64,000 nucleotides of DNA, from contig NC_134535.1 in the NCBI RefSeq assembly GCF_050624435.1, positions 73,528,494 to 73,592,493 of the forward strand, written 5' to 3'. The notes below the pieces were generated by a model. The model was not told where the DNA came from. It saw only the letters and a program-made list of their open reading frames with translations, and did not search any database. Of the stretch, positions 1-64,000 are shown one piece after another. A program made the position numbers and the translations under genes. Each line of letters opens with the position of its first letter. Position 1 is the stretch's first letter. The stretch is from Tenrec ecaudatus. Taxonomy: Eukaryota; Chordata; Mammalia; Afrosoricida; Tenrecidae.

Positions 1-354
1 TGATATACTTACTCATCTAGGTAGTGACCTATATTCTGTATTTGGTCATTTTGTTCAGATATTCCTAAAGGTGTATCTAAGTTATGGCATGTGCAGATTG
101 TCCTGGGCACCATGTGAAGGGGGAGTCACTATGTAGTTTCTATTAACCCAATATGGCCCAAGGGATAGTGGATGGGACAAAGAAGGGTTTTTGCCTGAGG
201 CACAAGTCCCAGAAGATACCAGATGAGGATCAGAATGGCAAATATTTTAAATACTTTAATGTTGTAGTCAGACAAGAGGAGGGAAGACATTTCTGCTGAC
301 ACATCTCCACTATCAACATCAATCTATTTTTAAATTGGAGATTGTGTAACTTAA
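1..354. other. Unassigned AT-rich sequence
   Basis: I recognise no gene, exon or repeat family here. The longest open frame covers about 110 codons on the minus strand from 559, but it runs into the L1 3'-UTR sequence that follows and has no recognisable domain. Confidence 0.4.
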
Positions 355-1060
355 TGTGGTAGTTACATAATTTCATGTCAAGTTGAAGATATATGTAACA
401 ATTTAAATAAGAGCTCACAACCCAGAGAATCCAAGAACAGCAATGGGAGTAGTGATGCCAGGAGGGGAGGGGGAATGGGGGGAAGAAGGAGGAACTGATC
501 ACAATGATCGACACATAGCCACACACCCCACACCTGGGAGGATGAACAACAGAAACCATGGGGGAAGAGCGACAGTGGTTGGTGTAAGATATGAAAATAA
601 TAATAATTTATAATTTATCAGTGAGTCGGAAGATGGGTGGGGAACATTAAAAAAATTAGGGGTGGATTTTAGCCTATCAGTCAGATCACAGCCTGATGGT
701 GGCTCCCTGTGGGTGTGGCCTTCTCATAAGGAGGGTCCTAGGAACCTCCCCTCTCTCTCTGCCTTCACCTTCCTTCTGGTGCACCACTCTGAGCTCGCCC
801 AGAGCCATGGAGACGGGTCCACGGCCACTGGAGCCACAAGATTTCGCACCCACCAGTGAAATTCCTGTATTCTGCATCATTGCATGTGGCTGCGTGAGTC
901 TGAAGAGGGACTTATGGACTAGCATCTGATTCATGGACATGGGTTGGACTGGGCTGACTGGATGTTTTCCTGCTAAACAATTACTTCTTGATATAAAGCT
1001 CTTTCTTACACATATATGAGTGTCTCTGGATTTGTTCCCGAGTCAACCAGGCCTAACGCA
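355..1060 (+). mobile_element. LTR (family A) split by an L1 3' fragment
   Basis: The left end starts TGTGGTAGTTACATAAT and the right end finishes in CCTAACGCA. This is the same layout as the better preserved LTRs at 3,263-3,837 and 13,533-14,091. Shared internal marks include a GGGTGTGGCCTTCTC stretch, CATCATTGCATGTG, and a TATAAAGCTCTTTCTTACAC segment near the 3' end. The middle is replaced by L1 3'-UTR sequence at about 395-655. Matching 5-bp flanks are not visible, so this is an older or edge-decayed copy. Confidence 0.7.
395..655 (+). mobile_element. L1 3'-UTR fragment nested in the LTR
   Basis: It contains the blocks found in other plus-strand L1 tails of this window: a GGGAGGGGGAATGGGG-like run, AACTGATCACAATGATCGAC, GATGAACAACAGAAA and GTGTAAGATATGAAAATAA. 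Compare 5,285-5,660 and 58,645-59,015. The terminal AATAAAATGA tail is missing. It separates the two halves of the surrounding LTR, so it inserted later. Confidence 0.65.
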
Positions 1061-1127
1061 CACAGAGATTACCCTGGCACTTACTCTTACTATGGCCCTG
1101 GTCACTTCAAAAACTAGGGCTCCAAAG

Positions 1128-2215
1128 TTGTTGTTGTTGTTGTTGTTAGATGTCCTCAAGTCAGTTCCATATCTTAGCAATCTTATGAGCAACACGATGA
1201 AACACTGCTGATCCTGTGCCATCCTCATAATGTCCTCACGTTTAAGCCATTCATTGGAGCCACTGTGTCTGTCCATCTTGTCAGCGGTCTTGCTCTTTCT
1301 CACCGCCCTGTTACTTTACCAAGAACAATATCCTTCTTCAGGGACTGGCCTCTCCTGACAAGTCCAAACTGCATGAGACAAAGTCTTCCATCCTTGTCTC
1401 TAGGGAGCATTCTGGCTGTACTCCTTCCAATGCAGATCTGCTCGTTCTTTTGGCAGTCCATGCTACTTTCAGGAGTCTTCACCAGCGTCAGAATTCAAAT
1501 GTATCAATTCTTCATTACTCTTCCTTACTCAATGTCCAGTTTCACACGCCTATGAGGCTACTAAAAATAGCATGGCTTGGATCAGGTGAGCCTTAGTCCT
1601 CAAAGTAACATCGTTTCTTTTCAACACTTTAAAGAAGTCTTGTGCAGCAGTTTACCTAATGCGATGTGCCTTGATCTCTTGACTGCTCCTCCCTGAGCAT
1701 TGACTGTGGATCCAATCAATACGAAGTCCTTGGCAACTTCAACCTTTTCTCCATTTATCATGATGTGACCCACTGGTCCAGTTCGGAGGACTTCAGTTTT
1801 CTTTACTTTAAGTTGTAATCCATCCTGAAAGCTTCAATCCTTGATTTCCAGCAGCAAGGTTGTGTCGTCTGCATATCAAAAATTGTTAATAAGACTTCCT
1901 CCCATCCTGATGCCACATTCTTCTTCATATTATCCGGTTTCTCTGCTTATTTGCGCAGCATACAGACTGAATACGTATGGTGAGAAGCTGCAAGCCTGAT
2001 GCACACCGTTCCCGAGTTTAAACCATGCAGTCTGCCCGTTGTTCTGTTTGCACAACTGCCTCTCCATAGTTGGTTGATATGACCTAGGGTATTGTTCTTG
2101 ACCATCTGCTCTTAGATCTATACTCTCTCCCAAGATGAGAGTACGTATATCTATATGTAAATAGTATCCAAATTTCAGCTCTGACATATCTGATATCAGA
2201 GTTTCGATGTCTAAT
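1128..2215 (-). mobile_element. BovB/RTE-type LINE, 3' part, decayed
   Basis: Read on the minus strand, this region has RTE reverse-transcriptase C-terminal features. Near 2,000-2,060 a WFKLGNGVHQACSFSPYVF segment corresponds to the RTE motif around the QGC and SP residues. Further along come a QKNEQICIGR segment and the conserved tail ending in a (TTG)n run at about 1,128-1,148, which is an (ACA)n tail on the element strand. Stops and frame changes break the reading, so it cannot make protein. RTE elements of this type are known in Afrotheria, ruminants and squamates. A related copy lies at 60,555-61,345. Confidence 0.8.
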
Positions 2216-2576
2216 AACCAGCTAAAACTACCATGTTCAAATCAGAATGCTTAATTTCCATCCCCTGAAACACATCTTTCCCATTCAGTAGCTCCTTCAG
2301 GATAAAGATTTCTTTCCCTGAAATTCCAAATTTAATCTATTAATAAACCTTATGCTTTTTCTCTCCAGAATAAATTTTAGAATCAATTTTTATGTCCATA
2401 TCCACAATTTTCCACTTTAGTCCAAACTTCCTGGCCAATGAAATTCTTGCTTTACTTGCTTCAATAGTGTCTGACTGCACTTTGAATTTCTGGCAGTTCC
2501 TTATCAATGTACAACTACAACAGGTTTTTTTTATTTATATTTTTGCAGAATTTTACTTGCAGGTGATATTAATTAT

Positions 2577-2824
2577 GTTTTAATCATTTTATTGGGGGCT
2601 TGTACAATTCTTATCACAATCCATACATGCATCCATTGTGTCAAGAACATATGTACATTTGTTGCCATCCTCATTCTCAAAACATTTGCCTTTTACTTGA
2701 GCCCTTAATATCTGCTGCTCATTTTCCCCCTCCTTCCCCACTCTCCCTACCTCATGAACCCTTCATCACTCATGATTATTATTATTTTGTCATATATTAC
2801 ACTGTCTGACATCTTCCCCTGAGT
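2577..2824 (-). mobile_element. 5'-truncated L1 3' end with 16-bp target-site duplication
   Basis: The insert starts with GTTTTAATCATTTTATTGGG, the reverse complement of the afrotherian L1 tail, and runs 248 bp into the L1 3' UTR. Perfect copies of AGGTGATATTAATTAT flank it at 2,561-2,576 and 2,825-2,840, the mark of target-primed reverse transcription. The perfect repeats suggest a comparatively recent insertion. Confidence 0.9.
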
Positions 2825-2889
2825 AGGTGATATTAATTATATTGTTTGATGATTACTGCATCGTTTTTTATCACTAAACGAACTAATTT

Positions 2890-3165
2890 TTTACCTGCCT
2901 TCCCTACATCCACCATCCTGTTGACCATCAACAAATGTTTCTTTTACTGTGAAAATCTACGGTGCTTAGTGTGAAAACCTTTCACAGTAAGAGAAACATT
3001 TCTTGATAGATAAAAGAGGTGCTGGTGGAGAGGGAAGAAGGGTAAAAAAATCCTTCCTTGGTTTCTTTTATTATACAATATTGTCTTGTACAATATTTGT
3101 CCATTTTTATTGATATTTCACCCAGAATAATGTCCTCTAAGCTCATCCATGTTATTATTAGGTGG
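2890..3165 (-). mobile_element. Older L1 (L1M-like) 3' end
   Basis: The stretch TTTTTATTGATATTTCACCC followed by AGAATAATGTCCTCTAAGC is the reverse complement of the 3' UTR of ancient mammalian L1 elements. The copy is decayed and its ends are not sharp. Confidence 0.5.
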
Positions 3166-3262
3166 GAAATGCCTCGGTCCTTGGCTTCGCACAAGAAAGA
3201 ATTGACACTGAAGCCTGGTTTGTGATCCAAGTGGGTTTTTATAAAGGAAAGAAGTTACAGGT

Positions 3263-3837
3263 TGTGGTAGTTACATACTCTGGTGTCAATTTGAGAGGAT
3301 TATGAGTGAAGGGGTGGAGTCTGTTCTGTCAATTAAGATATAACCAATGAGGGAGGCCTCTGTGTGGGCATAGCCTTTTCTTGAGAATTCTGGGAACTCC
3401 AATTTTTCTTCCTTGGAGGCAGGAAACATCTTCTCACTCTACTCACTCCCTAGCAGACTCTCTACTGACAAGGCTGACTCCCTGCAAGACATCCCTGTGG
3501 AAAAGCCACATGGACCTACCCTGATGCAGCCCTGGGAACTGGAGAAGCCATGCGGAGTCCCCTGCCAGTGCTGAGATGCTTACAACGCCACTAGATCCAA
3601 AGACTTTCTACCCACAAGCCTGTGTTAGTCCTGCAGTGTCATTGCATGTGTTTCATGAGTCTGAAGAAGATTTTATAGATTGATATCAGACTTATGGGCT
3701 AATATCAGACTTATGCGCTTGGACTGGACCGGGTTGGGATGCTTTCTTAATGTAAAATTACCCTTTAGATAAAACTCTCTCTTATACACATATGAGTTTC
3801 TATGGATTTGTTTCTCTAGTCTACCTGGACTAACACA
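3263..3837 (+). mobile_element. Solo LTR (family A), 5-bp TSD
   Basis: The 575-bp element begins TGTGGTAGTTACATACTC and ends GGACTAACACA, so it has TG...CA termini. Identical CAGGT copies flank it at 3,258-3,262 and 3,838-3,842. TG/CA ends with a 5-bp duplication fit an endogenous-retrovirus LTR, most likely class III/MaLR-like. No internal retroviral region is attached, so it is a solo LTR. I cannot name the subfamily. Confidence 0.85.
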
Positions 3838-5280
3838 CAGGTTTTACAGTTAACTGAACACTGTACTGCATCCCCACACAAGTGGGACCTGAAGGCTGAG
3901 AACGAGAGGCCACAGCACGGCCACGCAGAACGACGGAGGAGCAGCTGGAAAAGAAGGAGGTGGTCTCCAGGCTCTGGCCTTTTGGGGGCTTTCTGCTGAG
4001 AGGTGTGGTTGATGGTGTTGGTTGACTCCATTGGCTGAATTAAGCCCACCTGGCCTAGATTGGGCCATTCCAGGTGGACCGCACCCCCCCACCACCACCA
4101 CCACCTGGCTCAGGGCCTGAATTGGTGCATGCCCAGTGGACACCCTGGTCCCTGTTCTGCTACCTAACATTTCCCCACTGAAGGAGTATGGACCCAAATC
4201 TTTGGGGAACTGGGTGATGACATCTCAGGCTGCTTTCTGCTGGTGAAAGGGGGCACAAAGTGGGGCTTTGGGTCCACGCCTTTTCTACTTTGTTGGCAGG
4301 GCTGACCACTCAGGGCCCACGAGGGATGAGGAGCTGGTGAGCCTGGGGATGGCACCCTTGGCTCAGTGACCATGGTAACCTGAAAACTTCTGGAAGAACT
4401 AAAACAGGTGGACAGTTTAGGTGAGACCAGGGTAAGCTCTGAGATAGCAGTGCCCTTGGAGGTGGGGGTCAGTGTCACGGGAAGTTTAGAAAAGAAATCT
4501 GAGGACTGACAGGGATGGAGTCAGTTGACTTTGAACACAGGAATAGTGTACAAGCATTTCCTGGCTTGGAGACTGTGGTGGGTCTGAGGTAGGGTTTTCT
4601 GTGGAGCTCTTCTCTGTCCTGGGGGACAGAGAAACACCCCCAACAGCTCTCAGGGGTGCTTGTCTGTATGCTCTGCTTCTGCGGGGTCTGGGTGCAATGG
4701 TTTCCACAGTGTCACCCGTGAATGGTGCCCAAGGTCAGGGGAGAAGCTGAGGACAGGATACAACGGGGGACAGACCCTGATACTCATCTAGAAAACAAAA
4801 CAGCAGAGAAGGCCGGAGGGCTCAATGTCTCGAGGTCAGTGATTGCAGTTTCAGCACTCGCCACTAGGGTGCCATGACACTGGGGCCTCAAGCAGGTGCC
4901 CCTGCCCAATGGAGGGGCCAGGGACCCAGTCTCTGCCAGCAAATTGGTCCTGACTGTGTTCTAGACAGCAAGCAATGGCCACAGGTTTGAGGGACTGTCC
5001 AAGGCCTACGGAGGGACCTACTGGCACGAGTATTTCTCCGGACCTCTGAAGGCGAGACCAGTGCTTGGAGTGATCCCCAATTGTCTTCAAAAGTGTCCAC
5101 TGGCATGAAGGGGAGGAGAGCCCCGTCACTTGGCTCAGGGAGTATTCTAAAGACATCGGGGTCCTTGGCTGGACACATACTGTCCCAGTGGAGCTGTACC
5201 AGGAACGTGCTGAAGGTGGTGTTGCTGAAAGGCCTTTGGAAACGAAACTTAGCAGTTACTTAGGGGACAGATAAATGCCT
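3838..5280. other. GC-rich unassigned stretch, no repeat recognised
   Basis: About 1.4 kb of GC-rich, CpG-poor DNA unlike its AT-rich surroundings. It begins right after the solo LTR duplication and ends at an L1 3' tail. Overlapping open frames of 70-115 codons exist on the minus strand, for example at 4,164-4,478 and 4,888-5,178, but none carries a domain I recognise. A (CCA)n run lies near 4,087-4,106. It could be an old retrocopy, the internal part of an unfamiliar repeat, or unique DNA. Confidence 0.35.
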
Positions 5281-5284
5281 CAGC

Positions 5285-5660
5285 AACAGTAATGGGTGCA
5301 GCGATACCGTGAGGGCAGGGAGAAGGGCAGGGGAGAGTGGGGAGAAAGGGGGAACCGGCTGCAATCATCGACATATAACCCCACCAGCCCAAGGGGATGA
5401 ACAACAGAAATGTGAGTGAAAGGAGGCAGCGAATGGTGTAAGATATAAAAATAACAATCATTTATCATTTATCAAGGGTTCACAAAGGTGGGGGAGGGAG
5501 GAGAAAACTAAGAGCTGATACCAAAGGCTCAAGTAGAAAGGAAATGTTTTGAAAATTCTGATAGCCACATATGTACAAATGGGCTTGATAAAATTGGTGT
5601 GTGGATTTTTATAAGAGGTGTAAGAGCCCCCAAATAAAATGATTTCTAAAAAAAGAAGGA
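5285..5660 (+). mobile_element. L1 3' UTR and tail
   Basis: The copy includes GATGAACAACAGAAATG, GGTGTAAGATATAAAAATAA, AGCTGATACCAAAGG, ATATGTACAAATGGGCTTGA and the terminal GAGCCCCCAAATAAAATGAT followed by an A-rich tail. This is the afrotherian L1 3' end in sense orientation. Confidence 0.8.
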
Positions 5661-5739
5661 GACACTGATCTCGGTCCTCTGGTCTCTGGGTCCTGGGGAC
5701 TGATGGTCATGTGGTCTTTTAGTTCACTGAACAACAGTT

Positions 5740-6335
5740 TGTGAATGTCTATGATTGTCGTCATCATTATTTCCTCCGGACAGGCAAAGAGCAGCAGTTT
5801 CACCTTAGATGGCTGCTCACAAACTTTTACGACCTCAGTTGGATGGAGAACATTGTCTTTGTAGACTCTGCTCTGTCGATTGCCCTTAGTGTCATTAGAG
5901 ACTGTGGTCCTGGGCTCCTATACCCTGTACCTCACTCCCTCAAGGGGTTGGTAAGTTTCCGTAACTTTGTCTCTTCTATGCTGCACCACATTCACGGGTA
6001 TATTTGTAGTAAAGGCAAATGCACGTGTACAAACATATGTCCCCACTGTGCCTCCTACAGCCATTCAGTCTGCATGTCTATACAGGCAGCTGTTTGTGGA
6101 TCACTGTTACTGGGGGGTTGTGTACAGAACAGCATTTGCCTCTGTTGCCTTTAACTCTTGGACTCTCCCCAGTGTCTCCCCCCGCCTCTGTCATTTTGGG
6201 CTGACCTCCCCCGCCCCCCCGATTGTATATCAACTTTCCTTTCACCCCAGTCAACAGATAGACAACTTCTGCCCAGTAATTTAACCTCCTTTCCCTTCCC
6301 ACACCTGGTAACCAGCAAATAATATTTTTTATGTT
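5740..6335. other. Unassigned sequence
   Basis: An open frame of 137 codons occurs on the plus strand at 5,741-6,154, without a recognisable domain. The T-rich, cysteine-heavy translation and the adjoining L1 sequence suggest repeat-derived DNA (possibly an old L1 3' UTR) rather than a gene. Confidence 0.3.
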
Positions 6336-6339
6336 GAAA

Positions 6340-6770
6340 TAATGTTTCTTTTCACGTGCAAAGTTTTTCTTGACTTTTAATAATAATGGTCCTGTAGAAC
6401 ATTTGTCCTTCTGTGATTGACTAATTTCACTCAGCACACTGTCCTCCATGTTATAAGGTGTTCCGTAGATTCATCATATCTCTTTAATACTTTGTGTGTG
6501 CCGTGGCTTGATTAGTCCCTCGCCCTTTGATGGGCATTTAAGTTATTTCCATCGCTTTGCTATTGTGAATAGTGCTGCAAAGAGTATCGTGCTCATATAT
6601 CTATTCATGTCACGGCTCTTGTTTCTCTAGGATAGATATCAACCAGTGGGATTACTGGATCCTATAGCATTTCTATTTCCAAATTCTGAAGGCCATGCCA
6701 TTTTCCACAGGGGCTACATTATTTTGCAGGCCCACCAGTAGAGCGTGAGGAAATGTCAGCACTCGGTGGG
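6340..6770 (-). mobile_element. Ancient L1 (L1M-like) 3' UTR
   Basis: Marker phrases are TTGCTATTGTGAATAGTGCT, GTGGGATTACTGGATC, and CCATGCCATTTTCCACAGGG followed by CCCACCAGTAGAG. These are the reverse complement of the widespread old mammalian L1 3' UTR. Confidence 0.7.
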
Positions 6771-7379
6771 GTCACCTTTCCTTGGAGTGGACACAAATAT
6801 GGATGTCTTCCAACCCACGGGCAAGGTCTTCTAAATTTCTTGACATAAACAAGTGGGTGTATTTAGCACTTGCTAAAACATGTTTATTGGCATTCCATCG
6901 GCTACAGGAGCCTCATTTTTCAATCAATAGCTTGAGTGAAGTCTGGTTTCTTCCTTCGCTGCGCCAATTCTTGATCAGCTGTTACTTCCTGAAATGGTGG
7001 AATGTCAACCAACTCTTTTTAGAACAGTGACTCTGCATGGTCTCCATCTTCTTTTGATGGATGGATGAAAAATAATTTTGCATCATTCAGTTTTTGCTAA
7101 CAGACTATTGTAACTCAAGACTTGGATTTATTTTTTTTTTCCTCAGTTCTTTCTGATTGAAAATACGGAGTGTGTTCCTTTACCATCTCCAGGCACTCTG
7201 AAATCTTCTGTTGAGTTCCATAAAATCAACCACATTGCCCTAATTTGATGTTTATAGGTTCTTTGCTTGCTAAGTTCTTATCGCCTTCAGCCCCTCTGGA
7301 AAGCGGGCTCTAGGAGACCTAGGACAGCATTCCCCGTGTTGATTACTCTCCCGATGCCTAAAATGGCCCTGACCCAGAA

Positions 7380-7500
7380 TCCAAAACCAAACCAAATCAG
7401 TTGCCCTTGAGTTTATTCCAACTCATGTCACTGCGCAGGCCTTTTGTTGGCTGTCCTCTTTCTAAAATAGATCTCCAAGTCTGTATATTTCATTTTAGTA
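7380..7500 (-). repeat. Degenerate AfroSINE fragment
   Basis: AACCAAACCAAATCAGTTGC followed by TTGAGTTTATTCCAACTCAT resembles the minus-strand start of AfroSINE. The rest has decayed beyond confident alignment. Confidence 0.4.
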
Positions 7501-7712
7501 TGTACACAGAGCCACACAAAAGAGAAGCCTATTGAATCAGAGGTACACTGAATTAGAATTTCCAGAAATTCGCCTAACCTGGAGAGCAACTAGCTACGTA
7601 CAACCACTGATCAGCTGCCGCCAGTCGGTAAGGACCCGCACGGAGAGGTACTCCGCCGGCTGTTTAAGGGCCGATTCTTTTTCCTTCAGAAATATAGGGT
7701 GGGGGTAGAAAT

Positions 7713-7787
7713 GGGGTGTTCAGAAAGTTCATGGAAAATTTTCATTATCTTTTAATTCTATGTTTCCAGAAACTTTTTGAAAACCCC
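7713..7787. mobile_element. Short palindromic MITE (mariner-like)
   Basis: A 75-bp element starts GGGGTGTTCAGAAAGTTCAT and ends with the near inverted repeat (ACTTTTTGAAAACCCC). By eye about 21 of 25 terminal bases pair. Related arms occur at about 37,537, 43,390 and 45,110. I cannot assign the family with certainty. Confidence 0.55.
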
Positions 7788-7789
7788 GT

Positions 7790-8610
7790 GTAGATTACCA
7801 GAACTTTGGGTAGACCAGGCATCCCATGGTGGCACCATGTTCATGTACCTGGCTGCTAACATGTGAGGAGATTCGAACCCTTTGTCTTAAAACAAGCAAC
7901 CCCCTAAGTGAGGTGTCAACTAAGTCCACATGGAACAAGCACACTAGTCTGTGTGATCCAAGAATTGTAAACAGTAAAATTCAACTCTAAGGAGAGAATT
8001 ACATCAGCTCTTAAGTTGTGAACACCTGGTTTGCAGTCTATGAATGGCAATAGAAGCCCCCAGTCCATGTGCAGGGTTACAGAGTGGAAGAAGCCTCAGG
8101 TAACTCCCCTCCGAACAAAGTCCAGGGATGTGAGGAACCTTGCTGTCAGGCAGAGTGCGCCGTAAAGTGGATGGTGGCAGATAGAGTTAGGTTAAAATGT
8201 AATAATACCTTATTTGATCTCTCTTTTGACCCATTTTGAAGTTGTTACTGTTTTGAATAGTTTCTGATTTCTTTTTGATTGAGAGTTTTCTACGTTTTGT
8301 CTCGTCATCCTGATTGATTTTGTTTGCTTGCTTGCTTGCTGTTTGTGTTTAGTGTTATTTTCCGTACATGAAATCCGGGACAGGTAGGTTTATGAAGACA
8401 GTGATTGGGTTGACAATTGCGCAGAGGCAAGGCAGGGGCAAGTGGGGGAGGGGCAGCTACCAAGGAGCATGAGAAGAGCACGGTCTGAAATTGATTGTGG
8501 CGGTGACCGCACAAAGTGCTTAATATGATGGAATGGTTAAATTGCAGGATGTGTGAAGTATATGCCGATAAAACTACTAAGAAAAAAATAAAATAGATCT
8601 GCAGACATTT
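7790..8610 (+). mobile_element. L1 3' UTR, older copy
   Basis: It carries CAACTAAGTCCACATGGAAC, seen also at about 33,838, then a region matching the 3' UTR at 34,680-35,060. That ends in TGAAATTGATTGTGGCGGTG and an A-rich AAAAAAATAAAATAG tail. It contains a short (TTGC)n run near 8,322-8,342. Confidence 0.6.
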
Positions 8611-8694
8611 CTTCTGAGGTGCCCCAGGGTGCATTTGAACCTCGAACCTTAGAGTTAGCAACCAAGCACTTAACTATTTGCAACCCCTGACAGA

Positions 8695-9305
8695 TTGTGA
8701 TTGATTTGGGGTCAACTTGGCTAGGTGAGGGTTCTCAGTGGTTGACAATTACGGCTTTAGTAATATCCCACGGTGTTATGCAACAATCGCTCCATAATGG
8801 GATCCACTTTAAGCAGCCAAAAAGTTTTAAGATTAGGGAGGCATGCGACTCCGTATTCAGGTCTCAATCCAATGCGATTGAAGGGACATTCCTGGAGGAA
8901 TGGCCTAGTTCTGGTGCACTGGGGAAGCTGCTGTGCTCTTTTCTGGGTCTGCATCCAGAATCTAGCTCATGAACCTCTGGTTCTTTGGGCTTGAGCTAAT
9001 GGCCTGCCATATTACCTGCTGGTTCCATTGGTGGCCTACCATCTGACCTGCCAACTTTGGGTTCATTTGCCTCTCCAGGCATTTCTGCAGCCTATGATGT
9101 TCCTGATCACCCTGGGCTCATCAGTCCCTAAAGCTACACCAGTCAGGAGAAGCCTCCAACTTCATATCTGACCCACAAACTTAGAGATGGACTGGACTCA
9201 CCTCTTCCGATGAGCCATTTTCTTGATACAAATTTCTCCTTGACACAGACACAAACATATGTAAGCATCGCTGGTGTTGTGTCCTTAGCGAGCCAGCCTA
9301 AGGTA
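8695..9305 (+). mobile_element. LTR-like repeat (family B)
   Basis: It shares CTCTGGTTCTTTGGGCTTGA, CTGCCAACTT and the terminal GAGCCATTTTCTTGATACAA with 41,640-42,520, so the two belong to one family. The GAGCCATTTCCTTAAATAAA-type end resembles MaLR LTR 3' ends. No 5-bp duplication was located. Confidence 0.45.
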
Positions 9306-9309
9306 CACA

Positions 9310-10489
9310 TAAAAGGTACTAAATAAATATTTGTTGATAAAAATGAATATAAATGTTAAAGAAAGGTTTTTAGTTAATTGTCAGCCTGAGGATGACTATA
9401 AGCTGGAATTACAGTTGTTAAGAATATTGATCTGTTCTAAACAAGTGATGACAGAGTCCCAAATTGCCCTAAGATGTTTACATTAGATCTGTGACTTGTT
9501 GGTGCTACAGGAAGAGATTGCAGCCAACAATTTGCAGACTCAACTACTTTTGTTTTGTATTTGCAATTGCTTAATGTAGGAAGCAGGTCTTAAGGGATGA
9601 ATTGGACTCTGTTCTCCAGGGCCCCACAGTGTGTTTTTATGAAATAAAGAGATACTGCAATAAAAAGGTTGCTATGAATGCCCATTTGGACCGAGACGTG
9701 TATTATCTCATTTATAGTATTAGATGTGTCACGTTCCCTGAAGGAACTATCCAACAGTAATGTCATCATTCACTTTCTATCTTACATGAAAAAAAATTCC
9801 CATGTGGACATTCTCTGCAATTTCTATTGAGTTTGTAGTTCCATTGCAAGCACTTTTTCAGAAATGTCCATTATTTTTTCAATATTAAAGCAAATCTCAT
9901 AAGGGGGATTAAGGATTAGGTGTTATCAATGTAAAGAGAAAATAATCAGTCTTAATCATGACTGCATTATGTGAAAAAATGACTTCTTTTCATTGGATTT
10001 TGGTTTAAACCATTATACTGAAATTGGCTTCTGAAAAGTTGTCTCAGGTAACTTATTTATAGTCATGCTGTGGAAAAACACAATTTGCTATCAGTATCCT
10101 ATTATTTCTACCCTGCTCAGTTGTTTGTGACCTGAATAAATAAACCCAGGTGGTTTAATAGGATGAGAATGCTGCTGAGTTATGTAGAAGGAAAGAGAAA
10201 ACCTCTCGTTTATTCTCTCCAAGAAGATGAGGCAGACGAGATGGAGCTATAACTCGTCAGACTCTGAAAGGATGACCGAGAGCCCAGAGCCTTTCTCTGT
10301 GGAGCTCTGCTTCAGAGCTGCATGGCCAGAAGGAAGGAATGGGGCCACTGCCGTCCTGCATTCAAAAAGAATCAAAAGTACATGGGTGGGTGTGCTTTCT
10401 CACAGCACCCCTAAAGGATAGAGTTAAACTGCCTCTGTGGGTTTCCAAGACGGGGGGCTTGCATTGGACTTTTACATTTGTGTAGGGGA
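9310..10489. other. Unassigned, mostly AT-rich
   Basis: No exon, RNA gene or repeat recognised. A 64-codon open frame at 10,227-10,421 on the plus strand has no domain and I do not call it. Confidence 0.4.
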
Positions 10490-10665
10490 TGACCTTTTTT
10501 TAACAGTCTTATTGACATCTAATTCACGTGCCATAAAATGCAGTGGTTTTAATCTACGTAAAAAGAGCTGTGCTATCATCACAATTCATTTTAGAACATT
10601 TTCTTCCTTGTTATGAGCTCCCCATTTCCCCCCAACCTCCCCTGCCATAACTCTAAGAAATTCTT
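10490..10665 (-). mobile_element. Ancient L1 3' end
   Basis: TTATTGACATCTAATTCACG, AAAATGCAGTGGTTTTAATC and ATCATCACAATTCATTTTAG are the reverse complement of old L1M 3' UTR sequence. Confidence 0.65.
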
Positions 10666-10689
10666 TTTTTTTTTTAGTAGAAAGATCTT

Positions 10690-10940
10690 TTTTTTAAATT
10701 TTTTTTATTTTAACAATTTATTGGGGCTCATACAATTCTTTTCACAGTTCATATATATACATACATCAATTGTATAAAGCACATCTGTACAGTCTTTGCC
10801 CTAATCATTTTTTTCTCTTTTCTTCTTTTACATTTTATTAGGGACTCATACAACTCTTACCACAATCCATACATATACATACATCAATTGTATAAAGCAC
10901 ATCCATACATTCCCTGCCCCAATCATTCTCAAGAAGAAAT
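10690..10940 (-). mobile_element. L1 3' end with head-to-tail dimer of the terminal module
   Basis: Two consecutive copies of the terminal module lie in the same orientation. Each starts with an ATTTATTGGGG- or TTTATTAGGGA-type block and continues through CAATTGTATAAAGCACATC. They are joined by a pyrimidine-rich linker, CATTTTTTTCTCTTTTCTTC. The same dimer with nearly the same linker is at 33,990-34,230. Confidence 0.75.
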
Positions 10941-10994
10941 TCTTATTCTAGGTACTGTCTCTGTATTTATTTTCCTCATCTGGATTTCTTTCTT

Positions 10995-12410
10995 TTTTTT
11001 TAATCACTTTATTAGGGGCTCATACAACTCTTAACACAATCCATACTTTTATCAATTGTGTAAAGCACATTTGTATATTCATTGCCCTCATCATTCTCAT
11101 TTTCCCCTCCCTCCCCGCTTCCCTCTCCCTCATGAATCTTTATAAACTATTATGTTGTCATATCTTGCCCTGTCCAACGTCTCCCTTCACCCAATTTTCT
11201 GTTGTCCATCCCCCAGGGAGGAGGTCACATGTAGATCCTTGTAATCGGTTCCCCCTTTCCACCCCATCCTCCCTTCACCCTCCTGGTATCCCACTCTCAC
11301 CACTGGTCCTGAAGGGATCATCCACCCTGGGTTTCCTGGGTTTCCAGTTCCTATCTGTACCAGTGTACATCCTCTGGTCTGGCCAGATTTGTAAGGTAAA
11401 ATTGGGGTCATAATAGTGGGGCAGGGGGGTGAGGAAGCATTTGGGAACTAGAGGAATGTTGTGTGTTTCATCATTGCTACCCTGCACCCTGACTGGCTCG
11501 TCTCCTCCCCGCGACTCTTCTGTAAGGGGATGTCCAGTTGCCTAGAGATGGGTCTTGGGTCCCCAATCTGCACTCCCCCTCATTCACAATGATTTGATTT
11601 TTTGTTCTTTGACCTGATCCCTTCAACACCTTGTGATCACGCAGGCTTGTGTGCTTCTTCCATGTGGGCTTTGTTGCTTCTGAGCTAGATGGCTGCTTGT
11701 TTACCTTCAAGCCTTGAAGATGCCAGATGCTATATTTTTTGATAGCTAGGCACCATCAGCTTTCTTCACCACATTTGCTTATGCACCCATTTGTCTTCAG
11801 CAATCATATCATGGAGGTGAGCACACATGATATGGCTTTTTGTTCTTTGATGCCTGATAACTGATCCCTTTGGTACCTTGTGATCACACAGGCTGCTGTG
11901 CTTCTTCCATGTGGGCTTTGTTGCTTCTGAGCTAGATGGCTGCCTGTATACCTTCAAGCTTTTAAGACCCCAGACACTATATCTTTTGATAGCTGGACAT
12001 CATCAGCTTTCTTCTCCATATTTGTTTATTCACCCGCTTTGTCCTCAGTGGTTATATCGGGAAGGTGAGCATGATAGAATGCCAATTTAATAGAAGAAAG
12101 TATTCTTGCATTGAGGGAGTACTTGAGTGGAGGTCCAATGTCCTTCTGGTACCTTAATACTAAATCTATAAATATATGCACATAAATCTATTTCCCCATC
12201 CTCATATATAAATATATTTGCATATGTACATGCCTTCATTTAGACCTCTATAAATGCCCCTTGCCTCCTAGCTCCTAGCTCTATTTCCTTTGACTTTCCT
12301 CTTGTCCCACATCATGCTCAGTCTTCATTTGGTTTTCAGTAATTCCTCTTAGTTACAGTACCCTTGATCACGTCCTACCATCCTCACCTGGATTCCTTAA
12401 ATAGGATTCA
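10995..12410 (-). mobile_element. L1 long 3' UTR
   Basis: From a T-rich start and ATCACTTTATTAGGGGCTCA the sequence follows the afrotherian L1 3' UTR. Landmarks are CCCAGGGAGGAGGTCACATG, CTTCCATGTGGGCTTTGTTG, GCACCATCAGCTTTCTTCAC and CATAAATCTATTTCCCCATC. A CCATGTGGGCTTTGTTGC block occurs twice (about 11,660 and 11,908), so part of the UTR is internally duplicated. The counterpart at 29,395-31,700 has one such block. Confidence 0.8.
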
Positions 12411-13532
12411 GTTCCTTAACTTATTTTTAATATGTTTAAGTAGGGTTTTATTGTTGTTGTTTTTACTTGTTTTGCTTGCTATAGATATGAATACCTCATA
12501 AAAATATATTTCAAGATAGAATTACCTGGATCTTTAAATCAAGTTCACATTTCATCTTGTATTGTCTAATTACCACTGAATATTTCATTTCCAACTCCTC
12601 TATTAATGGTAGGCCTAAGAATCTATCTCATTTCCATAACAATAAAATGCTACACCCCTTGACAAGGCTTTAAAATATTCTTAGAGAATGGAATCAAACT
12701 GACAACTGCCATTCAAAAGTCCCAGCGGGCAGTGACCGGGGAAAGAAGCTAAGAATTGTTGCACACTGTGAAGAACGTCATGAGCGCCACTGCATCGGAC
12801 ATGTAGAAGCTACTGGATTGCTGGATGTTTGGTTGCATATATTCTGAACAACAACAGTGATTTTCATTTTTGCCCAAAATTCTTAGAGAAAAGATGCCAG
12901 GATAGTGTGAAATACCGTCTATTCCTAGAGAAGAAAGGTTAGAGCTCACTGGCTTGATGAAAACTTGCCTGCCATCAAAAGGACTTTTAAAAACACACCT
13001 AAAGCCGTTTATCCTTTGCACTCGAGGTCCTTTGATTAATCTGATAGAGACAAGCATCCACATCCTTCTTTTGCTTTGGTTCAAGTGACCTGAATATGTG
13101 ATGCACTCAAGAGATGAATGAAGTGGTGTGTGTGTGTGTGTGTGTGTTAGCATCTCATTTGCGTATAAAAAGGAGGACAACTATTTTCCCAGCGTGTGTC
13201 AGAGATGTACGACTCTTAATGGCTCCTATCTAGGATTTAGTCATAATCAAATGTTTAAACTTCTCCTCCTCCAAACATCTGAGCCATAGTAAATTAATGA
13301 AAGAAAATGGTAATTGTTCGCTAGGGAAACAAAATAGAATGCCACATTAAGAAAGCATTGAAAATCCTGCTATCCATTATCTCCAACCTGCTTTAAGTTT
13401 TGGAGAAATAGGAACCCAGGAATTAAAGTTACATTACCATTGAACCAAGCGCATATCTGCCTCCTCCATGTTTAATTGTGTGATATGTGGATTAAGTGCA
13501 AACAAAACTGTTAAAAAATAAAATTGAATATA
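12411..13532. other. Unassigned sequence with a GT microsatellite
   Basis: A 143-codon minus-strand open frame at 12,749-13,180 is the longest here. It runs through the (GT)n tract, has no domain I recognise, and is not called as a gene. The rest is AT-rich without clear repeat signatures. Confidence 0.35.
13126..13148. repeat. (GT)n microsatellite
   Basis: About 11 GT units without interruption. Confidence 0.95.
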
Positions 13533-14091
13533 TGTAGTAGTTATATAATTTGGTGACAATTTGGGACTTGAGAGGATTCACAGTGAAGGGGTGGAGTCTA
13601 GTATGTCAATCAGGTCATAGCCAATGAGGCCTCTGTGTGGGCATGGCCTTCTCCTAAGGATTCTGGGAACTGCTATATTTCCCCCATGGAGGCTGGAGAC
13701 CCTCTCTGCTCACTCCCTTGGAAACTCTCTACTGACAAATCTCGCTCCCTGAGAGATGCTCTACTGAAAAGGCAGTGCCATGGGCACTGGAGGAGCCACA
13801 TGGAGACCCCTGCCAGCACAGAGATGCTTCTACCGCCACTGGATCCACAAGACTTTGCATCCACTGGTCTGTGATCTTCCTGCATTTGACATCATTGCAT
13901 GTGTTTCTTGAGTCTGAAGAGGAATTTATAGATTAGTATTTGACATATGGGCTAATAATCGGACTTATGGACTTCATCTGGACTGTGCTGGGGTGTTTTC
14001 TCAATATTAAACTGCTCTTGAATATAAAACTCTTTGTTATACACATGAGTATCCTATGAGTGTGTTTCTCTAGTCTAACCAGACTAACACA
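13533..14091 (+). mobile_element. Solo LTR (family A), 5-bp TSD with one mismatch
   Basis: This 559-bp element begins TGTAGTAGTTATATAATTTG and ends CCAGACTAACACA. Flanks are ATATA on the left and ATATG on the right, a 5-bp duplication with one change. The internal order of landmarks matches 3,263-3,837. No proviral interior is present. Confidence 0.8.
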
Positions 14092-14093
14092 AT

Positions 14094-14458
14094 ATGCATT
14101 ATAAAATACAAAAAAATAAGACATATAGAAACATATGGTCCAATGGACTACTAGGCCAAACAAACATCAGCCCCCATAACCTAGAGACCAGAAGAACTAG
14201 ATGGTGCCCTGCTAGCACTACCAATGGCTCTGGAAAGGTTCACATTAGATGGTCCTCAATACAGTCAGAGAACAATATGAAACGTAGTCCAAAATCATTT
14301 TTAAAAAGGCCAGGTTTAGAGGTCAGATAAAGACTGGTTCCCCCAAAACTCTGGCCTTAATCACCCTCAGGGCTGGAACTGAACTCACCCCTGTGTTAGA
14401 ATAATGGACCATTTCAGATCGAAGGGCAGAATTGACTCAAAGTCAGTGTAGGGGATTA
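14094..14458 (+). mobile_element. L1 3'-UTR internal fragment
   Basis: CATAACCTAGAGACCAGAAG, ACAGTCAGAGAACAATATGA and ACTCTGGCCTTAATCACCCT match the plus-strand L1 3' UTR segment also seen at 31,960-32,320. Both ends are truncated. Confidence 0.6.
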
Positions 14459-14515
14459 AGATATATATATATATATATATATATCTTATATATATATATC
14501 TGATATATATATACA
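14459..14515. repeat. (AT)n microsatellite, interrupted
   Basis: Three AT runs separated by CTTA and CTG interruptions. They lie between the L1 fragment and the start of an AfroSINE. Confidence 0.9.
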
Positions 14516-14653
14516 CCATACTCACTGTCATCAAGTGGATTCCAACTCATAGTAACCCTACAAGGCAGAATGAAACTGCCCTGTGAGTGTTCAAGACTGT
14601 AAATCTTTTTTTTAATCATTTTACTTGGGGCTCCTACAACTCTTATCACAATC

Positions 14654-14690
14654 TGTATTAGTCTGGGTAGACTAGAGAAACAAATCCATG

Positions 14691-14757
<67 letters not shown>

Positions 14758-15168
14758 TATATACAAGAGCAATTGAACATGGAGAAAACATCCCAGCCCA
14801 GTCCAGATCAAGTCCATAAGCCCGATATTGGCCCATATTTCCATTATCAATTGATAAAGTCCTCTTCAGACTCACGAAACACATGCAATGAAGCCAAATG
14901 CAGGACAATCACAAACCAGTGGGTAGAAAGTCTTTGGGTCCAGTGGTGTTGTAAGCATCTCAGCGCTGGCAGGGGTCTCTCTGTGGCTTCTCCGGCTTCC
15001 GAGGTCTGGTTGTGTCCGTGTGGCTTGTCTTCTGCAGTGTCTCCCAGGGAGTCGCAGAGAGAGGGGTTTCTTCTGCCTCCAAGGAGGAAGTCCCAGAATT
15101 CTCAGAATGCCATGCCCACAGAAGTCTCATTAGCTATATCCAGATTCACAGCCCAGACTCCACCCCTA
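14654..15168 (-). mobile_element. LTR (family A) with an expanded (TA)n tract
   Basis: It begins TGTATTAGTCTGGGTAGACT, the reverse complement of the LTR 3' end, and runs to the GACTCCACCCCTACA block, where the next L1 tail interrupts it. The segment that is a simple CATATATGAG stretch in other copies is here a (TA)n array at about 14,694-14,756. The remainder of the LTR beyond 15,168 is missing. Confidence 0.75.
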
Positions 15169-15174
15169 CACTCT

Positions 15175-15553
15175 TTTTTTCTTTTAATCATTTTATTAGG
15201 GGCTCATAGAGCTCTTATCACAGTCCATCCATCCATCCATTGTGTCAAGCACATTTGTACATTTGCTGACCTCATCATTCTCAAAACATTTGCTTTCCAC
15301 TTGAGCCCTTGGCATCAGCTCCTATTTTTCCCCTCCCTCCCCCCTCATGAACCCTTGATAACATATAAATTATTATTTTGTCGTATCTTACACTGTCCTA
15401 CGTCCCCCTTCACCCACTTTTCTGTTGTCCATCCTCCAGGGAGGAGGTCACATGCAGATCCTTGTAATCTGTTCCCCCTTTCCACCCCACTCTCCCTCCA
15501 CCCTCCCGGTATCGCCACTCTCGGCACTGGTCCTGGAGGGATCATCGTCTGCA
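15175..15553 (-). mobile_element. L1 3' end inserted next to the LTR
   Basis: TTTAATCATTTTATTAGGGG starts a typical L1 tail in reverse orientation. It extends through CCATCCTCCAGGGAGGAGGT into 3' UTR sequence and then meets the AfroSINE remainder at about 15,556. A separate short copy of the same tail at 14,604-14,653 lies on the other side of the LTR, so two L1 ends contributed. Confidence 0.75.
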
Positions 15554-15689
15554 TTCCCTATGAAGACTAACTCTTCACGGGAGTAGAAAGCCTCATCTTT
15601 CTCCCACGCAGCTGTGGGTGGTTTCAAACTGCTAGCAGGCCAGCTGAGTAATCCACTCTGCAGACAGAAGCAGGAAACAGGGAGGATGC

Positions 15690-16793
15690 GCTGCACACAG
15701 TACGTGGAGCGGACGGCAATGGGCGACTTGAAACAAAATGCGCATGACCTGTCCCACATAAGACGAATGAGCTGCCCTGCAAATATTCCCCTAATCGACA
15801 AGGACAAGTCCATGCCAGAGGAAAGAACTAACCTGAGCTAATAATAACTTCAGGGAGCCATGTCTTTTCTCACAGCCTCAGTTTGTTTTCGTCTGAGAAA
15901 AAAAAAAAAAAACAAGATGGTAATCTCACCTCTCTCTTAGAGTTGCCCTGAGACCAGAATCAAATGCAACACGTAAAGGGCCAAGCCCACCCAACACAAG
16001 TAACCCCACTCTAAATGCCCTGTCCCTGTCATACAGGTAGTACGGTGGAGAGAATGAAATTGTCCTCAGTTTGATGGGCAACACACTCAGTTGCCAATCA
16101 AAAGGTGAGAGAGGGCAGCTGGAGGTAGCTCAGAAGAAAGGTCTGGGGCTCTCCTTTAACTCAGTCGCTGAAAACCCCCTGGAGCTCCGCTCTCCTCTGA
16201 CGCACACCTGGGCTCTTCATGAGTCACCTTCATGAGTCAACTCGGCCACAGCTGGTTTGACTTGAATTTGGTTCCCAGCGCCCTGATGTGGGGACATTTG
16301 AGGGCAGAGTTGTAGTATGTGACACTCTATTCGCTGGTTCTGAAGCTGAGTCAATCCAGCTCAACTGAGATTTTTACTTTCTTGTGGTGGTAAACCGTCG
16401 CCCACTGCTGGTTTTCTTCATCAGACTTATAAAGGTCACGTACAGGCCTCACACCAAGCAGCAAAGAGCCCAGCCGGGAGCGCACACTGGAATTGTAGCC
16501 CGGTGCTGCCCGATGCGGGCAAAGAAAGAGCCATCGAGGGCCTGGCGCAGTGCTGAGTAGCGCCCCACACCTGCACTTAGCGTCTCGCAGGCTTCTGGAG
16601 CAGTCGATGGGTGAGTTGATTCAAATAAGTATTTAAATAAATCTGAAGTTGCACAAAGCTTTGCAAAAAGGTTTGGGCCTTTTGGGACACAAAACTTATC
16701 AGTGACGCGTTAGTGCCCTCTGCTGTTTGCTAGGTCTTCCAACAGGCAAATTAGCCCACACAGGGGTTTTGGTCCTTTACCTGGGTTTGGAGT
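15690..16793. other. Unassigned, partly CpG-enriched (16,440-16,620)
   Basis: Mostly unique sequence. The interval 16,440-16,620 carries more CpG and GC than its neighbours and CTGGAATTGTAGCCCGG-type sequence, but no open frame or splice context supports an exon. Confidence 0.35.
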
Positions 16794-16812
16794 TGCTTGT
16801 TTGTTTGTTTGT

Positions 16813-16874
<62 letters not shown>

Positions 16875-16875
16875 T
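16794..16875. repeat. (TTGT)n(TTGC)n tetranucleotide tract
   Basis: About four TTGT units followed by a long uninterrupted run of TTGC units, ending at CTTTAAAAACC. Open frames on both strands translate the tract into periodic ACLL- or ASKQ-type repeats and are artefacts. Confidence 0.95.
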
Positions 16876-18004
16876 AAAAACCACTGAAGTGTTTGGGTTT
16901 TGGTGTTTGAACACATAAATGAATAAGATTGTATTATTACGGTAAGAAGAAAGCACAGGATTGCTTAAAATCTCCTGTGTTCTTTGTTATCTCTTGTGTT
17001 CTAACCCTTACCCCAAAGAGGTTTCTTGATTTAAAAACGACTGGAGATTAACTATTGAGTTGCAATTGTGAAACTATATATAATGTTCTTTAATCTGTAA
17101 AATATTTCACAAAAGATTATTTATGCAGACAGTCTGCGAAGAGGCGCTGTAACTTCCCATTGCATTTGTTACAGACACATTTGCTCTTCATTTTACACAG
17201 CCTGCTTAGAGGTTGGTCAGGTTTAAAGAATAAAACTATGTACCATGCAACCATTGTCTGGGGCATACTTGTGTAGGGTTTTTCTAATTATTTATCTGGA
17301 ATAAGTAGGCATCTCGTAGTTTATCTATCTGCCAACACTACCCACTTCCATGGATGTTCTAAGTCTCATCATTGAAATGATTTCTCTTATGGAGTTTCAG
17401 GGTTGGCCATAACAAAATAATGAATAAAACCGAGACATCGCCCACACGGTTTTCGATTTCTTCTTTCACATTTTGTGACAGACTGAATCGGTTTTCATGG
17501 GTCAAAGCTTAAAAGAGGGAAATTGAATTAGCAGGGTCAGCTAGGCATGAGATTAAATACAAGTACATTTGTTCTTAACAGAAAAGTTAGCTAATTAGTG
17601 GGTAGATTGAAGGGAAAATGTTGTGAGTCCATGTACTTCTTTTATGCAACAACAAAGATCCTCTATAAGAAGTGTTTTGTTTTGTTTTGTTTCAAGAATG
17701 ATAAATTTAAAAGTAAGGGCAGCTACCTGCACCATTACGTAAGGCCTTGAGCTCAAGGTTGCACGGCAGAATCACCTGTTGAGGTTCTACAACAAACTCA
17801 AGGACAGCCACGCCCTACCGGCAGCCCAATTCAATCAAAATCTCTCATTCTGAGGCTTCAAGGACGCCAGTGGCTTAAAAGTGAACCCAGGCAACTTAAT
17901 ATGTGGCCAGGTGGCAAGCCATTGTCCTCAGACCGCCAGGTTCCTGGGGAACGCGTCTCATCTTCGGTGTGCATGCAAATCAAAGTAGACTGGTTTTGTG
18001 AACC
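16876..18004. other. Unassigned AT-rich sequence
   Basis: No gene or clear repeat recognised. A short (GTTTT)n run occurs near 17,672-17,692. Confidence 0.4.
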
Positions 18005-18150
18005 CAGGCATTTCTGGGTGTTGGACAGTTCAAACAAGGTCGCAGTCCAAACCCACCAGCCGCTCTGCTCCCCTCAAGATGTACAATCTAGGACGCCCCC
18101 TGTGGGGCTGCTATGATTCACAATCCAATCAATGGCAGTGGGTGAGTGGG
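18005..18150 (+). repeat. Degenerate AfroSINE
   Basis: It shows TTGGACAGTTCAAACAAGGT, TCCAAACCCACCAGCCGCTC, a shortened middle and an AATCAATGGCAGTGGGTGAG end, in sense orientation. Divergence is high. Confidence 0.5.
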
Positions 18151-18159
18151 GATATTTCT

Positions 18160-19921
18160 CACCGCTGCCGGCTGATACCAGTGGAGTTAAGTCAAGAGCC
18201 ATGTGTTGAGGAGCAAGACTTTATAGAAGGCCAAAATAAAAATGATTATAATAGGCCATTTGTTTCAATAGGCGATTGCAAGTACATGCCTGTCTAAGTT
18301 GGAAAATATACATTATTCAGCCACATGATTATAATGGTAACTGCCATTGACTGAATGAATGCTTTCGTGGTACACGCCTCACTTTGGGGGATGTGCTTCT
18401 GAAACTCAGTCACTGGAGACTCTACAGCTCCCAAAGGTCCTGTCCACGATCAACCACAGAGACAGTGCAGGACAGCGCAGCATTTCCTTCCGCTTGCTTG
18501 TGACCACCATGTGTCTGGGAGCAACTCACAGCCACCGCCATAGAAATGAGGAACCGGGGGAGAGAGAGAACAAACTGCCTGACCAGTTCTGCAGTGGGCT
18601 GCCGTCCTTCTTCTACCCTTCTCTCTCAGGGTCCCTCCCGGACAAAATGAAGTTTATATTGGATCCCTGGCTACCCTTTCAGAGATGTGCCTTAGATCAT
18701 TTTATATGCAGCAGCTCCCGTACGCAGGCATTGAACTCATGCAAGTTTAGATTATATTCAAATTGAGGTCAGAGTTCATTTTCACCCGACCTTTTTTAAC
18801 CATCATGGTCTGGTGGAGCTGGAAGCGGCAATATGCAGACGGTGCAGCCGGGTGACACTGTTCAAATCTACCCTCGACGCTGTAATTGGTAAATCTCCCC
18901 ATGTGTTTTTGAAAAATTAATCAAGACAGGTTTGGTGAACCTTTGCTGTGAGAGTCTCTTTAGGACAAACGACTTTGTTCCCACTGTATTGTCATAAGGA
19001 AACTCCAGCTGCAAATCCCAAGGTGACCCATTTATCTCACTTGGGTGGAAAATAATGACTTTTTAAGCACTGCAAATAATTCTGCTGGTTTAAAATCAAC
19101 TTGGTTAATACAATTAAATGCAACTATTTGATCTTTCAGGCCCAAAACCCATCATATAACTCATATGTTAACATTTTAATGTGGACACAGCCGCCCAAAT
19201 CTCCCCATACAGCCAACGTAATCTTCCGATGGAGAGGTGTTGAGACCGAGCTGACCCAACTAGTTCATAGTGTCCTTTGAACTCTCTCCAGAATGAGTCA
19301 CCAGAAGTGCCAAGAAAGTGTTTCTGCCTTAAACACTCATCTTTGGCCTCGAAGTCAATGGCCTTATGAGGTCTTGTGCACATCCTCACCAGAGAGGACC
19401 ATTGCGACGTGCGCATCGAATTCCACTGGGTGCCTACGCTTCGCACCTCGATCCCTTTCAAAGTCACAGGACCTCTTGGACACTGTATGGCCAACCTCAA
19501 AGACACATATTAAGTCCCCATATCACTCAGTGAGATTTAGCACTGAGAACACCTCCTCTTGTCTGGAAATTCTTTTCTGTTAACCTTAGCACGTTTCTTT
19601 TGGTCTCTTAAATGAAATGCTCTCAATCTCCTTCTGCTACAACAAACTCTTAAATGCTCTTTTGTCTTAGTGTCTAATCCTTGACTTTCTTCCCTTCCCA
19701 TTCTGTTTATTCTCTCTTTTACTTTATGACTTCAACTCCCACCCACAAGATAGAGCGAAAACTCATGTACAGCTTCACGCCTGGTCTCTCCTCCAAGCCT
19801 CAGATTCACATCAACCAATAGGGCTGCTGCTAGCCATGTGTGGATATTTAACTTTGAATTAAATAAAGTTTCAAATTTCATTCCTCATTCACATATTTCA
19901 TTACTCAATAACCACATGTGG
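18160..19921. other. Unassigned sequence
   Basis: Two longer open frames, plus 18,359-18,766 (135 codons) and minus 19,168-19,506 (112 codons), have no domain I can name. I see no splice or poly(A) support, and I leave both uncalled. Confidence 0.35.
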
Positions 19922-20431
19922 TATGTTAGTCCAGGTTGACTAGAGAAACAAATTTATAGCCACTCATATGTGTATAAGAAAGAGCTTTATAGACAGAGTA
20001 ATTGTATATTAAGAAAACATCCCAGCCCAGTCCAGATCAAGTCCATAAGTCCGATATTAGCCCATTTGTCTGACACCAGTTTGTCAATTCCTCTTCAGAC
20101 TCACAAAACACATGCAATGACGCCAAATGGAGGAAGATCACAGCCAGTGAGTGGGAAGTCTTGTAGATCCATGACAGTGGAAGCATCTCAGTGCTGGCAG
20201 GCATCTCCACGTGGCTCTCCCAGCTCCAGGGCTCTAGCATAGCTCCATGTGTCTTGTCAACAGGAAGACCAAGCAGAGAGTCTATGTGTCCCACCTACCG
20301 GGAGCAAGAAAGGAATTCCCAGAATCCTTAGGAGAAGGCCATGCCCACACAGAGACTTCATTGGCTATGACCTGATTCACAGGCTAGACTCCACCCCTTC
20401 ACAAGTTGATAGATTATATAACTGCCACTTG
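19922..20431 (-). mobile_element. LTR (family A), reverse orientation
   Basis: It starts TATGTTAGTCCAGGTTGACT and carries TTAAGAAAACATCCCAGCCC and ACACATGCAATGACGCCAAA. It runs to GACTCCACCCCTTCACAAG and a degenerate ACTGCCACT end. The terminal dinucleotides are mutated and no clean duplication remains. Confidence 0.7.
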
Positions 20432-20519
20432 GCTAGTTTCCTGACCACATAGTTTAGATGAAAAATATTTTCATCATCATAGAAAAAAAATTTTAAGATC
20501 ATTTTACCAAATAAAATTA

Positions 20520-21050
20520 TTTTTAAGAGAACATTTTATTGGGGGCTCTTACACAGCTCTTATAATAATCCATATATCAATTGTATCAAGTATATTTGTA
20601 CATGTTGCCATCATTTTCTAAACATTTACATTCTATTTGAGCCCTTGGTATCAGCTCTTCTTTTTACCCTCCCTTCCCCCTCCCACCCTGTGACCCCTTA
20701 ATAAATTATTATCATTATATTATTTTCATATCTTACACTGACCTTTGTCTCCCTTCCCCCATCCCCTGCGGTTTCTTCCCCGCTCCTTTCCCCACCTTCC
20801 CCTTACTCTCCTGGTATCGCTACTCCCCTTTCTGTTCCTGAGGGGTTTATCTGACCTGGATGCCATGTATCCTGAGCTCTTATCTGTAGCTGTGTGCAAG
20901 CTCCGGCCTAGCCCACAGTGAAAGTCGGGATTGGGGTCATGATAGTGGGGGGTGAAGAAGCTTCAAGGAACCAGAAGAATATTGTGTGTTTCATTGGTGC
21001 TATACTTCACCCTAGCTGACTTGTCCCTTCCTTGTAATCCTTCAACACAG
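20520..21050 (-). mobile_element. L1 3' UTR and tail
   Basis: ACATTTTATTGGGGGCTCTT begins the reversed L1 tail. ATCAATTGTATCAAGTATAT, TTGAGCCCTTGGTATCAGCT and a CCTGGTATCGC block follow. Confidence 0.75.
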
Positions 21051-21099
21051 AAATTTTTATGGGGCAATGCCATATTTAGGAGAGGGTAAAAAAATGTTT

Positions 21100-21262
21100 A
21101 ACCAATCCCACTGCCACAGAGTCCATTCTGATTCTTAGTGACCCTGTATGGGACTTCTGAGGCAGGAGCGGCTAATCTCATCTTTCTCCCAACGAACAGC
21201 TGATGATTTGAACTGCCAGCTTTGCGGTTAACTTTCCAATGCTTACCCAGGTCCTTAAGATA
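21100..21262 (-). repeat. AfroSINE
   Basis: The copy runs from CAATCCCACTGCCACAGAGT through GACCCTGTATGGGACTTCTG, CTAATCTCATCTTTCTCCCA and TTTGAACTGCCAGCTTTGCG to the tRNA-like head at CCAATGCTTACCCAGG. Divergence is moderate. Confidence 0.75.
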
Positions 21263-21282
21263 ATAATAGCTAATACTTCCAT

Positions 21283-21620
21283 GTTGTTGTTAACTGCCCT
21301 TGGGACAGCCCCTGACTCATGATGACTCTGCACAATGGACTGAAACACTGCCCAGTCCTACACCATCCCTATTACTGGTTGCAAATCAGACCATTGTGAT
21401 CCATACCATTTTCAAATGCACATAGCCAGGCCTTTCTTCCTCATCTGCCTTGGTCTGGAAGCTGCTGTCTGCTGAAACCTGTTTAGCATCATAGCAATAT
21501 AAAAGCCTCCACTCACAGATGGGTGGTGGGTACACATGAAGTACATTGGTTTGGCACTGAATCTAGGTCTTACACACAGAAATCATGAATTCTACCACTA
21601 AACCACCACCGCCCCCAATA
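21283..21620 (-). repeat. tRNA-Gly-headed, RTE-tailed SINE
   Basis: The right end, GAATTCTACCACTAAACCAC followed by CACCGCCCC, reverse-complements to a sequence close to the first part of tRNA-Gly (GGTGGTTTAGTGGTAGAATTC-type, including the A box). The left end, GTTGTTGTTAACTGCCCTTG and onward, resembles the RTE/BovB 3' end. A tRNA head joined to an RTE tail is a common SINE design and explains mobilisation by the BovB-type LINE. Confidence 0.65.
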
Positions 21621-21624
21621 CTTA

Positions 21625-21830
21625 TGTAGCACTTACTCTGGGCCAGCACTTTCTGTGCTGTTTATTTATATAGCTCTTTCACAATCCTCACAACTAACTC
21701 CTGAGTCAGAACTATTATTGTCCTATCCGTTTTTAAATGAGGAAACTGAGGCACAGTGGGCAAGCAAGGGGACATGCTCCTAACCAGTATAATAAACTGC
21801 CTAGGTATTTAAAGTTTCATTATCCCCAGC
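21625..21830 (-). repeat. MIR element
   Basis: TGTAGCACTTACTCTGGGCC, TTTCACAATCCTCACAACTA and AATGAGGAAACTGAGGCACA are the core of a mammalian-wide MIR in reverse orientation. Confidence 0.8.
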
Positions 21831-22234
21831 TCTCTAACTGGTGTCTTACAGACAGACACAGAAACTGATTCTCCATCTTTCACTATATCTTCCACCTGCC
21901 TCACCCGTAAACTACCCCTCTGGTACTCCTTGTCCCAGTTAATGCACTATCAAACACCTCAGCTAGGAACATCACAGTTCCCTCAGCTCTCTTTCTGGCT
22001 ACTGTGTTGATACTGCCACACACTCTGATCAAGGAAATTTCAAAGTTATTTGTCCAGAAGACAATTCTGGTGAAATTATTCAACATCTATGGGGTGGAAG
22101 AAAGGAAACTTGGATCCAATGAGTTGTTAACAAGCTGTGGGCGGTTTTATAATATTGTTGCCCCATGCATCCATGCCCCTCTGCCACTGTAACAAATGAC
22201 CACACACAATGCAAATATGGCTTGACGGATAGCA

Positions 22235-24385
22235 AAAAAGAGAGTATAAATGAACCCAAAAGCTAATTTTCGAAAGAGCGATGAAACTGACAGACCTTTT
22301 ACTAAGTTGAAAAAAGAGGAGAGAGAAGATGCACATATATCTAAAATCAGAAATGACAGTGGGATGTCCGTCCTGGAGGTCCTAGCTAATAACATAAGGC
22401 ACCGGAAGGATATCAAAGGTATACACCTGGGGAAAGAAGTGAAATTATCATTATTTGTAGATGGCATGATTTTATAGAGAAAGAACTCCAAAGGCTCCAC
22501 GATGGGATTGCTGGAAACGATAGAGGAGGAGTATGGTAGAGTGGAAGGATATAAGATCACCAAGCAGAAGTCAAGTGGATTACTACACACCACTGAGGGG
22601 CTTATAGGAAAAGAGATCGAGAAAGCGGTGCCCTTCATAGTAGTCAAGCACAAACTGAAACATCTAGGGATATACCTAACACTCCCCCCCCCCCCCGGCA
22701 AAAAAAAAAGAAAAAGATATGTATGAGGAAAACTATAAAACATTATTACAAGAAACCAAAGGGGACCTTCACAAATGGAAGAATATCCCTTCCTCGTGGA
22801 TCAGATTGCTCAATACTGTAAAGATGTCAATCCTGCCTAAGGCACTATATAAATTCAATGCAATCCCTATATAAATTCCAGCATCATTTTTCAAATAAAT
22901 GGAAAAACTGACTACAAACTTCATATAGGAAGGGAACAAGTCCATAATTGTCAAGGAACTCCTCAAGAGGAAGAACAAAGTGTGTGGGCTTGCACTACCT
23001 GACTTTCAAACTTATTATACAGCTGCAGTGGCCAAAACAGCACGATACTAGCACAATGATAGATACTTGAACCAATGGTTAAGAACAGAAAATCCAGGAA
23101 TTAAAACAGCAACATACAGACAACTGATCTTTGACAAATACCTACAAAATATCAAATGGCAAGCAGATACCCTTTTCAAAAATGGTTGTGGAAAAACTTG
23201 CTCTATTGCAGAAGAATGAAATAGAACCCTTACCTCACTCCATACACAAGGACAAATTCAAGGTGAACCACAGACCTCAAGGTAAAACCCAAAATCATCA
23301 GGGTCATCGATGAGAAAATTGGGACAAAGCTAAGAGCCTTAGCAGGGAATACATGGGCTATCAGACATAAGGAAGGATACACACCCAGAGGAAGACAATA
23401 TAGATGAGTGGGGCCTATTAAAGATAAAACACTTGGGAGCATCGAAAGATTTAATCAAGAGAGTAATAAGAAAGCCCACAGACTGGGAAAAGATACTTAG
23501 TAATGACATATCAGACAAAGGACTTATTTTTGAAATCTACAGAATCCTGCAAGGCAAACTTACAACAAGAAAAGAAATAGCCCACCGGGGAGGTAGGCAA
23601 AAGATTTGAAGAGAAGATTCACAAAGGAGGAAATCCAAATGGCCAATAAACATATGAGAAAGTGTTCCCAATCATTAGCCATCCAGGAAATGCAAATCAA
23701 AGGGAAGAGGTATCAGAAATTCAAACACAAGCAACCAAATGGATGTGAAGGGGTGCAGATGTAGTAGAGACCCAAACCACCTGTAAAATAATTGGACAGT
23801 CCCTCTCAGAAGGACCACACAGAAGGGATGTTAAATCAAGGGTACAGTAGAGTACTGAAGAACCACATAACCATCTTTTTGTTCTTTGATATTTCCTCCC
23901 CTTACTATTACGGTTTTTATTTGTTTTTACCTCATCAATCATGTTCGATTTGTATATGTTCAGTTATACATTTAAAATCATTCCATACATGAAAACCAAG
24001 ATAGAGAACCCTTCAGAAACAGTAACAGGAGTAACGATTCCCTGAGAGTACAGGAAGAGAGAGGAGGAAGGAGGAAATCGGGAGTGGATAGCATTGATGA
24101 TTATATAACCCCACTCGATGGGATCAAACTATAGAATCATATGTGAATGGATATGTTGGATGGTGTAAGAGACAGCAAAAAATAAAAATAATAAGGCTTC
24201 CTGGGGGGTAGGGTTAGGGAAGGAGGGCATAAAGGGGAGCTGATATCAAGGAGTTCAAGAAGAAAGAAAATGTTTTGAAGTTGATTGTGGTAGCAATTGT
24301 ACAATACTGCTTGAAGTGATTGAACTATGAAATGTTATGATATCTGTAAGAGCTCCCAATAAAATAATTAATTTTTCAAATGGGA
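22235..24385 (+). mobile_element. L1 ORF2 remnant with 3' UTR
   Basis: Translation shows L1 ORF2 signatures in order across several frames: an NPKANFRK-type linker, then VLEVLANNIRHRKDIKGI and LSLFVDGMIL. The last corresponds to the reverse-transcriptase FADD region, with the catalytic Asp pair reduced to [11 protein letters not shown] and thumb-domain-like segments follow. Reading jumps from the linker to the palm, so an internal piece is missing. The 3' UTR ends at GAGCTCCCAATAAAATAATT. The element cannot be active. Confidence 0.85.
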
Positions 24386-24933
24386 TGTTACAAATGACTT
24401 TACAAAAATAAATAGTAACCATAAGACAATGCTATGAATAATGGTATGTCAACAAATTAGATACCTTTCATGGAATGAAAAAATTCCTAGAAGCCCATGA
24501 ACTACCTAAATTGATTCAAGAAGAACTTTTTTGAAGTGTCAATATACCTGTAAGTGAAAAGATTAGGTCAGTAATCAATGAATTACAAACAAAAACACTA
24601 GGCCAGATGGCTTCACTGGAAATTTTTGCCAAACATTTATAAAAATGGAACCAATCGTTTTTAAGTGCCTTAAAAACAGAATAGGAAGGAAACTTCCTAA
24701 CTCATTTCATAAAGCTAGATTTACCCTGGTGCCAAAGTCACACACAGACACCACAGCAAAAGAAAACTACAGACCAATCTCCCAGGTGAATAAAGATGCA
24801 AAAGTCACAAATAAAATATTAGCAAAGTGAAGGCAACAAAATATTCAAAAGGATTATACACAATGATCAAGTGGGGTTTATCCCAAGAATGCAAGGGCAG
24901 TTCAACATTAGAAAGTCAATCAATGTCATATAC

Positions 24934-25590
24934 TGTGATAGTTAGGTTTCTTGTGCCAATATAGTCAATAGGAACATGTGGGATAATCAGGCTGCAGTTT
25001 GAATTGGAGAGCAAAGAGATAAGTGGCTCAGCAAGGCCTGCCCCTCTCTCTCTTGCTCTCTGATCACACTGGTATCAGACGAGTGTGTTGGAGTTTTAGC
25101 TAGTTCTTTGCCTCAACTTGTGAGCTATACCACCTGTGGGACAAACCAACCCATGGATCATGTTGCTAGAGCTTGAGGTTCATTCTAGACCTGCTTCATC
25201 ATGGTGTGTACATCCCTTGAGCTTGAGGTTGCTGGATCCTGTCCTCTTGCATTGCTTGAGTTCAATATCCCATCTGGACCTGCTTAGCTAAGATCCTAAA
25301 CTGCTGACTGTTGGTGACCTAGCCTGCTATTTGCTGCCTGTAGGCAGACTGCCTGCATTGCCCGAGGGAAGACTCAGCTGTCAGCTTCCTTGACCTTAGA
25401 CCAGAAGCCCTTGTAAGTTGAAGGACTTCCAGTGTATTAACTGTTCCATGGAAGTGACTTGAACTGAACCCTCTGTACTGCTGTGTGGACTAACTAGCTG
25501 TTATATTCCTTTGTGCTATACACATATATCCATGTATATATAATCATAAGTGTCCTGGTTTTGTTTCTCTAGAGAGCCCTGCTTAACACA
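24934..25590 (+). mobile_element. Solo LTR nested in L1, 5-bp TSD
   Basis: The 657-bp element begins TGTGATAGTTAGGTTTCTTG and ends CCTGCTTAACACA. TATAC copies at 24,929-24,933 and 25,591-25,595 flank it. Removing the element and one copy restores continuous L1 sequence. It is related to the LTRs at 52,040-52,545 and 60,041-60,534, sharing the TGTGCCAA block near the start. Confidence 0.88.
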
Positions 25591-25877
25591 TATACCATAT
25601 TAATAGAACAAAGGTAAAGGACCATATGGTCATCTCAGACAATAGAGAATAAACATTTGGCAAAATCCAACACCTTTTAATAAGGAAAATAATCAATAAA
25701 CTAGAAATAAAAGGGAAATTCCTTAATATAGTAAAGGGTGTTTATAAAAAGCCCACAGATAACACTGTCCTCTGTGGAGAAAGATTGAGAGTTTTCCTCT
25801 GGGATGAGGAAGACAAATATGCCCACATTCACCACTGCTATTCAATGTTGTACAAAAATCCTAAATAGATAAGTTAA

Positions 25878-26080
25878 AAACTCACCTCCATTGAGTCAAA
25901 TCTGACTCGTGGAAACCCTAGAGGATAGGGTAGAACTGCCCCCTGTGGATTTCTGAGACTGTCACTATTTCGGGAGTAAAAAGCTTTCTCTTTCACCGAT
26001 GGAGCAGCTGGTGGTTTTGAACCATTGGCCTTGTGGTTAGCAGCTCAATTTGTAACTACTACACCAACTGTGCTCCTAGT
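25878..26080 (-). repeat. AfroSINE nested in L1
   Basis: It runs from CTCACCTCCATTGAGTCAAA through TAGGGTAGAACTGCCCCCTG and GGTTTTGAACCATTGGCCTT to the tRNA-like head at CACCAACTGTGCTCC. TAGATAAGTT on the left and TTAGATCAATT on the right may be a decayed duplication. Confidence 0.85.
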
Positions 26081-26640
26081 TAGATCAATTATAAAAGGGA
26101 AAAATAAACAAAGGGCAACCAAATTGATAAGGATAAAAATTATTCCTTTTCACAGATAACATATTCCTGTATAAAATCCTGAAGAACCCACAAGAAAATG
26201 ACTAGAACTACTAAATGAATTCAGCAAAGAGACAAGGTACGAGATCAGCCCACACCAAAAAAAATGTTTTAAAGAGCTAGATTTCTATCGGCAATAAGCA
26301 ATCTGAAGGGAGAACTTAATGACATTTATAATAATATCTAAAAGGATACACTACTTAAATTTAACAAGGAAGATAAAAAAATCTTATACACTAACCTATA
26401 AAACATTGCTGAAAGAAATTAAAGAAGACGTAAACAGATATAGCATTTTATGTTCGTGAATTGAACGTTGTACTATTGTTAGGACGTCAATGCCATATAT
26501 GCCAAAGCAACACACATGTTCAATGCAAGCCCTATGAAGTCCAACAACGGTTTTGCAGAAATAACTTGTTTGTCAAATGTAAATAAAATTATAAGAGATT
26601 CCAAATATTCAAAGCAGTCTTGAAGAATAAGAAGAAAATC

Positions 26641-27023
26641 ATCCCATAATGTGAAATCATATCAAATTCAGCTTTCAGTGTCCATAAATAAAATTTATTT
26701 CTTTTGGACAAAAAAAAGCGGGGGAGGGGGATTAGTTGTGAACAAAGTACCTAGTTCCCTAAGGAGAGAAGTTGTAGGACCTGAATGTCAAATCAAAAAA
26801 GGTAGACAGATTAGTGGGGAAAGGATGAAATATCTTGTAAGTTGTGTAGAGAAAACTGGTAGATATCTGGGGGGAAATAGCTAAATCCCAAACTCAGTCT
26901 TACTCCAAAAGAAATCTCCAGCGATATCAGAAATGTTTGTGATGATTAAGTAAAGTAGCAAAACATTGAACAGGGACAGGGGGAGAGCAGAGCGACAACA
27001 CACATGTTGGTAAACAGCTAGAG
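26641..27023. other. Unassigned sequence between L1 and SPIN
   Basis: It includes CAGCTTTCAGTGTCCATAAA followed by TAAAATTTATTTC, a phrase known from an old interspersed repeat that I cannot name. No gene is seen. Confidence 0.35.
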
Positions 27024-27212
27024 CAGCGGTTCTCAAGCTGTGGGTCGCAACCCCTTCAGGGGTTGAACGACCCTTTCACAGGGGTCACCCAATTCATAAC
27101 AGCAAATGACAGTTATGAAGTAGAAACGAACATAATGTTATGGTTAGGAGGTCATCACAACGTGAGGAAGTGTGTGAAAGGGTCGCGGCATTAGGCAGGT
27201 TGAGAACCACTG
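27024..27212. mobile_element. SPIN-type non-autonomous hAT transposon
   Basis: The 189-bp element has hAT terminal inverted repeats, CAGCGGTTCTCAAGCTGTGG at the left and GGTTGAGAACCACTG at the right. Inside are GTCGCAACCCCTTCAGGGGT, GACCCTTTCACAGGGGTCAC, ACAGTTATGAAGTAG and GGGTCGCGGCATTAGG, as in SPIN miniature elements. Flanking 8-mers AGCTAGAG (27,016-27,023) and GTCTAGAC (27,213-27,220) share the CTAGA core expected of a decayed SPIN target duplication. SPIN elements are known from tenrecs among afrotherians and are attributed to horizontal transfer. Confidence 0.88.
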
Positions 27213-27220
27213 GTCTAGAC

Positions 27221-28004
27221 TATCCCTGGAAATAGACACACAAATGGGAGCACAAGGATGGAGCAGAGTCACATCAAGTCTCCTCCAAGGAAGGAGAATC
27301 AAATATTGGAAGGAATAAAGAGTTACTTTTCACTGAATATACTTCTGTGCCTCTTTCATTTTATACTAGTGCATATAGAACCTAAAAATAATAATAATAA
27401 AATTGAGTGCATTAAATATGGTAGAACTTGAAGCATTGGAGCTTGAACAGAATCAGAATCCGACCCGATGCATGTGATTTTTGTAGATAAAAGTAGCTCA
27501 TGTTTCAGTCCCTCGGTGTTAGTTGGCGTTGCTAGTATGCATTGTTGAAACTTTTTGCGGCTGTGTTCCAAGTGTTTTGCTATAATTTTCTTAGTTTTTG
27601 TGGCTTTTTGTACTGTTTTAAGATAATAAAAAACATGAGTCCTAAGAAAGAGTTTTTTTAAAAGAATCATCATGATAAGGAACTGGTTAACCATGTTATT
27701 GATATTGTTGATGATAATTTAGTAATGCCTTTTAGAAAACATTACAGAAATGCCAACAGCAGATCACATTAGACAGACTTTTTTTTTTTTTTTTTGAGAA
27801 AGACAGCAGGTCCTACTGAAAACAGGCAAAGAAGGGGGAAAAAAACCCTGAAAAGCAGCTAGCAGTTGATTTATGGAAGGGCATTCCCTTCCAAACAATG
27901 ACTCACTCTCTGTACCTCCTCTCCACATCTGTGTCACAGATCCAGCTCCTCATCAATGTCATGGTATCGGTCATGCTGTAGTTGTTAAAAACATTTTTGA
28001 CTGG
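27221..28004. other. Unassigned sequence
   Basis: A 112-codon minus-strand open frame at 27,356-27,694 lies in AT-rich DNA and has no recognisable domain. A (T)18 run is at 27,778-27,795. Confidence 0.35.
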
Positions 28005-28115
28005 AGAGCAAGTGTTTTGAGAATGATGAGGGCAATAAATATACAAATGTGCTTTACACGTTGATGTATGTATGGATTGTGATAAGAGTTGTATGAGCCC
28101 CTATTAAAACTATTT
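28005..28115 (+). mobile_element. L1 3' terminal fragment
   Basis: GTTTTGAGAATGATGAGGGC, ATACAAATGTGCTTTACACG, TATGTATGGATTGTGATAAG and GTTGTATGAGCCCCTATTAA are the L1 3' end in sense orientation. Confidence 0.8.
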
Positions 28116-28689
28116 ATAATGCTCTTAATTAAAAAACCATTTTAAGCGTGTTTCTTATTTAAATTATATTACTTAACTCTGAAATTGTTTACTTTGAAAA
28201 TTCTGCATAATGTTTTGTATAAAAAGGCGAGGTTAGGTAAAAACTTAGTGGTTGAGAAGGGATTAATCCATTTTCAGTTCTTATGGGGAAAATGGATTCG
28301 GGAGCTCCACTGCATCGCACCTCGATGCTCCTCCTGGAATGGATTAGTGTCGCGGTCCGGGGTTCTACTGTGCACATTCACTGTGAACCATCAGCTCCAC
28401 TTCTACAAATTCATCATAGAGATATGCTGATGTGCAGAATTACATATCCAATGCAGCAATTTGTTAATAGCAAAAGATAATAAGCCAGAGACCCACCGGT
28501 TAGAAAGACATTAAATAAACTTTGACTCAGTCACACAATGGAATGCATACGACACACCCATTTAAAAATGAAACAGCTGGGTGTCAGGTGAATATGGGGC
28601 ATTCATTCTCTATGCTGCTGTTACTGGACCCTGAGAAACCTGTTTCTTGGCTGTAAGATAAAACTAATGGTAGTTTTAGGTGACTGCAA
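28116..28689. other. Unassigned sequence
   Basis: No gene is seen. Several short open frames overlap on both strands near 28,185-28,480 without domain similarity. Confidence 0.35.
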
Positions 28690-29010
28690 TATTTTTCTTG
28701 TGGTAAATATTTATGTAACAAAACATGGGCCATTTTAACATTTTTTACATGTGCAATTTACGGTCCTCATATTCTGTCATCATCACCACTATCCATTTCC
28801 AAATTTTTCTACCACCCAAGACACTGCCCACCTCTGGTAAACTCCCTCCCACCTGCCCCGCCCCCAACAACATCTACTACTAAACGGGTTCTATACACTT
28901 GCCTACTCTAAATTTTCCAAGCAAGTGAGACAGTATGCAATAATGAGCGTCCCTTTCTGACTGTCTTATTTCACTCCGCATGGTCATCATAAGCCTGCAG
29001 ACTAATAAAG
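28690..29010 (-). mobile_element. Ancient L1 3' UTR
   Basis: GGGCCATTTTAACATTTTTT, CATCATCACCACTATCCATT and TCTTATTTCACTCCGCATGG are landmarks of the reverse complement of old L1M 3' UTRs. Confidence 0.7.
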
Positions 29011-29394
29011 AGAAGGCACACAAAACACTGCGTATAGTAAGCAGTTGCTCTTCAGTTATCCGTCTCCCCGAGTGATGCTTCTTGGAGAGAAATGCCTTCC
29101 CTAGCTTTGGCTTAAGGAAGCCCAAAATAACCCTGGACAACTACCTATCTCCTTGTAAAGGACTCTTTGAGCCCAAGACTAGTCGTGGTTTTTCGGATCT
29201 TTTTCACATGTCTTATTACCGACTCTTGCTCCAACTCTGTCCAGAACACTTTGATCCAAAATCCCAACTTTAATCCTCCTCTTTTTACTTCACTTTTGTG
29301 GTACTTGAATTTTGGCTTTCCCTAAAGAATGTAGACATTTTTTTTTCTTTTCTTAGTCAACTGTTGGACATTACTAGCCACCGACGGCTAGATC

Positions 29395-31700
29395 TTTTTT
29401 TTTTAAATCATTTTATTGGGGGCTCATACAACTCTTATCACAATCCATATATACATCAATTGTGTAAAGCACATTTGTACATTCATTGCCCTCATCATTC
29501 TCAAAACATTTGCTCTCCACTTAAGCCCCTGACATCAGCTCCTCATTTTTTACCCTCCCTCTTCGCTCCCTCCTCCCTCATGAACCTTTGAAAATCAATG
29601 AATTATTATTTTGTGATATTTTTCCCAGTCCGATTTCTCCCTTCACCCACTTTTCTGTTGTCCATCCCCCAGGGAGGAGGTCACATGTAGATCCTTGTAG
29701 TCGGTTCCCCATTTCCAACCCACCCTTCCTCTACCCTCCCAGTATAGCACTCACACCACTGGTCCTGAAGGAATCATCCATCCTGGATTCCCTGTGTTTC
29801 CAGTTCCTATCCAGTGTATATCCTCTGGTCTAGCCAGACTTGCAAGATAGAATTGGGACCATGATAGTGAGGGGGCGGGGGGGGGCAGTATTTAAGAACT
29901 AGAGTAAAGTTGTATTTTTTATCATTGCTACAGTGCACCCTGACTGGCTTATCTCCTCCCCAAGACCCTTCTGTAAGGGGATGTCCAGTGGCCTACAAAT
30001 GGGCTTTGGGTCTCCACTCCACACTCCCCCCATCATTCACTATGATAAGATTTTTTTGTTCTGATGATTCCTGGTATCTGATGCCTTCAACACCTCGTGA
30101 TCACACGGGCTGGTGTGCTTCTTCCATGTGGGCTTTGTTGCTTCTGAGCTAGATGGCCGCTTGTTTACCTTCAAGCCTTTAAGATCCCAGATGCTATATC
30201 TTTTGGTAGCCAGGCACCATCAGCTTTCTTCACCACATTTGCTTATTCACCCGCTTTGTCTTAAGCAGTTGTGTCGGGAATGTGAGCATCATAGAATGCC
30301 AATTTAATAGAAGAAAGTATTCTTGCATTGAGATAGTACTTGAGTGGAGGCTCAATGTCCTTCTACCTTAATACTAAACCTATAAATATATGCACATCGA
30401 TCTATTTCTACATTATATATACACAAATTTGCATATGTACATGTCTTTATCTAGACCTCTATAAATGCCCTTTTCCTCCCAGCTCTTTCCTCTATTTCCT
30501 TGGACTTTCTTCCTGTCCCACTATCATGCTCATTCCCCACCAGGGTTTCAGCAATTCCTTTTGGCTACATTACCCTTGATCATGCCCTACCAGGCCTCCC
30601 ACATCCTTCTCACTACCGATTTGGATCACTTGTTGTTCCCTTGTCCCTGGGTTTGTTAACACCACTATCTTTCCCCCACCTCCCCCTCTCCCATGTCCCC
30701 CCAGAACTGTCGTTCCCGTTGTTTTCTCCTCCAGATTGTTCATCCAGCCTATCTTATTTAGACAGACCTGCAGAGATAGTAACATGCACAAAAACAAGAC
30801 AGAGCAAAACCAAGCAACAATATACAGAAAAACAACTACAAACCAATGACCAAAAAAACACAAGAAGGAAAAGCGTGTAGCTAGTTCAAGGATTGTTTGT
30901 TGGCCTTTAGGAGTGTTTTCCAGTCTGCCTGTTGGGGCACCACGCCCTGGCCCCAAATTCCACCTTCAGCATTCCCTGGAGACCTCGTCGCTCCATTCCC
31001 TTGCTGTTCTGTTGCACCCGCTTAGTGTTTTGCCTCGGTGTAGCAGGATCAGATCGGACGCAATTCCCACACTGTGTCTCCTATGTTGTTCCCTGTGGGG
31101 CTATGGGTCAGTGAGGGGCATCATGTCTCATAGTGGGGCCGGCCATGTGGTCCTCTCTGTCAACTGGCTGCTCTAATTAGGAACATCGTCCTCATGGCCT
31201 GGTGTGCCAAGATGTGCTCCACTCTCTCCTCCTCCCCCTTCATCTGCTCCCGTGTGCTCCGATCAGATATGTCCCTCTCCCGGATCTGCAGATTCAATGC
31301 CGTCCTTTGAAATAAATCCTTCTGGGGCGAGGACCAGGTGTCCACTTAGTAGTTGGGATTGGGGTCAGCCTCCCAGACCTGTCCACTGATTCCCTACTCC
31401 ACGCTGGCATGTTGCATTCACACCTTGAGGCACTGGGTCCCTCTTTCCCTGTGGAGATATAAACAGTACCCTTCCCTTGGGTGGGTTAGTGCCCTGTACC
31501 CCCACTACCCATTTCTTTTTTATTATTTTTTTCCTTTCCCCACCTCCTTTTTAGTTGAGAATGTACACAGTCTTATGTCTGCCACAGCCATCCGGCCGGA
31601 GCACTTAGCCCCATTTCTGCCTGTTCAGAAAGTTGGGGGAATCAGTAAAACACTACCAAAGATCAGTCATTGTACAAATTAGCAGCTCAGAAAGGCCCTC
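29395..31700 (-). mobile_element. L1 long 3' UTR and tail
   Basis: It starts with a T-run and AATCATTTTATTGGGGGCTC and follows the same order of landmarks as 10,995-12,410: CCCAGGGAGGAGGTCACATG, CCATGTGGGCTTTGTTGCTT, GGCACCATCAGCTTTCTTCA. It then extends to a GC-richer part at 30,880-31,375 (TGGGGCACCACGCCCTGGCC, GGGGCCGGCCATGTGGTCCT). That part is repeated in opposite orientation at 63,510-64,000. The upper limit is approximate. No ORF2 sequence is attached. Confidence 0.7.
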
Positions 31701-31959
31701 TAGGCAGACTTCACCTTCTGATAGTAATCAGAGAAGAGCCCAACACACTTCCCTTCAATCTTACCACACGTCTTTGCAAACCATCACTTCGGGTCACCTA
31801 CACGAGCTCATTGGTCAGAATCCCTTGGTGTCCCCAAGAGCCACCTTATCTTTCCAGACGCTCACATCGTCTTCAACAGCTCTCCACTGAGCCTGCAGGC
31901 TGAGGGCCTCAGGTCATGGGCATAATTTAAGACCACTGTTAATTGGCTGAGTAGCAACT

Positions 31960-32320
31960 GGGATCTTAGAACTAAAGCGCAACTATTGGCTTCTTCCCAT
32001 CTGGAGCGTGGAGGAGCGGAGAAAATCAACAAGAAAACAATTAGTGCAAAGGACTAATGGGTACTATGAACCCCAGCTTCCACGACCCAGAGACCAGAAC
32101 TAGATCGTGCCCGGCTACCACTGCTGATCTCTCTGAGAGAGATCATAATAGGACGTCCTGCATAGAGCAGAAAATTGTGGAACGAAACTCAAAATCATTC
32201 AAAAGACCAACTGGCTGCTCTGATAAAGACTGGAGGAACCCTGAGACCCTTAAATGCCCTTCGAGCATGGAAATGAACTCCCTGGTGGCACAACTTTCAG
32301 GTTATAAAGCGAACAGTCCT
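31960..32320 (+). mobile_element. L1 3'-UTR fragment, opposite orientation
   Basis: ACCCAGAGACCAGAACTAGA, ATAGAGCAGAAAATTGTGGA and GATAAAGACTGGAGGAACCC match the L1 3' UTR in sense orientation. It lies next to the reversed L1 UTR on the left, giving an inverted arrangement. Confidence 0.6.
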
Positions 32321-32567
32321 ACCAGGGAGGTATGCACTCATTAGACAACCAGACCTTGTCAGCCAGAAGGACAGCATTTGCCCAGGGGTAAAGCTGAGAA
32401 GGCAGGAAGGGATAGGACGGTACCACAGCACGTGGTAAATTAACTCAGGGAGGAAGGAGGGTTGCGATCAATGTCACAAGACAAAATGTGCTGTTAAATG
32501 GAAAACCAACTTGCTCTGTAAACTTTCACCCTAATCACGCACAATAAATAAATACAGGTACATATCG

Positions 32568-32740
32568 CCATCCAATTGATTTTAACTCAGCGATCCTATA
32601 GGGGTAAAACTGCTTCATAAGGCTGTATCTTTTACAGAAAGACTGCCTCATCTTTCATCCATAGGGCAGCTGGTGGGTTTGAACCACCAACCTTTTGGTT
32701 AGCAGCCCAATGCTTAACTCACATGGGTACCAGGACTCCT
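32568..32740 (-). repeat. AfroSINE
   Basis: The copy runs from CCATCCAATTGATTTTAACT through GGTGGGTTTGAACCACCAAC and CCTTTTGGTTAGCAGCCCAA to the head at GGGTACCAGGACTCCTT. A (CA)n run follows at 32,745-32,757. Confidence 0.85.
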
Positions 32741-32759
32741 TAAACACACACACACACAA

Positions 32760-33299
32760 ATTTTTCATGAACTTTTTAAATATTTTAAATATAGAGGGAG
32801 GATGCTCCCTTAGTGGCTGCCATGCAAAGATATGACAACGTCTGTCCAGACTGGCAGACAAACCTACCAGAGTGATGAGGCAGCATGATGGGAAAATCAA
32901 GTCAGGAGGAGAGAAAGGGAGCACACATCTTGGATAAGACAAGTACAGGACCCACAGGGAGAGTATGCCTGGTACTATGCTCCCAATAAATCACATTGGA
33001 CAGTTTCTGTACACCCCCCAGGGACCCAGACCATGTGCCACAGAACCCTGGGATATTGAATCCTGGATCTTCAAGGTGCACAACACGCTCCAAAGGCCAT
33101 ACCAGGGGGATTCAATGTGGAGACCCCCCCTAGGTGAACTATGTCCTACCTCAAGCACACCTGTAAGCTGAGGAGTTTAGATGGAAACTACATGGTGTGT
33201 GAAGAAGCAGAAGACAGCTATATCAAGTACTGAACAGTCAGTAAGCAGACTACTACTTCTTTACTACTTCAATGCCCTGCTTGCTGTATAAAATATGTA
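32760..33299. other. Unassigned sequence
   Basis: Short overlapping open frames on both strands without domains. No repeat family recognised. Confidence 0.35.
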
Positions 33300-35060
33300 T
33301 ATGTATTTTTCTGGCAGACCTGTGTCTGATATTGCCAGTGAATATTATTGTAAGTCGTGCTTGACCACCAACTCCCATTGTTGTGCAAATACATAAAGAT
33401 TTATTCTGTCCAAGTGAGGAATACATGTATTATGATAGTTAGCCTACACTTGTCAGTCTCCCTCTCTCATTGGTGTTTAGTAACATGGGATAATCAATGA
33501 CACTATAAACAGAAGGTCCTTATGCTCCAGAAAGATGATTGATAAGACTCTCTACCATAAATTAACAAGGATATCTCTAAGGTGAACCAGAGGCATATAA
33601 AAAGACATAGACTCGGGAATGGATTTGGGGATCGCACTCAATCCTAGCTCCAATGTAATAATTAGTTCTTACCACATGGCCCTGCTTGATACTACCAGCA
33701 TGAAGAAACACGGAAAACAGGGGTGCTAGCATAAAGTGTGGTGAAGAAATTAGATGGTGCCCAACTATATCAGAAAGAATAGCGTCTGGGGTCTTAAAGG
33801 TTTGTTGTCAAACAAGCGGCCATCTAAGTGAGACATCAACTAAGTCCACATGGAAGCAGCACACCAACATCGTAATCCTAGGACTGTGGATTTTTTTTTT
33901 GTTTTACTTTAAGGGTTGTATATTACATCATTAGTATTTTAAGCTTTCAATGAAAATTCTGTGAATCTTTTCAGAGCATCAATGTTCCACTTTTTTAAAC
34001 ATTTTATTAGGGGCTCATACAACTCATCACAATCCATGGATATACATACATCAATTGTATAAAGCACATCTGTACATTCTTTGCCCTAATCATTTTTTTC
34101 CTTTTCTTTTTTTACATTTCATTAGGGGCTCATACAACTCTTATCACAATCCACACATATACATACATCAATTGTATAAAGCACATCCGTACATTCTTTG
34201 CCCTAATCACTCTCAAAGCATTTGCTCTCCACTTAAGCCCTCCGCATCAGGTCCTCTTTTTTTTCCCCTCCCTCCCGCTCCCCCCTCCCTCATGAGCCCT
34301 TGATAATCCACAGATTGTTATTTTGTCATATCTTGCCCTATCCGGAGTCTCCCTTCCCCACCTTCTCTGCTGTCCATCTCCCAGGGAGGAGGTCACATGT
34401 GGATCCTTTTAATCAGTTCCCCCTAGGACTGAGTTTTATAATCCAAATCCAAAGGAGGGAATACAGTATCAGAGCTTAAATTGTGAGATTTAGTGTGCAA
34501 AACGTTACGGATGACAGTGGAAGCCCAAAATATGTTTGCAGGATTTAGAGGGGGAATAAGCCTCCGATTATTTCCCTAAAACCATAGTTGAGAGGTGGGA
34601 ATACTCTGGCTATCTGAGAGTATTGGAGAGACAATTATGGTAAATGAAAATGATCAATCTGACTTGAATGGTTAAAACCTTGTCACTTGATCTCCCTTTT
34701 GATACTTTGCACTTGATCTGGTTTTTAATCTTTTGTTTTTAATTGGGGTTTGTCTCTGTTATAGTTTGTCATTGTTTTGGTAGCCTTCTTGACTCTCAGT
34801 TAAGTTTTTCTATGATTTTTGCTATATGAAACCCAGGATAAGGTGAATCCATGGAGGCAATAGCTAGAATAAGGGTTCCTGGGGGTATGGCAGGGGAGGT
34901 GGGAGGTAAGGGAGAGCTGCTATCAAGGAGTTCCAGGAGGAAGAACATGCTTTGAAACTGTTTCCGGTAGTAATTGCATAACACTACTTGATATGACTGA
35001 ACTATGGAATGGTATGATGGATGGGCCAGCTCCTAGTAAAATGGTTTAATGTATAAATAC
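33300..35060 (+). mobile_element. L1 3' UTR, split by a reversed L1 end
   Basis: The left part carries CATGGCCCTGCTTGATACTA, CGTCTGGGGTCTTAAAGG and AACTAAGTCCACATGGAAGC. The right part, from about 34,430, carries CTATCAAGGAGTTCCAGGAG, ACTGAACTATGGAATGG and an AAAATGGTTTAATG end. The interval about 33,890-34,425 is a later insertion in the other orientation. Confidence 0.7.
33990..34425 (-). mobile_element. L1 3' end with dimeric terminal module
   Basis: Two head-to-tail copies of the terminal module start at about 33,997 (TAAACATTTTATTAGGGGCT) and 34,115 (ACATTTCATTAGGGGCTCAT). A TTTTTTTCCTTTTCTTTTTT linker joins them. The structure equals that at 10,690-10,940 and here extends further, to GGGAGGAGGTCACATGTGGA. 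Confidence 0.75.
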
Positions 35061-35611
35061 ATTAAATATGTATTTATATTCATTAGGAATGGCTTCATTG
35101 CAAGCATTTATCTGATAATGTCCTGGAGGAAGAGAGTAAACAGTATATTCTCCTACAAGGTCAGAAGAGACGGTCATGGACCCAAGATCTGAACCCAAGA
35201 CCTCTGTCTTTCTGGAAATTCCCTCTCCATTTTTCTTTAGAGTATAACTAACCATTCATACTTAGAGCTTCCAGAACTTGATGCTATTACTAGTACACAG
35301 GGAAAACTGTATCCCTCCCTAGTCTTCTTTCGGTTACATTTTAACTAGATTATCAACTCCCTCTGCCTAGGAACTGCTTCAACACATAATATATTCCACT
35401 GCTTCTGAATCATGAAGTTACTGAACTTTATCCCTTAATCATCCACACGCACGCCCATCAATTATCAATGGAGCCCGTGCGAGGACCTACAATGCCATTA
35501 GTCAAAACCCTGAGAAAGGGGATTCTGATTCTGATTCCTGGGTGTCGGTTCAGTTAACAAATATCAAACAGTATCAGCCAGGTACTACATTAACCTGCTA
35601 GGTTTACAAAG

Positions 35612-35815
35612 TAAGTAGCACAGTGGCGTAGTGGGTTACGCTTTGGGCTGCTAACTGTACAGCCAGCATTTTGAAACCATCAGACACTCCAACGGAGGAA
35701 AATGAGGCTGTCTGTTCCTGTAGAGTTAGGGTCTCAGAAACTCACAAGGGCAGTTCTACCCTGTCCTGTAGGGTCACGTGCAGTTGGAATTCACTCAGTG
35801 GCAGTGAGTTTGAAG
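35612..35815 (+). repeat. AfroSINE
   Basis: A near full-length sense copy. The tRNA-derived head is GCACAGTGGCGTAGTGGGTT and GGGCTGCTAACTGTACAGCC. The body holds AGGGTCTCAGAAACTCACAA, GTTCTACCCTGTCCTGTAGG and CAGTGGCAGTGAGTTTG. Confidence 0.85.
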
Positions 35816-37044
35816 GGGCTTTTCTGGAGTTTACAAAACAAGCGAGACAAAGTCCCTGCCACCAAGAATGCATTGTTTACTTGGGGGTGCCGCGAAGAGA
35901 AGCAATTGCAATGTCGCTGCACATGTCACCGTGGGAGAGGCACAGGTGACTCCGTAGATGTCAGCTTGGATCAAATGCTCTACTTGGTAAGTTGGGTTTG
36001 AAACCCAATGTACTCACTAGTGTTTAGAATGGTGGAAATATCCGACATGACGACCAGTTTGCCAATAAAATGGGAGTAAATAAATAACTGGTATAATTTG
36101 GTTTTTCCAAAACATATAATAGACTGATAAACCTTTGTGTTATGAACTAGAAATAAGCGATAGGGAATGATCTTTTGGAATCACCTGTCCAATCAGTTTT
36201 TAGAAATAAGAAACCCAAGAGAAGTGAAGCGCCAAGTCCAAGGCATAGCCTTGATGAAAAGTCTAGAGAGGGAGCCCTCGGCCTGTCAGCCGACACACTG
36301 TCCGTTAAACCTGGTGAGAAATCATCTTCTAGCATTATTTCCAAGTTATCTTCTATATAGCAACTAATGTCTACTTTACTAGCACAACAATTAAAAGTGA
36401 ATTGTACACTAAACAGAAATGTGATTTTTAAATGACCAAAGCATTTGTAACAATGTGTCAAAAACTGCCTACAAGTGAGGTAGCAGACAGGCTCAAGTAC
36501 AGAAAAAAAGTAGGGGGGTTGAAAAATCTTTTATTTTTTACATTTAAATTAATTTTTAAGATTTTCTATTTTCATATTAATTAACAAATATCTTTTTCTA
36601 GGAAAAAAACTATAGACTGTGTTAACTTACTATGTAATACCACATTTTCTCAAATTTGACTTATGTTTTGAAGTTCACTTTTTTTTTAAGTCTTTGGTGG
36701 GGGGAGAATCACCAACCCTAACTCAAAAATTATTTCTTTTCTACATTCCATCCCAGCTTCTATTATATATGCATAACCACTTTATAGTCATTAATGTACT
36801 TAATATATACTATTTGAATCCTATTTATCTTGTTCATATCAACATTCCATTTGAGGAATTCAGTATTTTTATTAGCCATATAATATTCCATTGAGGTAAA
36901 TTACTCAACAAGTGAAGTTTGACAAGATTAATGCCTTGTTCAAAAGATATTTCAAAGACAAATGTGTTGGAGAACAAGATATTAAGGGGAAAAATACTTA
37001 GGGAAATTGGTTTTCAAATATATTTTTTAATGACCCTCAAGTAG
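35816..37044. other. Unassigned AT-rich sequence
   Basis: No gene or named repeat is seen. Short open frames around 36,147-36,461 lack domains. Confidence 0.4.
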
Positions 37045-37253
37045 GGAGCCCTGGTCACATAGAGGGTTGATTACATGTTGGGCTGCTAATTACAAGGTCA
37101 GCAGTTCAAAATAACCAGCTGCTCCAAGGGGAAAGATGAGGCTTTCTACTCCCATAAAGACTTACTGCCTCAGAAGGCCACCGGGGCAGTCCACTCTGTC
37201 CTATATGGTTACTATGAGTCAGAATAGACTCAGTGGCAATGAGTTTGTTTTGA
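37045..37253 (+). repeat. AfroSINE, one arm of an inverted pair
   Basis: Sense copy: GGGAGCCCTGGTCACATAG, GGGCTGCTAATTACAAGGTC, GAGGCTTTCTACTCCCATAA and CAGTGGCAATGAGTTTG. The next AfroSINE, 45 bp away, is in opposite orientation. Confidence 0.9.
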
Positions 37254-37297
37254 AAGATGGGACTACTACCCACAAATATAAGGCACAGCATCGTAAT

Positions 37298-37490
37298 AAT
37301 TCCCACTGCCATCCAGTCGATTGCCAACTCTTACAAGACCCTTCAGAACAGGGCTGAACTGCCCCCTATGTGTTTCTGAGACTGTAACTCTTTATGGGAG
37401 CAGAAAATCTCATCTTTCTCCCTTGGACAGATGGTGGTTTCAAACTGCTGACCTTGCGGATTGCAGCCCATTACATCACCAGGACTCCTC
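37298..37490 (-). repeat. AfroSINE, other arm of the pair
   Basis: Reverse copy from CCCACTGCCATCCAGTCGAT through GAACTGCCCCCTATGTGTTT and TTCAAACTGCTGACCTTGCG to ACATCACCAGGACTCC. Confidence 0.9.
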
Positions 37491-37536
37491 TAGCATAATA
37501 TCATAATAGAATTTTCTCAAAACTGCTAGGCCAATA

Positions 37537-37612
37537 TGAAGGGTATTCAAAAAATTCATAGAAAAAAATCTCATTTGATTTCTCCATACGCTTTTGAAAC
37601 AACTGCACTCTA
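37537..37612. mobile_element. Short palindromic MITE, decayed
   Basis: The left arm AGGGTATTCAAAAAATTCAT matches the arm at 7,713. The right arm near 37,595 is poorly kept. Confidence 0.4.
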
Positions 37613-37619
37613 TTTCTTA

Positions 37620-38780
37620 GTATTAGCACATAGCTAAAATATTAGCCTGTATAATTATATACAGAAATTCTATTTATATTTTTTTTATTCTTTTTTCAAG
37701 CTATAGTCCTAGTCAACTTTTTTCTTTTGCTGTCTACTATAAAATTTGTACACCTTTTTCTTTTGAATTGATTCCTGTCAGTGGTCTTTTTGCTCACTAG
37801 TGAGCTATCACAAGGAGCTCCCATACATTCATTTCCAAAACTATATTGCACACTATTTTCACCATAATCTTAACAGTACTGCATACAAACCTGGTTTTTA
37901 CGATTTAATCATCTTTTAGACATTAGGGTCTACATTGATTCATATATGCTCAGATTTTCACACGCAAGAAAGAATTCCCTTGGGTACATTGTAAAGCCCT
38001 AATCCACGTCGCCATCTTTGTCTGTAACAAGGGAAAGAATCAGATATATGTAGAAGGTGGAGCTACCTGATAAACTACCAGTATAGATAAGATGACCATA
38101 TTTTCTGAATCTAAAAATCAGACACAGGCCCTGAAAAGATTGAAGAATACATTATATCAAAATAAATCAATAAAATTTTTAAATCTTATAAATACATAAA
38201 ATTAATGAAGTTACATTATGCCAGGGTAATACCACCCTCTGGGGAGCCTGGAAAGATGGGGGCGGTGCTGCAAAAGCAAGCACCCACACTTAATCCTGGA
38301 TTACGGGTCAGCGAACAAAAACGTTTTATTGCAAGGGGGACACTTTTTCTTTTTATTTTTCCCTGAAAAGGGGAGGTAGGCCAAATCATTTTGGAAACCT
38401 ATGCATTACATATTTAGTGTATTGCCTTTAAAAAAAATCTAATCAAGACTTTCCTCAGAAAGTTAGGCCATTTGGTTCCCATTTATATTTGGGAAAAGAG
38501 TAAGGAATAGGAATACTGATCATATCAGTATTGTGAATGGATTGTTCCCAGCTCTCCTTCTTGAAATGTTTCCATTATGGTGGTATCTCAGTGAATGGCT
38601 TACAGTAAGACCAGTATAGTTTCCTTTACATTTAACCTCTGGGAGGCAAATACGCATAATGGCCCACCTATTGACATCATACAAGGGTACGCTTCACAGG
38701 TTTTATATCTAAGCTTTAAAATAACCATATGATAAACACACCCACCATTTTTAAAATAAGTACACTATAGAAAATATAAA
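37620..38780. other. Unassigned AT-rich sequence downstream of ATP23
   Basis: No gene or clear repeat is seen between the MITE and the likely ATP23 3' end. Confidence 0.4.
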
Positions 38781-38787
38781 AATGAAA

Positions 38788-38793
38788 TTTATT
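38788..38793 (-). promoter_or_regulatory. ATP23: Candidate poly(A) signal AATAAA of ATP23
   Basis: The minus strand reads GGAGTAAATAAATTTCATT here, about 430 bases past the stop codon and just after an AfroSINE. It is the first canonical AATAAA I noticed downstream. Use of this site is inference. Confidence 0.4.
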
Positions 38794-38814
38794 TACTCCA
38801 TTACTATATAAAAA

Positions 38815-38980
38815 CAAAACGCACTCCCATGGAGGCCATTCTGCCTCACAGCAAGTCGACAGGACAGATAAAACTGCCTCAGTGGGTTTCAAAGACTGTA
38901 ACTCTTCCAGAGTAGAAAACCTCGTCTTCCTCCTGAAGAGCAGTTAGCTGGTTTCAAACTCACTACGCCACCAGCGTTCC
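38815..38980 (-). repeat. AfroSINE within the likely ATP23 3' UTR
   Basis: GAGTAGAAAACCTCGTCTTC, TTTCAAAGACTGTAACTCTT and CACTACGCCACCAGCGTTCC identify the SINE. It has the same strand as the gene, so it would be transcribed in sense orientation if the 38,790 poly(A) signal is used. Confidence 0.75.
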
Positions 38981-39222
38981 AGTATTTACCATCTAGCTAG
39001 CTATCAAGAGAATGCTTTGTGCCTTACAGTTTAAGACAGTTCCATTTCGGCCACAGTTCTTTTTTCTGATCATATGCCAGAATCGCCATTTTCTTTGTGC
39101 TACTTAACTGATTTATATTGTAGATGCTTGTCCATTTGAAAACTGTAAGTTCAAAAAATTTAAAAGAAAACCATACTTTCTTCACGATCGCTGTAAGTTC
39201 TGTAACATTAACGCCTTTGTCT

Positions 39223-39426
39223 TCATATATTTGAATAATACCGATGACGATTTTGAAAGTCTCTGTGAGCATATCGTGCATCAGTTTTGCTATGAGGGAT
39301 CCTTCCAAAAGGCTCAAGGTCATTGAAGCAGGATTCAAAGACTTCATCAACAGCCTTCTGAGCTACTTCTCTGCTGACATTCCTCACAGCCAAGATCGAA
39401 AGGATGGCTCGGTCTCGCACACAAGT
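39223..39426 (-). CDS. ATP23: ATP23 terminal coding exon 6
   Basis: It encodes residues 178-244 and the stop codon TGA at 39,225-39,223. It starts [17 protein letters not shown], continues with [12 protein letters not shown] and EPFGRIPH, and closes with RYYSNI, the conserved C-terminus of the family. The acceptor is TTCTTCTTAG|ACTTG. The first two codons lie upstream of the internal GTG where an ORF search would begin. Confidence 0.98.
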
Positions 39427-42400
39427 CTAAGAAGAAAGAAAACTTAATTGTGAACCAGTAACACTTTATATACTATCTGAACTACATAAAATTAATTCCC
39501 TATTTCCATCATTACAACTGAGAAAAACAAAATGAACAAAGAAACAAAATTGCTCTTTTACAGAACAGACTTAGCTCAACTGAAAATGATTTACACCTAA
39601 ATAAGACCTCCTTCATTTTCTTTTCAAATAACATAAACAAGATGTCATTGTCTGACCAAGAAACAGGCACTTCCAATTTGTGAAATCACAAAAAAATCCA
39701 TTAACATGCTCCTGACTAAAAATTTTATTAAAATTTTATTAAACTTAAAACATACTTTACTTCTGCATATCTCTCTCTCTTAAATTTTCAGGTGATCAAT
39801 GCTAGAAAATTTTTCCTGGGGGGCTGAGAGGGACCTCTGTTCCCTGAGGGCAATAAGAAACTATACACCGCAAACCTGGAAAGTGCCATGATTTTGTAAA
39901 ACTAAAAGAGCCTTTTTTATCAAAGTTTTTTTTTCTCTCCTAAGTGTTCTTTATATAGGATTTACAATTTAACATCCAAGAAAATCATTTTCTTAGGAGC
40001 AACTACCAGAAAGAAAATAAATTCTTCCACTCCAGGGAGGGGGGAAAAAGAGAGGCAAAAACAAAATGTCTCCTTTAGAAACACAGTGTGTCAAAAAATT
40101 CAGATTTGCTTCTCTCCAGATGTTTAAAAAAACTGTTAAAATACAGATCTGACTGTACAAATTTAAAATCAGGTACTGTACTTGCTGTTCCTGGGTAAAA
40201 AAATAAAATAAAAAACAAACTCACTGCCATCAAGTCAATGCCGACTCAGAGGGACTGTATACGGCAGGGAAGAACTGCCTTCTAGAGTTTCTGAAACTGT
40301 AACTCTGTGTGGCAGTAGAAAACTCCATCTTTCTCCCGAGAAGCAGCTGGTGGTTTTCAACTGTGGACGCATGCTATTAATAAAATTTTTTTAAGTAGGG
40401 AGGGAGATGGATACGGATATGACTGAGAAGAGGATTATGTTTAATGTTTCCTAATCCTGACTTGTGGTAACCTGATAACTTCCCTAATAAACCTCATAGT
40501 CATTAAAAAAAAAAAGTAGGTACTCGATTCTCTAAGATTCTTGTTCCAAAAACAAGCTCCTACCTCTCCATTTAGTATCTACCCTGCTGTAGTTCTGTTC
40601 ATGTTCTGCCCAAAGGTAGACCAGAACAAACTTTTCTTCAGAGGACAGACCTTGAAGCACACTCTTTACTCCACTATTCTGCTCTCTAAGGGTAAGCGGA
40701 TTTGCATCCTGTTTCCACCCTCTCCACTGATAAGCAGACGCATGGCCTATTTACATTCAACCCAACCTGAATTTACCAAAGAATGAGGGATTTAAGGGCC
40801 CAGAAGACATGGAGCACAAAACAAGTTCAGTGGCAAATCAGTAGGTGGACCTGGCCCAAGCTGAAAGCATTACCAGTCCTATGGAATACTCCTCTAAGCA
40901 GCAGGTCTAGCTTCACCCTTCCACACACAGAGTGCACATTCTCCCGCTAGTTCCCAGGGGATGTTCCCTCTCTACCCCAGGGGTGAGTTATGCTCTCCTC
41001 TGGAGAACCAAGGGCCTCGCCATTGCTGTTCCCTGTCTACTCGAAACTCCTCTCCTGATGCCAATACACCTCACAAACTGACCCCGAGCTTCTCCCATGG
41101 CTCTCTCTGACCAGCCTTTCCGCAGTGTGGACCCAGAGGCCCTTGGTGGCTCTGGGAAGAACGGCTCATATTCATTATTAATCTATCTGTTCTACACTTC
41201 CTTTCCCCCACGTCCATCTATGGTGGCTCATAAAAGCTTTCTAGCTAGATCATCTTGGCTCACGTTTTTTTGGTTTGGGTTTTGGTTTGGTTTCATTTTG
41301 TTTACAAAATCCCTCTCAATTCAGTTCATCTAAGTCTGTGACAATTCAAAACTTTTTCTATCGCGCCATAGTCTTAACTATAACTTTGTGTTGCAGTGCA
41401 GTTTCACACTGAAGGTATTATTCTTTCTGCCTCTCTAAAATCTACTGTAGTTTAAAACCAGAAGCTCAGGATTATTCAGATAGAAGGCAGATGGCAATTC
41501 CACTCCTTATCCACCCACTCAAAAGTATCTCAGAGTAAGAGCACAGATCTTTTTATTATTAAAATCTGTCAGTCACGGAGCATTATTATAATGTAATATT
41601 AAATTCCATTTATTTGAATTTGGAGGTATGATGGGTAAGACTATAAGTCACCTGGGCTGGCCCATGATGAGATATGATATAATGTAATCACTCTCCTGAT
41701 AAGGTTGACTAATAGCAGCCAATCAAATGAAAGGGAATTTCCTTGTGGACTACTTCCAAAATTTGGTAAAAGCCCTTTTGCTTTTTATCAAGATCTAGAC
41801 TCTGCACCCATCAACACCTAACATCTGGTTCTTTGGACTTGAGCCAGCAGCCTGTTGGTACTGCCTGTCAACACTGGCGTTATTCGCCTCTGCGACCTGA
41901 GCCTGTAACCTGCCAACTTACACGCTGACATATGACCTCTCAATCTTGGCTTGGTCAACCACTGTCACTTCATACGTATGGAGTCGCTTCCTGCCTGACA
42001 ATGTGACCGGTGGACTTCGGAAGTACCGTATATACTCGTGTATAAGCCGAGTTTTTCAGCACAAAAAATGTGCTGAAAAACTGGGGTTCGGCTTATACAC
42101 AGGTCAGTGGTACCCCAGCGAGGTGTAACATCTCATGCTGTTCCTCCACTGTTCATTCAAAGCCTCGCTGACACTGCAGGGCTTTGAATGTTTGTTTATT
42201 CACATCTAACCAATCAGAGCCGCCCTATGACGTGGACGGCTCCAAGTCGCAGAAGCACCCATAGTGATTCACTCACGCTGGCAGCTGAACTGGTAAGGAT
42301 GTGTCTGTGGCTGCGCTCTGTCTCTCCCCTCTGGTCTCTGTGTTAATTCACATCCTGCATTTCCAACCCTAGGTTTATACTCAAGTCAATCAGTTTTTCT

Positions 42401-42575
42401 AGTTTCCCAGGTAATAATTAGGTACCTCGGTTTATACTCGGGTCGGCGTATATTCAAGTATATAAGGTACTTGCCTCTACAATTGTGAGCCATTTCCTTG
42501 AAATAAATTGCTCTCACACTTTCACTCTATTTCTTTCTCTCACTTTCCCTATCCTTTTCCCTTCCCCCGCCCCCC

Positions 42576-42647
<72 letters not shown>

Positions 42648-45600
42648 GAAAAAACTCCTTGCCATCAAGTCAATTCCAACTCATCGCAACCCCATTGGGT
42701 TTCCAAGGCTGCAAATCTTGATAAAAGCCAAGACCTTCATCTGTCTCCTTTCAAGTGGCTAGTGCATTTGAACCACTGACCTTAAGGTTAGCAGCTCAAA
42801 GCTTACCTAGCAGCACTCTAGGACCCCTATACGTGTGTGTGTGTGTGTGTGTGTGTTTAGGAGTTCTGGAGGTATAGTGATTATTCATTGGGCTACCATC
42901 TGTATGGTTGGCAGTTCAAAACCACCAGCCATTCCTCAAGAGAAAGACAGGGCTTTCTACTCCCGTAAAGTTAGAGTCTCAGAAACCCACAGTGGGGGGT
43001 CACTAAGCGTCAGTATCGACTCAGTGGCACTGAGTTTGGTTTTTTGATTTTTATAGCTAAGTAGATGGTAGATAATGGAGCTCTGGTAGCATAGTGGGTT
43101 ATGTGTGTCGGGTGCTAACCTCAAAGTTCAAACCACCAGCTGCTCTGTGAGAGAAAGATGAGGTAGGTATTCAACTCCCGAGTAGAGGTACAGTCTTGGG
43201 ATCCCACAGAGGCTGTTCTACACCTGTCCCGTTGGCTCACTTGAGTCAGAATTGACTCAATGGCAGGGTGTTTGTTTTAATTTTATATGGTAAAATATAT
43301 ACATACATATAGTACACATATATTATATATGCATGTGTGTATAAATGTATAAATATGTACTAAACACATATATAAAATACATATATGCATATTGGTTTTT
43401 ATTCCACTTTTCCAAGAACTTTTTGAAGCCCCCCTCCATATAAATAAGCTTCACTAGTTTTGCTCTCCCTCCAGCTTAAAGCAGGAAGTTCTTTCAAATT
43501 TTAGATACTAAGTGTGCTCCTCAGTCTGCATTCATTATTTCCACTCATGGGACTCTTCAGAGCAGGTAGTTTCAAAGGTTAGTTTGTTACCTGATGGTGT
43601 TGTTTTAGTCCAAAATGGAATCTGAATATTTCATTTATAAGTGAGCAGTCGCCACTGAGGTTAGCAGCTCGAATCTATAAAACATAAAACAAATTACAAT
43701 AAATTTCCACATCTTATATCTTTATAATAGCTAACATTTTTAACTGGAAAACAACTTATAAAATCAGTGTTTTTCAAAGAGAGAACACATAAATTCTTTG
43801 GGTTTTTTGGCTTTGTTTTTGTTTTGCTTTCACTTTAGAAGTCTATTGACTCAGGAAGTCTTTAAACTGGAAACTGTAACCTTACTTGCAAAACTAATTT
43901 CTTTTGAGACCAAAAGTCAAAGAGTTTAATCTCAGAGTTGAGATTCATGCTCTTCAAGACACACACACTCTGCCAGAAATTCCAAAAAGAGCTTCAAGAA
44001 AGTATTCTTCCAAAAATCTCCACCCTGAGTTTTAGTGTGAGCTTATAATCTGAACATGTCAGTGTCTGGCACACGACTCTCCCAGGACCCAGGGCAGAGC
44101 TTTGAAACTCTAGGACCTTCCCTCGAACACACACAACTTCACGACCTTCCCCAAGGGCTGGAATGTACTATGAAAAATTCAGCAGTTCTCACACAAAAAA
44201 CCTAGAGCATTCTCAGTGCTTGGCGTCTGACATCCTAAAGTCAGAATATACTCCCTAATTAGCTATATCTTTAAAGGGAAAAAGAAACTTAGTAAATAAA
44301 AAGTCTTGGAGCTCACCACACTCATAAATTCTAGTCAAGTTGGCCATACTTTTGCCAAGGCCCACCTCTGGTTACTGCCACAGTAGCACGGCCTCGCTGT
44401 TTGACGGAGCCGGGGCACGTCACAGACTGTACATAGCTAAAAGGCATTCATTTTCAAAACACCCGAGAGAGAAGCCTACTGGAAAATTCAGGTTTAGTCT
44501 AGTCTCCAAATAATTTGAATTATAATTAGATGTATTGGGGCCATTTATTAATTTTGAGGGAAAGAGAAAATAATCTAAGTTATAAAGTATGAGATGCATA
44601 TTGGTGGGGGACTTGGGGGTTTGTTAAGTTCTCTTCACACTGCATTCAATTCATGGAATCCAAGTATGAAATACATGTCTCCCAAGATGCATATTCAGGT
44701 GTGTGTGTGTGTGTGTGTGTATACTTCTAAGAACAATTCAAAGCACTGAATAATAAACATTTTTGAGACCCATTTAAGATTAGTATAGTCAATGTTTTAT
44801 ACCAGGACAAGGAAGCAGCCGCACAACCATGGAAGGGAGCACAGCAAATCAGTCAAGAGCCTTGATTGTAATCCTGCCTGGCTTCCTTACAAACTGCTCC
44901 TCCCAGTTAACTACTAACTGTAGTACTTCACACAGGGAACAACCGCCTCACTTCCCACATATATAAAATGGGGACTGTAATGGTCCCCAATGATTGCTGG
45001 GAAGACTAAATAAGAATCCATACTAACAGTTAAAAGTATGTGGCAAAGAGGAAAAGTATGTGGCAAATACCCCTCCATAAGTATTAACTATTTTTGTTAT
45101 ATTTACATAAAGGGATTTCAAAATGCTCATGGGAAATAGAATTACAGACAATTTTTGCCCAAATTTTCCAAAGTCCCCTCATATTATACACCTGTTGCCA
45201 CTGAACTTGATTCCAACTCAGAGCAACCCGGCGGATGAGCAATCGCCACAGGCTTCCAATGCCGTTACTAAGGTCACCCTAAAAAATACTTAAAATTCCT
45301 CTAGCTGGAATCTCAAAAAATCATATTTCATGATAGTTAAAAAACAGAAATTCACGACTACACTGAAAAACTATGACGGAAAAGTTAAAAGCTCAAAGAA
45401 ACGTTGTTGGGAGCAAGGCGTTTGAGCACAAAGTCACCAGCTGAAAACGGAAAGAAAACAGTGTTCCTTCTGTAATAAAACTCACCTCGGAGCAGGCCAG
45501 ATGCCTGACGTTGGTGAACCAGTCGACATGTGCACGACAGTGGTCAAAGGCATGAATGAGCTCGTGAGTGACCACCCTGTTCATATGGGCCTGGTTCCGT

Positions 45601-48600
45601 ATATTGTTTTGGCACAGAACAATCTGGGAGACACCAGAATAAGAGAAGCTAAGTTACTTCTAAAAGCCGCTCGTGTTTCGTGGAGCCCGCCTTCTTGCCC
45701 ACACCAGGGAGGGAGAGCAGAAGGTCATCTAGAGGAGGGCGAATGCCTCTACCCACTCTTCCCCCACCTCCCACCCTGACCCCACGCTCTCCTGTAGATG
45801 CCCCACCTCTGCGCCTGCCCCGGGTACTCATCCGCCCCTCTCTGGACGACAACAGCCCTTAGGCCATGGACACTGCATGAGCCACTGGGCTGGCCACACC
45901 ACACTGGCTTGCATTCTGCAGCACTGTGACTACAAGATGGCTTCGGAGGGCGGCAGACTGGTCCAAGGCCTACTCCTTCCTAACTGGGAGACCTGGGGCC
46001 TTAACCTTTCTATACTGTTTCCTCAACTGTAAAAAGGAGATCTTTAGAGGACCCAGCTCAGAGACTTAAACAAACATCTATGCAAAATGCTGCCTATCAA
46101 GTTTCTGAATGAGAAACGAATGAGTACTATCTGCCCACTGATGTCCTCATTCTAGTAGGACTGCCAGGAAAAACCCTCAGACAGACTTTCAAAGGGAAGT
46201 GCAGAGAGCCAAGGGCACACCGGGCAGGACCCTACAAGAATAATAAAGACATGAGGGATCTTAATGATAGCCACCATTTCTTGCATATTCGCTACATACC
46301 AGACACTGGGAGAAGTGCTAAGTATTCATGTACGTTCCTTCAACATCCACTTATTGAGCTAGTATGTACTGAGACCCTATCCTACCGCATGAAGACACAA
46401 ATTAACCAAAAATCTACCAAAATCTTTAGACAGAAGAAAGGCCCAGGTGTCAAGAGCACACACACCGAGTGAGGGTGCCTGGCCTGGTCTCGGGGTGGGA
46501 AAGGCATCTCTGGAGAAGGGATGGGATCTGGGATCTAGTGGGTAACAGGGAGGCAAATAGGAGGAGCGGGAAGATGGACGCGGGCATTGCATCTGAGAGA
46601 GCAGTACATACGAAGTAGAGGGCCGGGGGTAAGGAGCCCAGTGTTGGAACCGCCGCAGCCCAGAGCTGGAGGTGGTAGGCACTGGACATCTGGTGCAGTA
46701 GGCAGCGCCTTGCCCTGATCCTGAGCCCAACGGAAGCCAGTAAAGAGGACTGTGGGAACTGCTTCTGCTTGACTTTGCTTTCATCCTTTTAACAGTAATG
46801 GGGAGAATAAGCAAGAGATAACGGAGGCTGAATGCAGAGACTGGTCAAAAGCAGTTCTTCCAGGCAAACGGTAACGGTTCTGGGGATAGGAAAGTGGGAG
46901 CAAAAGTAGAGGTACTTCGGAGATACACTGAGCTAAATTTGGTGACAGAATATGTATCAAGAATGGTCCCTACATTTATTACTTGAATAATAAAAGAGAT
47001 GGTGGAAATACACAAAGCCAAATGAAGACCCGGTTAGAAAGAGATGAGAGATGGTAAAAAGCATGAATTCGGACATGGAGAGGTCAGGCCTGGAGTGCCT
47101 TTGAGACACACCAGTGTCGGGTTAAGGAGGCACTTGGATATATGGAGAGCTCAGACCTAGAAAAACAAATGCGGTCCCTCTGGCAGGGGACCGAGTCAGA
47201 AGGGTTCACCCTTTGAGGGCTGGAAAAGGAAAGCACTGGCGAAACCACAGGCAGTGCGCTCAACACGCCCTGCTCTGCATGCGAGGTGATCCAGCAACCC
47301 CACTCCTGGGCACGTAGGTACCTTAGAGAAACGCTCACTCTCACGTGTGCACCAGGACAGAAGGACGAGGGCATTCCCAGCAGCACTGTTCATAATTACA
47401 AAACAGGAAACAGGTGGGTTAACCTGTGCATACACAGACAACAGACTATGATCGGGGGCTTCCCTGCATCCAGCCTCAGTTCCCTACTGGAGGCCCCTCG
47501 TATAAACCTTAGAAATAAGCAACAGCATGGAAGAAGCCCACCAACAAAGCCAAACAGTAAGTGACTAAAAGTTATAGATGGCATGATTTCATTTACATAA
47601 AAAAGTATTCCATCTATAAAGTTCAAAACAGGCAAAGCTAACTAAGCCATTAGTGGTGGGGTACAGACAGATTGGCAGATGGCCAAACCACATTTTTTTA
47701 AAAAGCAAGGAATGACACGATCAGGGTAGGGAAGGGAGAGGGCATGATTCAAGCGGGCATTCGGGCTTCGGAAGTACTGGCGATGTGCCAGTCTCACGCC
47801 TAGTGGCACTTTCTGATTTATGACTGGAAGTTTACACGGAAGCTTGTGTACTCTTCTGTGTGCGTGGGAAAGAACCCTTGGGGGTGAGGGGTTCAGCACC
47901 TGACTGCTGACTGACTATGGCTCTGAGGGTGAACGATGCAGCCGTCTGCTGCCATAAAGATTACAGCCGTGGAAACCCCGTGGGCCAGTTCTCCATCCTA
48001 TAGGATCCTAGGGGTCAGATTTCAACTTGAAAGGAAATATTGTTTTCATTTAAAAAACAATAGGAGAGAGTAACCAACTGTGTTCTACACTGCTGAAGAA
48101 GATTCAAAGGATCTGTTCTCGAGTGAATTTACTGAGATTCACTTAGGTGGGAGCTATAGGAACCATGATTACCAATTTACAAATGATTAATACCAAGACA
48201 AATGAGTTGCCTAGGGCCCCCCCCCCAGCTAAATAGGGATTAAAAGAACTGGGATTAAAGCCCAACTCTCCCTGACTCCAAACCCCAGGCCTCTGAGGAT
48301 CCAGGACTAGAACCCATGTCTACCTGACCCCCAAACCCAGACCTTAAACCCCTATGTTATATTGATCTTTCCCATGATTACAGCATCTTTCCTGTGAATG
48401 ATGCAGGAAAGCAGAGTAGAGAAGGGGAAAGTATACATATACAATTCTCCAAGAGGAAATAAACTTAAGTGCAATTATATGTAGATGGCATCTCAAAATG
48501 GAAATGCTTTTAACACCTTCATCTTCTCTTACCATGTGACACCGTCTACCTACTGCCACCTCCAAGACTCTGTCATCATCCTTCCATGACTTAAAACGAA

Positions 48601-51600
48601 GAACATTGACTGAACACTTTCTATAAGCCAGGTACTATGACAAGTACTTTATAAGAGATGTTTCATGAGAAAACCCATTCCCAAAATTCCCATTCAAAAA
48701 TTCCCAAAGGCACATCACAACTCCCCATGTCAAGGTGAAACCTTCTAGCACCCGAGGCCTCCCCACACCTTTCCTGACTGCCCTTCCCCCTCTCCCCCAT
48801 GCAGGCCTGCCCTCCAGCTAAGCTAGACAGCGCGCCATCCCCCAAGGTGCCTTGGGTTTTCCTGCTCCTGCTACCTCTGCTTTGGCAACAGTCTGCCTGG
48901 CTGGCTCTCAGAGAGGTGTTACAGCCTCAGACTGCATCTGCCCGCATCTCTGTCTGTTATAGCACTGCCCATTCGCAGCTCCACCCCCACCTAGAAGAGG
49001 TTGATCTCCCCCAAATTACATAACTGTCTTCATGTTTTCTCTCTCCTGCCCTGGGGTGTAGTGGTTGCTCACTGGGCTGTTAACCACAAGATCAGCGGTT
49101 CAAAACCACCAGCAGCTCCAGGGAGAAAGATAAGGCTTTCTCCTCCCATAGTTACAGTGGGGGTCGGGGGTGAGGTTCTGAAATTGCTTGTGGTAATGAC
49201 TGTACAATTCTTCTTGACATGACTGAACTGTATGATGTGGATTATATGCCAATGAAGCTAAAAGGGAAGAAAAGGACTTACAGTCTCAGAAGCCCATGGG
49301 GCAGTTCTACCCTGTCCTGTCCGATAGGGCCACCATGAGTCAGAATGGACTCGCTGGCAGTGAAGGTTTAATCTCTACCACCAAAGCTGCAGCTCCTTAA
49401 GATGCGGACGACATCACTTTGGAATCTTATGCAAAGTCTACCCACAGGATGCCCAGCTCATAGGGCTCGGCCAGTATCAGGCAAGAGGGCTGGAGGGAAG
49501 AACAACGTGGCACAAATGCCTACCTGAGAGGAGAGGGCATCAAAACCCCCACTGACATTTCCATGACAGTCTTCACAAGAAAAGTGTCTTTCTTTCCTAA
49601 CGGCACTAGAAGACAGGAATGAATACAGAGACGGTGACCCAACGCAGTAAGCAGGCAGCGGGAACAGCCCCGGACCCGGACCCGGAGCCCCTCAGGACAC
49701 GTATTATCAGAGGCTAACTGCATGAGACCTCCAGGTTTCCATTTTCTCATCTGTGACACCAGGCGGCTGTCTCTGAAAATCTTAGTTGAAATTCTATGAG
49801 CTGATTCCACAAAGCATTTGGTTGACTGTTAGAAATAGGCGAGAATGTCACTTCTTCTAAGCCTCCCAAAGCTAAACATCTGAAGGCTCCTGCGGAGAAT
49901 CAGCTGACCCAATAAGCAAGGCAAGCACATGCTTGCTAGTCCTCGTGTGGTGCAGAAGGGAGTGCAGATAAGCCCTTGGGGCCTAGTGGTTACACAGTGG
50001 GCTAAGCGCCAGGTCAAGCAGCTCAAGACTACTAGCCTCTCCTGGGGAGAAGGGTGAGGCTTTCCATTCCCATAGAGAGGGAGGCTAGCATCTCAGAAAT
50101 GCGCAGGGGCAGTTCTGCCATGTCCTGCTGAGTCAAGAGCCGGCACCCACTCCGTGCAGTCAGTTGTTTTGTTCTGTTTTGCTTTAGGACCTTGCTTATT
50201 GGTCATCCCCTGCTCCTGTGCAACAAGCGGACACGTCATCTCCACGAAGAGCCATGCCTCGCCTGGTGTAACAGGAAGGCCAGGTTTGGTAATTACTCGC
50301 ATTACAAGTCAGATTTTGGGTGCTGCCTTTGCGAACCCCGCAGGTGAAGGGCAGAGCCAGAGGTGTGGAGGCAGGGCAGATGTGCAGAAAAGGCTGGCTG
50401 GGGGGAACAAAGATGCCCCCACCCGCTGCCATATCCCCACCAGCGGTCAATGGAAAAGGCTTTTCAGCCTGCAGGGAGATATCCTAGGTAGTTCCGGTTT
50501 GGGGGAGGGTGGAAGGGGGTGGGTTTTAGTGGCCAGAATATAGAGAAACTCTGCAAAAAGATCTACTTACCAACCAGAGTGCTTCATAGCATCAAGCAGA
50601 AGTTTGACATATGGATCTAAAAAGATAATGGTTCGATTAAGTATGCTGATTAGGGGGGAAAATCAGCTTCAATTAAATATGACTTCTCACATTTATAGTA
50701 ATAGTTTTAAAAATCTACCAATATCAATGCCCAGAGGCAAGAGCACGAGGCACCCTGAAGGGGCCCAGGCCCTGCTCAGAGTGTGGTGCCCAAGGGGACC
50801 AAGGGCACCTGCAGGCAGCGGTGTGTCTGCAGAGTCTCAGGGGGCAAGCAGGGCACTGGGTTCCCAAGGCTCAGGGTCCCCAGTGGGCAGGCAGGGGGTG
50901 CCGGGATGCTCAGCCCTGTGCTGCCAGAACAACAGCAGAAGCAGCAGCAGGTCCAAGTTCTAGGCAGTGAGTTAGAGTTCCCCACTGAAGCCCGCAGAGG
51001 CGGCGGAAGTTCCGTGCTGGACAACAGGGCCGGGTGTGTTATGTAAAACTGAAGTGGCTGCAAAAGTCTGAAGTCTCCTTAAGGAGGAGACCAGAAAGAC
51101 ACGAATCCATGATTCAGTGCTTCACAAAGGTCCTGTCCAATCGATTAAGGTGAATTCAGAGTTTTGATGACATGGAGGGGTGAAAAGGGTCTCCCAGGAA
51201 ACCAAGTTTCTGCTATGTCTGCTACCCGGGAGTAAAGCTGAAAGCTCTGTTGGCACTGAAATTCTTCAAGAGGCCCTTCCAGCAGCCCTCTCCTGGGAAG
51301 GCGGGGGTCAGTATATTCTCCTTGGGGCTCATTTCAGCACCCACCCTCTTCATCTCATCAACTCATGCTCCACAATTGGGCTCTTCCACTGGAAGATCAA
51401 CTAGCCAAAAAACTAAATAGATTCTGACTCATAGTGACCCTGTCTAAGATTTCCAAGATGGTAAATCTTTATAGGAGCCAATCTTTCTCCCACAGGGCAG
51501 CTGGTGGGTTTGAACTGCTAAGCTTACAGTTAGTGACCACGGCCTAACCCACAGCACCAACTCACACTGCCATAAAGTGATTACGACTCATAGGGAGGGA

Positions 51601-54600
51601 CCCTACAGAGCAGAGTAGAACTGCCTGTGGGTTTCCAAGCCTGTCAATCTTTTTTTTTAATCATTTTATTAGGGGCTCCTACAACTCTTATCACAATCCA
51701 TACCCACATTAATTGTGCAAAGCACATTTGTATATTCATTGCCCTCATCATTCTCGCAATATTTGCTCTCCAAAGCCAGTCAACCTTAAGGGAAGAAAGC
51801 ATCATCCTTTGCCCACAGAGCAGCGGGTGGTTTCAAACTGCTGACCTTCATGTGTTATCCCACTATGCCCAGGGCTCCTACAGAGCCAAAGAGCTGCCCT
51901 TTGTTCAGCTCCTGCTCCACTGACATTAAGGTTGATAAACTCTGTTCCTCATAACCACCCTAAACGTTAGCTATTTTTAACTCTTCATCTTCATTTTTTT
52001 CACAGCAACAGATTCAACTGATCAGAGAGGGTAGGTCACTGTGTTAGTTAGTTTATTGTGCCAACCTGGCCGAGAAACACATGTGGGATTAATTGAAGGG
52101 CGGAGGGATAAATGGCTCGGTGAGCCTCACCTTTGGAGTTCTAGAGTGCTTTGTGATGGTCAGACAGGGTGCAGCTGCCTTAGCCGTTCCCAGCTTCAGC
52201 TGGCAAGGCTGACTTCTTGCAAGACATCCCCAAGGAGAAGTCACATGAACCTACAGCCCTGGGTGGTGGAGCACCCATGTGGAGGCCCCTGCCAGTGCTG
52301 AGATGCTTACACATTCACTAACTCGGCTTTCCTCCTGCAGTCGGCATCATTGCATCTGTATTGTGAGATGGAGGAGGACTTTGTGGACCAGTGTTGGACA
52401 TATGGGTGAATGGGTTAATGTTAGACTTGTGGGCTTGGGCAGCACTGGGTTGGGATGTTTTCTTGATGCACACTTCACCTTTATATAAAACTCTTATACA
52501 TGAGTTGCTGTGGATTTGGTTCTCTAAAGTACCCAGACTAACACAGTCACTCTTCCACAGCTAACAAGGAGACCTGACTTGGAATTCACATTTTTACCTC
52601 CACCACCCGTATCTATCCTCTGCTCTCCAGGCTGAAACACCTCTTTTTTATCATTAAATTAATAAATCTTTTTATTGGGGCTCATAAAGCTCTTATCACA
52701 ATCCGTACATACATCAATTGAGCAAAGCACCCCTATAAATTCGTTGCACTCGTCATTCTCATAACTGAAACACCTCTTACTTTTCCTGCTACCAAACCCA
52801 GGAGACACCCGATTGATGTGGAAAATAAATACAATGTCATCATGTGTTTTCACATTTCCCGTCCTCCTCCACCCTCCTGAAGTCCCTGTGCACTGTCAAT
52901 GGTGTGTGCTTGAGCACGCTCACAGGATGTGACAGAGCAAGGTGTCCCATAGGTTTCTGAGGCTTTAATCCTGACAGGTACAGACGGCCGTAGCTTACTC
53001 ACCTCCAGCTTTAAGAAGGCACAGCCACTGCATCAACAGGATTCAGTGGGAATACTAGCAGGTATTCATTCCCAAGATGGTGGGGGTTTGGGGGGGACAA
53101 TGGGGGACTGACTTTTGAACTGTGGCTGGTCATGCAAAAAGTAAATCTGCTCTGGGGCAGGTGCATTTGAGACTCGGACTCTCTAAATGTAGCTGGTATA
53201 AACAGGAAGAAGACTATGTCAGGGTAAATGTGTTAAATCATCTCCAAGTGTAATGTCCTGAGCCTAGAGAAATCAGTGAGATGGTAGTGGCACAATGTAA
53301 CCCCAGCAGTTAACCTTAACTCAGTTAACCTCTTTTTGGAGTGATGTATGTATGCCCTAAAAAACCTGTTGCATATCCTAACCCCTAGGCTTGTGGTTAC
53401 AATCCCTTCTGAGAACGGGTTCTTTGTTGTGTTAATGAGGCAGGATTCCTGAAGGGGTGTATCTTGAGTCATTCTCGTTTGAGATAAAAAGAAAGTATAG
53501 AAACCAGCAGAGAGTTAAGACAGAACCAAGTCACGTGGAGATCTCCAAGCACCCAGCAGCTGAAGAGCCCAGGACCTCTAGAAGCAAAAGAGAGAAAGCG
53601 TTCCCCTTAAGGCTAGCGCTTTGAATTCAGACTGTGAGCCTCCTAAACACAGGAGTACTGGTTGCCCTAGTGGGTACGAGTTTGCACTGCTCTCCACAAG
53701 GTCAGCAGTTTGAGACCACCACCCGTTCTGTGAGAGAAAGAAGGGGCTTTCTACTCCTGTAAAGCATTAGTCTCTGAAACTCACAGGGGCAGTTCTACCC
53801 TGTCCTATAAAGTTACTATGAGCCAGTAACTTGATAGCAGTGAGCTCTGAGCCACCTAAACTGTGCGGAAAAACATTTCTGCTTGTACAATCCACTCACT
53901 TGTGAAATTTCTACTAAAGCGGCCACAGAGGCTCCCAGATAGCATTTGAAACCCCAGCCGCCAGAGCTTTCCGTTCCTGGCGTCACCATCTCAGAAACCC
54001 ACAGGAGCAGCTCCACCTCAGACTCTCGGGTCTCTAGGAGTTGGAATCCACTTGGTGGCAGTGAGTTTTGTCTGAGATAACGAAGACAGTGCTCAAGGGC
54101 CCTTTGGGGAATATGATTAAGTTAGGAACTCTCAAAAAAAAAATAGACAAGTGATTTCACAGTCCATGTCAGGGCTTTCCACACTCTGAAGCCCATCCAA
54201 ATGGAAAAGTGACGCATAACAGGTTTGCAAAACGGTTTGTTTGTTTGTTTTAACATTGTTGAGTAGTGGGCATGCCTTAATTAACAGGGCTCTTTAAAAG
54301 CGCCTCACCCATGATCAAAAGGGAAGAAATGCTGAACAGAATTTCAAATTCTCATAGTCTTTCTGGCACTTTGGGAGCTGCATTGAACCCCTGAAATTGC
54401 TGCCCTGAGTTAAATCTTACACCTGAAACCAAAAATGCCCCCGAAATCATCTTTTAAGTCAAACAACTGTTTAGCTTAGTAAAACAGGTCTGCCTTGAGC
54501 ACCACGCTCTTTGAAGAACCATCGGGGATTAAATTGACAACAGCGACCAGAAAACTCAGGAGCTTCGCGGGGTGGGGGGTGGATGGGGGAACGACTCAGA

Positions 54601-55204
54601 AAAGGAACAGAACAAGTACACAGCTCAATGCGTGTGACCGTCACCATAATGGACAAGCAGAAACTGCTGACTTGCTGTGTTTGTTCCGCAACAGAAAGGA
54701 ACTTTAACAATAACCACCTCTAGTTCCGGACCCTAAGGCCCTCATCTTGCTGCATAATTTACAGGAGGAAAAGAAAAGGGTCCACGGAGCATCCAGAGAA
54801 GCTCTGCGGCCAAAAATGGCTGATGCCTCATTCATTCCACAAGCAGCGGTGGGGCTGAAAAGGGGAAACTGAGGCCCAGCCGCCGCACTCTGCCCCCACG
54901 TGCCTAATGGGCCGAGGCTGGCAAAGGTGCCAGAGCCCGGCCCCCCGCGCACCTGGGGATGCACCCGAGGCCTGAGGCCACCCCCCCCCCACCGCGCCCC
55001 AGCCTCCAGGTGGCGGCTCCTACTTGTGTCCAGCGTCTTCAGGAGCATGAGCTGGCACTTCCGGTCGTTGGTGAAGCTAGAGAAGAACCCTTGCTGGGGC
55101 TTCTCTGCCAGCCGCTCCGGGAAGACCTGGCACGAGACGGGTGGCTCCGGCGACTGCTCCCCGGCCGCGGGGCCCGACCCGCGCTCGTCCGGGGCTTCGG
55201 CCAT
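39223..55204 (-). CDS. ATP23: ATP23 metallopeptidase gene, six coding exons (span)
   Basis: ATP23 (also XRCC6BP1 or KUB3) is an M76-family zinc metallopeptidase of the mitochondrial intermembrane space. In yeast it matures Atp6 and helps assemble the ATP synthase F0 part; the human protein was also isolated as a Ku70-binding protein. Joining 55204-55024, 50616-50571, 49605-49524, 45623-45486, 43674-43591 and 39426-39223 gives 735 nt, that is 244 residues plus TGA, near the length I recall for the human protein (246). All introns are GT-AG and the phases agree. The zinc motif His123-Glu124-Leu-Ile-His127 lies in exon 4. Eleven cysteines fit a disulfide-rich intermembrane-space protein. No frameshift or premature stop is present. 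I recognise the protein with high certainty. Confidence 0.97.
40215..40375 (-). repeat. AfroSINE in ATP23 intron 5
   Basis: CTCACTGCCATCAAGTCAAT, GAAGAACTGCCTTCTAGAGT and AGCAGCTGGTGGTTTTCAAC mark the copy. The tRNA-like head is truncated. Confidence 0.8.
40380..41639. other. Intron 5 sequence without recognised features
   Basis: Unique-looking intronic DNA. A GTTTGG-rich stretch near 41,270-41,305 may be a SINE tail remnant. Short open frames (for example 40,541-40,786) carry no domain. Confidence 0.4.
41640..42520 (+). mobile_element. LTR-like repeat (family B) split by a MITE
   Basis: It shares CATCTGGTTCTTTGGACTTG and CCTGCCAACTT with 8,695-9,305. After the MITE it ends GAGCCATTTCCTTGAAATAA followed by ATTGCTCTCACA. 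The TA-flanked insertion at 42,026-42,467 lies inside it and is younger. Confidence 0.5.
42026..42467. mobile_element. TA-flanked MITE with subterminal hairpin
   Basis: The 442-bp element has about 25-bp inverted ends, 20 of 25 matching by eye: CCGTATATACTCGTGTATAA on the left and the complement of GTATATTCAAGTATATAAGG on the right. It is flanked by TA, as in Tc1/mariner-like transposons. Arms at 42,038-42,062 and 42,070-42,100 form a 25-bp perfect stem with a 7-base loop and a 6-base bulge. It has no coding capacity. A piece of the same family lies at 63,423-63,505. It is intronic in ATP23. Confidence 0.75.
42577..42647. repeat. (CT)n(TA)n compound microsatellite
   Basis: About 26 CT units followed by about 9 TA units, directly before a reversed AfroSINE. 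Confidence 0.95.
42648..42826 (-). repeat. AfroSINE in ATP23 intron 5
   Basis: TTGCCATCAAGTCAATTCCA, TTTGAACCACTGACCTTAAG and GGTTAGCAGCTCAAAGCTTA are diagnostic. A (GT)n run and a sense AfroSINE follow within about 35 bp. Confidence 0.9.
42833..42857. repeat. (GT)n microsatellite between inverted SINEs
   Basis: About 12 uninterrupted GT units. Confidence 0.95.
42859..43045 (+). repeat. AfroSINE, inverted relative to its neighbour
   Basis: Sense copy: GAGTTCTGGAGGTATAGTGA, TTCAAAACCACCAGCCATTC, CTTTCTACTCCCGTAAAGTT and CAGTGGCACTGAGTTTGG. Confidence 0.88.
43078..43275 (+). repeat. AfroSINE, second sense copy
   Basis: GAGCTCTGGTAGCATAGTGG, AAAGTTCAAACCACCAGCTG, GAGTCAGAATTGACTCAATG. It follows the previous copy head to tail and lies about 315 bp from exon 5. 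Confidence 0.85.
43390..43435. mobile_element. Partial palindromic MITE
   Basis: CCAAGAACTTTTTGAAGCCC resembles the right arm of the 7,713-7,787 element. The other arm is not seen. Confidence 0.4.
43591..43674 (-). CDS. ATP23: ATP23 coding exon 5 (84 bp)
   Basis: Twenty-eight codons in phase 0, residues 150-177: [18 protein letters not shown] followed by [10 protein letters not shown]. The acceptor is TTATAG|ATTC and the donor CATCAG|GTAAC. It includes conserved Cys159 and the amphipathic segment after it. Confidence 0.96.
43680..44698. other. Intron 4 sequence without recognised features
   Basis: AT-rich intronic DNA. I see no exon or clear repeat between exon 5 and the (GT)n tract. Confidence 0.4.
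44699..44720. repeat. (GT)n microsatellite
   Basis: About 11 GT units in ATP23 intron 4. Confidence 0.95.
44820..45090 (+). repeat. MIR element
   Basis: AGTCAAGAGCCTTGATTGTA, CACTTCCCACATATATAAAA with TGGGGACTGTAATGG, and the ending AAGTATGTGGCAAA follow the MIR sense order, diverged. Confidence 0.55.
45110..45180. mobile_element. Possible palindromic MITE
   Basis: GGGATTTCAAAATGCTCATG and the reversed TTTTCCAAAGTCCCC end resemble the 7,713 family weakly. Confidence 0.3.
45190..45285 (-). repeat. AfroSINE fragment close to exon 4
   Basis: TGCCACTGAACTTGATTCCA and CTCAGAGCAACCCGG correspond to the reversed SINE end. The remainder is lost. It lies about 200 bp downstream of exon 4. Confidence 0.55.
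45486..45623 (-). CDS. ATP23: ATP23 coding exon 4, zinc-binding catalytic motif
   Basis: Forty-six codons in phase 0, residues 104-149. It opens IVLCQNNI and contains [15 protein letters not shown], the metallopeptidase HExxH signature followed by Asp130, and then HVDWFTN. It ends HLACSE. The acceptor is TCTCCCAG|ATTG and the donor CCGAG|GTGAG. All catalytic and metal-binding residues of the motif are intact, so the product should be able to bind zinc. Confidence 0.98.
45640..47279. other. Intron 3 sequence, mostly unassigned
   Basis: Largely unique. ACACTGGGAGAAGTGCTAAG and nearby sequence at about 46,255-46,400 look like an old MIR or L2 remnant. The 145-codon minus-strand frame at 46,377-46,814 has no domain. 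A GC-rich pyrimidine-biased stretch occupies 45,680-45,850. Confidence 0.4.
47280..47650 (+). mobile_element. Old L1 3' UTR
   Basis: GATCCAGCAACCCCACTCCT, CTCTCACGTGTGCACCAGGA, CAGCAGCACTGTTCATAATT and TGGCATGATTTCATTTACAT are sense-oriented L1M 3' UTR landmarks. Confidence 0.65.
47880..48030 (+). repeat. Degenerate AfroSINE
   Basis: CATAAAGATTACAGCCGTGG, AAACCCCGTGGGCCAGTTCT and CCATCCTATAGGATCC remain from a sense copy whose head is badly decayed. Confidence 0.55.
48190..48330 (-). repeat. MIR fragment
   Basis: AATGAGTTGCCTAGGGCCCC and GGGATTAAAGCCCAACTCTC with CCTGACTCC follow the reversed MIR order. Confidence 0.5.
48331..49054. other. Intron 3 sequence without recognised features
   Basis: No exon or clear repeat is seen. 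A GC-rich part around 48,740-48,990 is CpG-poor. Confidence 0.4.
49055..49370 (+). repeat. AfroSINE split by an L1 tail fragment
   Basis: The head is GGTGTAGTGGTTGCTCACTG and CAAAACCACCAGCAGCTCCA. The reading breaks at about 49,165 and resumes at GGACTTACAGTCTCAGAAGC, with CACCATGAGTCAGAATGGAC at the end. The insert, about 49,168-49,275, carries TGAGGTTCTGAAATTGCTTG and GACATGACTGAACTGTATGA, an L1 3' end. The copy is about 155 bp downstream of exon 3. Confidence 0.8.
49524..49605 (-). CDS. ATP23: ATP23 coding exon 3 (82 bp)
   Basis: It completes Cys76 and encodes [20 protein letters not shown] and FDALSSQ (residues 77-103). It includes the conserved Cys86-x-x-Cys89 pair and the GGFD turn. 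The acceptor is CTGTCTTCTAG|TGCC and the donor CTCAG|GTAGG. The exon ends in phase 0. Confidence 0.96.
49971..50160 (+). repeat. AfroSINE in ATP23 intron 2
   Basis: GCCCTTGGGGCCTAGTGGTT, GGTCAAGCAGCTCAAGACTA, CATCTCAGAAATGCGCAGGG and TTCTGCCATGTCCTGCTGAG mark a diverged sense copy. Confidence 0.75.
50571..50616 (-). CDS. ATP23: ATP23 coding exon 2 (46 bp)
   Basis: It encodes the rest of Asn61 and [14 protein letters not shown], ending with two bases of Cys76. The acceptor is CTTTTTAG|ATCC and the donor GGTTG|GTAAGTAG. The segment is a conserved helix before the cysteine-rich part. The exon is too short for ORF-based detection and was found by protein similarity and phase. Confidence 0.95.
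50620..51409. other. Intron 1 sequence, no recognised feature
   Basis: It includes a GC-rich, G/CAG-rich part at 50,740-51,010 with overlapping open frames up to 119 codons. They are antisense or low-complexity and unsupported. Confidence 0.4.
51410..51560 (-). repeat. AfroSINE
   Basis: AGATTCTGACTCATAGTGAC, GGCAGCTGGTGGGTTTGAAC and CAGTTAGTGACCACGGCC identify a reversed copy. Another begins immediately after it. Confidence 0.8.
51561..51890 (-). repeat. AfroSINE split by an L1 end
   Basis: The left part, to about 51,649, has CTCACACTGCCATAAAGTGA and GAACTGCCTGTGGGTTTCCA. The right part, from about 51,786, has AGCGGGTGGTTTCAAACTGC and ATGCCCAGGGCTCC. The L1 insert is flanked by duplicated SINE sequence. 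Confidence 0.85.
51650..51770 (-). mobile_element. 5'-truncated L1 3' end with TSD
   Basis: A T-run, AATCATTTTATTAGGGGCTC and CATTGCCCTCATCATTCTCG form the insert. CCAAGCCTGTCAATC (51,635-51,649) and CAAAGCCAGTCAACC (51,771-51,785) match at 12 of 15 bases. Confidence 0.85.
52040..52545 (+). mobile_element. Solo LTR with perfect 5-bp TSD
   Basis: The 506-bp element starts TGTGTTAGTTAGTTTATTGT and ends CCAGACTAACACA. GTCAC copies flank it at 52,035-52,039 and 52,546-52,550. Its start matches the 24,934 and 60,041 LTRs; its 3' half matches family A. It lies in ATP23 intron 1, opposite to the gene. Confidence 0.9.
52646..52764 (-). mobile_element. 5'-truncated L1 3' end with 14-bp TSD
   Basis: CTGAAACACCTCTT occurs at 52,632-52,645 and again at 52,765-52,778. 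The 119 bp between them are the reversed L1 tail (AATCTTTTTATTGGGGCTCA, CAATCCGTACATACATCAAT). Confidence 0.9.
52780..53650. other. Intron 1 sequence without recognised features
   Basis: No exon or named repeat. Part of 53,230-53,560 resembles an old LTR-like sequence (TATCTTGAGTCATTCTCGTT), not assigned. Confidence 0.35.
53652..53846 (+). repeat. AfroSINE
   Basis: GAGTACTGGTTGCCCTAGTG, AGGTCAGCAGTTTGAGACCA, GGCAGTTCTACCCTGTCCTA and TTGATAGCAGTGAG identify a sense copy. Confidence 0.88.
53938..54070 (+). repeat. Partial AfroSINE
   Basis: CATCTCAGAAACCCACAGGA, GGAGTTGGAATCCACTTGGT and GGCAGTGAGTTTTG remain from a second sense copy. Confidence 0.65.
54071..54879. other. Intron 1, promoter-proximal, no feature
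   Basis: No repeat or exon is recognised up to the CpG island. The first-exon frame remains open until 54,704 without family similarity. Confidence 0.4.
55024..55204 (-). CDS. ATP23: ATP23 coding exon 1
   Basis: The exon encodes residues 1-60 plus the first base of codon 61. It starts [17 protein letters not shown], a family-typical start, and runs to a segment ending LLKTLDT. It contains [10 protein letters not shown] and the QQGFFSSF stretch. The donor reads ACACAA|GTAGGA. The ATG at 55,204 is the only family-consistent start. The frame stays open well into intron 1, to 54,704, but that extension has no family similarity. Confidence 0.97.
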
Positions 55205-55343
55205 GCGGCCTCCGACCGCGCCGCTGCCAACTCACAGTTCCCGCGGCGGCGACAGAAATCTGGAAAGACCAGTTACCTCCTTCCAGACTAACCCACCACC
55301 CGGGGCCCAGGGACTCGGGGCGCAGAGCGGGCGTGGAAACGCA

Positions 55344-55471
55344 GGGCGGGAGGGAGCTGGGCGGGGCTAGAGGTGGTGGGCGGGGCTAGGAGCGCTGGGC
55401 GGGGCAAGAGGCACTGGGCGGGGCCTGGGGCCTTAGGCGGGAGGGGCACGCTGGGCGGGGCGGGGCCGGGG
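55344..55471. repeat. Tandem GC-box array, 19-bp period
   Basis: GGGCGGGG (or close AGGCGGGA and GGGCGGGA forms) starts at 55,344, 55,359, 55,378, 55,397, 55,416, 55,435 and 55,453. The spacings are 15, 19, 19, 19, 19 and 18. The units between boxes (CTAGAGGTGGT, CTAGGAGCGCT, CAAGAGGCACT and so on) are related, so this arose as a minisatellite. Each unit supplies an Sp1/KLF-type site about 140-270 bp upstream of the ATG. Confidence 0.85.
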
Positions 55472-55629
55472 CCTCCGGACTGTACGGAAAGTGGAAAGCG
55501 TGCGGTGGGGCTAGGTGAAGGTCTCTAACTCAGCCGAGTGGGGGCTGAGCCTGTAGCTGGCCGAGGACCCTCTTCCTGTCCGGCTAAGGCGTCTCGCCTC
55601 CTTCCGCACACGCCTTCCCAACCTGCTGG

Positions 55630-56530
55630 CGGCCACTAGCCTCCAAATCTTCCTCCCCACGAGGGACTCTGCCCTCTTCCCCCTCTGTCTCCCTCACTAG
55701 CAGGGCAAGTGCCAGCTCTGGACCCGCTACTTTGCCCACCTCAGCCAACCCTCCCATCCACCCCTATTGAAAGTGGTTGAAACGTTTGAAAGCTACAAGT
55801 CTTAAACTTGACAGGTCACATGGAAATCTCAAAATGTAGACCTCAGCCTGCTTTCTTCCTGCCTCCCCCATCCTATGCTCACACAGCCTCCAAGAACACT
55901 CTGCTAACAAAACATCTCAGCTTTCATTTATAATATCGTTTCCATCTCTAAACCTCTTTCCTCAGCCCCCTACCCCCACCCTGCATCAAAACCCCGATGA
56001 AATCTACCTACTGAACAGAGCATTCCCAGGCACTGTAATCAAAACTAATCTTTGCCATTCTCCCAATGTACAAAATATTCTGTACTTGCTACACAGGCTC
56101 ATCACAATCTGCCGGGTTTTAATTAAATTGCGTTTCTCTTTTATCTGCCTAAATTGCTCAGTACTGTTCACGAATGTTAAAAATTGTCAAAAAGCAATGA
56201 AGCAAGGTTTATTTCAAGCAGTTAACCTGTAAGCATGGAGGGAGATTTCCAAAAACGAGTAACTCAAAATAGGCTAGTTAATGATTTAAAAACACAAACC
56301 TTGAAGGTGCTCAAAACAATAACACAATGTTACTACTTGATGCCTTATTTTATTTTACTAATTGTAGGAGTTTATATCATCCTGCAAGAAGAAAAAATGC
56401 CTCGGAGATGTGGAGATTTTACATATATGAACTTTTTTAATGTATGAGTTTCCATAGTATCAAGATCAGCATCTAAAAATTAACTCCTGAAAAATTGGCC
56501 TTTTACTTATTTTTAGAGATGAAAAAACGC
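55630..56530. other. Unassigned sequence upstream of ATP23
   Basis: Pyrimidine-rich then AT-rich DNA without recognised gene or repeat. Confidence 0.4.
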
Positions 56531-56534
56531 GTGG

Positions 56535-57001
56535 AATTATATGGTCAGGTGACTCAGAATCAACTTGATGAGACTGGAGGATTTTTTGCAGTTAAGGAGA
56601 TAAATAGCTCACTGGAGGTGGGATACCTACTCACTCACTGTGCAACATTACTGACAAGGAGTCTGATAGAGCTATACTGATGCAGCCAGAACCTTGAGCT
56701 GGAGGAGCCACCTGGAGACCCACACCAGTGCTGAGATGCTTCCACTGTCACTGCATCCACAAGACTTTCCACCCACTGGCCTGTGATCTCCATGCATTCA
56801 GCATCATTGCATGTGTTGCGTGAGTCTGAAGAGGACTTCATAGATTGGTATCAGACATATGGGCTAATATCAGACTTATGGACTTGATTTGGACTGGACT
56901 GGGATGTTTTCTCAATATTCAATTGCTCTTGTATATAAAGCTCTCTCTTACACACACGAGACTCCTTGGATCTGTTTCTCTAGTCTACCCAGACTAACAC
57001 A
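56535..57001 (+). mobile_element. LTR (family A), 5'-truncated or decayed
   Basis: AGCATCATTGCATGTGTTGC, TTCATAGATTGGTATCAGAC, AATTGCTCTTGTATATAAAG and the end CTACCCAGACTAACACA match the 3' two thirds of family A. The start is not sharp. Confidence 0.75.
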
Positions 57002-57188
57002 CAGTCTTTTTCATTAAATCCTGAGGTAGAGGGTATTACTACCTTTCTTGGGCAGAAAAGGCAAATTGACAATGATACTGAGTAGTTAGTTACTCTCCAT
57101 AAAAAACACCTCACTTTCATTGAGTAAGTTCAATAAGAAAAGGTAAGACTGTCTCTGTGGGTTTCCAAGACTGCAAGTTGGGAGTAGA

Positions 57189-57286
57189 TACTACATTTGA
57201 TCTTAGCCAAAAGGCCGAGAAGGTGTGGGCCAGTGGCGCAATGGATAACCCATCTGACTACGGATCAGAAAAGGCCGAGAGGCGAT
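57189..57286 (-). pseudogene. U2 snRNA 5' fragment, tailless retropseudogene
   Basis: On the minus strand the sequence begins ATCGCCTCTCGGCCTTTT at 57,286. After the interruption it continues GGCTAAGATCAAATGTAGTA to 57,189. This is roughly the first 40 nt of U2 snRNA with very few changes. It stops abruptly without poly(A) or the rest of U2, and the duplicated SINE target flanks it. It is a truncated, non-functional copy, and it was later split by a tRNA fragment. Confidence 0.85.
57221..57268 (+). pseudogene. tRNA-Arg(ACG) 5'-half, tailless retropseudogene
   Basis: From 57,227 the sequence GGGCCAGTGGCGCAATGGAT and onward follows tRNA-Arg-ACG through the D arm and anticodon loop (CTACGGA) to GATCAGAA. 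I recall two differences from the tRNA over about 44 nt. It ends after the anticodon stem. AAAAGGCCGAGA at 57,209-57,220 and 57,269-57,280 flanks the insert: a perfect 12-bp duplication of U2 sequence. It cannot fold into a full tRNA, so it is not a functional gene. Confidence 0.85.
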
Positions 57287-57399
57287 TTTATGGGAGTAGA
57301 AAGCCTCCTCTTTCTCCCATGGAGTGGGTCATGGTTTTGAACTGCTGACCTGTGCTTAGCAGCCCAATGCATAACCCCTACACCATCGAAGTTCCTGAG

Positions 57400-58081
57400 T
57401 TGTTCATTTTTCCTGGCTTAAAACAAATGTTAGCAAGTCAATAGTTTCTTCAGTTTTAATCAAAATTTTCCTCTTAATTTGGGGCTCATAAGAGAAAGCC
57501 TTCAAAATCAATGTAAAATGTCTGTTTTTGTTTTGTTTTCAGACAATAAACTGCTTTCACATTTATTCCACACTGATTTTGATGGGCCAGGCCTGGTGAT
57601 AATGGCACAAAGATTAGGCAGAGAATTTCTGAGGTTGAAGAGTGAATAGTTTAGTGGATGAAATGTCTCTCAATAATGCAGGCCTTGAGGGTTATGAAAA
57701 GTGCCTTGTGCTTCACAGGTACCAGGATCGAAATTGTGTGGGAAGTAGGGTTAGTCATTCATCTAAAATATGTGGAACACATACAGGGCATCCTCCTGAC
57801 TTGCTGCAAAACAAAGTATTGTAAAAATATGAACACCTACATACATAGATTGCTCAAGAAAACTAGCTACAATATTTTTACACAAGTAAACTATGCCCTA
57901 TATGGCTTTTTGCCAACCCTGTAACTCCCTTGCATTTTGGTCTCCAATGAGCTCTGTGGACACATTATTTATGTGGGCATGGTATATATGAAAAAATATA
58001 GTACTCGTAATCAAATATACCTCCAATACATTATTTCTCATCCTCACTAATTTCTTTTTTCTCACTAGCTTTTAACTTAAT
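57400..58081. other. Unassigned sequence
   Basis: No gene or clear repeat is seen. Overlapping short open frames near 57,642-57,924 lack domains. Confidence 0.4.
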
Positions 58082-58265
58082 TTATTGTCATTGAGTGGAC
58101 TCTGACCCATAGTGACACATACCCCCCTTTGGGTTTCCAAGATTTTTAAAACCTTTACAGGAACAGACAGCCTCATCTTTCTTCAGCAGAGCAGCTGGTC
58201 GGTTTGAACCACTGACCTTAAGGCTGGCAGCTCAATGTGTAGTCTACTATGCCACCAAAGCTCAC
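58082..58265 (-). repeat. AfroSINE
   Basis: TATTGTCATTGAGTGGACTC, GCTGGTCGGTTTGAACCACT and CTATGCCACCAAAGCTC mark a reversed copy. A MIR remnant adjoins it. Confidence 0.88.
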
Positions 58266-58269
58266 TTCA

Positions 58270-58400
58270 TCTTCAATACAACCCTGAAAAATAAGTATTA
58301 TTATCTCTATCTTACAGATAAGGAAAATAAGGCTCAGAAAAATTAAATAACTTATCCAGAACCATACAACCAGCTTTCAATCTAGTTAAAGTAATAAAGC
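58270..58400 (-). repeat. MIR element
   Basis: TTCAATACAACCCTGAAAAA, TATTATTATCTCTATCTTAC, AGATAAGGAAAATAAGGCTC and ACTTATCCAGAACCATACAA follow the reversed MIR order. Confidence 0.75.
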
Positions 58401-58644
58401 ATACATATATGAAAGCATAACCCATTATTCAGGGAAGGCTATATAAGAGTAGGTATGGCCTGAACCAGGACATAAGTAGTAAACATTTGAAATATTATTT
58501 GAAGTACTATATAGCTGCATATAATAAAGAAATACAAATTGAAAACTGCAATTTTCCCCTACCAAACTGGCAAACATGTTTTCAATGTTTGGGTTTTTTG
58601 ATTGTTTGTTTGTTTTTGCTGGAGGAGCAGAGAAAAGCAGGAGG

Positions 58645-59015
58645 GCAAAAAGTCAAAATATCAGCAGCAATAATAAGGATAATGATACCAGGAGGGTAAA
58701 AGGGAAGTAGGGGGAGAAAAGGGGAACCGATCACAATGATCAACATATAACCACCCCCAAGGAGATGAACAACAGAAAAGTGTGTGAAGGGCGACAGCAG
58801 CTGGTATAAGACATGAAAAAAATAATAATTTATAAATTATCAAGGGTTCATGAGGGAGGGAGGGAAAAAATAAGGAGCTGATACCAAGGGATTAAGTAGA
58901 TATGAAGATGTTCTGAAAATGATGGCAACATATGTACAAATGTGCTTGACACAGTGGATGGATGTACGGATTGTGATATGAACTGTAAGAGCCCCCAATG
59001 AAATGAATTTTTAAG
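58645..59015 (+). mobile_element. L1 3' UTR and tail
   Basis: ACCGATCACAATGATCAACA, GATGAACAACAGAAAAGTGT, GGAGCTGATACCAAGGGATT, GTACAAATGTGCTTGACACA and the end GTAAGAGCCCCCAATGAAAT match 5,285-5,660. Confidence 0.85.
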
Positions 59016-59109
59016 TCAAAAATTAGTGGTGTCTAGGCATTAGAGTATTTGTTATAGACTTCTGGATTAATATTCTACAATCAGAATGCACTACAGAGAG
59101 CAGGACTGG

Positions 59110-59180
59110 GGAATGCTTCAATCTAGTGCACAGTGGGTTGCTATGAGTCATAAAGGATTCAACGTCACCTAATAATAATA
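59110..59180 (+). repeat. AfroSINE 3' fragment
   Basis: GGTTGCTATGAGTCATAAAG followed by GATTCAACGTCACCTAATAA is a short sense 3' end with an A/T-rich tail. Confidence 0.5.
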
Positions 59181-59316
59181 ATCTTTATCATAAAAAATAA
59201 GCTTTAAATTTTTGAAGAGGCTTTCAATGACATATGTGTAACTTCCATAAAAAGACATGAAGATGGAGTGAAAAGATATTGGGGGTAAGATAAAGAAATA
59301 TAAATACAAATGACTA

Positions 59317-59495
59317 ATCTGGCTGCCATCAAGTCAATTCCAATTCGGAGCAACCCCATAGGACAGTGTGGAAGTGCCCTGTGGGTTTCCAAGACTGGAA
59401 CAGAAACCCTCCTCTTACTTGTGGTGCATCTGGTGGCTTTGAACTTCTAATTTTGCCATTGGCAGCCCAACACAGAACCCACTACTAGGATTCTT
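59317..59495 (-). repeat. AfroSINE
   Basis: GGCTGCCATCAAGTCAATTC, GTGCCCTGTGGGTTTCCAAG and CATTGGCAGCCCAACACAGA mark a reversed copy. Confidence 0.85.
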
Positions 59496-59579
59496 TCAAA
59501 AAGGAAAATTTTCACATACAAAAATTAATTCATGAACAAAGATTTAGCTTTAAGAGTTTTTCTTTTTCTCATCTGAACA

Positions 59580-59880
59580 CTAAGAGCGCAAAGACAAGTT
59601 TCTTTCCAACAAGAGATATAGTGAGATACCATTTAGCCCTATGGGTAAAATACTTTAGTTATAAACCAGCACATATAGTGTGATTCCATGTTGAAGTTGC
59701 ATCTATTATCGGAATAGAACAGGGTCCATAAAGGGGTAGACTCTATTCCACAGAGTTCACAAATGGTTGCTGGAGCCAGGGGTTTGGGGACTGTGATAAC
59801 ATCCGGGATATTTATTTGTGGGTTTTGGGGCTGGTGTTCAGTTTCTACAACAAAAATGATTGCTGTTATATAGGAAACAA
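59580..59880 (+). mobile_element. Old L1 3' UTR
   Basis: CACATATAGTGTGATTCCAT, ACAAATGGTTGCTGGAGCCA and GTTCAGTTTCTACAAC resemble sense L1M 3' UTR sequence. Divergence is high. Confidence 0.5.
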
Positions 59881-60040
59881 GTTAATTTAAACTGTTTAAA
59901 TATAACACAGTAACAAGAGAAGTTACACAAAAGTGCTTATGGATTGAATGTTATTTAATGTTTAATAAATAACATTCAGTCCATATCCCAACGGCCAACA
60001 AATGTCCAGTGAAATTAAATCCTTTTCTTAGCTTTCTAGT

Positions 60041-60534
60041 TGTATCAGACAGGGTTCTCTAGAGAGACAAACCAGATTGCTAGTAATTATATATAAATAT
60101 ATTTATAAAGATAGATATATAATTCAAGAAATAAACGATTAAATAATATACAGATAGATAATACAAGAAATTAACAGTTAAGTTATAAAGCAGTGAAACA
60201 CTAGCAGTCCTTTAAGTTTTTGAGAGCTGCCAGTTACTAGTTTCCTTCTGTAGAGAGAGCTGGGCTATATATACCCAGGCATCAAACTGCAGGGCAGGTC
60301 CCCAACTGTCATCAACTGTCAGTCCCCAGCTCCAGAGATGAACATTCCAATCGTGTGGGCTTAAAAGGACCTCAACTTACAGCGACACAGTCCACAGGCT
60401 AGGCATCCCACAGATAGTGTATCCCTTTAAACTGAGGCACAGAACAAGCAAGCCATTTATCCCTCTGCCCTTCAGTTAATCCTACTTTTGTTTATCGGCC
60501 AGGCTGGCACAATAAACTATAGCACTAGTCATTT
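60041..60534 (-). mobile_element. Solo LTR with perfect 5-bp TSD, reverse orientation
   Basis: The 494-bp element starts TGTATCAGACAGGGTTCTCT and ends CAATAAACTATAGCA. CTAGT copies flank it at 60,036-60,040 and 60,535-60,539. It is related to the LTRs at 24,934 and 52,040, read backward (GGCCAGGCTGGCACAATAAA). Confidence 0.88.
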
Positions 60535-60554
60535 TGAATTTGGGGATTAACTTT

Positions 60555-61345
60555 ACTTACTGCAAAGGAGAACTTGGAGCCATTGCTGGTGAAGATCAAG
60601 AAATACAGTCTTCACTGCAGATTGCAACTAAATATAAAGAAAACCAAAAAAACCCTCACAGAGAAGATTGAAATTGTCAAGGATTTTGTCTTGCTTGCAT
60701 GTACAAGCAATGCACGATGAAGTAGCAGTCAAGAGATCAGAGGACTAGTTTCACTGGGTAATCTGCACAAGACTTCTGTCATTGAAAGGCATGGATGTTA
60801 CTTTGAGGACCAAGGTACCTGACTCCAAAACCAAACTCCCTGCTAAGGAGTCCATGCCCCAGTGAGGTTGCGAGACTCTAGCTCTTTACAGGATTAAGCA
60901 GTCCCATCTTTTTGCCCAACGCATGGTATTTTCAATGCTCTCATATGAATGTGAAGCTGGACACTGAATAAGGAAGACTGAGGAAGAATTGATGCACCTG
61001 AATTGTGGTGCTGGCGAAGAATCTTCGACGTGCCATGGACTGCCAAAAGAACCAACAAGTCTGTCCTGGAAGAAGTACAGCCAGAAGGCTACTTAGAGGT
61101 AAGGATGGCTAGACTCCCTCTCGTGTACTCTGGACATGTGCTCTGGACACACCAGTCACTGGAGGACATCATGCTTGGAAAGTGCAGGGGCATGACAAAG
61201 AAGACCCTCAATGAGTTGGATTGAGCCGGTGGCTACAACGATGAACTCAAAAATAGGAACAGCTTTGAGGATGGCACAGGACCGGTTAAGGTTGCCTTCT
61301 GTTGTACAGTAGGAGTCGGAACCGACAGGAGGGCACCTAACGACT
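60555..61345 (+). mobile_element. BovB/RTE LINE 3' part with nested AfroSINE
   Basis: The frame at 61,003-61,224 reads WCWRRIFDVPWTAKRTNKS, then VLEEVQPEGYLEVRMARLPL and later LGKCRGMTKK. This is the RTE reverse-transcriptase C-terminus, matching the W-RR, PWT and TN pattern of BovB. Upstream sequence (GAACTTGGAGCCATTGCTGG, AGATCAAGAAATACAGTCTT) is more decayed. A reversed AfroSINE piece occupies 60,829-60,925. The end is GTAGGAGTCGGAACCGACAG, the usual 3' end. No complete reading frame remains. Confidence 0.8.
60829..60925 (-). repeat. AfroSINE fragment within BovB
   Basis: CAAAACCAAACTCCCTGCTA, GAGACTCTAGCTCTTTACAG and CAGTCCCATCTTTTTGCCCA identify a reversed, partial copy that interrupts the RTE sequence. 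Confidence 0.65.
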
Positions 61346-61351
61346 CTCCTA

Positions 61352-61475
61352 GTGCCCTGGTGGCGATGTGGTTACGTTTGCACAGGTAACCACAAGGTCG
61401 GTGGTCTAAACCCACCAGCGGCTCCGAAGAAGATGAGCCTGTGCGCTCCCGTAAGGATGTAGTCGCGGAACCCGC
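61352..61475 (+). repeat. AfroSINE 5' part at the CpG island edge
   Basis: AGTGCCCTGGTGGCGATGTG, GGTAACCACAAGGTCGGTGG, CTAAACCCACCAGCGGCTCC and GTGCGCTCCCGTAAGGATGT form a sense AfroSINE head that keeps its CpGs, then merges into the island. Confidence 0.85.
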
Positions 61476-61810
61476 CGCGTCCGAGGCACCGACGCTTTCC
61501 AGGAAGGCGCCGCCGCCGTCGGTAAAGGAACTTAACCGGGACACGCAGGGCACGCGGGGCCCTCGCAGACCCGCAGAGGGAGACTGCTTCCCCTTCCGGG
61601 AGCATGAGCCTGCGACCCGGAAGCCAACGGGGGAGGGCGCGTGGCATTCTGGGAAGAGTTGCGAGAAGCCGGCTAGCGTCTCTGTTGCCAAGGCCACCAG
61701 AGGCGCTGGTCAGTTACCGGCCGTTTGGAACCCGTCCGTTAGCGGCTGTTAAAAACCTAGCTCAGGGATGCTCAGAGAGCGTCGGGGATGAGAGAACACG
61801 CTTGGCGGTC
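61440..61810. promoter_or_regulatory. CpG-rich island, possible promoter of unknown transcript
   Basis: CpG is dense from the end of the SINE to about 61,810 (TAGTCGCGGAACCCGCCGCG, GAAGGCGCCGCCGCCGTCGG). GGCATTCTGGGAAG at 61,642 resembles the TCCCAGAATGC half of the ZNF143 motif when reversed, and CCGGAAGCC at 61,617 is ETS-like. GTTGCCAAGGCCAC at 61,685 is weakly RFX-like. Open frames on both strands (103 codons plus, 154 minus) begin in the SINE or have no domain, so I do not call a protein. Direction and product are unknown. Confidence 0.5.
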
Positions 61811-62689
61811 GTGCCCTGAGAAGTGTCTCTTAATGAAGTGTGTGGCCCAGTGACCCTCTTTGGAGTTCTCCGAGCTCTTTTCCAGATTTCTCTTTTTAGG
61901 AACTGTAAGTTAAGAGAGTGTCGCCTTTACATTGTCATGCGTTCTCTAGTGTCCTCGCCCGTAACAAAGGAAAAGTCTGTTTGTTTTGTGTTGAAAATTT
62001 AACTGAGTAAAAGCAGTGTGGGGTGAGAAAGGTAGGTGAAAGCTACTGTGTTTCTAACCTGCCCTCTCCTGATATGTCCTGAAGAGAAACTATTATTCTG
62101 CTTCTTTTGAATTGTAGGTAATTTTTAAAAGACTACAACTTATCAGACTCACCAGTTACCCAAAAGGTACTTGGAATTTCCACGTACCATGTTTAAAATT
62201 TCATGTACCAATCCCTTTCTCTGCATAGTTTTTTACATCATTGAGTTGACTTGGGGGAATCCATTTTGTATCTTGGTCTTTCATTCGTCTAATATTTGTG
62301 TGTGTATGTAATTCTCTTATTGAAATCGTTAGCAACAAAGGCAGCATCGCAAACTGTAATAAAAGCCTATTTGTAGTGAGCTGAAGAGAAAGAGGACATG
62401 AACACAGACTGTGAAGACAATTCTTTCAAGAAGTTTGGCTCCAAAGGAAAAGAGAGAGAGGTCAGTGGCCAGAGAGAAAGGGCAAAAGAAAGGAAAGGGG
62501 GAGGGGTCTTTCTAAGGAAAGATAATGATGTTTATTAATATGAAGCAGAAAACTAGTAGCTAGGAAAGTTTAAACATATTTCCAAGAAAAAATATACTCA
62601 TTGGATGGTGCTATGAAGAAATAATGAGGAAATAAGATCCACAGATGAGATCCATACCCACAGATTAGAGCCTGGACTAGGAGGGATGA
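61811..62689. other. Unassigned sequence downstream of the island
   Basis: No repeat family is recognised. AGGAACTGTAAGTTAAG at about 61,899 could be read as a splice donor (ACT|GTAAGT) for a transcript starting in the island. There is no further support. Confidence 0.35.
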
Positions 62690-63422
62690 TGTCAAGTGGG
62701 TATTTTAGGAAAGGATGTAGAGCAGCATCTGACATCCTGTGACTTCACAAGGGAAAAGAGAATCAAACTCCACATCAACCCACAGTCTTGTCCTATAAGG
62801 CAGGGGGCAGACATGACTCCTCCACTCTGCAAACTTCTGACCAGTTCTGATACCCCAGCACTCCTGATTGCTCAGATGGTTTTGAGAATTCATTGCAGTG
62901 GCCACACAGAACTCACAAACCAGACTCACTATGATGGCGATTATTAGGAAGGTTAACAGGTTATAATTCAGTATCAGGAAGGTTCAAGATACAGTTCCTC
63001 CAGTCAGCAGGGCCTCCAACCACACCATCCCCTAGCCTGTACTCTGCTCAGGCAATGTTACAAAGCTTTTTTAGTGCTGCCAACAAGTACTCACTCTATT
63101 ATAAGCCTGGGCTCTAGTTCTGTAGATCAACAAACCTAATTAAATGCCTGGAAGCACCCCCACTTTGAAAGCAAACTTCCTGCCCAAGAGGATTCTTTCC
63201 TGAAAGCTTTACTGGCTCCATGGGCTGGGAAGCCCAATATTCTGTCTCATGCTCTGGCTCTTGGTTCTGCTGCTTCAACTCCTTCTCTGGTATCACAGCT
63301 TTCTGTCCCTGAATTAAGGGAGTTCGGTGTACAAGGATCTCGAGGTCCAAAGGACATGCATCACTCAGTCTCTTCTTTCTTGAAGGTAATGAAATCCCAG
63401 TTTGTTTCAGTAATAGCTATGG
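62690..63422. other. Possible LTR-like sequence, unassigned
   Basis: The phrase GGCGATTATTAGGAAGGTTA with ACAGGTTATAATTCAGTATC is the kind seen in old LTRs, but ends are not visible. No gene is recognised. Confidence 0.35.
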
Positions 63423-63505
63423 ACTTGAGTATAAGCCGACCCAAATATCAGCCAAGGTACCTAATTTTATCACAAAAACTGCATTAAAAATGTGCTGAAA
63501 CAGTG
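63423..63505. mobile_element. Fragment of the hairpin MITE family
   Basis: ACTTGAGTATAAGCCGACCC, AAGGTACCTAATTTTATCAC and AATGTGCTGAAA match, in reverse orientation, the end and the subterminal arm of the element at 42,026-42,467. Confidence 0.7.
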
Positions 63506-63509
63506 GAGA

Positions 63510-64000
63510 GATCTCGGGGGCCGGCCCCAATCCCAATTACTACGTGGACACCTGCCCCTCCCCCCAGAAGAATTTTTTTCAAAGGATGGCATTGGATCTG
63601 CAGTTCCAGGAGAGGGACATATCTGATCAAAGCACATGGGAGCAGATGAAGGGGGAGGAACAGAGAGTGGAGCACAATCTAGCCCAGCAGACCTTGAGGA
63701 CGATGTTCCTGATTAGAGCAGTCAATTCCTGAGAGGACCACATGGCCGGCCCCACTATGAGACATTACTTTCCTCACTGACTCATAGCCCTACAGAGGAC
63801 AACACCAGAGACATGGTGTGGGAATTGCACCTGATCTGATCCCGCCACACCAGGGCAAAACACTAAGGGGTACAACAGAACAACCAAGGAACAGAGCAGC
63901 AAGGTCCCCAGGGAATGGCTGAAGGTGGACTTTGGGGCCAGGGCGTGGTGCCCCAAAAGACTGGACTGGAAAACACTCCTAAAGGCCAACAAACAGTCCT
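63510..64000 (+). mobile_element. L1 3'-UTR segment, inverted copy of 30,880-31,375
   Basis: CCCCAATCCCAATTACTACG, GGAGAGGGACATATCTGATC, CCACATGGCCGGCCCCACTA and GGGCCAGGGCGTGGTGCCCC match the reverse complement of 30,880-31,375 over nearly the whole length. It continues past the window edge. Confidence 0.7.

Follow-up and report, generated by a model that had tools for sequence, protein, structure and literature searches.

A probable nest of two tailless retropseudogenes, of U2 snRNA and tRNA-Arg(ACG), within a SINE of Tenrec ecaudatus

Tailless retropseudogenes, a class reportedly described by Schmitz et al. 2004, are the closest known counterparts of the locus analyzed here, which lies in a window of 64,000 nucleotides of Tenrec ecaudatus DNA. 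The passages of PMC5322556 (Noll et al. 2015) that define this class link it to L1 and ask of a copy that its 5' end be complete, that its 3' truncation be at least 10 nt and that it be at least 30 nt long. In the same passages the target TT/WAAAAWW is a consensus and does not stand among the filters.

Our locus consists of three layers: a SINE that contains a U2 snRNA piece on the minus strand, which in turn contains a tRNA-Arg(ACG) piece on the plus strand. In both inserts the 5' end is complete, the 3' part of the RNA and an A-tail are lacking, and target-site duplications (TSDs) stand on the two sides, as in the 3'-truncated tRNA and U2 copies of PMC5322556. As in that paper's account, the copies end in or next to single-stranded RNA and the target and the RNA are complementary to each other. 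The locus departs from that account in that two such copies are nested and in that the U2 target, GGGAGTAGA, is purine-rich and not of the TT/WAAAA type. A literature search on nested U2 retropseudogenes in SINEs gave no match, although we do not claim that such nesting has never been printed.

The 3'-truncated snRNA pseudogenes mobilised by L1, as presented in the relevant part of PMC4476161, are similar in that truncation occurs in single-stranded segments and short pairing is made to the nicked target. However, that part of PMC4476161 describes a purine-rich snRNA segment and pyrimidine-rich DNA, whereas at our locus the roles would be reversed, with pyrimidine-rich U2 and purine-rich DNA as the partners. 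A further likeness is to the chimeric tRNA/L1 and U2/L1 insertions in the corresponding sections of PMC13174262, which contain partial 5'-end tRNA pieces, and U2. Unlike those chimeras, no L1 sequence is joined to the pieces in the stretch read, and each piece has its own TSD.

The three layers and their boundaries

The following features, listed by position in the window, show how the layers are nested and in what order they arose, as well as their duplications and truncations.

57101..57385, minus strand: AfroSINE-type SINE, nearly full length (alignment ends; the true ends are approximate)
57179..57188, no strand: left U2 TSD, TGGGAGTAGA (exact repeat; 4-5 nt are missing beside the TSD)
57186..57222, minus strand: U2 snRNA nt 5-41 (cmscan and alignment; 57186-57188 are common to the left U2 TSD)
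57209..57222, no strand: left tRNA TSD, AAAAGGCCGAGAAG (12/12 exact; 13/14 when extended by eye)
57223..57226, plus strand: GTGT, four additional bases that separate the TSD from tRNA nt 1 (either leader of the precursor or untemplated)
57227..57270, plus strand: tRNA-Arg(ACG) nt 1-44 (42/44 identical; 57269-57270 are common to the right tRNA TSD)
57269..57282, no strand: right tRNA TSD, AAAAGGCCGAGAGG (12/12 exact; extension by eye)
57269..57286, minus strand: U2 snRNA nt 1-18, the 5' part of the copy, on the far side of the tRNA insert (alignment)
57287..57300, no strand: right U2 TSD, TTTATGGGAGTAGA (TTTA stands next to YGGGAG in several SINE copies and in the consensus)

The outermost layer is presumably an AfroSINE and thus of afrotherian origin, a family name that we assume and that fits. 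Its joined flanks align without a break to other SINE copies in the window, and of the 176 ungapped sites in their alignment with the consensus of 13 other window copies, 146 match and 30 differ. The family as a whole gives 33 matches, which merge into 31 regions of the window (E up to 1e-3), a count that includes the right half of the focal element and many short matches. The earlier note had placed the whole nest at 57147..57395; the SINE is longer, as its alignment starts at 57101. When the SINE's own TSD was sought, only a weak candidate with 9 matches out of 10 was found, AACAACTCAG / AACTACTCAG, one copy of which adjoins the SINE start while the other is located about 13 nt past the T-run.

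Several other repeats were seen in the window. One of about 340 bp at 56663-57004 stops about 100 bp from the SINE; similar stretches (at about 13749-14091, 19921-20230, 3510-3840, 14758-15025, 810-1062 and 52332-52545) have 68-82% identity over long pieces. A unit of 117-118 bp forms a head-to-tail dimer at each of two distant places, 10700-10927 and 33990-34209; the consensus units are similar, and the two dimers perhaps belong to one interspersed repeat. Reading frames overlap one another on the two strands at 54704-55441, beside a G/C-rich tandem array with a 19/38-bp unit, and the region has the look of a GC-rich promoter or first exon.

For the middle layer, a cmscan search of the 351 bases around the locus returned the U2 model RF00004 on the minus strand with 45.3 bits and an E-value of 4.2e-8, which applies to that small search. 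The score falls 0.7 bits short of the gathering score of 46. An Rfam scan of the whole window at the gathering score gave no entry and a whole-window search for a full tRNA found none, which is expected because the pieces are truncated. We did not use the U2 boundaries proposed by cmscan, which were stretched to 57119 where a weak, gapped alignment ran on into the SINE; its assignment of the four bases before the tRNA to U2 nt 1-4 was likewise set aside in favour of the aligned pieces.

With the tRNA and one TSD copy removed, U2 nt 1-41 align at 39 of 41 positions with a reference that we take to be the U2 sequence, in accordance with the earlier claim that the first ~40 nt of U2 are present on the minus strand. 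The tRNA insert was likewise compared with a sequence that we take to be tRNA-Arg(ACG). The human pre-tRNA-Arg shown in PMC6882493 agrees with this tRNA reference, the first 31 nt of which are labelled ArgACG in a part of PMC6237853. The alignment scores of 69 for U2 and 78 for the tRNA exceed the maxima of 23 and 24, respectively, at 1980 other placements in the window (2000 were drawn and 20 near the locus were dropped).

The U2 copy thus has a complete 5' end, a 3' truncation of at least 10 nt (the Rfam model is 192 nt long) and a length of at least 30 nt. Its nt 41 abuts or overlaps the TSD, leaving no A-tail, and is located within a single-stranded stretch according to the Rfam structure line. 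The 10-nt core TGGGAGTAGA is repeated exactly (10/10) at 57179-57188 and 57291-57300. As the right copy is preceded by TTTA, which several other SINE copies and the consensus also carry there, the duplication becomes a 14-nt TSD, TTTATGGGAGTAGA, from which the shorter left copy differs by a gap of 4-5 nt. This gap is best read as a small deletion and the TSD as 14 nt long, with 10 nt plus four added bases as a possible alternative. The 10-nt repeat that the earlier note gave on the two sides of U2 is therefore in place, but the full TSD is better read as the longer one. With 10/10 exact bases, or 14 nt if the gap is a deletion, it falls in the 8-35 nt and at least 70% identity range of the class.

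The innermost copy comprises nt 1-44 of the 73 nt of the tRNA and four preceding bases; its 5' end is complete by the rule of the class, which tolerates bases of the precursor, its 3' end is truncated and it has no A-tail. It is flanked by the 12-nt core AAAAGGCCGAGA, made of U2 letters, at 57209-57220 and 57269-57280, and the perfect duplication described by the earlier note is borne out at 12 of 12 positions. These TSDs, too, are within the 8-35 nt and at least 70% identity range, both as the exact 12 nt and when extended by eye (13/14). The trailer of the human pre-tRNA-Arg depicted in PMC6882493 starts with the same four bases (GUGU) as the GTGT at 57223-57226, which is probably a coincidence.

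Flank repeats of this kind are rare by chance. For pairs of 25-nt flanks with 44 nt between them, an exact shared word of at least 12 bases (the length of the tRNA repeat) was found in 4 of 20000 random placements and one of at least 10 bases (the length of the U2 repeat) in 14 of 20000; the focal locus was kept among the placements, and the actual gap for U2 measures about 97 nt.

Because the tRNA insert is flanked by duplicated U2 letters, U2 was there before the tRNA, and because the U2 insert is flanked by duplicated SINE letters, the SINE was there before U2. Divergence supports the SINE as the oldest layer, since it differs from the window consensus at 30 of 176 sites and the two inserts together differ from their references at 4 of 85 (Fisher p=0.005), although the SINE figure is inflated by a consensus built from old copies in one window. 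Taken singly, the comparison with the SINE gives p=0.051 for U2 and p=0.033 for the tRNA. The inserts themselves have 2 mismatches in 41 and 2 in 44, and their relative age is not separable by divergence.

Hence, the account in the earlier note of a nest at these positions holds, with both repeats found there and 39/41 U2 and 42/44 tRNA bases aligned. Its reading of two successive tailless insertions, and of the layers as a relative time order from SINE through U2 to tRNA, agrees with the duplicated letters of each earlier layer and with the greater divergence of the SINE, and its choice of class agrees with the features set out in the passages of PMC5322556 cited above. We consider it highly probable that the locus is a nest of two tailless retropseudogenes within a SINE, and are less sure of the priming step.

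Priming and templates

We infer that L1 machinery and annealing are the cause of both inserts. A tRNA-derived AfroSINE-type SINE would have been inserted first. Later, L1 machinery would have nicked this SINE, and the free DNA 3' end would have annealed in the single-stranded branch-site region of U2, which would then have been reverse-copied from nt 41 back to nt 1. Later still, in a similar event within the U2 copy, a 3' end TTTT would have primed tRNA-Arg(ACG) at nt 43-46, and copying would have run through the 5' end of the tRNA and 4 bases further. Both insertions would have left a target-site duplication and no A-tail. The TSDs at the locus, of 12-14 nt, are close to the TSD peak of 14-16 bp that is given for full-length L1 in the pertinent part of PMC2912911.

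An uninterrupted pairing of 11 bases, 7 Watson-Crick and 4 G-U, is possible between the target strand ending in TATGGGAGTAGA and U2 nt 39-49. Counting the focal end, 6 of the window's 2757 AGA ends reach 11 bases at this place in U2 (3 of 171 inside SINE regions and 3 of 2586 outside), and 12 of 2757 do so when every UCU within U2 nt 1-63 is admitted; in shuffles, the frequency is 0.4%. The comparison was made post hoc and counts G-U pairs, with only 3 Watson-Crick bases before the first G-U; read in this manner, it suggests that annealing set the truncation point of U2.

The U2 target is a poor L1 endonuclease site, as the nick falls after TAGA or up to 3 bases earlier and not after TTTT. Written as TT/TCTACTCC, it deviates from the consensus TT/WAAAAWW, and its fit to the endonuclease is limited to TT/T in the sense direction. 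The tRNA target, CC/AAAAGGCC, contains the AAAA of the consensus, but the upstream TT is missing. The TTTT primer pairs with tRNA nt 43-46 over 4 bases, one of them G-U, and 2342 of 11359 TT-ended sites are equal or better. This pairing is unremarkable, and therefore we draw nothing from it.

The earlier note had also suggested a tRNA half as the template. The copy, however, ends at nt 42-44, past the anticodon loop and at the edge of the anticodon stem or just past it, and it holds the whole 3' strand of that stem, which ARAGORN folds as 27-31 with 39-43. Because the copy reaches nt 42-44 with the full 3' stem strand, its end was not made by a cut in the anticodon loop, and a 5' tRNA half with its 3' end in that loop is rejected as the template. 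The halves considered in the corresponding section of PMC13174262 are 30-40 nt long, with nt 1-37 marked.

A wider form of this idea concerns the templates only and is compatible with the nesting: the RNAs copied could have been already cut tRNA and U2 fragments instead of internally primed whole RNAs. The same section of PMC13174262 argues for tRNA halves as templates of tRNA/L1 chimeras. Nevertheless, we find cut templates unlikely here, given that the tRNA end lies past the anticodon loop and that the target can also pair with the U2 bases that follow the point of truncation. Moreover, for 5S and U2, the passages of PMC5322556 on the matter favour internal priming over truncated RNA templates and report no matching fragments.

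The pairing with U2 appears to be shared by other members of the SINE family. Counting G-U pairs, 9-11 bases of the SINE strand TAYGGGAGTAGA can pair with the branch-site region of U2. A pairing of at least 9 bases was found at 10 of the 171 AGA ends in SINE regions, the focal right copy included, and at 38 of the 2586 outside, with the locus's own left TSD copy counted among these 38; the resulting Fisher p=0.0005, or p=0.002 without the focal site, is flattering because related SINE copies are not independent. Most of these 10 ends appear by their letters to be one SINE site, with the end at 10422 being different. A BLAST search of the window with the U2 reference did not find a further U2 insertion. 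That the family provides a standing landing site, which U2 may enter repeatedly at one position despite the poor endonuclease site, seems to us quite improbable.

One event or several, and what the locus offers

The insertions could in principle be replaced by a single chimeric event, in which the reverse transcriptase switched from SINE RNA to U2 RNA and back while the SINE was being inserted, so that the outer repeats would be re-copied template and not TSDs. The 11 paired bases of the SINE strand and U2 would suit such a template jump just as well. The return jump, however, must re-copy about 14 nt that had been copied before, whereas a target-primed insertion yields the repeat without coincidence. 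The SINE is also more diverged than both inserts jointly, and the tRNA has the opposite orientation to U2 with U2 letters on both of its flanks. We regard this explanation as very improbable. Least probable is a SINE subfamily or composite repeat containing the U2 and tRNA pieces, of which the locus would be one copy among many: a part of PMC13174262 notes that in some organisms SINEs have been built from U1/U2 snRNA, but the window lends the idea no support, as the insert is absent from 17 other aligned copies (chosen from BLAST, some spanning one side only), and BLAST with the U2 and tRNA-Arg references finds no second copy in the window at E <0.4 (the next best E-values are 1.3 and 0.46).

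In summary, the two inserts are best taken as successive insertions into a SINE. Both are inert tailless retropseudogenes, for which we propose no function, and the locus adds one ordinary, tidy example to the published class, the picture of which is unchanged. Its readable three-layer stack, with two tailless insertions in a known order, is usable as a presence/absence marker. Furthermore, on a small scale the U2 junction can serve to test whether truncation at a poor endonuclease site is set by annealing of the target DNA to the RNA, with G-U pairs counted.
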